Origin: a virus
Virus record (IMG/VR): IMGVR_UViG_3300033153_009399
Coordinates: 1-37,583 of that record
DNA length: 37,583 nt
Strand: one strand, 5' to 3'
The translations under genes and the position numbers were made by a program. Positions 1 to 37,583 of the stretch are shown here, one piece after another. The notes beneath the pieces are model-generated. The model was not told the DNA's origin. It made no database searches and worked only from the letters and a program-made list of their open reading frames with translations. Numbering within the stretch: position 1 is the first letter of the stretch; each line of letters opens with the position of its first letter.

Positions 1-66
1 GAGATAATGGCCCGAAAAGGGCTGAAACCGCGCCGACAACTTTATATCGAGAGTCCGGAAATTTAA
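1..66 (+). CDS. 3' end of small HTH-like protein (continues from 37314)
   Basis: This is the last 21 codons of the 73-residue gene that begins at 37314, cut by the linear representation. It reads in frame from base 1 to the TAA at 64-66. The codons near its end also carry the TATA box of the promoter for the protease gene at 74, so the gene end and the promoter share the same bases. Confidence 0.85.
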   Translation, partial: EIMARKGLKPRRQLYIESPEI

Positions 67-73
67 TCTGTCG
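36..73 (+). promoter_or_regulatory. Late promoter for the protease/capsid operon (copy 1 of a twin promoter)
   Basis: ACAACTTTATATCGAGAGTC at 36-55 holds a TATA box (TTTATAT, 41-47). TGTCG lies directly before the ATG at 74. An identical 20-mer, the same spacing and the same TGTCG occur at 34890-34927 before the portal gene. With transcription starting about 25 bases after the TATA box, the mRNA would be leaderless or nearly so. Archaeal TBP/TFB recognition is inferred from the layout. Confidence 0.75.
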
Positions 74-1459
74 ATGCCTGGTATCGACGAGAAAGAGACC
101 GAGTTCAAGGTCCGGTTGAAGGACCCCTCGCTTTTCAAGGATTCCACCGATTCCTGGGGGCAGACGGAGCTCGCCGATGGCGTGCAGCTCGTCGTCGGAA
201 CCCTCATCGAATCCGGCAAGAAGGAGGCGCAGAGCCTCCGGTTCTCGAAGGATAAATTCTCGGACGCGGACGCCGTCGAGAAGTGGCTCGCGGACGAGTG
301 GAAACCCGACGTACCTATCGCAGGATCCGCAGCGATCGCGTGGCAGGCGAGCACCCCCGCGAGCATAGTCGAGGACCTCACGGGGTTCACTGTGCCCGAG
401 GGCGAGATGCTCGTGAAGGCCACCGTGCTCGGCCCTGGCGAGCTGCTTGGGTGGAATTTTACACCTGAAATGATCCAGCCCGAGCGCTGGAAGGGGAAGC
501 CGTTCCTCAAGTTCCACACCGTAGTCTCACATAAAGGCTCGATTCTGCACATCGATAACCCGCTGGCGCTCGACACGCGCATCCAGGACGCGCGGCTGAA
601 CGAAGCCGGCGATATGGACATTTACCACACGATCAAGGACAAGGCGCTGCAGGACCTTGCGGCGGCCGGCGAATTATACGAAAGCATCCAGGGGTGGCCT
701 GAGTTCGACTCCTCGGGGCGGTTTATCGGGATCGAACCTCGCGGCGTAGCTGCGACGCTCGAGCCCGCGTTCTCGAAGGACAAGTCGAGATCCAGACCTC
801 TCGCGGCCAGCGCTGTCGAAGCGCTGGCCATCACGTTCACGGCGGGGGCCTCATCGGACCCGCCAGTGACCACCGACGGAGATGACCTTATGGCAGAAGA
901 TAACAAGGTGAAGGAGCTCGAGAGCCGCCTCGCGACTCTCGAGAAGGAGAACGCCGGCCTGAAGAAGCAGCTCGGCGAGACTGAGACGGCCAGCGTCGAG
1001 GCCCTCACCGAGAAGGTCACCAAAGCGGAGGCAGAGCTCGCCGAGGCGAAGAAGGCCCTCGAGGACCACAGCACGGAACTCGAAGCCTATCGCCAGAAGG
1101 AGAAGGAGGCCCTCGCGGAGGAGACACTCGAGATCGAGAAGGACCTGGCTGAGGAGGAGTTGGACGAGGAGGCAGCCAAGAAGCGCCTCGCAGAGCTGAC
1201 GGAGATGGAGACCCCGGAGCTGAAGAAGACCGCGGTCGCCGTCACAGCACAGGCGATGCGGGCGTACAAGGAGCGTCTCCTGGAGGACGTCCCCGCGGGG
1301 GAGCGCAGGAGCGTCATCGGCGCGTCCAGGACCGGCGGGAAGGCGGAGCACGAGAAGCTCTATGAGGACGGGAAGGAGATCTTCGACAAGTTCGACCTGA
1401 CCGACAAGGAGCTCGACCCGAACTGGTCCGCCGAGAAGCCCGACGGGGGTGATGCCTGA
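74..1459 (+). CDS. Putative capsid maturation protease with C-terminal scaffold domain
   Basis: 461 residues. The N-terminal 240 or so residues form a mixed alpha/beta domain in the position of a prohead protease, between portal/head genes and the major capsid gene. From about residue 273 to 400 there is a long Glu/Lys/Ala-rich coiled coil typical of a scaffold, then a charged tail. No catalytic triad was assigned from sequence alone. In phage Mu the protease gene I contains the scaffold gene Z as an in-frame nested product, and the same layout is visible here (start at 890). The ATG at 74 is chosen because the TATA box at 41-47 predicts a transcript starting about there. The stop overlaps the next ATG by one base. 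The protease role is inferred from order and architecture; the scaffold part is better supported. Confidence 0.7.
   Translation: MPGIDEKETEFKVRLKDPSLFKDSTDSWGQTELADGVQLVVGTLIESGKKEAQSLRFSKDKFSDADAVEKWLADEWKPDVPIAGSAAIAWQASTPASIVEDLTGFTVPEGEMLVKATVLGPGELLGWNFTPEMIQPERWKGKPFLKFHTVVSHKGSILHIDNPLALDTRIQDARLNEAGDMDIYHTIKDKALQDLAAAGELYESIQGWPEFDSSGRFIGIEPRGVAATLEPAFSKDKSRSRPLAASAVEALAITFTAGASSDPPVTTDGDDLMAEDNKVKELESRLATLEKENAGLKKQLGETETASVEALTEKVTKAEAELAEAKKALEDHSTELEAYRQKEKEALAEETLEIEKDLAEEELDEEAAKKRLAELTEMETPELKKTAVAVTAQAMRAYKERLLEDVPAGERRSVIGASRTGGKAEHEKLYEDGKEIFDKFDLTDKELDPNWSAEKPDGGDA
890..1459 (+). CDS. Nested in-frame scaffold protein (internal start)
   Basis: An in-frame ATG at 890 (codon 273 of the protease gene) is preceded by GGAGATGA at 878-885, a close match to the archaeal ribosome site. 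It falls exactly where the folded domain ends and the coiled coil begins. The 189-residue product would be a free scaffold, as lambda Nu3 is to C and Mu Z is to I. Visible: ribosome site, start and domain boundary. Inferred: that the product is made. Confidence 0.5.
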   Translation: MAEDNKVKELESRLATLEKENAGLKKQLGETETASVEALTEKVTKAEAELAEAKKALEDHSTELEAYRQKEKEALAEETLEIEKDLAEEELDEEAAKKRLAELTEMETPELKKTAVAVTAQAMRAYKERLLEDVPAGERRSVIGASRTGGKAEHEKLYEDGKEIFDKFDLTDKELDPNWSAEKPDGGDA

Positions 1460-2307
1460 TGATCCCGGCAGTTCTCGGAGCAGTACCCCTCATCCTGGCG
1501 GCGCTCTTGTGGATCGTGGGGATGACCGCGCAGGCCAACCACCGCGACCCGAAGCACCAGGACGGCACCGTGAAGTCCATGACGATCGCGACGGGCGTCA
1601 CCGGCTACGCCGGCGCAGCCTACGTGATCGACGGCGGATACCTGAAGCCATTCACGACCGCGCTCGCGTTGAAGCCGTTCGCTGGGATCGCAGTGAACGG
1701 AGGCGCAGCGGGCGACGCTGACAACGTGGACCGTAGTGGCATCGGAGAGTTCGTCGGATCCGGCCTTGCTGAAACGGACATCGGGAGGGAAGTATGGCTC
1801 ACTGACGACCAGACCGTCACCACCACACCGCAGTGTTACCCACCGCACGGCATGATCGTTGACGTACCATCGGCGACCGCGCCGTTGATCGACATCACGG
1901 GATACACGAACAGACCTGCAGGGATCTACCACCTCGAGTACGCCTTCGGCAACCTTAACACAGTCAGCACTACCACCTGCACCGTACCCATCGGCACTAT
2001 CGTTTACTTCGTTGACCTGGAGGTCCTCGTACACATGAGCGGGGGCAACGTTGACGCCGGGGACGCTGACGATACCGACGGATACCTGGACGGCACTGGC
2101 GCAGCTGCCGTAGGATGGACAGCCCTCGCGGGTTCAGACGCTAACACTATCGGCGTCTATATGGAAGGGGCAGACCAGACCGGCTCTACTATCAGACTGG
2201 CACACGGCTACGCCGCGGAGACGGCCCTGAAGGTCACCACGACAAATCATGCAGACCTGTCTTGTGTTCTGCACTACAACATCTACCTGCCGGGGGTGAA
2301 CGCATGA
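1459..2307 (+). CDS. Putative capsid decoration/stabilisation protein
   Basis: 282 residues, lying between the scaffold and the major capsid gene, where head decoration proteins are usually encoded. The body is rich in Gly, Thr, Asp and Val with predicted beta structure. The ATG at 1459 overlaps the upstream TGA and has GGGGGTGATG just ahead. Residues 1-21 from this start are strongly hydrophobic, which is odd for a decoration protein. An in-frame ATG at 1522 would remove them and start the protein at MTAQANHRD, but it has only a weak GGGG upstream. I keep the coupled start. The hydrophobic segment may be real (membrane targeting) or untranslated. No family recognised. Confidence 0.6.
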   Translation: MIPAVLGAVPLILAALLWIVGMTAQANHRDPKHQDGTVKSMTIATGVTGYAGAAYVIDGGYLKPFTTALALKPFAGIAVNGGAAGDADNVDRSGIGEFVGSGLAETDIGREVWLTDDQTVTTTPQCYPPHGMIVDVPSATAPLIDITGYTNRPAGIYHLEYAFGNLNTVSTTTCTVPIGTIVYFVDLEVLVHMSGGNVDAGDADDTDGYLDGTGAAAVGWTALAGSDANTIGVYMEGADQTGSTIRLAHGYAAETALKVTTTNHADLSCVLHYNIYLPGVNA

Positions 2308-3233
2308 CCGGCCCTGAAGTTCTGAACCAGTCGTACCTTAACACCGCGCTGGCGACCATCTTCAAGATGGCGTACGCGGAGACCGCACGAGACGCGATCA
2401 CCGCGCCGACGTGGCCCGAGCTCTGCGAGACCGTGAAGTCCACGACCTCCGAGCACAGGTACGTGACCCTCGGGTCGACCGCGCGGCTCCAGGAGTGGAT
2501 CGACGAGCGCCAGCCGAAGCGGCTCACCGAGCAGCGCTACAGCCTCGAGAACAAGACGTACGAGGCCTCGATCCTCATCGGCCGTGACGAGCTCGCCGAC
2601 GACCAGTTCGGCGAGGTCAAGCGCAGGGTCCAGCAGCTCGCTGAGAGCGCGTACCAGGAGAAGGAGCTCCTGTTCGCGGCGACCGTGATCGCCGGCGTCA
2701 CCTCCGCAGGGCTCTGCTACGACGGCCAGCAGATGTACGACAGCGACCACGTCGACCCCGCGGCAGAGTACACGACCGCACAGGACAACGACGAGACGCA
2801 GACCCTGGGCGCGGCCGGCATCAAGGCGGCGATCATCAAGATGCGGAAGTTCCGGGACGACCGCGGCCGGAAGGCCGGCGTGATCCCGAGCTCCATCATG
2901 GTGCCCATCGACCTCGAGGCCGACCTGTACGTGGCGATCGAGTCCGAGCTGCTCCCGGGCGGCACGAACAACGACAAGAACATCGTCACGAAGTACGGCC
3001 TGAAGCCGCTCGTGAACATCCACCTCGAGGACGTCAACTGCTGGTACCTGAACGGCGCCAAGCAGTTCGCCCGGCCCTTCGTGTTCCAGGAGCGCGAGAA
3101 GATCAAGAACGAGAGCCTGGGCGAGGGCACGAGCCTCGCGGTAGTTGAGAACAGCTACCTGTTCGGCATCAAGGAGCGCATGGTGTTCGGATACGGCGAC
3201 TGGCGGCTGACGATCAGGAACAACCCGAGCTGA
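2304..3233 (+). CDS. Major capsid protein, Mu gpT-like
   Basis: 309 residues, about the length of Mu gpT. The middle carries features of the Mu-like major head subunit family: a segment around residues 57-100 (REW/IDERQ-like region followed by a Y-LENKTYE strand and a GRDELADDQFG turn), then LCYDGQQMYDSDHV at 137-150, matching the family's conserved CYDGQ-x-FDTDH block. The start is the ATG at 2304, which overlaps the upstream stop (ATGA) and has GGGGGTGA at 2292-2299; an in-frame start 42 bases upstream has no ribosome site. HK97 fold is inferred from the family. A hairpin follows the gene at 3253-3276. Confidence 0.85.
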   Translation: MTGPEVLNQSYLNTALATIFKMAYAETARDAITAPTWPELCETVKSTTSEHRYVTLGSTARLQEWIDERQPKRLTEQRYSLENKTYEASILIGRDELADDQFGEVKRRVQQLAESAYQEKELLFAATVIAGVTSAGLCYDGQQMYDSDHVDPAAEYTTAQDNDETQTLGAAGIKAAIIKMRKFRDDRGRKAGVIPSSIMVPIDLEADLYVAIESELLPGGTNNDKNIVTKYGLKPLVNIHLEDVNCWYLNGAKQFARPFVFQEREKIKNESLGEGTSLAVVENSYLFGIKERMVFGYGDWRLTIRNNPS

Positions 3234-3252
3234 TCGGGCTGACCTGACAAAG

Positions 3253-3276
3253 GTCCTCCTGTGAACGCGGGAGGAC
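3253..3276 (+). terminator. Hairpin after the major capsid gene
   Basis: GTCCTCC (3253-3259) and GGAGGAC (3270-3276) form a perfect 7-bp stem with a 10-base loop, in the 83-base gap between the capsid gene and the next ribosome site. No T-tract follows. It could be a partial terminator or an mRNA 3' stabiliser that raises capsid message relative to downstream genes. Confidence 0.45.
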
Positions 3277-3316
3277 ACCCCCCATAATGATCCAGACGTC
3301 AAGGAGAGATGGACAG

Positions 3317-3781
3317 ATGAAGGAAGATGTGCGATACAGCGTGCAGGTCCGGAAGCACCACCCTTTCGGGAACTTCAACCGGAGCGGGATGAAGTTCTCG
3401 ACCACCCCCGTAGTCATATCGAGGGCCGACTTCCCGGACGGAGACGAAGGCGACCGACTCCTCCAGAGCGTCCTCGACGAGTGGTGGCTCGAAACAGAGC
3501 CGTACGTCGAGGCAGCCCCCGCGCCACCCCCGCCGGAGATCGTCGAGGAACCCCCGCAGGAGCAGGACGATACGGCCGAATCGGACGCCGTGGACGACAC
3601 CGAGGACATCGAGGCACCGGACGCGCCCGGGTACACCGTCGAAGAGCTCGACAGCCCCGCGTACACGGTGAAAGAGCTCCGGAGGATGGCCGCGGACATG
3701 AACGTCTCGACATCCGGCAGGAAGTCCGTGCTCGCCGCGCGCATCGCAAAGGCATCGATGGGCGGCGAGGTCAATGGCTGA
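3317..3781 (+). CDS. Head protein with C-terminal SAP-like domain
   Basis: 154 residues. The first 55 form a small mixed domain. Residues about 60-115 are acidic and Pro/Glu/Asp-rich linker. The last 35 (from YTVKELRRMAADMNV to about SVLAARIAK) match a SAP/HeH-type helix-extended-helix DNA-binding motif. Such domains occur in small head-proximal proteins of many phages next to the capsid gene. The ATG at 3317 is chosen because GGAGAG (3303-3308) lies 8 bases upstream; an ATG at 3287 has no ribosome site. Probable role is head-tail joining or DNA contact at the head; not proven. Confidence 0.7.
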   Translation: MKEDVRYSVQVRKHHPFGNFNRSGMKFSTTPVVISRADFPDGDEGDRLLQSVLDEWWLETEPYVEAAPAPPPPEIVEEPPQEQDDTAESDAVDDTEDIEAPDAPGYTVEELDSPAYTVKELRRMAADMNVSTSGRKSVLAARIAKASMGGEVNG

Positions 3782-4154
3782 GTACGCTGACAAGGACAAC
3801 CTGAAGGGCGGCCGAGTCCCACAGATACTTGCAGCGAACACCGACCACGACACGGAACTCGATGCGTGCTGCAAGCAGGCCCGGGTCATGTTCGTCGACC
3901 GTGCGCTCGGCAAGCACGAGGACACGCTCCCGCTCACGTCATGCCCGGATGCGATCCAGGAGATCACCGCTGACATCGCCGGCGGGATTTACATGACGAA
4001 TCATCATTATCAGATGGAGGCCGAGATGGTCGCCCATCAGCACCCGTTGATGAAGCGGGGCCTCGACGCGCTCGACCGTTACATCGAGGACACGTACACC
4101 GAGGAGGGCCGCACGACACGGGCGGTATCCGCGTGGAGGAGGTCGTCCTCGTGA
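3774..4154 (+). CDS. Putative head-tail connector/adaptor protein
   Basis: 126 residues, mainly helical, with Cys pairs at DACCKQ and a helical segment at TSCPDAIQEITADIAGGIYM. Size, helical content and position directly after the capsid region fit the gp6/DUF1320-type connector that docks on the portal ring. The gene overlaps the SAP protein by 8 bases and its stop overlaps the next start (GTGA). No signature motif strong enough to name a family. Confidence 0.6.
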   Translation: MAEYADKDNLKGGRVPQILAANTDHDTELDACCKQARVMFVDRALGKHEDTLPLTSCPDAIQEITADIAGGIYMTNHHYQMEAEMVAHQHPLMKRGLDALDRYIEDTYTEEGRTTRAVSAWRRSSS

Positions 4155-4654
4155 CCGACGACGTCGTGACGATCGAGGTCGACCTCACGAAGCTCGAACA
4201 ATTCTTTCAGCTCGGCTCACGGATTGAGACAGTCCTGATGAACCGTGTGCTCGGCCGGCTCGGCATCGTAGCCGAGGGCGACGTGAAGACGGCCATATCG
4301 CAGGTTGGGGCGCGACGCCTCGGCGGTGGTATCGAATCGGTCGAGCACATCATCCGCGGGAGGAACGTGTACGTCGGCCCGACCGCGACGAGCGACGGGT
4401 TCCCGTACATGGACGCCGTTCAGCAGGGCTCCGGGATCTACGGCCCATCCGGACAGGTCATACGACCAAAGGAGCCCGGCGGCGTGCTCGCGTGGGAGGG
4501 CAAGTCCGGTGAGATGCACTTCGCCCGGTTCGTCCGCGGGATGAAACCGCGGGACTTCATCAACCCCGCGTTCTCGAAGTTCAAAGGTCACGCGCAGCGG
4601 CACGCCGAGGACGAGTGCGTGAAGTTCCTCAGAGAGTTGGGGGTGGCGGCCTGA
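4151..4654 (+). CDS. Putative tail completion protein (HK97 gp10/Mu G-like)
   Basis: 167 residues. A helical N-terminus is followed by AEGDVKTAISQ, then a beta region with RNVYVGPTATSDGFPYMDAVQ and a conserved-looking C-terminal RDFINPAFSKFKGHAQRHAED segment. The pattern of a helix, a 'Y-x-x-x-x-x-G' patch and 'PFL.PAl' end is typical of gp10/gpG neck proteins. The GTG at 4151 overlaps the upstream TGA and has GGAGGAGGT seven bases before it; a GTG at 4133 lacks a ribosome site. The next gene starts at its own stop. Confidence 0.65.
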   Translation: MTDDVVTIEVDLTKLEQFFQLGSRIETVLMNRVLGRLGIVAEGDVKTAISQVGARRLGGGIESVEHIIRGRNVYVGPTATSDGFPYMDAVQQGSGIYGPSGQVIRPKEPGGVLAWEGKSGEMHFARFVRGMKPRDFINPAFSKFKGHAQRHAEDECVKFLRELGVAA

Positions 4655-5118
4655 CGAACATCGGGACCGCAACGAAGAACGCGGCGGAGGGACTCAGGGA
4701 CGGCCTGAAGGGTGATGAGAACGTGACGGCGCACGTCGCGGCCGCGAACATCACGATCTTCGAGCAGGACGACCCGAGGAACCAGCCGGACGTGTACCCG
4801 AGGATAATTATCAGTGACGACGACGACATAAGCCCGGTCGACCTGGAGAACAGCCCGTCCGGCTACTTCATCGTTGAACATAAAATGCAAGTCACCGCCC
4901 TCGACAGGGGCCCTGAATTCGCGGACCGCCTGGACTCTGTCCGGAACATCGCGGACGACGTCTGGGAATGGATGGAGCAGCACACCGGGAACACCGACAA
5001 CTGGTCAGCCCTGGTGCCGACCTACTACAAACCGGACTACGTCTGGGAAGACAAGAGTCGCGTGAACGTGATCTCGGCGTTCATCATCTGGTGCGTGGCG
5101 AGAATTGCGGTGAAATAA
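4651..5118 (+). CDS. Putative tail terminator protein (apparent CTG start)
   Basis: 155 residues from CTG at 4651, in the place of a tail terminator between gp10-like and tube genes. The predicted alpha/beta fold (helix, strand PRIIISDDD, strand, strand GYFIVEHKMQVTALD, helix) fits that family. The CTG overlaps the upstream TGA (CTGA), and GGGGGTGG lies 4 bases ahead, exactly as for the canonical starts in this operon. The only in-frame canonical start upstream is a GTG at 4615, which would overlap the previous gene by 40 bases with a poor ribosome site. The coding frame is secure; the start is not. Confidence 0.65.
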   Translation: MTNIGTATKNAAEGLRDGLKGDENVTAHVAAANITIFEQDDPRNQPDVYPRIIISDDDDISPVDLENSPSGYFIVEHKMQVTALDRGPEFADRLDSVRNIADDVWEWMEQHTGNTDNWSALVPTYYKPDYVWEDKSRVNVISAFIIWCVARIAVK

Positions 5119-5138
5119 CGAAACTGGAGGTAATGATC

Positions 5139-5612
5139 ATGACCGGAGAAGAGAAGGTGGAAGTGCTGACGACCGTCGAAGTGGAGTTCCACGGCGAGGC
5201 CGTGGCAACGGGAATACGGAACCGCATCATGGGCTTCGGCGAATTCTGGCAGAAGACGACCGGCCCCAAGTCGATGCCCGCGAAGACCGTCGAGATGTCC
5301 GAGAAGAAAGCCTGGAAGATGATGCACCTGGTGAAGGTCGGACTCATCCGCGGCAAGTGGACATTCAAGGCGAAGCCCGACGGGCGCAAGTTCGCCGGGA
5401 AGACGAAGCACACGATGAAAGCCACGGCAGAGTCGATGAAGGACCGCCTCGACGCGAAGGGCGCGTACGAGAAGGCCTTGAACGACCGCTCCGTGAACCC
5501 CGAACAGGCCGAGGTCCTGAAGAAGGCGTGGGAGGCCACGGCCGTCCCGGCGCCGATGAAGGGCGCGCCACCGGAGACTGTCCCGAAGACTACTGAGAAG
5601 GTGAGCAAATGA
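5139..5612 (+). CDS. Tail-region protein of unknown function
   Basis: 157 residues, Lys-rich, with an N-terminal beta pair (EVLTTVEVEFHGEAV), a helix-turn region around KKAWKMMHLVKVGLIRGKW and a C-terminal helical, Pro-rich tail. It sits between the terminator and tube genes. The ATG at 5139 is preferred over the one at 5133 because GGAGG (5126-5130) is 8 bases upstream of it but only 2 from the other. The stop overlaps the tube ATG. No family recognised; a tail assembly or tube-associated role is only positional. Confidence 0.6.
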   Translation: MTGEEKVEVLTTVEVEFHGEAVATGIRNRIMGFGEFWQKTTGPKSMPAKTVEMSEKKAWKMMHLVKVGLIRGKWTFKAKPDGRKFAGKTKHTMKATAESMKDRLDAKGAYEKALNDRSVNPEQAEVLKKAWEATAVPAPMKGAPPETVPKTTEKVSK

Positions 5613-6628
5613 GCAGGTATGTTTTGGTAGGGAAGCAGACCGAAGTCGGGACGATGGACCCCTCGCAGAAGGACGACACCTTCATCTCGTTCCCGATCAA
5701 GGCGAAGCACGGCACGCAGATCGCCCCGACGTCGCACTCGACACTGGTGAAGACCAGGGAGGGCGCGTACGAGGTCATGGGCACCCTTGAGGGCACGATC
5801 GAGCCGGAGGGCATCTTCCCGATACTGCTCGACAACGTCTTCATGGGCGTCCCGACGCATGCACAGCAGGGCGAGACGGCGGCATGGCTGCACACGTGGG
5901 ATGATGACGACGTTGGCAGTACCCTCGACTTCCTGACGCTATTCCGTGAAGAGGACCTGACCGCCCGGAAGATAGACGCGGGGTTCATCAAGAAGCTGAC
6001 TGTCAACTTCCCGGCCCCGAACGCCCCGCTGATGACGTACAGGGCGGAGTTCGAGGGCTCTATCGACAGTCTCGCCGCGCTCGACGGCTCGTACTCTCTC
6101 TCGCCCCTGGCACCATTCTCGTCCCTCGACCAGGTAACGACGAACGGGCACCAGCTGGCCGAGAGCGGAGACTGGACCGACATCATCACGGCGACCCTGG
6201 AGATAACGAACAACGCTCACTGGTCACGGGCCCAGGAGGGCCGGTTCGCCACCGCGGGAAGGCCGGGGCACGTCCGCGTCGGTGGATCCATCACGCAGCG
6301 GTTCGCGAGCACGGACATCGCGAAGCGGTTCTTCGACGGCACGACCGGGAACAGTCAAGCCCAGGCCGGTGGCATCACACCGTTCGACCTCCGGCTAAAG
6401 GTTCAGCAGGGGGTCTTCGCAGCGGACCCGCACTACTACGAATTCTACGCCCGGCTGTTCGCCGCGAAGTGGCCCGAGTCGGACTGGAACGTCGTCCAGC
6501 TCGACGACGTCACCTTCGTCACACCGTTCATCAGCGAGTTCTCGGACGGCGACTCGCTGACGTTCGAGATCGGGCTCCTCAACACCTGGACGGACGACGT
6601 CGGGACGTGGCCGCAGATACCCGCCTGA
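5609..6628 (+). CDS. Major tail tube protein
   Basis: 339 residues, beta-rich throughout, beginning with MSRYVLVGKQTEVGTMDPSQ, the short Gly-containing N-terminal arm usual in siphoviral tube proteins. Two similar halves are suggested by paired motifs (strand-loop segments near residues 50-140 and 185-330), as in duplicated tube folds. It lies just upstream of the chaperone pair and tape measure, the standard order. It is coupled to the upstream gene (ATGA). Family-level assignment is by fold, size and order; no short catalytic motif exists for this protein. Confidence 0.75.
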   Translation: MSRYVLVGKQTEVGTMDPSQKDDTFISFPIKAKHGTQIAPTSHSTLVKTREGAYEVMGTLEGTIEPEGIFPILLDNVFMGVPTHAQQGETAAWLHTWDDDDVGSTLDFLTLFREEDLTARKIDAGFIKKLTVNFPAPNAPLMTYRAEFEGSIDSLAALDGSYSLSPLAPFSSLDQVTTNGHQLAESGDWTDIITATLEITNNAHWSRAQEGRFATAGRPGHVRVGGSITQRFASTDIAKRFFDGTTGNSQAQAGGITPFDLRLKVQQGVFAADPHYYEFYARLFAAKWPESDWNVVQLDDVTFVTPFISEFSDGDSLTFEIGLLNTWTDDVGTWPQIPA

Positions 6629-6669
6629 GAATGACTGACGCTCCCACGAGATAACGGAGGAATACCCCC

Positions 6670-7263
6670 ATGCCTGCAACGCAAGACTGGAACGCATACT
6701 ACCAGGCCCGCCACGAAGAGGTCGAACTCTTCGGAGGCGAGGTGATGGTGGTCAGAGACGCCGGGATCCTGTACGGCGCCGAGGTGCTCGGCCCGATGCT
6801 CGATGCGCTCGGCGCGGACGCGAAGGAAGTCATCGGCGCGTTCGGCGAGATGAAGGACTGGACCGCGAAGGACTTCAAGGCCGCGTACGAGGCCGGGACG
6901 CACACGAAGGACGGTGTGCCGATCGACCCGAAGACCGGCAAGCCCGCGGAGGCGGAACCTGAGAAGATGTTCACGGTGGGCATCACGCTCATCGCGAAGG
7001 TCGCGGAGCACATCGCGCCTCTCGCGAGGGCGATCCTGCCGAGGTGCGTGAAGGACCCGCAGATCGTGCTCGACGACAAGATCGCGCTGGACAGCAACGG
7101 CGACCTGAAGCCCGGGAAGTACCCCCTCGACGCCATCGCGCCGTGGGACATGCTGATGCTGATCGTGAAGGCGCTGAACGTGTCCAAGCTCCTGGACCCC
7201 GAGGTGATGTCGTTCTTTCTCGGCGCGCTCCCGGCGTTGCCTGTCGGAGATAAAGCCGAGTGA
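6670..7263 (+). CDS. Tail assembly chaperone (upstream frame, gpG-like)
   Basis: 197 residues, helical and mixed charged, directly between the tube and tape-measure genes. GGAGG lies 11 bases before the ATG. In siphoviruses this position holds the gpG-type chaperone that coats the tape measure; a fraction of ribosomes shift frame near its end to append the T domain. Here the next frame (+1 relative to this one) opens at 7208 and runs to 7609 with clear coding bias beginning right where this frame ends, which is the expected arrangement. Confidence 0.7.
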   Translation: MPATQDWNAYYQARHEEVELFGGEVMVVRDAGILYGAEVLGPMLDALGADAKEVIGAFGEMKDWTAKDFKAAYEAGTHTKDGVPIDPKTGKPAEAEPEKMFTVGITLIAKVAEHIAPLARAILPRCVKDPQIVLDDKIALDSNGDLKPGKYPLDAIAPWDMLMLIVKALNVSKLLDPEVMSFFLGALPALPVGDKAE

Positions 7264-7609
7264 GCTCGTCGAGCACTACGACTCCGCGCTGACGCGGATC
7301 GCCGAGTCCGACCTGACGGACTGGGACGTGACGTTCGGCCAGACCGCCATCGACGGGAGCTGCCGCCCAGCGGACATCTACGACCCCCGGCACGAGCTCT
7401 CCGAGGCCGGGCGGTTCATGTTTGACATCCGGTGCTTCAGCGCCGTCGGGCAGCTGAACCGGCTGATGCACGAGGCGGAGCGGATCATCATGGAGCGCAA
7501 CCGGGACGGCAACGGCCCGTCGACCGAGGCGCGCCAGGTCGCCGCGATGTCACCGCAGCAGTACATGATGAAGAAGGACCAGGCTTTCCGGGAATCCCTG
7601 GTCGAATAA
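7262..7609 (+). CDS. Tail assembly chaperone, frameshift extension (T-like)
   Basis: The frame is open from 7208 to 7609. Third positions are uniformly G/C from about 7262, well before the first usable canonical start (GTG at 7328, no ribosome site). The peptide from ELVEHYDSALTRIAESD onward is therefore probably joined to the preceding protein by a programmed shift of +1 (or -2) within 7208-7263. Candidate slip points are the AAA codon at 7252-7254 (Lys re-pairing on AAG) or TTT at 7216-7218 (re-pairing on TTC). The C-terminal half is helical and ends in a charged tail just before the tape measure. The fusion product is inferred, not shown. Confidence 0.65.
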   Translation, partial: ELVEHYDSALTRIAESDLTDWDVTFGQTAIDGSCRPADIYDPRHELSEAGRFMFDIRCFSAVGQLNRLMHEAERIIMERNRDGNGPSTEARQVAAMSPQQYMMKKDQAFRESLVE

Positions 7610-7622
7610 GGAGACGTGCAAG

Positions 7623-9455
7623 ATGGCAAAGCCCAAGGCGGAAATAATCATCGGCGCCCGCAACGAGGCGTCCGCGGTCGCCAAAGAGGTCGGCGACGAC
7701 GTCAAGGGTATCGGAGACAAGGCCGTCGAGGGCGCGGTCGGCGTCACGTTCATCACGGAAGCGATACAGCGCCTCGGCGGCGCTGCGATGGAATTTCTGA
7801 ACAAAGGCCTCGACATGAACCGTACTCTTTCTCGCTCCGTGATCGCGATGAACGACGCGGACATGACGACCCAGAAGCTCGGCGCCGCCATCAAGAGCAC
7901 CGCCGCAGATCACCTCGACGGCGTGTTCTCCGCGAACCAGGTCGCCGAGGCGTACGCCGGGATATCAGCGGAGGGTCGCGGTCTCGAGGGCACACTCTCA
8001 CTGGTCCGCGAGGGCATGAACCTCGCTGCCGCGACCGGCGTGGACCTCGTTACCGCGGTGGAGTCGATCGAGGCAACCCTCGACGTGTACAACATGAAGG
8101 TCGAGGACGCGGATCACATCACATCGGTGCTCGTGAATACCTGGCAGAGCACCGGCGCGCCCGTCGAGGAACTCGTGGCACAGCTGCGCGCCGCCGGCCA
8201 GGTGAGCGGCGCCATCGGCAGCGATTTCGACCAGCTCGCTTCTATCATGGGGTACCTGAAGAACGAGAGCGTCGATAGCGCGCGCGGGCTGCTCACAGCA
8301 TACCAGCAGATGGCCGCAGGGTCGACGTACGCGAAAGAGCTGCTCGAGAAGTTCGACGTCGCGATCAAGGACAACAATGGGAACCTGCGCTCGATGACGG
8401 TCGTGCTGACCGAGCTGAAGGAACGCGGCGCCGAGGACGCGGACGTCTTCGAGGCGTTCGGCGTGAGATCGCAGTCTGCACTGATAGCGCTCCTCGAGAA
8501 CCTCGACAAGGTGAACGACCTCGCGGGATCGAACTCCGAAGCATACGGGCTCGCGGCGGAAGCCGGCGAGAGCTATGCGGACAGCGTCGGCGGCGAGGCC
8601 GACAAGATGACCTCGGCGTGGGAGGATCTCCAATTGGAGTTATCCGAGGGGCTGCTCCCGGCGTTGATGTCCATCATGGAGGTCATCCGCCCGTTGCTCC
8701 TGGTACTCACGCAGTACCCGGGAATAATCTACGGTCTTATCGGCGCGTGGGTCCTGTACAAGATCGCGAAGCTCGCCGTCACCGCGGTGGAGTGGGGGCA
8801 CACCGCAGCCGTCGCCGCGCACACCGCCATCACGGGGGCGTCCACAGTTGCCACCTGGTCGCTGACCGGCGCTATCTGGGCCAGCACCGCCGCACTGCTC
8901 GCGAACCCGATCACATGGATCGTGTTGCTCATCGTCGGGCTCGTGCTCGTGCTATGGCAGCTCGAGGAACGGTTCGGTACGCTGACGTGGATCGTCGAGA
9001 TGCTGTGGGAAGGGTTCAAAGGGCTTGGGAAAGCCGTAATGTGGCTCTGGGAGAACAGTTTCAAAGTGCTTCTTAACGGGCTCGAGTGGGGTTACGATAA
9101 CATCCTGAAGCCATGGTGGGAGATCCTCGAGAAGATCATCGACGGCCTGAAGACCGCGGGCGATTGGATGGGCGGCGCTGCTGACGCGGTCGGTGGTATG
9201 TTCGGCTTCAAGGAGGGCACTGACTTCATCGTCGGCGGCGCCGGGGGCCCCGACAGTCAACTGCTGATGGCGAAGGTGTCGCCCGGCGAAAGAGTGCAGG
9301 TGACGCCGGCGCACGCGATCCCGGCCGGCGGCGGTGGTGGCGGGGGCGGGGTCCACAATCACTATTACAATTTCCCGAACGTGCACGACGCGGAAGGAGT
9401 GCGCCGTGTGATCCAGAAAACCCATCATCGCAGAGGGAGGTGGGCGACATCGTGA
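7623..9455 (+). CDS. Tape measure protein
   Basis: 610 residues. The N-terminal 330 or so are helical with the Ala/Gly-rich pattern of TP901-type tape measures (repeated SANQVAEAYAGISAEG, VDLVTAVESIEATLDVYNM, GSDFDQLASIMGYL motifs). Residues about 345-450 are a long hydrophobic stretch with several membrane-like segments, consistent with DNA delivery through the membrane. A Trp-rich region follows, then a Gly-run linker (PAGGGGGGGGV) and a C-terminal HNHYYNFPNVHD motif. Tape length predicts a rather short tail, near 90 nm using 0.15 nm per residue from known phages. The stop overlaps the next start. Confidence 0.88.
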   Translation: MAKPKAEIIIGARNEASAVAKEVGDDVKGIGDKAVEGAVGVTFITEAIQRLGGAAMEFLNKGLDMNRTLSRSVIAMNDADMTTQKLGAAIKSTAADHLDGVFSANQVAEAYAGISAEGRGLEGTLSLVREGMNLAAATGVDLVTAVESIEATLDVYNMKVEDADHITSVLVNTWQSTGAPVEELVAQLRAAGQVSGAIGSDFDQLASIMGYLKNESVDSARGLLTAYQQMAAGSTYAKELLEKFDVAIKDNNGNLRSMTVVLTELKERGAEDADVFEAFGVRSQSALIALLENLDKVNDLAGSNSEAYGLAAEAGESYADSVGGEADKMTSAWEDLQLELSEGLLPALMSIMEVIRPLLLVLTQYPGIIYGLIGAWVLYKIAKLAVTAVEWGHTAAVAAHTAITGASTVATWSLTGAIWASTAALLANPITWIVLLIVGLVLVLWQLEERFGTLTWIVEMLWEGFKGLGKAVMWLWENSFKVLLNGLEWGYDNILKPWWEILEKIIDGLKTAGDWMGGAADAVGGMFGFKEGTDFIVGGAGGPDSQLLMAKVSPGERVQVTPAHAIPAGGGGGGGGVHNHYYNFPNVHDAEGVRRVIQKTHHRRGRWATS

Positions 9456-11818
9456 AGCAGGGAACGTACGGCGGCAATAATGCTACAGGTCAGGGGATGG
9501 TCGAAGCGGACGGGTTTGTATGCGCTGACACGGCACCTACTGATTTAACTGGGAATTGTTATGCTGGGGATGAATACCTCTACCTCTGTAGGCCGGGAGA
9601 CACCGCATATAACCTCAATGAATGCCGGCCGTGGATCGTCATAACGCTGGACGATGGTATCGCGGATGGCTCGCGTCCGGACATTCTCGATATCCGTCTC
9701 ACACTTGACGGTGATGAACACGCCAACAACCCGAAGTTCTACGTGTACGTGTTAAGTCGGCCGATATATCCGTCGGTAGACGGCACTTACGACCCAAGCG
9801 CGCCAAAGACCGGATCTCCTGGCGGGCCGTCGTGGGATGAACAGGACGTTATGGTTGATATTGCCTGGTCATCCGGAGGGGGAGATTATGAAACGTCTGA
9901 GGCATACAAATATGGGACCGGAATTATCGACGCTCAGATCGGTAGTGCCGGGGATGTAACGATAAATCTTAAGGAGTACGTGAAGAAACACAGCCCCGAA
10001 TGGGGAGACAGCATCTATCTCCTCCTGGTCGCGTATGACCCGGGAGACGCGTCCTGTAGGTTCTTCTCAAAGGAACAGAGCTCTGGCACACGACCGTACG
10101 TGACCGTGAAGCACGTCGACACGCCCCCTGCGAAGCTAACGACTCTCGCGACTATCGGGTCCGACGACTTCGCGGACGCGAACGATGCCTACAAGACGGT
10201 CCCGGAGTTCTCCTGGGATCAGCACGCGTTCGAGGTCGACGTCACGAAGTTCTATATTATCTACAAGGAGAGCAGCGCGCCGAGCGACCCGAGCGACGGG
10301 ACGAAGGCGTACGTCTCGTTCGGGTCTGTCGCATACACCCAGGACATCACCGACTTCGGGATCACCAACTGTCACCTGGTCAACTCCTCCGGCGTACCGA
10401 TCGCGCCAACCGAGGGCACGGACACGTACTATGCGCTGTGCATCGAGGACGAGAACCACACCGGCGCCGACGCGATCATGTCGAACGCGATCATGGTTGA
10501 CCGCCCGGTGAAGCCTGTGGTGCAACTCCAGAAGTACGCGAGTGGTGCGTGGGGCGCAGACGACGACTGGGTCGTGTTCGACCGCGTCCGGATAAGAACG
10601 ACGGCCACCGCTGATGACGTGGCGTTCTTGTACGCATGGGGTGATGGTGAGAAGTCGGACTGGTTAGATGATGCCGCCGAGGACATCGGGACCTACCAGT
10701 ACCGACAGCACACGTATGAGGACACTCAGTATCCCGAGGGCACAGAGATAACGACGGTCAAGGTCTACGCGCTGAATCACCACGGCTTCAGCAGCGATGC
10801 AACCAGCACGACCATCGACGCGGGCGACGAAGGCCACGTCGGGGCTCAGACCGACAGCGTGAGCCCAGGAGTCGATACGGCGTACGTCCCGAGACGGCGC
10901 AGGATGCGATTGTACATCGAGGACATGGTGCTCGGTCGTGCCGGGCTCACTGTTTCGAAGGTGAAGGTGAAGTACACACAGGACACCGGGAGCGGATATC
11001 TGACGATCGGCTCCATAGATCAGAGCGGGTTCGCGAACGTCGGGAACAAGGTGAAGGTGGGCGTACTCTCCAGCTTCACGTCCGGCAGAACATGCCGTAT
11101 CATCGGGCTCGACACGGAGGGAAACATCCAGGAAGAGCAGGTGAACATACCGGACTACACGGACCCGACGACGTACGTGACCTCGACGAACACCTACAGA
11201 CACGTCCTGGCGATCATCGCGGACCACGACGTCCAGGACTTCGAGGTCATCCATGACAGTCCTGGGAGCGGTACCATCGGGACGTTCTTCAGCAGGACGG
11301 GCACTTACATCCAGCTGGATCTCCTGCACTATGTGATGTTCGCGAACGACGCCCTGGCAGCTACGGTATACACACAGCTCGAGGACAGCGATGCAGCGAC
11401 CGTCGAGGGGACGGTCGGTGTGGACGTGGTAGCGGCGACGGTGCTCGACCTGGACGTCGGCGGGGATCTCACGAACACCACCGTCGGCGGCCGTGAGCTA
11501 CCGAACATGGGCCCTGACGCGTCGTACGGCCCGGTCGCTGGCGAGAAGGAGGCGCTCGAAGAACCCTACTATCGTCATTACGGGCTAACGCTCCTCGAGC
11601 TGACGTTCGACGCGAACGACACGACCGACATCACGAAGATAAACCGGTTGCTCGACGGCTATTACGACTGGGCGACGTTCACGATCGACAGCACGGTGTA
11701 CGTTCTATGGCCTGCTGAGGACGCGGGCGCGGCGTACCGCGACGGTACGGCGAAGAATCTGGTAGGGAGCGCACTGTTCCTCGCGAGGCCGAAGGAGGAC
11801 TACATCGATGGGACTTGA
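9452..11818 (+). CDS. Large beta-rich tail protein, possible receptor-binding component
   Basis: 788 residues. The first 220 or so resemble a DNRLRE-type beta-sandwich: paired strands with LDIRLTLDGD, an acidic YETSEAYKYGTG loop, INLKEYVKKHSP and a final RPYVTVKH strand. Several beta-sandwich segments of fibronectin/Ig character follow (around residues 230-340 and 350-450), then an all-beta C-terminus. The GTG at 9452 is chosen: it overlaps the upstream stop and has GGGAGG 11 bases ahead. The 5' 500 bases are visibly AT-richer than the surrounding tail genes, suggesting domain exchange. Distal tail or side-fibre role is inferred from order before the hub. Confidence 0.6.
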   Translation: MKQGTYGGNNATGQGMVEADGFVCADTAPTDLTGNCYAGDEYLYLCRPGDTAYNLNECRPWIVITLDDGIADGSRPDILDIRLTLDGDEHANNPKFYVYVLSRPIYPSVDGTYDPSAPKTGSPGGPSWDEQDVMVDIAWSSGGGDYETSEAYKYGTGIIDAQIGSAGDVTINLKEYVKKHSPEWGDSIYLLLVAYDPGDASCRFFSKEQSSGTRPYVTVKHVDTPPAKLTTLATIGSDDFADANDAYKTVPEFSWDQHAFEVDVTKFYIIYKESSAPSDPSDGTKAYVSFGSVAYTQDITDFGITNCHLVNSSGVPIAPTEGTDTYYALCIEDENHTGADAIMSNAIMVDRPVKPVVQLQKYASGAWGADDDWVVFDRVRIRTTATADDVAFLYAWGDGEKSDWLDDAAEDIGTYQYRQHTYEDTQYPEGTEITTVKVYALNHHGFSSDATSTTIDAGDEGHVGAQTDSVSPGVDTAYVPRRRRMRLYIEDMVLGRAGLTVSKVKVKYTQDTGSGYLTIGSIDQSGFANVGNKVKVGVLSSFTSGRTCRIIGLDTEGNIQEEQVNIPDYTDPTTYVTSTNTYRHVLAIIADHDVQDFEVIHDSPGSGTIGTFFSRTGTYIQLDLLHYVMFANDALAATVYTQLEDSDAATVEGTVGVDVVAATVLDLDVGGDLTNTTVGGRELPNMGPDASYGPVAGEKEALEEPYYRHYGLTLLELTFDANDTTDITKINRLLDGYYDWATFTIDSTVYVLWPAEDAGAAYRDGTAKNLVGSALFLARPKEDYIDGT

Positions 11819-11846
11819 TGAGATAACGATCGGTGATCACCTATGA
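11808..11846 (+). CDS. 12-residue coupling micro-ORF
   Basis: ATG at 11808 has GGAGG (11794-11798) nine bases upstream and encodes MGLDEITIGDHL before a TGA that overlaps the ATG of the holin-like gene (ATGA at 11843). It may exist only to pass ribosomes from the tail gene to the next gene. The product could be non-functional. Confidence 0.35.
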   Translation: MGLDEITIGDHL

Positions 11847-12154
11847 ATTCGAAGATCGAACCAGGACACGGAGCGCAGTGCATCCGTCACGAGGAGAAGA
11901 TAAGCCAAGGCGAGCGGGAGCGCAAGCTCCTGTGGTCGAAGGTTGACGGGATCGCCACGGACGTGAGCTACATTCGTGGCCGGATCGACACTGCGCTCAA
12001 GACCAACGGTAGCGGCGCCCGTCATCCCCCATCACCCCCAGCCGAGCCCGGCGCAGGTTCGGCGATACTGACACCCCGCGGGCAGATGCTCCTGTTAACG
12101 ATCGCCGGCACCGTCGGCGGGATCCTCACATACATCACCGGAATATTATCATGA
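11843..12154 (+). CDS. Holin-like / XhlA-like membrane protein
   Basis: 103 residues. Residues about 12-50 are a charged amphipathic coiled coil (KISQGERERKLLWSKVDGI...). A Pro/Ser/Gly linker spans about 53-72, and one membrane segment lies at about 80-101 (MLLLTIAGTVGGILTYITGIL). This coiled-coil-plus-TM layout is that of XhlA/haemolysin-type holin-associated proteins, often encoded within tail modules. GGTGATC at 11831 sits 5 bases before the ATG. No endolysin was found in the window, so the lysis role is uncertain; a tail-tip membrane anchor is an alternative. Confidence 0.5.
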   Translation: MNSKIEPGHGAQCIRHEEKISQGERERKLLWSKVDGIATDVSYIRGRIDTALKTNGSGARHPPSPPAEPGAGSAILTPRGQMLLLTIAGTVGGILTYITGILS

Positions 12155-12163
12155 GGTGAGTAA

Positions 12164-15100
12164 ACGTTCAAAGCACTGGACGAGGACGGGGTTCTATACG
12201 ACGCCCACGATCTGGGATTGACCCACTACCCAGTGGGCACGACGATCGCGCCGGTGATGCTTCCGAACAAAACCCACCACCCGAGCATGCGCTTCATCTA
12301 TTATCCGGAAGGCCACCCGAAGCACGGGAAACCCGTGAAGTCCATCGTCCCGATGGGGCTCGACGTGTGGTACAAATCCCCGAAAGGGCGCCCGTTCCCT
12401 ATCGACATGACGGAGTACGATGGCGTGACAAGGCACGAGAAGGCGATGAAGGTCCGGCCCTGCAACAACGTGACCATCGGCCATTGGACGAATCCGGAGA
12501 AGTACCTTGCGCTGCGCCCGAACGCCACGGCAGGCGAGGAGCAGCTGGAGTTCACCATCAAGCACATCAAATTCAACGGCGAGGAGCAGACCATCGACGT
12601 GTCGAAGAACGACCCGGTAGAACACGAGGAGCTCGGCGGCGTCCTCGTCGACAAGGGCAGCGTTGTCATTGAGGCCGGGCGTATCTTCACCCGGCAATAC
12701 TTCAAGGTCCCGGAGGACTTCGAGGGGACCTTCGACATCAAGGAACGGGTTCACATCAAGGGACTTGTTCGTAAGGACATCATGGACCTCCCGACGTTCT
12801 ACTCGCAGAAGACCGACCGTCGGTTCATTCTCGCGCCCCCCAAATTCTTCGACGAGGACTTCGAAGAGATCCCGATAGAGGACCTGGCGGAAGGGACGAC
12901 TATCGAAGGCGAATACATCAACGGGAACTACATCAAGCGAGGGTACGTCACGGACCCTCGTGTCCGGTACATCGACGTCGACACCTACTACGGGAACACG
13001 TCAGACGGGCGTATCGCCTACGCGAACGTGGGCGACTGGGGGACGTGCCAGGGCGCCAGTGCGGGGAATAACCTCGACCTCGTGAGTTGGTCTAACACCT
13101 ACGGCTTCGGTGCCAGGGAACTGTCCGGCAATTATTCGATATACCGGCTCCTCATAGACTTCGACACCTCGGCGGTTGGTACGCCTGCGGATGCCAGTTG
13201 CTTCGTGTACGGGAAGACGAACATCGGCGGCGTTGCTGCCATCCAGCAGGGGACCCAGAACATCGCGATGACCGTGGACGACTACGACAGTTTTGTCGGT
13301 GGTGCCATCGACACGATAGACCCATGGACGCTGGTCTATAATGAGTTCACGAGCATCGAGGGGCTGATAGCCGCCGGCGGCGTTACGAAAGTGTGCATCC
13401 GTGAGGATGTCCACGACGTCTCGAACTACGCGCCGGGAACCGGCGAATCGTTCATCAACGGCAACTACTACGCCGACAACACCGGCACGTCGAAGGACCC
13501 CTACGTGGAGGTCACGGAGTCGTCCTATTCGATCACACTGACCGACCCGGACGGCGGGGAGGACTGGGACAATAAGACGAAGCACGCGATCTACGGGACG
13601 TCCTCCGGAGTGTACGGCGTGACGACGGTGGAGCTGGACCTCTCGCTCGATAGCGGGGTGACCTTCCCGACAGAACTGACGAGCGCTTTGTCGGTGAGCG
13701 GTGACGGCTCCTGGACGTGGGACTGGAACATCGACGAGACACCGGACACGGACTTTCGCGTGAGGGCGTCGGTGACCGCTGCCCCTGCGACGAAGGACGA
13801 GAGCGCCGCGAACTTCACCATCAGCGCGAGGTCCTTCACGATCACATGGCCCGGTGGCTCCGAGGAGGTCGGCGTCGGCAAGACAACCCATAAGATCATC
13901 ATCACCGAGGTCGGCGACGCGACCCATCTCAAGGTCGAGTATTACGACGGCTCCTGGCACACGATCTGGGCGAGCGAGGCCATCGGGAACCTGACGACAC
14001 CCGGGAAGACATGGACGATACCGAACGCCCCCGGGGTCGCTATCAAGGTGAAGGTAACGGACGCGAGCGCAGATAAGTCGGACACGCCGGCGTACGACGA
14101 GAGCGCCGAGTTCACGATCTACAAGCTCGACCAGACGCTCCTCGAGCCGGGCGGCAGCGAGACGCTTTACATCGGGAACATGTTCACCTTCGAGTGGGGG
14201 AACACGCCCGTCGCTGCAGACGGTGCAACGAACGTGAAACTCTGGTACTGCACTGACTTCACCGGCAGTAAGACGTGGCAGACGTTGAGCGCGAGCGAGA
14301 CGAACGACGGCTCCGCGTCGATCGAGGTCCCGGATGACGCAAGCAACGACTGCGGGTTCAAGGTCACAGAGCTGGACGGGGAACTGCTATCTGTCACGAT
14401 CGCGGCGAAGTTTACTATCGCGAACCTCGTTATCGTCGGTCGTAAGCGCGGTGTGAAGGCGCTCCTGACGATCGAGGGTAACGATGTTCCGGTCCGGGAC
14501 TTCAAGGTACATACCGCGACCGAGGGAAACATCATCGTCCGGGACATCGAGGTGATCCTGCCGCGCCGATCCTTCCTTGCATCCACCGCGCTCCTCGGTC
14601 TTCACGCATACTTCTATCACGGTGTATTCCACAAGAACGAGCGCCGCAACTTCCGCGGCCAGGTGGTCGGTGCGGAGATAGAGAGCGACGAGGTGGTGCT
14701 CACACTCGTCGACTGCACGCGGTACCTCGGGGGCGAGCGTATCGCCATCGACGAGAACGTCAGCGGCTGGACGCTCGGGGGCCTTACGGACGAGCTCCTG
14801 CACCGTACGGGGCAGTTCGATCTCACCACGTTCCAGAGCGATCTCACACCGGATATCTCGAGGATGCCGAGCGACCTCGAGGGCACGCTCCCTGGATTGT
14901 CCGGGTTCGATGCGGTGAACGAGATGATGGAGGCGGCGGTGCTCATCAAGTCGATGACCGACGTCACCGAATATTTCTTGCTCAACCCGTACGACAATGT
15001 CGGGCGCATCAAAGGCGTCCCGGAACTCGACGCCATCAACCTACACCTTCCGAGTCACGAGAGCGTTGACCTTGACCCCGGCGTCAACGCCGGGATCCCG

Positions 15101-15463
15101 CTGACCCGTGTGGTGATGCAGTCGAAGACCGACAGCACCATCGAGGCGTCGTTCACGAACACTGCGCTCGAGCAGCTGCACGGCCCGAGCCCGGTGGTAG
15201 TGAAAAAGTTTCCGTCAGAGAGCCCCGACCGCCTGAAGGAAGCAGCGATACACTACGCGTTACTGAATCGGGAGCCGAAGGCCGCGTTCTCCCTGAACTA
15301 CCACGGTGGCTACTTCCTCCGCCCGCTGATGGGGATGGACGTCAGCGCTCACGATCTTCCTGTCGACAGCGCATACATCCTCGAGACCGAGTACGAAGGA
15401 GATCTCAATACGAAGGTCGTCCTCGACACCCGGCGCCCTTCGTTGTTCGACCTGCTCCAGTGA
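12164..15463 (+). CDS. Tail hub fused to DNRLRE- and Ig-like adhesin domains (apparent ACG start)
   Basis: 1,099 residues from ACG at 12164. Residues 1-260 form an N-terminal domain beginning (M)FKALDEDGVLYDAHDLG, like distal tail proteins. Residues about 265-445 form a DNRLRE-like sandwich. About 455-755 hold three consecutive Ig-like repeats, each opening with a strand ending in PDGGE or PGGSE. From about 758 to the end is a baseplate-hub-like domain (KALLTIEGNDVPVRDFKVHTA..., VVLTLVDCTRYLG) similar in pattern to gp27/ReqiPepy6-gp37-type hubs. GAGGTGA at 12153-12159 lies 4 bases before ACG. A TTG at 12218 is the first standard start but would discard 18 codons with strong coding bias. Role: tail tip plus host binding, inferred. 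Confidence 0.72.
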   Translation, partial: TFKALDEDGVLYDAHDLGLTHYPVGTTIAPVMLPNKTHHPSMRFIYYPEGHPKHGKPVKSIVPMGLDVWYKSPKGRPFPIDMTEYDGVTRHEKAMKVRPCNNVTIGHWTNPEKYLALRPNATAGEEQLEFTIKHIKFNGEEQTIDVSKNDPVEHEELGGVLVDKGSVVIEAGRIFTRQYFKVPEDFEGTFDIKERVHIKGLVRKDIMDLPTFYSQKTDRRFILAPPKFFDEDFEEIPIEDLAEGTTIEGEYINGNYIKRGYVTDPRVRYIDVDTYYGNTSDGRIAYANVGDWGTCQGASAGNNLDLVSWSNTYGFGARELSGNYSIYRLLIDFDTSAVGTPADASCFVYGKTNIGGVAAIQQGTQNIAMTVDDYDSFVGGAIDTIDPWTLVYNEFTSIEGLIAAGGVTKVCIREDVHDVSNYAPGTGESFINGNYYADNTGTSKDPYVEVTESSYSITLTDPDGGEDWDNKTKHAIYGTSSGVYGVTTVELDLSLDSGVTFPTELTSALSVSGDGSWTWDWNIDETPDTDFRVRASVTAAPATKDESAANFTISARSFTITWPGGSEEVGVGKTTHKIIITEVGDATHLKVEYYDGSWHTIWASEAIGNLTTPGKTWTIPNAPGVAIKVKVTDASADKSDTPAYDESAEFTIYKLDQTLLEPGGSETLYIGNMFTFEWGNTPVAADGATNVKLWYCTDFTGSKTWQTLSASETNDGSASIEVPDDASNDCGFKVTELDGELLSVTIAAKFTIANLVIVGRKRGVKALLTIEGNDVPVRDFKVHTATEGNIIVRDIEVILPRRSFLASTALLGLHAYFYHGVFHKNERRNFRGQVVGAEIESDEVVLTLVDCTRYLGGERIAIDENVSGWTLGGLTDELLHRTGQFDLTTFQSDLTPDISRMPSDLEGTLPGLSGFDAVNEMMEAAVLIKSMTDVTEYFLLNPYDNVGRIKGVPELDAINLHLPSHESVDLDPGVNAGIPLTRVVMQSKTDSTIEASFTNTALEQLHGPSPVVVKKFPSESPDRLKEAAIHYALLNREPKAAFSLNYHGGYFLRPLMGMDVSAHDLPVDSAYILETEYEGDLNTKVVLDTRRPSLFDLLQ

Positions 15464-15493
15464 ATTAATTAACTCGTACTAATTACGAAAAGA

Positions 15494-15528
15494 TAATTTA
15501 ATATAGTCTCCATGTTGATTATATCCGG
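15494..15528 (+). promoter_or_regulatory. Leaderless promoter of the beta-helix gene
   Basis: TTTAATATA (15497-15505) is an archaeal TATA box with a purine-rich CGAAAAG element just upstream. Its centre is about 28 bases before the ATG at 15529, predicting a transcript that begins at or next to the start codon. No ribosome site is present, consistent with leaderless initiation. Confidence 0.7.
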
Positions 15529-16557
15529 ATGAGATACGCGGTCATGGTGTTCGCATCGGCGCTCTTGCTCGTGCTTGTTACGGGCTCGAGCGGGGAAACC
15601 CTCCAGGAGATGGTCGACGGGACCGCTGAGGGTGACACGCTGTATCTGTCGAACGGGACGTACCGCTCACCAGGATACTCGACGTTTCTGAACAGGTCCA
15701 TCACGATACAGGGAACGACGAACGGGACGAGCATTATTACTGGTGACCAAATCGTTACACTTGATTTTTTCGGCGTAAACATTACATTACGAAATCTTGT
15801 TATCGAATCCATGATTGAAGAATCCGGAGCAGTAAGAGCACGGAAGTGTGACAATCTTACAATAGAGAACTGTATCATTCGGGACGTTATGAGTGGGATC
15901 TCTTTCGAGGGAAACGGAACACGTCTTGAAAACCTTACCATCTACTGTGAATACATCGGGGTCATGGCGCGAATCGCCGATGATGTCATCATCCGTAATT
16001 GCACGATCGAGGCGGGAGAGGGTGGATTGGACATCCAGGGACGATCGAACAACCGACTCATCGAAGGGAACACTATCCGTAACGCATCGTATGGTGTAGC
16101 AATCGCGCATGGCGAGAACTATACCATCGTCCGGAACACGATCACCGGGTGCGGTATAGGAATCTACGAGGGAACGCATACCGGCATCCTCCCGAACGGC
16201 CTCATCATCGAGGAGAACCTCATCGAGGGCAACGTCCTCGGGGTGTTCGTCCAGGACGAGAACCTGACCCTCGAGCTGAACGTGACCAACGTCAAGGACC
16301 CCGTGAGCGAGAACGTTATCCTGACGGAATGGAACGCAACGAGCAAGGCGATGGAACCAGTGAACGACGATCCCCCGTACGTACCGCCGCCCGACCCGCC
16401 CGTGGATCCACCGCCCGACCCGGGCCCCGGACCGAACGCCACCGGCAACGGGACGGAGAGCTCATCATCGGACGCCGTGAATTACTCTCCGTTGATAATC
16501 ACCGGCATGATCGGGGCGATCGCCGTGGGTGTGTTGTTCTACCGCCGGAAGTCGTGA
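15529..16557 (+). CDS. Secreted, membrane-anchored right-handed beta-helix (NosD-like) surface protein
   Basis: 342 residues. Signal peptide at about 1-22 (hydrophobic, ending GSSG). Residues 25-265 show right-handed parallel beta-helix repeats of the NosD/CASH type with recurring N-x-[IV]-x-x-N and G-[IV] turns. About 12 N-glycosylation sequons (NGT, NLT, NYT, NVT and others) are present. A Pro/Asp-rich stalk spans about 278-303, and a C-terminal membrane helix near 320-338 is followed by RRKS. Topology implies display on the cell surface with a short cytoplasmic tail. It has its own promoter and lies outside the structural operon; its middle is AT-richer than neighbours. It is probably a lysogenic-conversion or receptor-masking protein acquired from a host. 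Substrate unknown. Confidence 0.75.
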   Translation: MRYAVMVFASALLLVLVTGSSGETLQEMVDGTAEGDTLYLSNGTYRSPGYSTFLNRSITIQGTTNGTSIITGDQIVTLDFFGVNITLRNLVIESMIEESGAVRARKCDNLTIENCIIRDVMSGISFEGNGTRLENLTIYCEYIGVMARIADDVIIRNCTIEAGEGGLDIQGRSNNRLIEGNTIRNASYGVAIAHGENYTIVRNTITGCGIGIYEGTHTGILPNGLIIEENLIEGNVLGVFVQDENLTLELNVTNVKDPVSENVILTEWNATSKAMEPVNDDPPYVPPPDPPVDPPPDPGPGPNATGNGTESSSSDAVNYSPLIITGMIGAIAVGVLFYRRKS

Positions 16558-16562
16558 ACATC

Positions 16563-16582
16563 GTGTGTGCGTTATTACACAC
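16563..16582 (+). terminator. Weak hairpin after the beta-helix gene
   Basis: GTGTGT (16563-16568) pairs with ACACAC (16577-16582) around an 8-base loop, 5 bases after the stop, followed by a pyrimidine run (TCTCCCC). It lies between the beta-helix gene and the next promoter. A 6-bp stem is weak evidence. Confidence 0.3.
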
Positions 16583-16606
16583 TCTCCCCGTTGGTAATCA
16601 CCACCG

Positions 16607-16654
16607 CACCTTTTAATATTCCCAGACACGGACTTGTCTTGGGGGAGTAACCAA
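16607..16654 (+). promoter_or_regulatory. Promoter and ribosome site for the 64-residue protein
   Basis: CTTTTAATATT (16610-16620) is a TATA box. GGGGGAG at 16641-16647 sits 7 bases before the ATG at 16655. Unlike the late promoters, the predicted transcript has a short leader that includes a ribosome site. The ribosome site decides for ATG 16655 over an in-frame TTG at 16634. Confidence 0.55.
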
Positions 16655-16849
16655 ATGGTCCGGGCGACGCGAGATGTAAAGGTATATGGAATATGCGGGG
16701 ACACGATGGGGCTGTGTCTTGAGACGACGTCGAATGAGATCACTATCGAGGATCACGGAGATGATGTCCGGATCACCCTCGGAGAAGGTGGCAGCGGAAT
16801 ACAAATAATCATGCCGATAAGGGTGGCGGTCCGTCTCGGGATCCGTTGA
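16655..16849 (+). CDS. Small beta-rich protein of unknown function
   Basis: 64 residues with alternating strand-like segments (VRATRDVKVYGICGDTM, NEITIEDHGDDVRITLG, GIQIIMPIRVAVRLG) and two Cys. No transmembrane segment. It has its own promoter and converges on the minus-strand membrane-protein gene, with stops abutting at 16849/16850. Possibly part of the same accessory cassette as the beta-helix protein; function not recognised. Confidence 0.6.
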   Translation: MVRATRDVKVYGICGDTMGLCLETTSNEITIEDHGDDVRITLGEGGSGIQIIMPIRVAVRLGIR

Positions 16850-17413
16850 TCACTTCACGGTCGCCTTGGCTTTGCAATTCGGACATATCGCTACTATTGG
16901 ACGCTCATCCGATGTGATGCTAAATTTCGTGCTACATCGGGGGCATGTGAGAACGTTCGGTGATGTCGCCGGCTTGCTTACGGGTAAAATATCCTTGAGG
17001 ATATCTCCCTTCATTTTGAGATATTCTGATTCCGTGATCAGTTCACGCTCTTTCAATGATACCAATTTGTCGAGGACGTCGATCTTCTTCTCGAGGGGTA
17101 CGTCTTCCTGTGGCGGCTTCTCGTATGACCGCCACTGCTCACCCGCTTCGGCGATTTCGATGAGCATCTTCTGGCGTTTGAGGACCGCGTACAATGCCGG
17201 GAACAGGAACGTTAATGTGATGACCCCGACGATCGGCCATACGACCAGCGATATGATAATGATGAACGAAACCCCGGGCTCGTCCATCTGACTCGTGCTA
17301 ATATAGACGAATGCGAACAGGCCTATTAGAATCGCGAACCATACCATGAATGCCTGGTCGATCTCCGATAAAGAGTCGTCCTGCCCCAATCCTCCGAGGT
17401 CGGGATCGCTCAT
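16850..17413 (-). CDS. Membrane protein with SHOCT domain and C-terminal zinc ribbon
   Basis: 187 residues. Acidic N-terminus, membrane segments at about 21-40 and 48-75, then a cytoplasmic region. A SHOCT-type helix pair occurs at about 110-140 (VLDKLVSLKERELITESEYL matches the 'LKeLkeqGlIteeEFe' pattern), followed by a zinc ribbon with Cys at 157, 160, 177 and 180. Its ATG overlaps the stop of the ribbon-helix-helix gene (ATGA on the minus strand), so the two are co-translated from the divergent promoter. The leftward direction and pairing with a regulator suggest a prophage-expressed function such as exclusion or membrane signalling; that is inference. Confidence 0.75.
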   Translation of the reverse strand: MSDPDLGGLGQDDSLSEIDQAFMVWFAILIGLFAFVYISTSQMDEPGVSFIIIISLVVWPIVGVITLTFLFPALYAVLKRQKMLIEIAEAGEQWRSYEKPPQEDVPLEKKIDVLDKLVSLKERELITESEYLKMKGDILKDILPVSKPATSPNVLTCPRCSTKFSITSDERPIVAICPNCKAKATVK

Positions 17414-17592
17414 CCCTCTTCACCCTTCCCGAGGTTCCGGATGGCGATATGGGCCTCATCCTTCTCGAGCCCGTCCGCTAATTTCTGACGGATGTACTCC
17501 TGCCGGGAGAGTTGATCCCCACTGTTGTGCATGACCACATCTATACGCTCTACCATCTTCTCTGTAAGCCGGAGCGTTATATTCACCGACAT
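17410..17592 (-). CDS. Ribbon-helix-helix (CopG-type) regulator
   Basis: 60 residues from the ATG at 17592. The N-terminal strand MSVNITLRLTEKMVERID, turn, and RQEYIRQKLADGLEKD helix are typical of CopG/Arc/MetJ DNA-binding dimers, with the strand SVNITLRL as the DNA-contacting ribbon. An upstream in-frame ATG at 17616 overlaps the TATA region, so the leaderless start at 17592 is preferred: the TATA box at 17618-17628 is about 26-30 bases away. It heads a two-gene minus operon and likely binds the TGACGTA cluster in the divergent region to repress itself and the facing gene. Confidence 0.75.
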   Translation of the reverse strand: MSVNITLRLTEKMVERIDVVMHNSGDQLSRQEYIRQKLADGLEKDEAHIAIRNLGKGEEG

Positions 17593-17632
17593 CCAAAACC
17601 TATGTTTCCACTCCATACTTATACTTTTGTGT
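17593..17632 (-). promoter_or_regulatory. Minus-strand leaderless promoter of the RHH/SHOCT operon
   Basis: On the minus strand AAAAGTATAAG (17628 down to 17618) is a TATA box with its centre about 29 bases before the ATG at 17592. The predicted transcript starts 0-3 bases before the start codon. Confidence 0.6.
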
Positions 17633-17639
17633 ACGCCTG

Positions 17640-17704
17640 TTTACGTCACGAAACACTTATATACACCGGCGTACTATGACGTAACATGACGTATTGGAAC
17701 GTCA
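17640..17704. promoter_or_regulatory. Operator cluster with four TGACGTA-type sites and plus-strand TATA box
   Basis: Sites: TTTACGTCA (17640-17648, inverted), TGACGTAA (17677-17684), TGACGTAT (17687-17694) and AACGTCA (17698-17704, inverted). The two middle copies are 10 bases apart, one helical turn, the usual spacing for cooperative ribbon-helix-helix dimers. The plus-strand TATA box CTTATATA (17656-17663) lies inside the cluster. Binding would block both divergent promoters. This looks like the virus's switch region. Confidence 0.65.
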
Positions 17705-17717
17705 GGGATGCGATGTG

Positions 17718-17861
17718 ATGAGTAAACGCCATGGAATGCAGGTTCATGTTAAGACCTACAAACGTTTCCGCTCCTACTCCTCATTCGCTTCTTTGAGCAA
17801 TAACGAACTGCTCACTACGTTACTGGACGAGCTGGACTCCCTGCGGGGGGGCAGCCAATGA
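17718..17861 (+). CDS. Small ribbon-helix-helix-like protein
   Basis: 47 residues, starting MSKRHGMQVHVKTYKRFRSY. The pattern strand (MQVHVK), TYKRF helix, turn, then LSNNELLTTLLDELDSL helix resembles the minimal CopG/Arc fold ('VxVsxxTyxrlxxla ... sxNExixxLld'). It faces the other RHH gene across the operator cluster, like a Cro/CI-style pair built from two small RHH proteins. It heads the rightward early operon. The ATG at 17718 has only weak upstream pairing. The fold call is from pattern, not alignment. Confidence 0.6.
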   Translation: MSKRHGMQVHVKTYKRFRSYSSFASLSNNELLTTLLDELDSLRGGSQ

Positions 17862-18136
17862 ATTATCCCTCTGGCCCCGCTGCCGCCGAATTCTCAGAGC
17901 CTGCGTCCTCTCTGCATACGAGAGAAGGCAATGTCACCTCTGGCGGCGACGGTTCCGGCGGTAACTCCGAGACTGGCATAGCACCTATCCCCTCGGAGCC
18001 CGACAACGGGGGGGACGGAACCACAGTGGTCCCCTTGGTTCGATCCGTCCCCCCTTCCCGCTTACCCGAAGAAGAAACTGGGAGGAATTTGTTTGAAGGA
18101 AAAGATGGAGAAGAACCCGGAGACGCGAAGCAGTGA
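17858..18136 (+). CDS. Doubtful low-complexity ORF (92 codons) over a structured region
   Basis: The ATG at 17858 overlaps the preceding stop and follows a GGGGGG run, so translation is possible. However, the 92-residue product is Gly/Ser/Pro/Glu-rich without recognisable structure, third positions are less G/C-biased than neighbours, and the sequence contains two strong inverted repeats (17965-17998 and 18009-18054). Its last 44 bases overlap the well-supported 49-residue gene at 18093. Either a disordered small protein or an untranslated structured leader. Confidence 0.4.
   Translation: MNYPSGPAAAEFSEPASSLHTREGNVTSGGDGSGGNSETGIAPIPSEPDNGGDGTTVVPLVRSVPPSRLPEEETGRNLFEGKDGEEPGDAKQ
17965..18054. 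repeat. Two consecutive inverted repeats (potential RNA hairpins)
   Basis: CTCCGAG (17965-17971) with CTCGGAG (17992-17998) gives a 7-bp stem. GGGGGGACGGA (18009-18019) with TCCGTCCCCCC (18044-18054) gives a perfect 11-bp stem, extended inside by GAACCA (18018-18023)/TGGTTC (18036-18041) as an alternative pairing. They precede the ribosome site at 18081 and could control early-operon translation or transcription. Confidence 0.55.
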
Positions 18137-18242
18137 GATCGCGAAGGCGATGATCGAGGAAATCCAGACGGCCCTCGACGCTCGCGGTCAGAACACCGAC
18201 GCCGAGACGCTGAACGACATCATGTCCATCGTGGGGTGCTGA
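18093..18242 (+). CDS. Small helical protein (TTG start)
   Basis: 49 residues starting MKEKMEKNPETRSSEIAKAM. GGAGG at 18081-18085 lies 7 bases before the TTG. All later codons show strong G/C third-position bias, which marks it as real despite its size. Charged helical content (SSEIAKAMIEEIQTALDARG, AETLNDIMSIVGC) suggests a small partner or DNA-binding helix pair. It precedes the Gam-like gene by 2 bases. Confidence 0.65.
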   Translation: MKEKMEKNPETRSSEIAKAMIEEIQTALDARGQNTDAETLNDIMSIVGC

Positions 18243-18244
18243 GA

Positions 18245-18889
18245 ATGACCATGGGAACCGAGCACGAGGACGGGGGGCCGCTCGAACACGGAATGCAGAT
18301 CGGCGATCTCCTCAGACGCTACAACGAGCTGTCGGGGTGGATCGAGGACGAGGGTGCTTCCATGCTCGCAGATCCGGCCGTAATCGCGGCGCAGGGGCAG
18401 TACAATGAGATCACCGAGCAGATCACCCAACTCCAAGAGAAGCTCGATCCCGCACAGGAGCGTATCGCGGAAGTATCGAAACGATACCACGAGAAGATAT
18501 CTCTCCATGCAAACATCCGGGAGAAGATCCTCGACCAGGTCCGCGACTCGTGGGTCGCCGAGTTCGGAGATCTGAAAGAGCTCGACGTCATCGACGGGCT
18601 CGACATCATCCACGCGAACGTCAAGGTGACGAAGAGCCTTGAGGTCCTCGACCCCGTGAAGGTCGTCGACGTCCTGGTCGCGAACGGCAAGGTCAAAGAG
18701 GGCGTGAGCGGCTTCCGGAAGGCGTTCCTGCGGAAACTGAAAGACGTCGGGATCCTCGGCGACGACGCGGCGACGTACTCGGAGAAGCATAACCTGTACG
18801 TCCAGGTGGAGAAGCCGGACGCGGGGATGGCCGAGCTCGAGGAGCGCCACCGGGCAGAGCTGGAGAAGGACGGGCTGGTGGTCGAATGA
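18245..18889 (+). CDS. Possible Mu Gam-like DNA-end protection protein
   Basis: 214 residues. The N-terminal half is a coiled coil (about 45-110, YNEITEQITQLQEKLDPAQE onward). The C-terminal half has an alpha/beta block VKVTKSLEVLDPVKVVDVLV, then a helix and a final strand NLYVQVEKPD. The order 'coiled coil, FG..., strand, vxVtDxxkVldxLxxxG, strand' resembles phage Mu Gam, a Ku-like protein that shields DNA ends from exonuclease. Position as the first sizeable early gene fits a protection role. The match is by pattern only; a plain coiled-coil structural protein remains possible. ATG 18245 follows GGGGTG by 6 bases. Confidence 0.5.
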   Translation: MTMGTEHEDGGPLEHGMQIGDLLRRYNELSGWIEDEGASMLADPAVIAAQGQYNEITEQITQLQEKLDPAQERIAEVSKRYHEKISLHANIREKILDQVRDSWVAEFGDLKELDVIDGLDIIHANVKVTKSLEVLDPVKVVDVLVANGKVKEGVSGFRKAFLRKLKDVGILGDDAATYSEKHNLYVQVEKPDAGMAELEERHRAELEKDGLVVE

Positions 18890-19077
18890 CCAGGCGTATC
18901 TGCATATACTGTGAGACGGGCCCGGAGGAGTGTCGGGCCTGCACCTGGATAGGAACGCGCTACCCATCGAAGTACACCGGCAAGCGGTTCCGCACGATGG
19001 AAGGTATGGACAAGGTCCTGCCAGACCGACACGCAGACGGCAAGACACCCACGAAGGTAAAGGGGGTGGTCGAATGA
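18886..19077 (+). CDS. Small zinc-ribbon protein
   Basis: 63 residues with four Cys near the N-terminus (CIYCETGPEECRAC), a probable single zinc site, and a basic C-terminus. Coupled to the Gam-like gene (ATGA). The end of the gene carries a tandem octamer duplication (GAATGAGC twice, 19073-19088) that provides two successive ATGs. No function recognised. Confidence 0.65.
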   Translation: MTRRICIYCETGPEECRACTWIGTRYPSKYTGKRFRTMEGMDKVLPDRHADGKTPTKVKGVVE

Positions 19078-19081
19078 GCGA

Positions 19082-19225
19082 ATGAGCGACCGGTGCCGTG
19101 ATCACAAGTGGAACCGCTTCAAGAAGCCGGAGGGTGGTTCCATGAGGACGTGCGAGCGATGCGGTCGCACCGAGGGGTACTTCCAGGTTGGTGACGAGGA
19201 GCCCAGGTGGGAGGCGGTCGCGTGA
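19082..19225 (+). CDS. Small zinc-finger protein
   Basis: 47 residues with CRDHKW and CERCGR motifs; Cys/His pairs (C5, H8, C24, C27) could bind one zinc. The first ATG of the tandem duplication (19074) is followed by a stop after three codons, so translation must use the second at 19082. The stop overlaps the next start (GTGA). Function unknown. Confidence 0.6.
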   Translation: MSDRCRDHKWNRFKKPEGGSMRTCERCGRTEGYFQVGDEEPRWEAVA

Positions 19226-19545
19226 ACGTCAAGCACCACATCATCCGGATAACCATCGACGACGCTGGCTGGGATGACGGCGACCCGGAGCTCAAGTACG
19301 CCCGTGAGAAGGACGTCCGCGTTGCGCTCGAAGACGCCATAACCGCCGTGAACAAGAGCCTCGGCGGGAAGGAGTACGGCGTCACGGTCGACGGCGAGAA
19401 CTGGGAGTCAGCGCATCTCCACTGCCCGGAGTGCGGGTGCGAGGACGAGGACGGGCTCGCGTCGTATGTCGGGAAGAAGTGCACCGACGCATACCTCCCG
19501 CGCCGGAAGTGGGACTGCGACGGTGTGATCGAGGTGGTCGAATGA
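19222..19545 (+). CDS. Zinc-ribbon protein
   Basis: 107 residues. The N-terminus is an alpha/beta domain (VKHHIIRITIDDAGW, a VRVALEDAITAVNKSLG helix), then CPECGC and later Cys at KKCTD and WDCDG, forming a ribbon in the C-terminal third. The GTG at 19222 overlaps the previous stop and has GGGAGG upstream. One of a run of coupled small genes; function unknown. Confidence 0.65.
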   Translation: MNVKHHIIRITIDDAGWDDGDPELKYAREKDVRVALEDAITAVNKSLGGKEYGVTVDGENWESAHLHCPECGCEDEDGLASYVGKKCTDAYLPRRKWDCDGVIEVVE

Positions 19546-19850
19546 GTGCCGACCCACTCGACACGGCGCTCAATCTGGATGCCACTGGAGAGCGCGGGGT
19601 CCGGTGGTTGCTTCGAGCGATGGAGCGATCAACCGACACCCTGAACGACGACCTCACCGAACCCGCCGAGGCCGCGCTCTATTTCGGGATGAGGGGATAC
19701 GAGTCTGGTCGTGACGTACCAAAGAACCCCACTCCTCAGCAGATGTTCAAGGAGGGGTTCTACGAAGGCGTCGATTATGTTCTCCGACACCACCTCCGTC
19801 CCCACCGGAACACGCTCAACGCGATCATTACAAGGGGGCGTCAGACGTGA
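19542..19850 (+). CDS. Small helical protein of unknown function
   Basis: 102 residues, helical, with ERGVRWLLRAMERSTDTLND and a C-terminal KEGFYEGVDYVLRHHLRPHR segment. ATG at 19542 overlaps the previous stop; its own stop overlaps the following GTG. The next gene contains a related 'YFRGYRKALQEL' helix, so the two may be distant paralogues. Confidence 0.6.
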   Translation: MSADPLDTALNLDATGERGVRWLLRAMERSTDTLNDDLTEPAEAALYFGMRGYESGRDVPKNPTPQQMFKEGFYEGVDYVLRHHLRPHRNTLNAIITRGRQT

Positions 19851-20194
19851 TCACCACCGAGGACCTCGACGCATCCGACGCGTACGCGAAGAGAGCGATG
19901 GAGAAGGGCGCTGAACGCAATCAGATGTCAGAGGTTATTTATTTCCGTGGCTACCGGAAGGCACTCCAGGAGTTGAGATGGACGCCCTTCCACCGGGATG
20001 GACCCGCCTCGACGACGGGAAGGGAAACCCAGTCTGCCCCCGTTGCTCGAACGGCGACCATGAGCATCACCGCTACGGTGGCATCCTCTACGACTGCAAG
20101 GAACTCCCGCCGGTCGAGTTCTATCTGCCGCCCGTCGAGGGCGAGGAGCACTCGATATGCCCGTATCAGTGCTGTTGCCCGGAGCATGAGGTGA
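19847..20194 (+). CDS. Small helical protein with lost stop (probable frameshift)
   Basis: The first 43 codons from GTG 19847 show good coding bias and a helical sequence (AYAKRAMEKGAERNQMSEVI, YFRGYRKALQEL). From about 19978 the frame runs another 217 bases across the next gene in the wrong frame with poor codon bias. A single-base shift would end the protein at the TGA at 19974-19976, directly before the ATG at 19978, which is the layout used elsewhere. So the reading frame here is either broken, mis-sequenced, or carries an unusual long overlap. Confidence 0.45.
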   Translation: MITTEDLDASDAYAKRAMEKGAERNQMSEVIYFRGYRKALQELRWTPFHRDGPASTTGRETQSAPVARTATMSITATVASSTTARNSRRSSSICRPSRARSTRYARISAVARSMR

Positions 20195-20202
20195 GGGGAT
20201 GA
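19978..20202 (+). CDS. Cys/His-rich zinc protein
   Basis: 74 residues with CPRCSNGDHEHH in the first half and CPYQCCCPEH near the end, enough ligands for two zinc sites. Strong coding bias in this frame contrasts with the overlapping extension of the preceding gene. The stop overlaps the next ATG. Function unknown. Confidence 0.65.
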   Translation: MDALPPGWTRLDDGKGNPVCPRCSNGDHEHHRYGGILYDCKELPPVEFYLPPVEGEEHSICPYQCCCPEHEVRG

Positions 20203-20813
20203 CCCTCGTCTGCCCGAAGTGCGGGAAGCCCTGCGACGCGGGGAGCACGAAGTCGAGCTGGTCATGCTCGGCATGCGGAGCATCCGGCAAGAACGGGTTC
20301 CCCGGCAACGACGGCATGCCGGCGCATCAGTTCACCGTCATGCGATACGACGACGGACGTGTCCGAATAAAACGTCCGCGCCTGGAGCTGTGGGAGCAGT
20401 TCAAGCTCACGGAGATAATGCTCCACGACCTCGCCGACCGCACGACGCACGGGATCCACGACGAGGTCTATTCGGACGGCGCGTTCGGGATCCGGAAGTC
20501 ATCACTGTTCACGATGCAGGGCTCCATCAACCGCGCCCTTCACGCCCTCGACGGCTGGAAGGACATGAACGCGCCGATGGATGTTGTCGAGATAGAGCAC
20601 GACGAGGAACATGCACCTGACGATCCACCGAAGGACGGGAGCCCCCCAAAGGAGGACGTCCCCGAATGGGCGAACGCGACGTGCGCTGACTGTAACGAAC
20701 CCATCAGCGTGAAGGTGGACGAGTTCAGCCAGAAGGAATACGGGCGTCCCTTGTGCTGGAAACACCAGCGCGCCGAGGACAAGGTCCGTGCTGAGAAGGA
20801 GGCCACCAAATGA
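20199..20813 (+). CDS. Double zinc-ribbon protein, possibly nucleic-acid binding
   Basis: 204 residues. N-terminal ribbon with CPKCGKPC and CSACG (residues 5-27). Residues about 43-125 form a mixed helical domain (HQFTVMRYDDGRVRIKRP, then two helices). An acidic linker spans about 130-155. The C-terminal zinc motif CADCNEPISVKVDEFSQKEY...CWKHQ matches a terminal finger often found on phage recombination and ssDNA-binding proteins ('CxxCgxxIsxxVxxySxxxfGrxLCxxHQ'). Its place before the integrase fits a recombination or single-strand-binding role; the central domain is not recognised. Confidence 0.65.
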   Translation: MTLVCPKCGKPCDAGSTKSSWSCSACGASGKNGFPGNDGMPAHQFTVMRYDDGRVRIKRPRLELWEQFKLTEIMLHDLADRTTHGIHDEVYSDGAFGIRKSSLFTMQGSINRALHALDGWKDMNAPMDVVEIEHDEEHAPDDPPKDGSPPKEDVPEWANATCADCNEPISVKVDEFSQKEYGRPLCWKHQRAEDKVRAEKEATK

Positions 20814-20923
20814 CCCTCCGCATCGGCATCGGCATCATCGAGCCTCGCGGGGAGCTGACCCACCGCCGCACGCTTGCGGTGGACCCGGACAAGACTCTCA
20901 CGGTAACGGAGGGGCTGGAGTGA
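20810..20923 (+). CDS. Very small protein (37 residues)
   Basis: ATG at 20810 overlaps the preceding stop (ATGA) and is preceded by GGAGG (20798-20802). The short beta-like product (TLRIGIGIIEPRG) ends at a TGA that overlaps the next GTG. G/C-rich third positions support coding. Function unknown. Confidence 0.5.
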   Translation: MTLRIGIGIIEPRGELTHRRTLAVDPDKTLTVTEGLE

Positions 20924-21066
20924 GCGCCCCCGTCGAGGTCGGCGTCAGGCTCACGGCTTCGTCCGGCAAAGAGCTGGAGGCGATCAAGTGCGAGCTGTGT
21001 CTGACCGAGCACCTCCGGGGTACGAAGTTATGCTACAACTGCGGGAGCTGCCTGACGTGCGGGTGA
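20920..21066 (+). CDS. Small Cys-rich zinc protein
   Basis: 48 residues from GTG 20920 (GTGA overlap). The C-terminal half holds CELC, CYNCGSC and LTCG, six Cys in all, a compact zinc knuckle-like arrangement. Function unknown. Confidence 0.6.
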   Translation: MSAPVEVGVRLTASSGKELEAIKCELCLTEHLRGTKLCYNCGSCLTCG

Positions 21067-21070
21067 TCAC

Positions 21071-21277
21071 ATGAAAAGGAGAACGATGACCATCGGCCAA
21101 TGGAACGGCTTCATGCGCGAGATCCTCGAGGAGCTCGGTTGCGAGATAGTCGACATGTTGACGGACGAGAAGGGTCATCATCACATCGAAGCGATCATGC
21201 CTAATGGGATGATCTTCCAGTTCCGGAGGACGTCGAGCAGCTACACGTACGACGGGGTGAAGGACGGGGGTGACTGA
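21071..21277 (+). CDS. Small alpha/beta protein of unknown function
   Basis: 68 residues. GGTGATC lies directly upstream of the ATG. One amphipathic helix (IGQWNGFMREILEELGCEIV), then DEKGHHHIEAIMPNGMIFQF strands. This 'helix, catalytic-looking EKGHHH, hairpin' pattern resembles small nuclease-like or toxin-like folds, but I see no conserved active site that would justify naming one. Confidence 0.6.
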   Translation: MKRRTMTIGQWNGFMREILEELGCEIVDMLTDEKGHHHIEAIMPNGMIFQFRRTSSSYTYDGVKDGGD

Positions 21278-21279
21278 GG

Positions 21280-21498
21280 ATGGGAATCTACACTATTGGA
21301 AACGGATGGGCCGCAGAGAGAACGAAAGATGGGGACGTTGTAATATGGCTCGATGAGGACCACACCCCATCAGGAATGAACATTCGGATTGAGTTCAGTC
21401 GGACAGAATGGGTTTCATTGGTGACGCACATGGCGAACTTCCGTGGGGCTATTACACACGCACTCGCCGAGACGCTTCATGATGACGGGAGGCCCTGA
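21280..21498 (+). CDS. Small protein of unknown function
   Basis: 72 residues, strand-rich first half (IYTIGNGWAAERTKDGDVVIW) and a C-terminal helix. GGGGGTGACTGAGG immediately precedes the ATG, a start cassette shared with several other small genes here (26912, 32990). Its bases are AT-richer than the flanking zinc genes, suggesting separate acquisition. Confidence 0.6.
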   Translation: MGIYTIGNGWAAERTKDGDVVIWLDEDHTPSGMNIRIEFSRTEWVSLVTHMANFRGAITHALAETLHDDGRP

Positions 21499-21978
21499 AT
21501 GCCCGAGCTCTGCTCGAACTGCGGGACCAAGATGGTGTGCGTCGAGAAGGGCATCTATCGATGCAACAAGTGCTGGCCGAAGAAGGAGACGAACATCGAG
21601 ATATCTGTCGGTGGTAAGAAGGCCGCCGACCTCACGTTCAAACAGATGGAAGAGCTCCCGGGAAGAATAGAGTCCGGCGAGTTCGACCACATCATCAAGA
21701 AGGAGAGAGGTGAGCGTAGCATGGACATCGAACTGGAAGTTATCGAGATCGACACGAAGGAGAAGTCTGACGGATCGAGCGTCACGTACAAGCTGGCGCA
21801 GAAGGTCGGCAAGGACGAGAAGCCCGACTTCAAGATGACCACAGACGAGACCACCGCGAAGGCGTGGAACCTGGAGATGGTCGGCGACGTGATCACGTTC
21901 ACCGTCGGGAAGGTCGAGAAGCAGACGACCCTCGACGAATCTTGGAGGCACAAGAATGATAAGGAGACGACGAGATAG
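21499..21978 (+). CDS. Zinc-ribbon protein with separable C-terminal domain
   Basis: 159 residues. Zinc ribbon at 4-25 (CSNCG, CNKC), a helix-rich linker, then an 85-residue beta domain beginning at an in-frame ATG (21721). GGTGA lies 7 bases before that internal ATG, so the C-terminal domain might also be made alone, as with the protease/scaffold pair. The gene ends 11 bases before the integrase start. Function unknown; possible integrase accessory by position. Confidence 0.6.
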   Translation: MPELCSNCGTKMVCVEKGIYRCNKCWPKKETNIEISVGGKKAADLTFKQMEELPGRIESGEFDHIIKKERGERSMDIELEVIEIDTKEKSDGSSVTYKLAQKVGKDEKPDFKMTTDETTAKAWNLEMVGDVITFTVGKVEKQTTLDESWRHKNDKETTR

Positions 21979-21989
21979 GGAGGTGACAG

Positions 21990-22934
21990 ATGAGGCCGCC
22001 GAGCTTCGGTACGGAGCTGGAGCGGTATCTATCGAGTCTCAGACGCAAGGAGAGGACGCAGAGGCATATAGACGACAGCGCGAGGGTGCTCAGGCACTGC
22101 TTCCGGCTGTTGAAGGAGATCCGGGGAACGCGAACAAAATACCTGCCGCAACCGATCACCATAACGCAGGACGAGCTGATCGAGCTGAAGCACATGATCC
22201 CGGGGGGCCCGGGGAACAAGAAGTACCAGCTCGGCATCATGATGGCGTTCCTGCACAAGTGCGGGAACCCGCTCGACAGACCCTTACTACAACACCACAT
22301 ACCGGACAGGCCGAGGCTCACCATGGACGAGCTCGACTGCATGATGTCATGTCTAAATGGATGGCGGACATTCGAGCAGCATCAGATACGGATCATGGTG
22401 ATGACGGGCCTGCTGACGGCACGTCGAAAGATGGCCCTCGGGATGACACCCGGAGACATCCACCCGACCTACATCCGGGGGATCGACAAGGGCCCCGGCG
22501 GAGGACGGGAACGTGTGATCCCGATCAACCCGGAGATCTTCGACGAGTACCAGGAGTTCCTCGAACACCGTCGTCAGGTGATCCGGTCGGTGAAGCAGAT
22601 TTCACCGGATGCGCCGATCCCGGACAAGCTGTTCATCTGGACGAAGTACGAGCGGAAAAAAATGGGGAACCTGACGCGGTCGTCTCTGGAGAACAGGATG
22701 CACACGCTCTCGGACGAGCTCGGGTTCCGCGTGACCTTCCACATGCTCCGGAGAGCGGGGTGCGAGATGCTCATCAGAAACGGGACACCTGTCCCGGTGG
22801 CGATGAGGATCAGCGACCACTCGACGGAAGCGGTGTTCCGCCACTACGTCGGCGAGCTCGAAGATCTCGCACGGGACGCGGTGCGCGACAGCATCTATCA
22901 ACCTCTGATAGCTCCGAAGATGAGAAGAGTCTGA
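21990..22934 (+). CDS. int: Tyrosine recombinase (integrase)
   Basis: 314 residues. An N-terminal SAM-like core-binding region (about 1-105) precedes a catalytic domain with the full active-site set: Arg in TGLLTARRKMALG (R145/146), the beta-hairpin Lys at about 167, HMLRR (H251, R254), ISDHSTEAVFRHY (H277) and the nucleophile Tyr286. It would catalyse site-specific integration of the circular genome into the host chromosome. GGGAGGTGAC precedes the ATG. A structured intergenic element follows the gene, the usual place for the attachment site. No excisionase is evident among the recognisable genes. Confidence 0.9.
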   Translation: MRPPSFGTELERYLSSLRRKERTQRHIDDSARVLRHCFRLLKEIRGTRTKYLPQPITITQDELIELKHMIPGGPGNKKYQLGIMMAFLHKCGNPLDRPLLQHHIPDRPRLTMDELDCMMSCLNGWRTFEQHQIRIMVMTGLLTARRKMALGMTPGDIHPTYIRGIDKGPGGGRERVIPINPEIFDEYQEFLEHRRQVIRSVKQISPDAPIPDKLFIWTKYERKKMGNLTRSSLENRMHTLSDELGFRVTFHMLRRAGCEMLIRNGTPVPVAMRISDHSTEAVFRHYVGELEDLARDAVRDSIYQPLIAPKMRRV

Positions 22935-22954
22935 AGGCTGCGAATAGAGCCGAG

Positions 22955-23044
22955 AAGTGCTACTACGCGAAACGCCAGACAACGAGTGGGCCCGGCCGGA
23001 TTCGGTCCTACTATACCCCCTGGCTCATCCCGGGAGTAGCACTT
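22955..23044. other. Structured element after the integrase; attachment-site or RNA candidate
   Basis: AAGTGCTACT (22955-22964) and AGTAGCACTT (23035-23044) are perfect 10-base inverted repeats enclosing 70 bases, with a nested CCCGG (22991-22995)/CCGGG (23030-23034) pair and a short T-run (TTTTT) at the right edge. It fills most of the 193-base gap between the integrase and the next gene and contains no credible ORF. Possible roles: attP core with arm sites, a terminator, or a structured RNA. I see no tRNA 3' end in it. Confidence 0.5.
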
Positions 23045-23127
23045 TTTGGTACTACCGTTGATCCAGTCGTCGCAAACGACGGGATCAGCGAACGCTCTTT
23101 TGATGCACTGAGAGCGGGGGTGCGTTG

Positions 23128-23385
23128 GTGAACGGCCTCGATTTCCTGATGCACGATTACGTTCAGATTCCCATTACGAAACTGGGAGAGTTCTTCGGGG
23201 TGAAGGTCATCACGGTAGGAGGGCTCGCGCTCCCTCGGATGCTCCCGGTCTGCCGACGGTGCGGAGAGGACGCCGACACCGACCACGACCTGACGACTGG
23301 AGAGATGACGACCTACTGCCGGAAGTGCCGGATCTTTATCACGCTCACCAGAGATGAGATAGAAGTCCTTGTGGGGGGATCCTGA
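23128..23385 (+). CDS. Zinc-ribbon protein
   Basis: 85 residues. An N-terminal hydrophobic/beta segment (YVQIPITKLGEFFGVKVITV) is followed by CRRCGEDADTDHD and YCRKC, a four-Cys ribbon, and a helical end. The GTG at 23128 is chosen over the TTG at 23125 because GGGGGTG is 5 bases ahead of it. First gene after the integrase gap. Function unknown. Confidence 0.6.
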   Translation: MNGLDFLMHDYVQIPITKLGEFFGVKVITVGGLALPRMLPVCRRCGEDADTDHDLTTGEMTTYCRKCRIFITLTRDEIEVLVGGS

Positions 23386-23639
23386 TGGGCCGCCGAACCA
23401 AGGGAGCATCATGCGGTTCGTCGAAGTGCCGGTTCTACCGGCCGCGAGGCTCGTCACCACAATGCTCGAAGTGCCGACGTCATTACCCGGATAAATTCCA
23501 GCCGAGGCCGACCACGCGACCAGGACAGGGCGTCCGGTGCCCGATATGCGGCGGCGACACCTACCAGTGGAGCACGACGGAATACCGTTGCAGCGACCGT
23601 GACTGCGGGCATAAATTCGAGGTGGAGGTGGTCCCTTGA
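23385..23639 (+). CDS. Two-zinc-ribbon protein
   Basis: 84 residues, basic. First zinc site: CGSSKC and CSKC within residues 10-31. Second: CPICGG and CSDRDCGHKF near the C-terminus, a classical rubredoxin-like or TFIIS-like ribbon. The ATG overlaps the previous stop by one base; the stop overlaps the following TTG. Likely nucleic-acid binding, but no specific family. Confidence 0.65.
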   Translation: MGRRTKGASCGSSKCRFYRPRGSSPQCSKCRRHYPDKFQPRPTTRPGQGVRCPICGGDTYQWSTTEYRCSDRDCGHKFEVEVVP

Positions 23640-24046
23640 AGAAGTTCGTCAAGCCCTTCACCTACGCGCCGAAGATCCCGGCGGTCCTCGACGGACGGTG
23701 TACTCAGACCATCCGCCCGATCAAGACGAACGACATGGACAAGATACCCATCTGGGATGACCAGATACTCTTCCACGGCTGGGAAGGGAAGCCGTACCGC
23801 TCGAAATGGTCGTGGCGTCTCCGGGTCGAGGTCGAGACGTTCCTCATCCTGAAATTGAAAAAGACCGGACTGACGGATACCGCGAATGGCAAGTTCTATC
23901 CGTGGGCCCATCCGAAGCTCACGTACCTGGCCGAGCTCGACTTCATCGAGCCGCCGACGGGTGAAGCACTCGGGGAACTCCTCCTCGGATGGTACGACCC
24001 CGGTCAGTTCCTTCAGGTGATCCGCTTCAAGGAGGTGGACGCCTGA
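23636..24046 (+). CDS. ASCH/PUA-like domain protein
   Basis: 136 residues from TTG 23636 (TTGA overlap). The N-terminal PAVLDGRCTQTIRPIK matches the ASCH signature 'i..GkKtqTiR', followed by strands IPIWDDQILFHGWEGKPY and a long SW(K)RLRVEV strand, as in the ASCH beta-barrel. ASCH domains bind RNA or nucleotides and are common as small phage genes. It immediately precedes the iteron-like cluster. Specific ligand unknown. Confidence 0.65.
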   Translation: MKKFVKPFTYAPKIPAVLDGRCTQTIRPIKTNDMDKIPIWDDQILFHGWEGKPYRSKWSWRLRVEVETFLILKLKKTGLTDTANGKFYPWAHPKLTYLAELDFIEPPTGEALGELLLGWYDPGQFLQVIRFKEVDA

Positions 24047-24050
24047 GCAT

Positions 24051-24129
24051 TGTAACTATCAAGGATGTAACTATCAAGGCAGATTGTAACTGTCATGGCA
24101 ATTCATGTAACCTTTTCTGTAACAATAGG
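24051..24129. repeat. Iteron-like TGTAAC repeats ahead of the winged-helix gene
   Basis: Five same-strand copies begin with TGTAAC: 24051-24064 and 24066-24079 (identical 14-mers TGTAACTATCAAGG), 24085-24098 (TGTAACTGTCATGG), 24106-24119 and 24118-24129 (core only). A sixth, TGTAACTATCACGA, lies at 24396-24409 inside the gene next to a hairpin. They fill the 100-base gap before a winged-helix protein gene. Direct repeats beside a DNA-binding protein gene are typical of replication-initiator binding sites or of autoregulatory operators. Confidence 0.7.
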
Positions 24130-24146
24130 GGGGTGGAAGCATCGCC

Positions 24147-25160
24147 GTGAAGGACGACGTCTTCCGGCTCATCGTCCCCCCGAACATGTTCCTGCAGAAG
24201 CAGATCTCGGACATGCTCAGGATATCGAAGCGGATGGTTTCGTACTACGTCCAGGAGCTCCTGAAGGACGGGTGGATACGCCCGATCGCGAGACGTTCGG
24301 ACGCCGAGGAGAAGATCAGGCTGCTCCTCCCGGGCGTCAAGTACAGCAAGCGAATGAAGTTCTACGAAAGGGGCCGAAACGCCCCGAAAGATGATTGTAA
24401 CTATCACGACGTGGGGGACGGGACGAAGTCCCGTGCGATACGTGTCCACAACCACGCGTTCAAGTACAAGATCACGGAGACGGGAAACGTCGAATGGGAC
24501 TCGGAGTACGACCTCAAGGACACGAAGGTAAGCCAGAAGAAATTGAAGTTCGGAGAGGTGAACGTCTTCGTGAGGAAGTACGGCAACAAGACGATGGTCG
24601 CGTACCTGCCGATAGAGTTCGTGAGCGCGCCGACGTTGGAGCAGTGCCTGAAGGACCGGGACGACGTCGCGTTCCAGCTGAAGAATTACATCGAGAAGCG
24701 CTGGGGCTTCCGGCTCGGCATGCCGATGGAAGTGTCCAAGCACCTCGGCGTGCTGACGCACTCGAAGGCGTTGGCCGAAGAGGTCCGGGGATCACCGGAC
24801 AAGATCACGACGGACGGCGGGTGGATCGACGACAGCCTGGGCACAGCGAAGGACGGCATCGTCGAGGTGGAGAGCGAGGACCCGAGGATAGCCGATCTGG
24901 TCGCGAGGGCCCCGCGCTCGTTGCTCGACATCAAAGACGAGGTGATGCTGACCCAGGACATGGTCCTCGAAGTACGGAAAAAGGTGGAGGTGGTGGAGGT
25001 CGACCTCGAGGCGATCAAGAACGGGTGGCAGGACCTCCCGGAGATATCACGGTCACTCTCGAGAGTATCGAGATCATTGAATCGTATCGGCGACGAGCTG
25101 AAGCACCCACAGCTGACGTTCGATCCTGGTGAGCGCGAGACGTTGGAGGGATACCAATGA
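24147..25160 (+). CDS. Winged-helix DNA-binding protein, replication initiator candidate
   Basis: 337 residues. A winged-helix segment at about 10-50 (FLQKQISDMLRISKRMVSYY, recognition helix VSYYVQELLKDG) opens the protein. A basic, beta-rich central domain follows (about 90-160, RVHNHAFKYKITETGN...) with RWGFRLGMPMEVSKHL after it. The C-terminus from about 270 is coiled coil (VLEVRKKVEVVEVDLEAIKN). Iteron-like repeats lie immediately upstream and one copy inside. No Rep HUH or polymerase motif is visible. It may bind the repeats to start replication with host enzymes, or be a repressor. GTG start with GGGGGGTGG upstream. Confidence 0.6.
   Translation: MKDDVFRLIVPPNMFLQKQISDMLRISKRMVSYYVQELLKDGWIRPIARRSDAEEKIRLLLPGVKYSKRMKFYERGRNAPKDDCNYHDVGDGTKSRAIRVHNHAFKYKITETGNVEWDSEYDLKDTKVSQKKLKFGEVNVFVRKYGNKTMVAYLPIEFVSAPTLEQCLKDRDDVAFQLKNYIEKRWGFRLGMPMEVSKHLGVLTHSKALAEEVRGSPDKITTDGGWIDDSLGTAKDGIVEVESEDPRIADLVARAPRSLLDIKDEVMLTQDMVLEVRKKVEVVEVDLEAIKNGWQDLPEISRSLSRVSRSLNRIGDELKHPQLTFDPGERETLEGYQ
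24370..24409. promoter_or_regulatory. Hairpin plus sixth TGTAAC repeat inside the winged-helix gene
   Basis: GGGGC (24370-24374)/GCCCC (24381-24385) forms a short hairpin 11 bases before TGTAACTATCACGA (24396-24409). The repeat matches the upstream iteron consensus at 11 of 14 positions. Coding constraint does not explain conservation of this DNA motif. Confidence 0.4.
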
Positions 25161-25999
25161 GTCCCCCCGACGGAACCTTAATGAACACCGATAATATTCG
25201 TACAATGGGGGAGCGCGCCGGTGATAGGTGCGCGGGTTTGACTCCATCTTACCCGCGAACCTCCCAGGCCGGTGTATCTCCCTCACCCTTAACTCTCCCC
25301 GCATGGTGGAAACGCCAGGAACCGTACGCTATCGGTGACTGTCTCGAATTGATGAAGGACATTCCCGATAAGTCGATCGATCTCATATTAACAGACCCCC
25401 CTTATTCTACTCCCGTTATTACTGCCATCGGCCGGGAACTATGCAAGAATTTTGCCGACCTATCTGTTCAGAAACAATATTGTAGAGACCTCCGTGTGGA
25501 ATGGGAAAGGGTATTACGGAAAGGTGGTTCCGCTTTCGTATTCTGCGACGCAAGGTATTACCCCGTGCTGTTCGAGTCGTTTTATCCATGGATAACATCT
25601 CATCTTGTCATTTGGGATAAAGGGCGAATAGGTCTGGGTGGGGCCTTTCGCCATCAATATGAATGTATTTTCTTCACCTCACCGTTTAGTGGAGTCAAAC
25701 CGATAGACGATAAAACGTATGCGGATATCATTCGGTGTTCGCCAATACCGCCGCAACAGCGATCACATGGCGCAGAAAAACCCGGCGAATTACTTGAACT
25801 ATTAATCAATGGGTTCTGCCGGGTCGGCGGAGTCGTATTAGATCCGTTCCTCGGGTCTGGAAGTACTCTACTCGCATGTCGTAAAACCGCCAGGGTCGGG
25901 ATAGGATACGAATTGAATCCGGAATATGAATCAACCATCCGCAAACGGATATTGGCCGACACCCCCCCAATAGAAAAATACGGGGGTGACGCGCCATAA
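25157..25999 (+). CDS. DNA methyltransferase (N6-adenine/N4-cytosine, beta-type order)
   Basis: 280 residues. Motif IV DPPY at 80-83 comes before motif I DPFLGSGST at 229-237 (then GYELNPEY at 250-257), the order of beta-class N4/N6 methyltransferases of the PF01555 family. It would methylate a short DNA site to protect viral DNA or mark it. The first 48 residues are poorly structured and may not be translated: the catalytic domain begins near WWKRQEPYAIGDCLELMK, and a TATA-like ATAATATT lies at 25190. No partner restriction enzyme is present, so it is an orphan. The body is clearly AT-richer than its neighbours, a sign of recent acquisition. Confidence 0.85.
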   Translation: MSPPDGTLMNTDNIRTMGERAGDRCAGLTPSYPRTSQAGVSPSPLTLPAWWKRQEPYAIGDCLELMKDIPDKSIDLILTDPPYSTPVITAIGRELCKNFADLSVQKQYCRDLRVEWERVLRKGGSAFVFCDARYYPVLFESFYPWITSHLVIWDKGRIGLGGAFRHQYECIFFTSPFSGVKPIDDKTYADIIRCSPIPPQQRSHGAEKPGELLELLINGFCRVGGVVLDPFLGSGSTLLACRKTARVGIGYELNPEYESTIRKRILADTPPIEKYGGDAP

Positions 26000-26628
26000 C
26001 CTCGTCCCCGTTCTCCGTCACGAAGCACGAGGTTGCAGCCATCCTCGGGTGGACCGTGTACGACAACGACGAGCTCCCGATATGGATATCAACCGCGTAT
26101 CCGAAGGGCTCGCCGCTGAACAAGATCTGGAAGTTCCTGTCGTACGACAAGGTGATCAGGACGGCGAAGGGGTATTCGGTAAAACCGTTAACGGAAGAGA
26201 ACTACAACAAGACCGAGAGACACCTGACCTGGCGGCTCGAATGCGATTGTCAAGGATTTCACACGAACGGCTGGTGCCTTCACCAGTTCATGGTCTACGT
26301 GTGGAGGGTCCTGTCCGCCTTGCGTGGGAAAGGGTTCCACATCGTGAATGCGAGAAAGGTGATAGTCCACACGAGCACGGACCCCGTCGGAGATCATAAC
26401 CACTGCATGCAGTTCGTCGACGACAGGGAACGCTGGGAGTGCTCGTGCGACGGGTTCCACTACCGGCAGCACTGCTCGCATATCTCAGAATTCCTCGCAT
26501 TGATGTCATTCAACCCGAACGAATATCACATCGAAGATTACGTCCACGCGGAGCACGAGACGGCCTGGATGAACCTCGACCTGTCGCTGGTGACGCACAA
26601 GGTGGAAGTGTTGCGGGGGGTGGTGTGA
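25996..26628 (+). CDS. Protein with two SWIM zinc fingers (apparent ATA start)
   Basis: 210 residues if begun at ATA 25996. Two SWIM motifs (CxC...CxH): C83/C85/C94/H96 and C149/C151/C160/H162. SWIM fingers bind DNA or proteins and accompany recombination and transposition factors. The ATA overlaps the upstream TAA (ATAA) with GGGGGTGA six bases ahead. The 20 codons before the first canonical start (GTG 26056) have good coding bias and encode a helix-forming SVTKHEVAAILGWT segment. Coupled forward to the next gene (GTGA). Possible role in recombination or DNA modification alongside the methyltransferase. Confidence 0.7.
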   Translation: MTSSPFSVTKHEVAAILGWTVYDNDELPIWISTAYPKGSPLNKIWKFLSYDKVIRTAKGYSVKPLTEENYNKTERHLTWRLECDCQGFHTNGWCLHQFMVYVWRVLSALRGKGFHIVNARKVIVHTSTDPVGDHNHCMQFVDDRERWECSCDGFHYRQHCSHISEFLALMSFNPNEYHIEDYVHAEHETAWMNLDLSLVTHKVEVLRGVV

Positions 26629-26909
26629 CGATCAAACGCTCCGAGGTCGAGCTGAGCACGTACAAAAAGATCGCCAACATAGACGAGCAGCTGATCCGGA
26701 CGGTCTACACGCTCGTCGACGATTATCTCCAGTTCATGAAGCGGAAGAATGCCCAACGAAAAGCGGACGGGCTTCCGCCGATCACGGTCAACGAGAAGTA
26801 CCTCCGAATAAGACTGATGATCACGGACAGGAACGAGAGGAAAGAACGGCTGAAGAAGCAGGGGGACCCGAACAGCATCCCCCTGGACGCGTTCGGGAGA
26901 GGTGATTGA
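26625..26909 (+). CDS. Small helical basic protein
   Basis: 94 residues from GTG 26625 (GTGA overlap, GGGGGGTG upstream). Mainly helical: IDEQLIRTVYTLVDDYLQFM, then a basic KRKNAQRKADG turn, a VNEKYLRIRLMITDRNE helix and a charged end. Possibly DNA-binding or a subunit of a neighbouring factor; no family recognised. Confidence 0.6.
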   Translation: MTIKRSEVELSTYKKIANIDEQLIRTVYTLVDDYLQFMKRKNAQRKADGLPPITVNEKYLRIRLMITDRNERKERLKKQGDPNSIPLDAFGRGD

Positions 26910-26911
26910 GG

Positions 26912-27025
26912 ATGGGGCGAACAATCAACGATGTTGTCTTGGATATGCTCGAACTCATACGGGAAAATTACCACGACATCAGAGAACTCCGAGAGCAAGT
27001 AGAGGCCCTAACCGAGAGGAGGTAA
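26912..27025 (+). CDS. 37-residue coiled-coil protein
   Basis: GAGGTGATTGAGG directly precedes the ATG. The whole product is an amphipathic helix (INDVVLDMLELIRENYHDIR, then ELREQVEALTERR). AT-richer than the preceding genes. It probably oligomerises; role unknown. Confidence 0.55.
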   Translation: MGRTINDVVLDMLELIRENYHDIRELREQVEALTERR

Positions 27026-27029
27026 GGAG

Positions 27030-27161
27030 ATGGATGACGACTATTGCAAAGCACTCGCCGGATACAGCATTGCTGAATCGGCCCACGAGGACTTTCGCAG
27101 GTCGGGAGATGGATACGCGTATTGCCCATACTGTGGTGAACTCTTAAAGAGGAGGTCGTGA
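27030..27161 (+). CDS. Small zinc protein (43 residues)
   Basis: Begins MDDDYCKALAGYSIAESAHE and ends with a CPYCG half-ribbon. AGGAGGTAAGGAG precedes the ATG. With C6 and H19 the CPYC pair could bind one zinc. Function unknown. Confidence 0.55.
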   Translation: MDDDYCKALAGYSIAESAHEDFRRSGDGYAYCPYCGELLKRRS

Positions 27162-27163
27162 GG

Positions 27164-27361
27164 ATGGACGGATTGAGAGGATGGGGGAGAGGCCCGAACA
27201 TGAGTAAGTACCACATGTTCAACACGAGCAATATGAGTCTATGTGGTCGGTGGTCGTGCTTACTCTGGCATGATGATATGTTCGAGGACGATGACGGCAA
27301 CGTTTCACCGGAGGATTGTAAGACCTGCCGTAAAAAGTTGGAGGCCCTAACGGGGGTGTGA
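27164..27361 (+). CDS. Small Cys-containing protein
   Basis: 65 residues from the ATG at 27164, which has GGAGGTCGTGAGG directly upstream (an in-frame GTG at 27158 lies within that site). Contains CGRWSC, an acidic loop and CKTCRKK, a possible zinc site. Function unknown. Confidence 0.5.
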   Translation: MDGLRGWGRGPNMSKYHMFNTSNMSLCGRWSCLLWHDDMFEDDDGNVSPEDCKTCRKKLEALTGV

Positions 27362-27363
27362 TT

Positions 27364-27525
27364 GTGACAAAGAGTTATTTCACACACGAAACCGAAAGGA
27401 ATACCTGTAAAGGATGCGGCCATCACCAAGAGGGGATTTGCACCAATTGTTACAGTGACCACTATGGACATCATATCAAGAGATATCATCCGTCGTGTGA
27501 CTTCCACACAGAAGGGAGGCGGTGA
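27364..27525 (+). CDS. His/Cys-rich zinc protein (53 residues)
   Basis: GTG at 27364 follows the previous stop by 2 bases. Motifs CKGCGHH and CTNCYSDHYGHHI, with a further CDFH, give ligands for two zinc ions. AT-richer than surrounding genes. Function unknown. Confidence 0.55.
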   Translation: MTKSYFTHETERNTCKGCGHHQEGICTNCYSDHYGHHIKRYHPSCDFHTEGRR

Positions 27526-27527
27526 CG

Positions 27528-27665
27528 ATGGACGGAACGTTGCTGTATTTCAGTGAGCCCTTCGAGGTCCAATCGGAGGCAGAGATGTGGCGGTTAATGG
27601 ACTTCCTCAACCCAGTCATCACAGATTTCCTGTCAATAGAGGCCCCCACCGCCGGAGGAGCGTGA
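27528..27665 (+). CDS. Small acidic protein (45 residues)
   Basis: GGGAGGCGGTGACG precedes the ATG. A short acidic, hydrophobic product with DFLNPVITDFLSI near its centre; no zinc ligands, no clear membrane segment. Function unknown; small acidic phage proteins often inhibit host factors, but nothing here shows that. Confidence 0.5.
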   Translation: MDGTLLYFSEPFEVQSEAEMWRLMDFLNPVITDFLSIEAPTAGGA

Positions 27666-27670
27666 TTAAG

Positions 27671-28033
27671 ATGGAACCCGGAGAGGTACGAATAACGGTC
27701 AGGGCAGAACACGCCCGTGAGATACGGCAAATAGTCCGGAGGATCGAGCGCGGCGAGTACCCGCGCCCCGAGATCATGGAGTTCGCGGAAGCGATGGAGA
27801 ACACGATGAGGAAGCACGACCCCGAGAAGGGAGACTCGTGGAAAGAGATGACCCCACTCAAGCTCTACGCTCTCCTCGCCGATGAGCACCGGGAACTGAA
27901 AGAAGTATTCATAGTCGGTACCCCCGGTAAGGACCCCCTCGACGCGATAGCCCTTGAATGCCTCGACCTCGCCAACGTCTCGATGATGCTCTACCACCGA
28001 GCGCGGATGATGCGGAAGGAGGTCACCGAATGA
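27671..28033 (+). CDS. MazG-like nucleotide pyrophosphohydrolase
   Basis: 120 residues, all-helical. It shows the all-alpha NTP-PPase metal-binding pairs ExxE (E72, E75 in DEHRELKE) and ExxD (E96, D99 in ECLDLANVSMM), with the Asn after the second pair and the MMLYHR end usual in phage MazG-like proteins. These hydrolyse NTPs or dNTPs and may lower alarmone or non-canonical nucleotide pools during infection. The ATG at 27671 is preceded by GGAGCGTGATT; the stop overlaps the following ATG. Confidence 0.75.
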   Translation: MEPGEVRITVRAEHAREIRQIVRRIERGEYPRPEIMEFAEAMENTMRKHDPEKGDSWKEMTPLKLYALLADEHRELKEVFIVGTPGKDPLDAIALECLDLANVSMMLYHRARMMRKEVTE

Positions 28034-28368
28034 GGAAGGTCGACATCATCGGCGAGCTCTACCGCTACCTCGCGACGGTGAAGGAAGCGTCCCTCGACGC
28101 GATCGAGGAAGCGTTGAACGGCGGCAACTACGGGATGCACGCGCCCGACAAGCATCAGCTGAAGTACGCGCTCGGCAGGATGGTCGGCACGGGCTACGTC
28201 GAGCGGAGATACCAGCACGTCGGGAAGCACCGGCACACGTACTATCACCTCACCCCATCCGGCATACGCCGTACCCGCGAGAGGATCAAGGAGGACGTGA
28301 AGCGCAAGCAGCAGGCACTCGACGACGCTCTCGTGCTCCAGCAGAGACTCCAGGAGGTGCACGCGTGA
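28030..28368 (+). CDS. Winged-helix DNA-binding protein
   Basis: 112 residues. Helices ELYRYLATVKEASLDAIEEA and KHQLKYALGRMVGTGYVERR followed by a wing (HVGKHRHTYYHLTPSGIRRT) fit a MarR/PadR-type winged helix; a charged C-terminal helix may dimerise. A second protein at 29373 has the same plan, so they may be paralogous early regulators. Coupled on both sides (ATGA, GTGA). Confidence 0.7.
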   Translation: MRKVDIIGELYRYLATVKEASLDAIEEALNGGNYGMHAPDKHQLKYALGRMVGTGYVERRYQHVGKHRHTYYHLTPSGIRRTRERIKEDVKRKQQALDDALVLQQRLQEVHA

Positions 28369-28535
28369 ACTGGCGCCACCCGTGGAGATCCCTGCAGTGC
28401 ATCATCGTCGGCCACCGGGTCGTGAGATACAAGGGCGGTCATCACCCGTCGCGTATCATGATGTACTGCCGCAGGTGCAGGACGCTGAAACCGGCAAGGC
28501 TCGGGCCGACAGCGAAGCGATGGAGGGGACGGTGA
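28365..28535 (+). CDS. Small basic protein with CxxC (56 residues)
   Basis: GTG at 28365 overlaps the preceding stop (GTGA) and follows GGAGG by 9 bases. Basic throughout, with YCRRCR and Cys11, a partial zinc site. The stop overlaps the next ATG. Function unknown. Confidence 0.55.
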   Translation: MNWRHPWRSLQCIIVGHRVVRYKGGHHPSRIMMYCRRCRTLKPARLGPTAKRWRGR

Positions 28536-28768
28536 TGAACGGCCTCTGGATCCCGGTGACCGTGCTCTACTGCATCGCCATCGCGCTCGCGTTCTACGGC
28601 TTCCTCTGGCTCTGGTATCAGGCGCGACTTCAGCGCATCGAGCGCGAGCGCCGAGTCATCGGGATGCAGTATGGCCACAGGCAGATGGCATGGAACGAGG
28701 TCGCTGGCACTCTCGAAGTCGATCTCACTGAAGACCTCGACGCCTTCTATGGAAGGGGGTTTCGGTGA
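28535..28768 (+). CDS. Small single-span membrane protein
   Basis: 77 residues. Residues 3-27 form one membrane helix (LWIPVTVLYCIAIALAFYGF), then a basic RLQRIERERR segment, so the C-terminus is probably cytoplasmic. GGTG upstream overlaps the previous stop. It lies among early genes; possible superinfection exclusion or antiholin, not established. Confidence 0.6.
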   Translation: MNGLWIPVTVLYCIAIALAFYGFLWLWYQARLQRIERERRVIGMQYGHRQMAWNEVAGTLEVDLTEDLDAFYGRGFR

Positions 28769-29046
28769 TGCCCCCGACCACGAAGCTCTACACATGCATC
28801 CACTGCGGACGTCAGGAGTGGATGGAGAACGACCAGGACGCGTTCGACAACGACTGGGAGGTGCTTCACGGTCCTATCTCCGACGACAAGTGGGCGTGCT
28901 ACGAGCGCCCGTGCATCGCCCGCCTCCACGCTCTCTGGGAACGCACCCAGGAGAGCCTCGAACGTGAGCACACGGACAGGATCACGAAACAGTTCACCAT
29001 GAAGGGAGACCAGTGGGGCCCGAAAGGGCAGGGAGCAGGGAGATGA
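28768..29046 (+). CDS. Zinc-containing helical protein
   Basis: 92 residues. CIHCGR near the N-terminus and CYERPC in the middle give four Cys for one zinc, followed by a helical C-terminal half. The ATG at 28768 (GGGGG 8 bases upstream) is preferred to the in-frame GTG three bases earlier. Its stop overlaps the following ATG. Confidence 0.6.
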   Translation: MPPTTKLYTCIHCGRQEWMENDQDAFDNDWEVLHGPISDDKWACYERPCIARLHALWERTQESLEREHTDRITKQFTMKGDQWGPKGQGAGR

Positions 29047-29369
29047 TAACGATGAATGTTGAACCACCGACCGAGAAACAGCACGAGTGCCCCGACTGTA
29101 GCGGACAACTGAACAGGACGAACAAGAAGGACGTGCTCGAATGCCCCGACTGCAAGGGAGAGTTCGTGCTCACCCACCGAATGGTGTGCCCGGAGTGCAG
29201 CGACGTGCTCATGAAGATGGGCGTCAGCGGACTGCTCTTCTGCATGCCGTGCGCGAAGTCGTACGAGCCCGCGGACGTGAAGCCCGTGCTCGTACCGCTC
29301 GACAGCGTGATAGGCCGGAGAAGACTCCAGAGACAGGCTGAGGGCTGGAGAGCCCCGAAGGACCGGTGA
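29043..29369 (+). CDS. Multi-zinc-ribbon protein
   Basis: 108 residues with CPDC, CPDC, CPEC and CMPC pairs spaced through residues 16-75, forming two ribbons. The basic C-terminus (GRRRLQRQAEGWRAPKDR) could contact nucleic acid. The start shares the 16-base cassette GGAGATGATAACGATG with the gene at 31547, and two in-frame ATGs (29043, 29052) fall within it. Function unknown. Confidence 0.6.
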   Translation: MITMNVEPPTEKQHECPDCSGQLNRTNKKDVLECPDCKGEFVLTHRMVCPECSDVLMKMGVSGLLFCMPCAKSYEPADVKPVLVPLDSVIGRRRLQRQAEGWRAPKDR

Positions 29370-29372
29370 CCG

Positions 29373-29678
29373 ATGGCGATCAGAGCAGACATCAGAGCAC
29401 AGGTCAAGCGCGACATCCCCGCGTACCTTGCCGAATGGGGCGATGTCACATTCGAGGCCCTCTACGACGAGTATCGCCGGAGATGGAAGTTCGTCACGCG
29501 GCTCGAACTCCATCAGGTACTGAGAGAGCTCAGGCGCGAGCAGGTCATCACCGTGCACCGTAGCGTCGACAGGATGGTACGCAGAGGCCGCAGCGTCACC
29601 CAGCACACGACCCTCTACGGGATCACCGCGAGAGGACGGCGGGCGCTCTACGGTCCGGGGGGTGATGAAGATGTGTGA
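29373..29678 (+). CDS. Winged-helix DNA-binding protein
   Basis: 101 residues: helix RDIPAYLAEWGDVTFEALYDEY, helix RLELHQVLRELRREQVITVHR, then a wing ending HTTLYGITARGRRALYG. The pattern parallels the winged helix at 28030. Strongly basic, so a DNA-binding regulator. GGTGACC lies just before the ATG. Confidence 0.7.
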   Translation: MAIRADIRAQVKRDIPAYLAEWGDVTFEALYDEYRRRWKFVTRLELHQVLRELRREQVITVHRSVDRMVRRGRSVTQHTTLYGITARGRRALYGPGGDEDV

Positions 29679-29925
29679 TTGTAAACCCGACTCCGGCCAC
29701 TATGACAAGTGCATCGTGCCTATCATCGACGCTCTCAACGCGGGCGGTATCGAGACCACATCCTCGTGCTGTGGACATAACCATGTCCTCGGACTCATCT
29801 CGCTTCGTGACGGGAGATGGCTTCTGATATGTGACGACTGGGGCGAGATGCACCGGGTATCCGATCCCGCCGACGAGGGGTTCACCACTCACGGCCCCAC
29901 CGAGGAGTGTGAGGAAGGAAAATGA
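29671..29925 (+). CDS. Small Cys-rich phage protein of the 'SCCGH' type
   Basis: 84 residues from ATG 29671 (GGTGAT 4 bases ahead; ATG 29665 and GTG 29662 are alternatives). Begins MCDCKPDSGHYDKCIVPIID and contains TTSSCCGHNHVLGLISLRDG followed by WLLICDDWGEMHRV. The block 'GIeTxxSCCGHg ... IxLxDGRxLxI' recurs in small proteins of unrelated phages; its function is not known to me. Overlaps the upstream gene by 8 bases. Confidence 0.6.
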   Translation: MCDCKPDSGHYDKCIVPIIDALNAGGIETTSSCCGHNHVLGLISLRDGRWLLICDDWGEMHRVSDPADEGFTTHGPTEECEEGK

Positions 29926-30551
29926 ACGGCGACGGCAAGCGAATGTTCGAGGACGAAGCCTTCGCGAAGCTCTACCACAAGGCCGTCGTCGTCGGCAATT
30001 CCTCGAAGACGTCGTTCGCACGGGATCTCGGCGTCGACCGTTCCACGGTCAGAAATTATCTGGCCCGGGAAGAGGTTGCTCAATTTCTACGGGAATTTCA
30101 GACGGGCGCCGCGAAGGAGAACGAGGCCCTCATCCCGGCTATCGTCGAGGTACAGGAGAAGATACGCAAGGTGAACGACAACATCGAGGAGCTCACCGCG
30201 CTGATGGATCTCGTCATGGGGTGGTATCGGACCCAGCTGAAGAAGAAGAAAGGGCACCTGTCCGAGGAGATGGAGAAGCGCTTCCGTGATAACATCACGG
30301 TACTGGACAAGCTCTACAACAGCATCGCCAGGAACCTTGAACGTATCGCGAACGCCGAGAAGACATTGAGCATCATGATCGACGCCCGGACGCAGACGCT
30401 GAACATCGTGCTGACCGAGCACCCCGACTGGCTCCGGTACAAACGGGCGGAGGCGTACGCGCTGAAGAAGATGGGTAAGAAGGCGCCTGGCAAGTTCGCG
30501 AAGGGCCTTGAGGAGTGGCTGGAGAAGCACCCTGCAGAGGGGGCCCAATGA
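29922..30551 (+). CDS. Terminase small subunit candidate / HTH coiled-coil protein
   Basis: 209 residues. An N-terminal helix-turn-helix (SSKTSFARDLGVDRSTVRNY) is followed by a long coiled coil (about 65-150, QEKIRKVNDNIEELTALMDL onward) and a basic C-terminus. HTH plus oligomerising coiled coil is the plan of phage small terminases, which recognise packaging sites. It is the last larger gene upstream of the large terminase, but about 2.6 kb and eleven small genes separate them, which is unusual. A regulator is the alternative. Confidence 0.6.
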   Translation: MNGDGKRMFEDEAFAKLYHKAVVVGNSSKTSFARDLGVDRSTVRNYLAREEVAQFLREFQTGAAKENEALIPAIVEVQEKIRKVNDNIEELTALMDLVMGWYRTQLKKKKGHLSEEMEKRFRDNITVLDKLYNSIARNLERIANAEKTLSIMIDARTQTLNIVLTEHPDWLRYKRAEAYALKKMGKKAPGKFAKGLEEWLEKHPAEGAQ

Positions 30552-30625
30552 AACATCTCCGCTATGTAACGTCGATGACGATAACGATAATGAACGGCAG
30601 ATGTCGAATTAATGAGGTGAAATGA
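30548..30625 (+). CDS. Possible 25-residue coupling ORF
   Basis: ATG at 30548 overlaps the preceding stop (ATGA), and the frame ends at a TGA overlapping the next start region. The region is AT-rich with GATAACGATAATG-like sequence. It could simply carry ribosomes to the GAGGTGA site at 30614-30620. Confidence 0.3.
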   Translation: MKHLRYVTSMTITIMNGRCRINEVK

Positions 30626-30861
30626 TGAAGTGCGACAGGTGCGAGAAGGAGATCGAGGAAGACGAGGCGATGGAGCACGAGCTCTCGAACGAAGGGATGT
30701 TCAACGTCGACATGACAATCGTGTCAATAGCGCACGAGGGCGACCCGCCCCGGTGCAAGCTCTGCTACATGAAGGACATCGGGCGACTCCTTGACCAGAT
30801 GGTGGCCGCGGTGACCAGTGAGATCGACATGATAGAGATGGACCTGGAGGAAGATTCGTGA
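30625..30861 (+). CDS. Zinc-binding small protein
   Basis: 78 residues with CDRCEKEI at the N-terminus and CKLCYM in the middle (one ribbon), then an acidic helical end. ATG 30625 is chosen over ATG 30622 because GAGGTGA lies 4 bases ahead of it. Function unknown. Confidence 0.6.
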   Translation: MKCDRCEKEIEEDEAMEHELSNEGMFNVDMTIVSIAHEGDPPRCKLCYMKDIGRLLDQMVAAVTSEIDMIEMDLEEDS

Positions 30862-31115
30862 AGAAGATATTCAACCCGAGGACCGGGAGATCGTACCCGG
30901 TGAGGAAGCACTCGTCGAAGCACCATGACGACGGCTCCTGCGTGGCGACGGCCTGCCACCTGAATATTGCAGGCGGCATCTGTGAGGCCTCGGCGTACAT
31001 CGACGGCTTCAGCCCAGCGGAGTGCGGTAAGATCCTGCTCGACTGCGTGTCTGACGACGGCGAGCACATCGGGCTTCCAGAAGAGGTCATCAACGAATGG
31101 GCGGTGGACGAATGA
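30858..31115 (+). CDS. Small Cys/His-containing protein
   Basis: 85 residues from GTG 30858 (GTGA overlap). Begins KKIFNPRTGRSYPVRKHSSK, then CVATACHLN, CEASAY, CGKILLDC. Four or more Cys with His could bind zinc. Function unknown. Confidence 0.6.
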   Translation: MKKIFNPRTGRSYPVRKHSSKHHDDGSCVATACHLNIAGGICEASAYIDGFSPAECGKILLDCVSDDGEHIGLPEEVINEWAVDE

Positions 31116-31306
31116 ACGAAGAACCCGGACCACCCGACAGGTGGATCCTCATGACGTGCCCGGCAGAGCCGAACGGCTGCGGGCACATCTACATCATCCG
31201 AGGCTACCACGAGGACGCGCTGACGCGGTGCCCGTACTGCGGCGCGGACCCACCGCCGAAGAAGCACCGGCTCTACGACTACCGTCTCAGGAGGCCCGGG
31301 ACATGA
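31112..31306 (+). CDS. Zinc-ribbon protein (64 residues)
   Basis: CPAEPNGCGH and CPYCGADPP form one clear zinc ribbon separated by about 17 residues; the C-terminus is basic. ATG overlaps the previous stop (ATGA). Ribbon of the RNA polymerase/TFIIS style; function unknown. Confidence 0.65.
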   Translation: MNEEPGPPDRWILMTCPAEPNGCGHIYIIRGYHEDALTRCPYCGADPPPKKHRLYDYRLRRPGT

Positions 31307-31560
31307 GCGAGGTCGACGAGATCCACGCGGCCCACCTGGAGATCGAGCAGCAGCGCATCGCCGAGATGGAGCACGTCGTCGAGGTCCTGAAGAAGTGGGA
31401 TAATGAACTCGGAGATGCACGGGCAGCGATAGCGTGGAATAATCCAGACGGCGCGGTCGAGCGCATCATTAAGGTCACAGAGGAGATGCGTGCGGTCATC
31501 AAGGCCAGCGAGAACGACATCGCCGCAGTGAAAGGAGATGATAACGATGGTACAGATTAG
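31303..31560 (+). CDS. Helical coiled-coil protein (85 residues)
   Basis: Almost wholly helical: EIHAAHLEIEQQRIAEMEHV, KKWDNELGDARAAIAW, ERIIKVTEEMRAVIKASEND. Acidic. ATG overlaps the previous stop; it overlaps the next gene's start by 14 bases. Resembles the gene at 32604 in size and helical, acidic character, so they may be related. Confidence 0.6.
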   Translation: MSEVDEIHAAHLEIEQQRIAEMEHVVEVLKKWDNELGDARAAIAWNNPDGAVERIIKVTEEMRAVIKASENDIAAVKGDDNDGTD

Positions 31561-32086
31561 ACGCGGAAAAGGCGGGAAGATATGGAATGCCTTACGAATA
31601 AAAATGGACGAGCACGAGCACGGCGCGGACCAGTTCATCCGGTTAGAGCGGTTCTTCGCGCTCCTTGAGAACAGGTACACCCATACAAAACACATGACAT
31701 CCGAGGACGTCCGGGAAGCGCTCGTGAAGTCCCGGCTCCTGATCATGGACCAGGACTATCCGGACGTGACGCCGGCGGTGAACGGTGCTGCGGAGATGGC
31801 CCTGTGGGCGGCGCTCGTGGCGAGGGACTGCTGGAAACCGTACAACCGGCTGAAGCGTGCGATCCTCGACGGCCGTAAGAAGACGGGCTCGGTGCTCTTG
31901 GACCTCCACACCACCTTCGGGGACCTGTTCGTCGACACGACCGGTCTTAACCGTACGTGCCCGCACTGCGGCTCCGATGACACGCGCCCGTGGTACGAGA
32001 GCAGCCCGGAAGGTTACGGCCTGACGATACGCCACTGCGACGGCACGGGCTGCCACCGGGAGTACGACGCGGGGGTGAAGGCCTGA
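31547..32086 (+). CDS. Helical protein with C-terminal zinc ribbon
   Basis: 179 residues. The first 125 are helical and charged, with RGKGGKIWNALRIKMDEHEH at the start; the C-terminus has a zinc ribbon (CPHCGSDD ... HCDGTGCHREYD). ATG 31547 is chosen because GGAGATGA (31534-31541) lies 5 bases upstream; it uses the same start cassette as the gene at 29043. Possibly nucleic-acid binding; not recognised. Confidence 0.6.
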   Translation: MVQIRRGKGGKIWNALRIKMDEHEHGADQFIRLERFFALLENRYTHTKHMTSEDVREALVKSRLLIMDQDYPDVTPAVNGAAEMALWAALVARDCWKPYNRLKRAILDGRKKTGSVLLDLHTTFGDLFVDTTGLNRTCPHCGSDDTRPWYESSPEGYGLTIRHCDGTGCHREYDAGVKA

Positions 32087-32211
32087 TGGAGGACTTCGAG
32101 TATCGAAAGGTTGAAATTGCACCCGGTTACTATCTCATCCTGAAACGTGACATGGATTGTATGAAGCGTGGCATCTGGAAGGTCCTGCGCGTTGAGGAAG
32201 TGGAATCATGA
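32086..32211 (+). CDS. Small protein (41 residues)
   Basis: ATG overlaps the preceding TGA by one base. Strand-rich basic sequence with KVEIAPGYYLILKRD and IWKVLRVEEVES. AT-rich compared with upstream genes. The stop overlaps the YopX gene start. Confidence 0.5.
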   Translation: MEDFEYRKVEIAPGYYLILKRDMDCMKRGIWKVLRVEEVES

Positions 32212-32603
32212 TAGATTGGAAACAAAGAGAGTTGAGGTTCCGCAGATGGGACGACGACGAGAAGATAATGCACACCGGATTCCAGATAGGCTCATCGAGA
32301 AGCATGACCGCGACGGGAATCATAACTCAATACACCGGGCTCAAGGACAAGAATGGGGTGGATATCTACGAGGGGGACATCCTCGAAGGCGACAGTTATC
32401 TTCACATCAAGGAACAGTTCCATTACAAGGGATTCGTCCAATACGAAGAACAGGCTGATGTGGGCCTTTGCTATGTTATCGATGACGGGAAGGGCGGTGC
32501 GTGGGACCTCAAACAAGCCGTTCACAGAAACGAGATATATATGGCAACGGGCGAGGTCATAGGTAACATATTCGAGAATCCTGAACTACTGGAAGGTGAG
32601 TGA
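32208..32603 (+). CDS. YopX family protein
   Basis: 131 residues with the YopX signature: an N-terminal LRFRRWDDDEKIMHTG, then TQYTGLKDKNGVDIYEGDIL and, at the C-terminus, EVIGNIFENPELL. These match the family pattern ('kFRvWd', 'QyTGLkDknGk.IYEGDI', 'viGNiyenpeLl'). YopX proteins are widespread in phages of Firmicutes; the fold binds no known ligand and the function is unknown. Base composition is AT-richer than neighbours, consistent with transfer. Confidence 0.88.
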   Translation: MIDWKQRELRFRRWDDDEKIMHTGFQIGSSRSMTATGIITQYTGLKDKNGVDIYEGDILEGDSYLHIKEQFHYKGFVQYEEQADVGLCYVIDDGKGGAWDLKQAVHRNEIYMATGEVIGNIFENPELLEGE

Positions 32604-32801
32604 ATGACCATCGTCATCAACGACAAGAGCGCGGCGAACGCGATGAAGGAATGGAGCGACCGGATCACCGAGACCCTCACAGACGCAAGACTCGATGAGA
32701 CGGAAGAGGTCCTCGGCAAGCTCCAAGATATCACCGAAGAGATGCGGGAATGCCGTGACTTCTACTACCGGAACGTGCACCGGGACGGGGGCGGTGACTG
32801 A
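32604..32801 (+). CDS. Small helical acidic protein
   Basis: 65 residues, nearly all helical (NAMKEWSDRITETLTDARLD, EEVLGKLQDITEEMRECRDF). GGTGAG lies before the ATG, which immediately follows the YopX stop. Similar in character to the gene at 31303. Function unknown. Confidence 0.55.
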   Translation: MTIVINDKSAANAMKEWSDRITETLTDARLDETEEVLGKLQDITEEMRECRDFYYRNVHRDGGGD

Positions 32802-32987
32802 ATGGACGAGGGACTATTCAATATCATCAAGGTCGACCCGATAACATTAGGAATCTGCTACGATGGACGATATGAAGAACACGAGAAACCGTGGAGAGGA
32901 CCGAGATATTGTCGGGGATGTGGTAAAGAATTAACGGTCCCCCTACATTGTTTCGGTTGTGGATGGAACCCGCCCGGAGGTGACTGA
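32802..32987 (+). CDS. Zinc-ribbon protein (61 residues)
   Basis: CRGCGKEL and CFGCGW motifs make a four-Cys ribbon in the second half; the first half is strand-rich. It starts directly after the preceding stop with GGTGACTGA upstream. AT-rich codons differ from the GC-rich zinc genes around 19-20 kb. Confidence 0.6.
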   Translation: MDEGLFNIIKVDPITLGICYDGRYEEHEKPWRGPRYCRGCGKELTVPLHCFGCGWNPPGGD

Positions 32988-32989
32988 GG

Positions 32990-33151
32990 ATGGACGAAGC
33001 GACATTGAAAATAGTGGCTGGAATTCGGACATGGCAGAGCGATGTGGCCGACATGATGAATTGTCCGAACACGAACACACGCTCAATAATCGGTAGGCAA
33101 CTCATTGACGACATGACGAAGATGATAAGGGTCCTAACCGGGAAGACATGA
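32990..33151 (+). CDS. Small helical protein before the terminase
   Basis: 53 residues beginning MDEATLKIVAGIRTWQSDVA. GGAGGTGACTGAGG directly precedes the ATG, nearly the same cassette as before the 21280 gene. Helical with a single Cys. Its stop overlaps the terminase ATG. Confidence 0.55.
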   Translation: MDEATLKIVAGIRTWQSDVADMMNCPNTNTRSIIGRQLIDDMTKMIRVLTGKT

Positions 33152-34569
33152 CCACTGAATCCGACGCCCTCATCCGCGACTGCGCCGATGCGATCCAGGC
33201 GGCGACAGACCCGTGGTATTCTCTGAAGCACAACTTCGGGTTCGAACCGGGACCGTACCAGAGGAAGGTCGGCAACTACCTCTTCAACGACCCGAAGCCG
33301 AGGATCATCTTCGTCGGCGCGAACGAGTCCGGGAAGACCTACGGCCTCGCTCATCTGATGGACGAGTATTTTCACCAATACGACGACGCCGAGGTCATCG
33401 CGACGTCGACGTCGAGGACGCAGTTACGATATCAATTATGGGGCAAGTCGAAGAAGGCCGCCGCGCACATCCAGAAAAAGCTCGGCTGGGAGTTTCTGCC
33501 GGAGGCGATGCTCTGTCGTTCGTGGGACGAGGACCACCGGATGATAGGATACCGTCCGGGCGACAGCGCCGAGAAGTCACCGGACAAGTCGCCGTTCGAG
33601 GGGTTCCACGGCAAGCACCTTCTCATCGTGGCGGACGAGGCCCGTGGTCTCCCGGCGTACATCTACGAAGCGATCGACTCATGTAATCCACACGCGGTCA
33701 TCCTGCTCTCAGTCCCCGGTAATCCGTCGAAGGGCAGTGACCTATATCAGGCGTGGACTCTGAGGAAACCGGACGGCTCGTACTACTGGCGCCGCGTCCA
33801 GGTGAACGCCTACGACAGCCCGTGGACGGATCCCGAGTGGATCCAATACATGGAGCTGAAGTACGGGCGGAACCACCCCGTCTTCAGACGCCGTGTCCTC
33901 AGCGAGTTCTGCGCGTGGACCGAGCACGGGTTCTTCAGATGGCACAACCCGAAGATCGGCGAGCACGACGCGAGGCATGTCGACGCCGCGTTCACGTCCG
34001 TCAGTCACCCGGCCGGACGTCCTCGGGTCCTTGCGATCGACCCCGGCGCTACCAGCTCGCTGACGTGGGGAGTCGAGCTGTGCGGTGGTAAATGGACGCG
34101 CTGCTACGTCGCGCCCGGCGGCGCCGACATGGAGACGGTCGGCGTGATCATGAAGTGGCACAAGGCTCACCCGTACGACGCGATCCCGGTGGACGAGGGC
34201 CTCGGTGCGGGGATGATCGACCGGTTCAAAGAATTGAAGGCGCCCGTCGAGGCGGTGCGGTTCAAGTCTGCAGGATACGGCAACAAGAACCAGATGATGG
34301 GGTGGTTGCGATCCGCGTTCGAGCGCAGCGACCTCGACCTCCGATACCACCCGGCGCTCGATAAGGACCATTGGACCGACATGAAAGAGCAGGTCCTCGG
34401 GTTCCAGGAGGTGGAGACGTCCGCCGGGAACATCCGGCTGCAGCACGCCGCCGGGATGCACGACGACGCCGTGGACGCGCTCGCGATGGCGTGGGCGACG
34501 GTGATGGGGAAGATCCGGCCGGTGAAGAGAGTGAGGCGGATGCGTCACAGTATCGGCCGGATATCGTGA
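33148..34569 (+). CDS. terL: Terminase large subunit
   Basis: 473 residues. ATPase domain: Walker A GANESGKT at 57-64, Walker B LLIVADEA at 158-165 with catalytic Glu164, and a coupling motif near LLSVPGNP (187-193). RNase H-like nuclease domain: AIDPG (D298), VDEGLGAG (D349) and HDDAVDAL (D440/D443), the three acidic metal-binding positions. It packages DNA into procapsids through the portal and cuts it. The ATG overlaps the preceding stop. The size fits the family. Confidence 0.93.
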   Translation: MTTESDALIRDCADAIQAATDPWYSLKHNFGFEPGPYQRKVGNYLFNDPKPRIIFVGANESGKTYGLAHLMDEYFHQYDDAEVIATSTSRTQLRYQLWGKSKKAAAHIQKKLGWEFLPEAMLCRSWDEDHRMIGYRPGDSAEKSPDKSPFEGFHGKHLLIVADEARGLPAYIYEAIDSCNPHAVILLSVPGNPSKGSDLYQAWTLRKPDGSYYWRRVQVNAYDSPWTDPEWIQYMELKYGRNHPVFRRRVLSEFCAWTEHGFFRWHNPKIGEHDARHVDAAFTSVSHPAGRPRVLAIDPGATSSLTWGVELCGGKWTRCYVAPGGADMETVGVIMKWHKAHPYDAIPVDEGLGAGMIDRFKELKAPVEAVRFKSAGYGNKNQMMGWLRSAFERSDLDLRYHPALDKDHWTDMKEQVLGFQEVETSAGNIRLQHAAGMHDDAVDALAMAWATVMGKIRPVKRVRRMRHSIGRIS

Positions 34570-34579
34570 TACCGATTCA

Positions 34580-34614
34580 TAAGATTCATATAGGATGGCA
34601 CTCAATAAATTAAT
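34580..34614 (+). promoter_or_regulatory. Promoter of the 68-residue gene after terminase
   Basis: TTCATATA (34585-34592) is a TATA-like box with its centre about 26 bases before the ATG at 34615. The intervening sequence is AT-rich and has no ribosome site, so leaderless initiation is expected. Confidence 0.5.
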
Positions 34615-34821
34615 ATGAAACTCGAAGAGGAATTTTTAAAGACGAGGGCGGGTCAAAACCTCGAATATTGGACGGGGCAAGCGAGGACGGATATCGACCT
34701 CCCACTTGTTGGATTTACTGAAGATAAGTTTCACGATCTTCTTGAGGAACTCGGACGATTAGTCGATATGAAGTTCGAAGAATTCAAAAAGGAACTGCTC
34801 GAAGAGATTTCGAATCAGTGA
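34615..34821 (+). CDS. Small helical protein, AT-rich insertion
   Basis: 68 residues, acidic and helical with EDKFHDLLEELGRLVDMKFE near the C-terminus. The codons are AT-rich (gaagaggaatttttaaag) unlike the terminase and portal on either side, and it has its own promoter and a following hairpin. This looks like an inserted single-gene cassette. Function unknown. Confidence 0.6.
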   Translation: MKLEEEFLKTRAGQNLEYWTGQARTDIDLPLVGFTEDKFHDLLEELGRLVDMKFEEFKKELLEEISNQ

Positions 34822-34837
34822 CCTCACCGATCTATTG

Positions 34838-34860
34838 ACACCGGCCTTCACCCCCGGTGT
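34838..34860 (+). terminator. Hairpin before the portal promoter
   Basis: ACACCGG (34838-34844) and CCGGTGT (34854-34860) form a perfect 7-bp stem with a 9-base loop, 17 bases after the stop of the 68-residue gene. No T-tract. It would separate that cassette from the portal promoter at 34890. Confidence 0.4.
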
Positions 34861-34889
34861 TGCGTCGTCGTCAACAGCCAAAACCACCC

Positions 34890-34927
34890 ACAACTTTATA
34901 TCGAGAGTCGGAACATGATTATTGTCG
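34890..34927 (+). promoter_or_regulatory. Late promoter for the portal operon (copy 2 of a twin promoter)
   Basis: ACAACTTTATATCGAGAGTC (34890-34909) is identical to 36-55, and the TGTCG before the start codon is also the same. TATA (TTTATAT) begins at 34895, 33 bases before GTG 34928, exactly as TATA 41 is 33 bases before ATG 74. The shared spacing indicates one regulatory unit controlling both late operons and fixes the portal start. Confidence 0.75.
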
Positions 34928-36439
34928 GTGTCCGAATTGACCGGTACCGGCAAGCAAGTTATCGAGGGCGCGGAGCGTCCCTACAGGAAAAGACCGATTA
35001 TTATGATGCGGACCGACATCGACGTCCCTCTCGCTACACGGAGGACGACGAGCCCGGGTTCTGCGGAAGGCCTTCAGGAGAGCACCGCGTTCGTCACACC
35101 GAACACGGAGACGAACCTCTACATGGCGGCGCACGACGACCAGGTGTTTTATTCGGCTGACATCCTGGCGACGTTCATCGCCGGCGGTCGGATCACGTTC
35201 TCGGTATCGTGGGACAAGAACCCCGACAAAGCGAAAGAGTGGGAGAAGTCACTGAACAAGTTCGGCAAGAAATTCTCCGCGAGCCGCTGGGAGCAAGAGG
35301 TCATGCTGAACAAGCTCCTCTTCGGCAACTACTTCGGGCACATCATCACCGACGAGGACGACGTGGATGTAGAGCTGTGGGATCCATGGCAGCTCGACGT
35401 CCAGGTGCTCGACCCGAACGGTGTCATCCCGAAGAAGAACGAGACGGGAAAACTCGTCGGGTACTACTGCAGCGAGGACGAGGACAGCACGTCGTCCGGC
35501 GATGACACCGGGAACGGCAACGGCACGGAAGCGACGCCGTGGGGCCCCGACGTGATCATTCATTCGTACTGGCGGAGGCTCGGCACGGACCTTCTCGGGT
35601 TCGGTCTCGCGCAACAGGTGAGCGACCTGGTGGCCCGCGAGGACACGCTCTGGGAACTGCTCTACCAGCTCCTCCTCAGAGCCGCGCATGGACTCCTCCA
35701 CGGTCAGGTGAAGCTCTGGGAGATGCACAAGGACGGATACATAGACATGGACTCCGACGACGGCGTGACCGACGCCGAAGAGCGGATAGCCAAGCTCGAC
35801 GAGCTCCTCGCCGGCCGTGTCAACGTCACCACGTCCGCCGGCAGGACCACGATCGCCTCGATAGCGAACAACATCATCACCGACGATTCGGTCGACCTTA
35901 CCCCGGTCACGCTGAACAATCAGATCTCCGAACTGGTGAAGGCGATCGAGCTGACGCAGAACCGGAAGACCCGGGCGCTCAGGGTGCCGAAGTTCACCAC
36001 CGAGGGCGAGGGCGCGAACCGCTCGACGTCCGAGACGCAGGCCACTCTCCTGAGCCCCTTCATCCTGTTCGAGCAGATGGTCCTCGACGACGACCTCTGG
36101 CACAATGGGCTTCTCCCGATACTGCGACAAAACCTGAAGATCCACGAGGACGCGGAGATCGAGGTCGTTCACGACCCGTTCCTCCCGGACGACCGGAAGG
36201 CGCTCGCCGATACCATCGTGGTGCTCGTGGACGCCGGCATAATCGACCCCGCAACAGAGGCCCGCGAGATGTGGGGATTACCACCGCTCGAACAACCGCA
36301 GGGCCCCGACCCGTTCGCGGGACAGCCTCCGGCGAAAGGCCCCGGCGGGCACGCGCCCGACGCTACCGGACCTCACGGTGCTGGCGAAGGACCTGGTGAA
36401 GGCAAGGGCGACGGGACTGGACTGGAAGCGACGGGGTGA
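34928..36439 (+). CDS. Portal protein
   Basis: 503 residues. It directly follows terminase in order and precedes the SPP1 gp7/Mu F-like protein. The N-terminal half has mixed structure with WEQEVMLNKLLFGNYFGHII and an ELWDPWQLDVQVLDPNG clip/wing-type region; the middle is long helices (EDTLWELLYQLLLRAAHGLL), then VELVKAIELTQNRKTRAL and a helical crown, with a Gly/Pro-rich disordered tail (about 450-503). The GTG at 34928 is chosen by promoter alignment with the copy at 74; TTG 34922 and ATG 34915 (wrong frame) fit less well. Dodecameric DNA channel by family. Confidence 0.8.
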   Translation: MSELTGTGKQVIEGAERPYRKRPIIMMRTDIDVPLATRRTTSPGSAEGLQESTAFVTPNTETNLYMAAHDDQVFYSADILATFIAGGRITFSVSWDKNPDKAKEWEKSLNKFGKKFSASRWEQEVMLNKLLFGNYFGHIITDEDDVDVELWDPWQLDVQVLDPNGVIPKKNETGKLVGYYCSEDEDSTSSGDDTGNGNGTEATPWGPDVIIHSYWRRLGTDLLGFGLAQQVSDLVAREDTLWELLYQLLLRAAHGLLHGQVKLWEMHKDGYIDMDSDDGVTDAEERIAKLDELLAGRVNVTTSAGRTTIASIANNIITDDSVDLTPVTLNNQISELVKAIELTQNRKTRALRVPKFTTEGEGANRSTSETQATLLSPFILFEQMVLDDDLWHNGLLPILRQNLKIHEDAEIEVVHDPFLPDDRKALADTIVVLVDAGIIDPATEAREMWGLPPLEQPQGPDPFAGQPPAKGPGGHAPDATGPHGAGEGPGEGKGDGTGLEATG

Positions 36440-36445
36440 TGACCC

Positions 36446-37306
36446 ACGCCGAGACCCAACCCCAACGGCCTCCGCGTGATGAGCAGCCGGATAGAACGTC
36501 AGATGGCAGGGCAGTTCGATTTTCTCGCAGAGCACATCCTCGCGATCTTCGACGAGCTCGTCGTCGACGAGGGCGCCATCATCAACGTACCCATCGCGTT
36601 CGCTGACGCGCCGCCTCCGAACCCGACGCCCGTGGATCCTGCGGTGCACGACTTCCTCATGGGACACATCGGCACGACGATGGAGATATTCACGCCGGAC
36701 TACCTCGCGGCCCAGGTCGAGGACCCGCTCGGTAAGGCGTACTCGAAGGGCGCGAGGGACGGGGAGATGCGATTGAAGAAGGCGTCACGGGGTAGGGTGA
36801 AAGTGAACATTGGCACCACTCTGTCCATGGACAGGGCGATGCTGTCGGCACATCACGCCCGTGTCGTCGACGCCTTCGACGGTATCGTCCGGAACACGAC
36901 GCAGTCCCTCAAGAGCACGGTCACGAACGCGCTCACCACCGGCAAGAGTATTCCGTCACTGAGGAACGACATCGAGCATTACTTTCACCGAGAGAAATAT
37001 CCGGGTCTTCACTCGAAGTACATGACCACCGGCACCGGCAACATGAGCCCGAGGGCGCGCGCTTCGGGGTACATCAGGACGACGATGGCGGACTCGTACA
37101 ACACGGCGGCCCGCGCCAGGTACCAACCGTTCACCCGGATGTTCGAGTCACTCGCGGCGGGCGACTGCTGTGATCTTTGCCGTGAGATAGAGGACGACAA
37201 CCCGCACTCTTACGACAAGCCGTCGAAAGCATCGGTTTTTCCCGGCAAGATGAGGCGGCGTGTTGGTCTCATCCGGACCTACAATTCACCGGCGCGAGGG
37301 GTGTGA
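36446..37306 (+). CDS. SPP1 gp7/Mu F-like head morphogenesis protein (apparent ACG start)
   Basis: 286 residues from ACG 36446. A helical N-terminal half is followed by the SPP1 gp7/Mu F domain: about 195-285 with RASGYIRTTMADSYNTAARA and CCDLCREIEDDNPHSYD, the C-terminal CxxC part typical of the family. It aids portal incorporation or DNA ejection in relatives. GGTGATGA at 36435-36442 lies just before ACG, and the codons from here (PRPNPNGLRV...) show strong coding bias. The first canonical starts (GTG 36476, ATG 36479) have no ribosome site. Coding frame certain; start inferred. Confidence 0.75.
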   Translation, partial: TPRPNPNGLRVMSSRIERQMAGQFDFLAEHILAIFDELVVDEGAIINVPIAFADAPPPNPTPVDPAVHDFLMGHIGTTMEIFTPDYLAAQVEDPLGKAYSKGARDGEMRLKKASRGRVKVNIGTTLSMDRAMLSAHHARVVDAFDGIVRNTTQSLKSTVTNALTTGKSIPSLRNDIEHYFHREKYPGLHSKYMTTGTGNMSPRARASGYIRTTMADSYNTAARARYQPFTRMFESLAAGDCCDLCREIEDDNPHSYDKPSKASVFPGKMRRRVGLIRTYNSPARGV

Positions 37307-37313
37307 TTTGACC

Positions 37314-37535
37314 ATGGGACGTGTGAAAAAATTCAGGCTCGATCCGGACGTGATATTTATCATCAGACATTACCGCGGATCGGGGGTGTCTTTCGAACGT
37401 ATCACAGACCGTCTGGCCGCCTACTTCGGAGAGCGTCCGAACACGAGGACCGTAAGGTACATGCACGACGAGATAATGGCCCGAAAAGGGCTGAAACCGC
37501 GCCGACAACTTTATATCGAGAGTCCGGAAATTTAA
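37314..37535 (+). CDS. Small helix-turn-helix-like protein
   Basis: 73 residues starting MGRVKKFRLDPDVIFIIRHY. The centre (SFERITDRLAAYFGERPNTR followed by TVRYMHDEIMARKGL) fits an HTH. The gene crosses the end of the linear representation and finishes at base 66; its 3' end encodes QLYIES with the same bases that form the late TATA box. ATG 37314 is used. Possible late regulator or head-associated protein; position between head genes and the protease is the only hint. Confidence 0.6.
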   Translation: MGRVKKFRLDPDVIFIIRHYRGSGVSFERITDRLAAYFGERPNTRTVRYMHDEIMARKGLKPRRQLYIESPEI

Positions 37536-37583
37536 TCTGTCGATGCCTGGTATCGACGAGAAAGAGACCGAGTTCAAGGTCCG
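37470..37583. repeat. Terminal direct repeat, right copy
   Basis: Identical to bases 1-114; see the left copy. It includes the late promoter (37505-37543) and the first codons of the protease gene, so the window wraps onto itself. Confidence 0.97.
37505..37542 (+). promoter_or_regulatory. Right-hand copy of the protease-operon late promoter
   Basis: Same bases as 36-73 by the terminal repeat; on the circular molecule this is one promoter. Confidence 0.75.

Follow-up and report, generated by a model that had tools for sequence, protein, structure and literature searches.

A dense cluster of TGTAAC repeats was identified immediately upstream of a winged-helix gene in the virus record IMGVR_UViG_3300033153_009399, which at its full length of 37,583 nt forms the window analyzed here. 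We tentatively read these repeats as iteron-type sites for the protein encoded next to them, most likely within a replication origin of the lambda-O/Rep type. This reading, to which we give slightly less than even weight, is favored over an autoregulatory operator, which we regard as a genuine but lesser possibility. An origin with the winged-helix protein as its initiator had been proposed in an earlier note on this DNA. The repeats, the AT-rich gap around them, a further copy within the gene, and the lack of recognized replication genes support that proposal, whereas the GC skew points elsewhere and the protein is not recognizable as an initiator.

Within the whole window, TGTAAC starts at positions 24051, 24066, 24085, 24106, 24118, and 24396, and otherwise only at 9955, 20691, and 30565. 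The five direct repeats reported earlier were confirmed, but they span 73 bp (24051–24123) and not 79. Five copies in 80 bp represent the densest cluster of any single hexamer in the window; in 100 simulated genomes, the densest hexamer cluster held three copies (83 runs) or four (17 runs), and none reached five. Additionally, the 11-mer TGTAACTATCA occurs three times against 0.0013 occurrences expected under a dinucleotide model. The cluster is beyond chance, and same-orientation direct repeats of the kind found in iteron origins are present. Three of the array copies reach 14–15 nt, all in one orientation on the plus strand and identical in the relative described below: copy 1 (TTGTAACTATCAAGG, 24050–24064), copy 2 (ATGTAACTATCAAGG, 24065–24079), and copy 3 (TTGTAACTGTCATGG, 24084–24098). 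Together with the sixth copy, they share a TTGTAACTATCA-like core in the same orientation. Copies 4 (ATGTAAC only, 24105–24111) and 5 (TGTAAC only, 24118–24123), also on the plus strand, are degenerate and consist of the hexamer, in copy 4 with the preceding A. The spacing within the array (15, 19, 21, and 12 bp) is irregular and shows no helical phasing. Regular repeat spacing is found in many iteron origins, although not in all, so the irregularity weakens an iteron origin without excluding it.

The array is located in an AT-rich intergenic gap (24047–24146), which corresponds to the adjacent AT-rich region expected of an iteron origin. The GC minimum over 80 bp in this gap is 34–35% in a genome mostly at 50–65% GC, and the 80-bp segment 24047–24126 (35% GC) ranks about 64th of 37,389 for AT-richness. 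Judging by sequence, the winged-helix gene probably uses GGGGGGTGG (24128–24136, plus strand) as its ribosome-binding site. In the array gap, no archaeal TATA box stood out clearly from background, unlike in the promoter-type gaps at 34.9, 37.5, 15.5, 16.6, and 17.66 kb, where one is present. Copies 1 and 2 lie at most two mismatches from the TATA consensus, a distance equaled or bettered by about a third of background stretches, so that a weak promoter in the gap is conceivable. No convincing match to host origin-recognition boxes was observed.

The lack of a clear TATA box weakens a plain promoter-operator reading, in which the winged-helix protein would be a transcription factor that, bound to the array, regulates its own gene together with the early genes downstream, with the in-gene site serving as an auxiliary operator or roadblock. 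This remains a plausible second explanation, perhaps one chance in three. It is consistent with the MarR/HTH_24-type winged helix, with the placement of the repeats directly upstream of the protein's own gene, and with an integrase gene (21990–22934) shortly upstream of the array, a place common for control genes. However, the sites are direct repeats and not palindromes, and dimeric MarR-type regulators usually bind palindromes. Operator and origin roles may also coexist and are not exclusive, since plasmid initiators such as RepE of the F plasmid are reported to autoregulate as well (PMC13028717).

The sixth copy (TTGTAACTATCACGA, 24395–24409, plus strand), with its TGTAAC at 24396, is a near-full copy inside the winged-helix gene, 270 bp beyond the array; a sixth repeat within the gene and beside a hairpin had been reported previously, and both are present. 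It is read in frame as D-C-N-Y-H (GAT-TGT-AAC-TAT-CAC). Three of these five codons end in T in a gene with a GC3 of 0.85, which mildly suggests that the copy has been kept at the level of the DNA itself. The 88-nt stretch holding the copy is identical in the relative; as 27% of 88-bp windows show the same degree of conservation, this conservation is not claimed as proof of a cis element. The neighboring GC hairpin, ACGGGAC-GAA-GTCCCGT (24418–24434, plus strand, inside the gene), does exist, but at chance level: hairpins with a stem of 7 or more number 17 in the window against 9–31 in shuffles, and the local fold, computed as DNA, has a z of −1.15. It adds nothing to the case for an origin, and a rolling-circle origin at this position was rejected as unsupported given the chance number of such hairpins. 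A small hairpin, GGGGC-CGAAAC-GCCCC (24370–24385, plus strand), lies upstream of copy 6, with no demonstrated excess over chance.

The in-gene copy also bears on an improbable reading in which the repeats serve some other role or roles, for example in packaging, as binding sites of host proteins, or in controlling the winged-helix gene at the RNA level, and the encoded protein has no dedicated role there. The ribosome-binding site directly after the array would fit such a role. A near-full copy within the coding part of the neighboring gene nevertheless suggests a connection between the protein and the sites.

The winged-helix gene (24147–25160, plus strand) encodes a 337-residue protein, a candidate initiator or regulator with an N-terminal winged helix at about residues 13–52. 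The central domain is predicted with low confidence to comprise antiparallel strands and a helix, and the C-terminal part is predicted to be helical. Structure prediction yielded a pLDDT of 30 for the full protein; the central-domain model, in which a TBP-like catalytic fold was considered, reached a pLDDT of 60 and gave no confident fold match. In Pfam, HTH_24 (21.1 bits, cut-off 21.9) and MarR_2 (18.8, cut-off 27) both scored below their cut-offs, and no significant match was found beyond such generic winged-helix models. No relatives of the protein were identified in genome_contigs, phages, plasmids, or PDB sequences, and viral_contigs contained one record; searches of Asgard genomes returned only generic winged-helix matches and chance-level matches. 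Directly downstream, an N6/N4 DNA methyltransferase gene (25157–25999) is probably a later, recent arrival outside the array system, as it is absent from the relative and has a GC3 of 0.48 against about 0.8 elsewhere.

In lambdoid phages, gene O contains the origin, made up of an AT-rich tract and iterons bound by O; the lambda iterons are all inside the gene, and each is an inverted repeat (PMC7466680). The present locus resembles lambda O/ori-lambda in its direct-repeat sites, AT-rich tract, gene for a putative DNA-binding initiator, in-gene site, and apparent need for host machinery. It differs in that most copies are located upstream, non-palindromic, and irregularly spaced. The protein shows no significant similarity to lambda O, and no significant profile match places it in the O family; its best replication match, phrog_678 (E 0.03), is insignificant and covers the winged helix only. 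In mycobacteriophage Miko, RepA, which has an N-terminal HTH, together with 171 bp of upstream sequence is enough for replication (PMC7157519). Initiators of iteron plasmids and phage-plasmids (the Rep_3 family, P1-type RepA, and Miko RepA) are comparable to the candidate as HTH initiators of about 320–350 residues with repeats or an origin just upstream or in the gene. No sequence relationship to them was detected, however, and a six-frame search of G000 and G001 gave no match to PF01051 (Rep_3) in this genome.

In Rep-Arvir initiators, described only in 2026, the catalytic domain, which has a conserved tyrosine, is N-terminal and the winged helix is C-terminal, and a hairpin origin lies downstream (PMC13107129). 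With this group (RepSNJ2, PF25227/DUF7845) the locus shares a winged-helix protein in a likely archaeal virus without other replication genes and a nearby conserved cis element. Here, in contrast, the winged helix is at the N terminus, the hairpin is at chance level, and PF25227 is absent among the Pfam matches of the protein up to E 10, with HMMER filters applied. MarR/HTH_24 regulators resemble the protein at residues 13–52, whereas the protein is extended by long central and C-terminal regions, lacks a palindromic operator, and scores below the Pfam cut-offs. By sequence, it does not belong to the O-like, Rep_3, or Rep-Arvir families.

Among the open reading frames scanned, which were part of the total, no convincing model match to a polymerase, helicase, or primase was recognized; the claim of the earlier note that the genome has no polymerase or helicase holds to this extent. 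Pfam searches of the open reading frames scanned, again a subset, recognized no ParA, TubZ, or other partition NTPase. This counts against the repeats being a partition or DNA-organizing site, that is, a centromere bound by a winged-helix protein in a TubR-like role. Direct repeats arrayed in front of a winged-helix gene would suit such a site, as would the C-terminal region predicted, at low confidence, to be helical. With an integrase present, stable inheritance need not use partition, and we consider this explanation very unlikely.

The expectation that the GC-skew minimum would fall at the array was not borne out by this indirect test. The detrended cumulative minimum falls at 18.07 kb of the window, not at 24 kb, and that of the relative, at 13.8 kb, lies near the same locus; the amplitude had a p of 0.05 in the window and 0.015 in the relative under block shuffling. 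This position counts mildly against an origin at 24 kb, and only mildly because module composition differs and a minus-strand cluster lies at the minimum.

In viral_contigs, IMGVR_UViG_3300033155_001544 was the only record found with the gene, encoding a protein 92% identical, and the terminase, capsid, and integrase also matched that record only. All six repeats are present in this relative in register, and the region 24040–24229 differs by one base. The array gap is 99% identical, against 76–96% in other alignable gaps, and is the best conserved of those checked. The single relative keeps both repeats and gene. It is, however, so closely related that the test has little power: aligned parts of the two genomes are on average 94% identical, and 25% of 190-bp windows match the array region in conservation, which makes this weak evidence for selection.

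A different pattern was observed at 17.4–17.9 kb, where two divergent genes, 17410–17616 (minus strand; weak RHH_1 match, E 0.015) and 17718–17861 (plus strand; weaker RHH match), flank a TATA box near 17656 and TGACGTA repeats. From their sequences, these ribbon-helix-helix genes likely form a regulatory switch. In the relative, this locus encodes different small proteins, also divergent and RHH by eye, so that the pair is replaced as in an exchanged immunity region. Since the array and the winged-helix gene are kept while the RHH-like switch is exchanged, a core function is more likely for the array than one in immunity, and the existence of this separate switch-like locus speaks against the operator.

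Used as a DNA query against plasmids and phages, the array gave only weak and uninformative matches. Pattern scans for TGTAACT arrays returned mostly repeats in coding sequence or unrelated arrays, and no protein homolog; in other virus records, replication genes were not regular neighbors of TGTAACT arrays. In one unrelated phage record (G229), TGTAACT[AG]TCA repeats lie directly upstream of a Rep_3-like gene. This parallel is suggestive but anecdotal, as the record was selected by its repeat pattern and such neighbors are missing at other arrays. Long regular arrays of the TGTAACTAT type, with 27-bp and 24-bp periods, were observed in the unrelated records L184 (reverse strand, 6293–6638) and L142 (14207–14333), and a winged-helix-like ORF lies close to the L184 array. 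A literature search on TGTAACTATC returned no title on iterons or origins.

Profile matches to a Mu-like gpT capsid protein, a minor tail protein, a terminase, and a portal identify the virus as tailed, and the integrase gene suggests that it is temperate. In the integrase region, the longest ORF (21956–23131) is in the wrong frame, and the overlapping ORF 21990–22934 is the integrase. No tRNA-type integration site was found. An exact terminal repeat of 114 bp (1–114 = 37470–37583) indicates that the record is probably complete. The relative also carries a 114-bp terminal repeat, located at another genome position; probably neither marks a fixed end, and both stem from the assembly of circular sequence. 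Strong TATA-type elements and weak matches to archaeal domains make an archaeal host likely. The TATA-type element AACTTTATATCGAGAGTC occurs twice, and TTTAATAT and CTTATATA sit in other gaps. The promoter-like AACTTTATATCGAGAGTC is identical at 38–55, 34892–34909, and 37507–37524, the first and last being one site within the terminal repeat, and precedes two structural-gene groups. Furthermore, the product of 15529–16557 is predicted to be a secreted beta-helix (NosD-like) protein, which ends in a hydrophobic anchor and, after it, basic residues.

In the favored lambda-O/Rep-like origin, the N-terminal winged helix of the protein would bind both the upstream array and the site within the gene, and the protein would open the AT-rich gap. 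It would then recruit the replicative helicase and polymerase of the host, neither of which was recognized in the virus, and replication would start. It is conceivable, although less likely than not, that the protein founds an unrecognized initiator family in tailed archaeal viruses, with an iteron origin split between gap and gene; if so, a virus without other replication genes could use the host replisome. How genome copying starts in archaeal viruses without recognizable replication genes is largely open, and the candidate is compact, comprising 100 bp and one gene. If the origin reading is right, the protein would stand for a new class among viral initiators, and the locus might serve as a vector origin in archaea.
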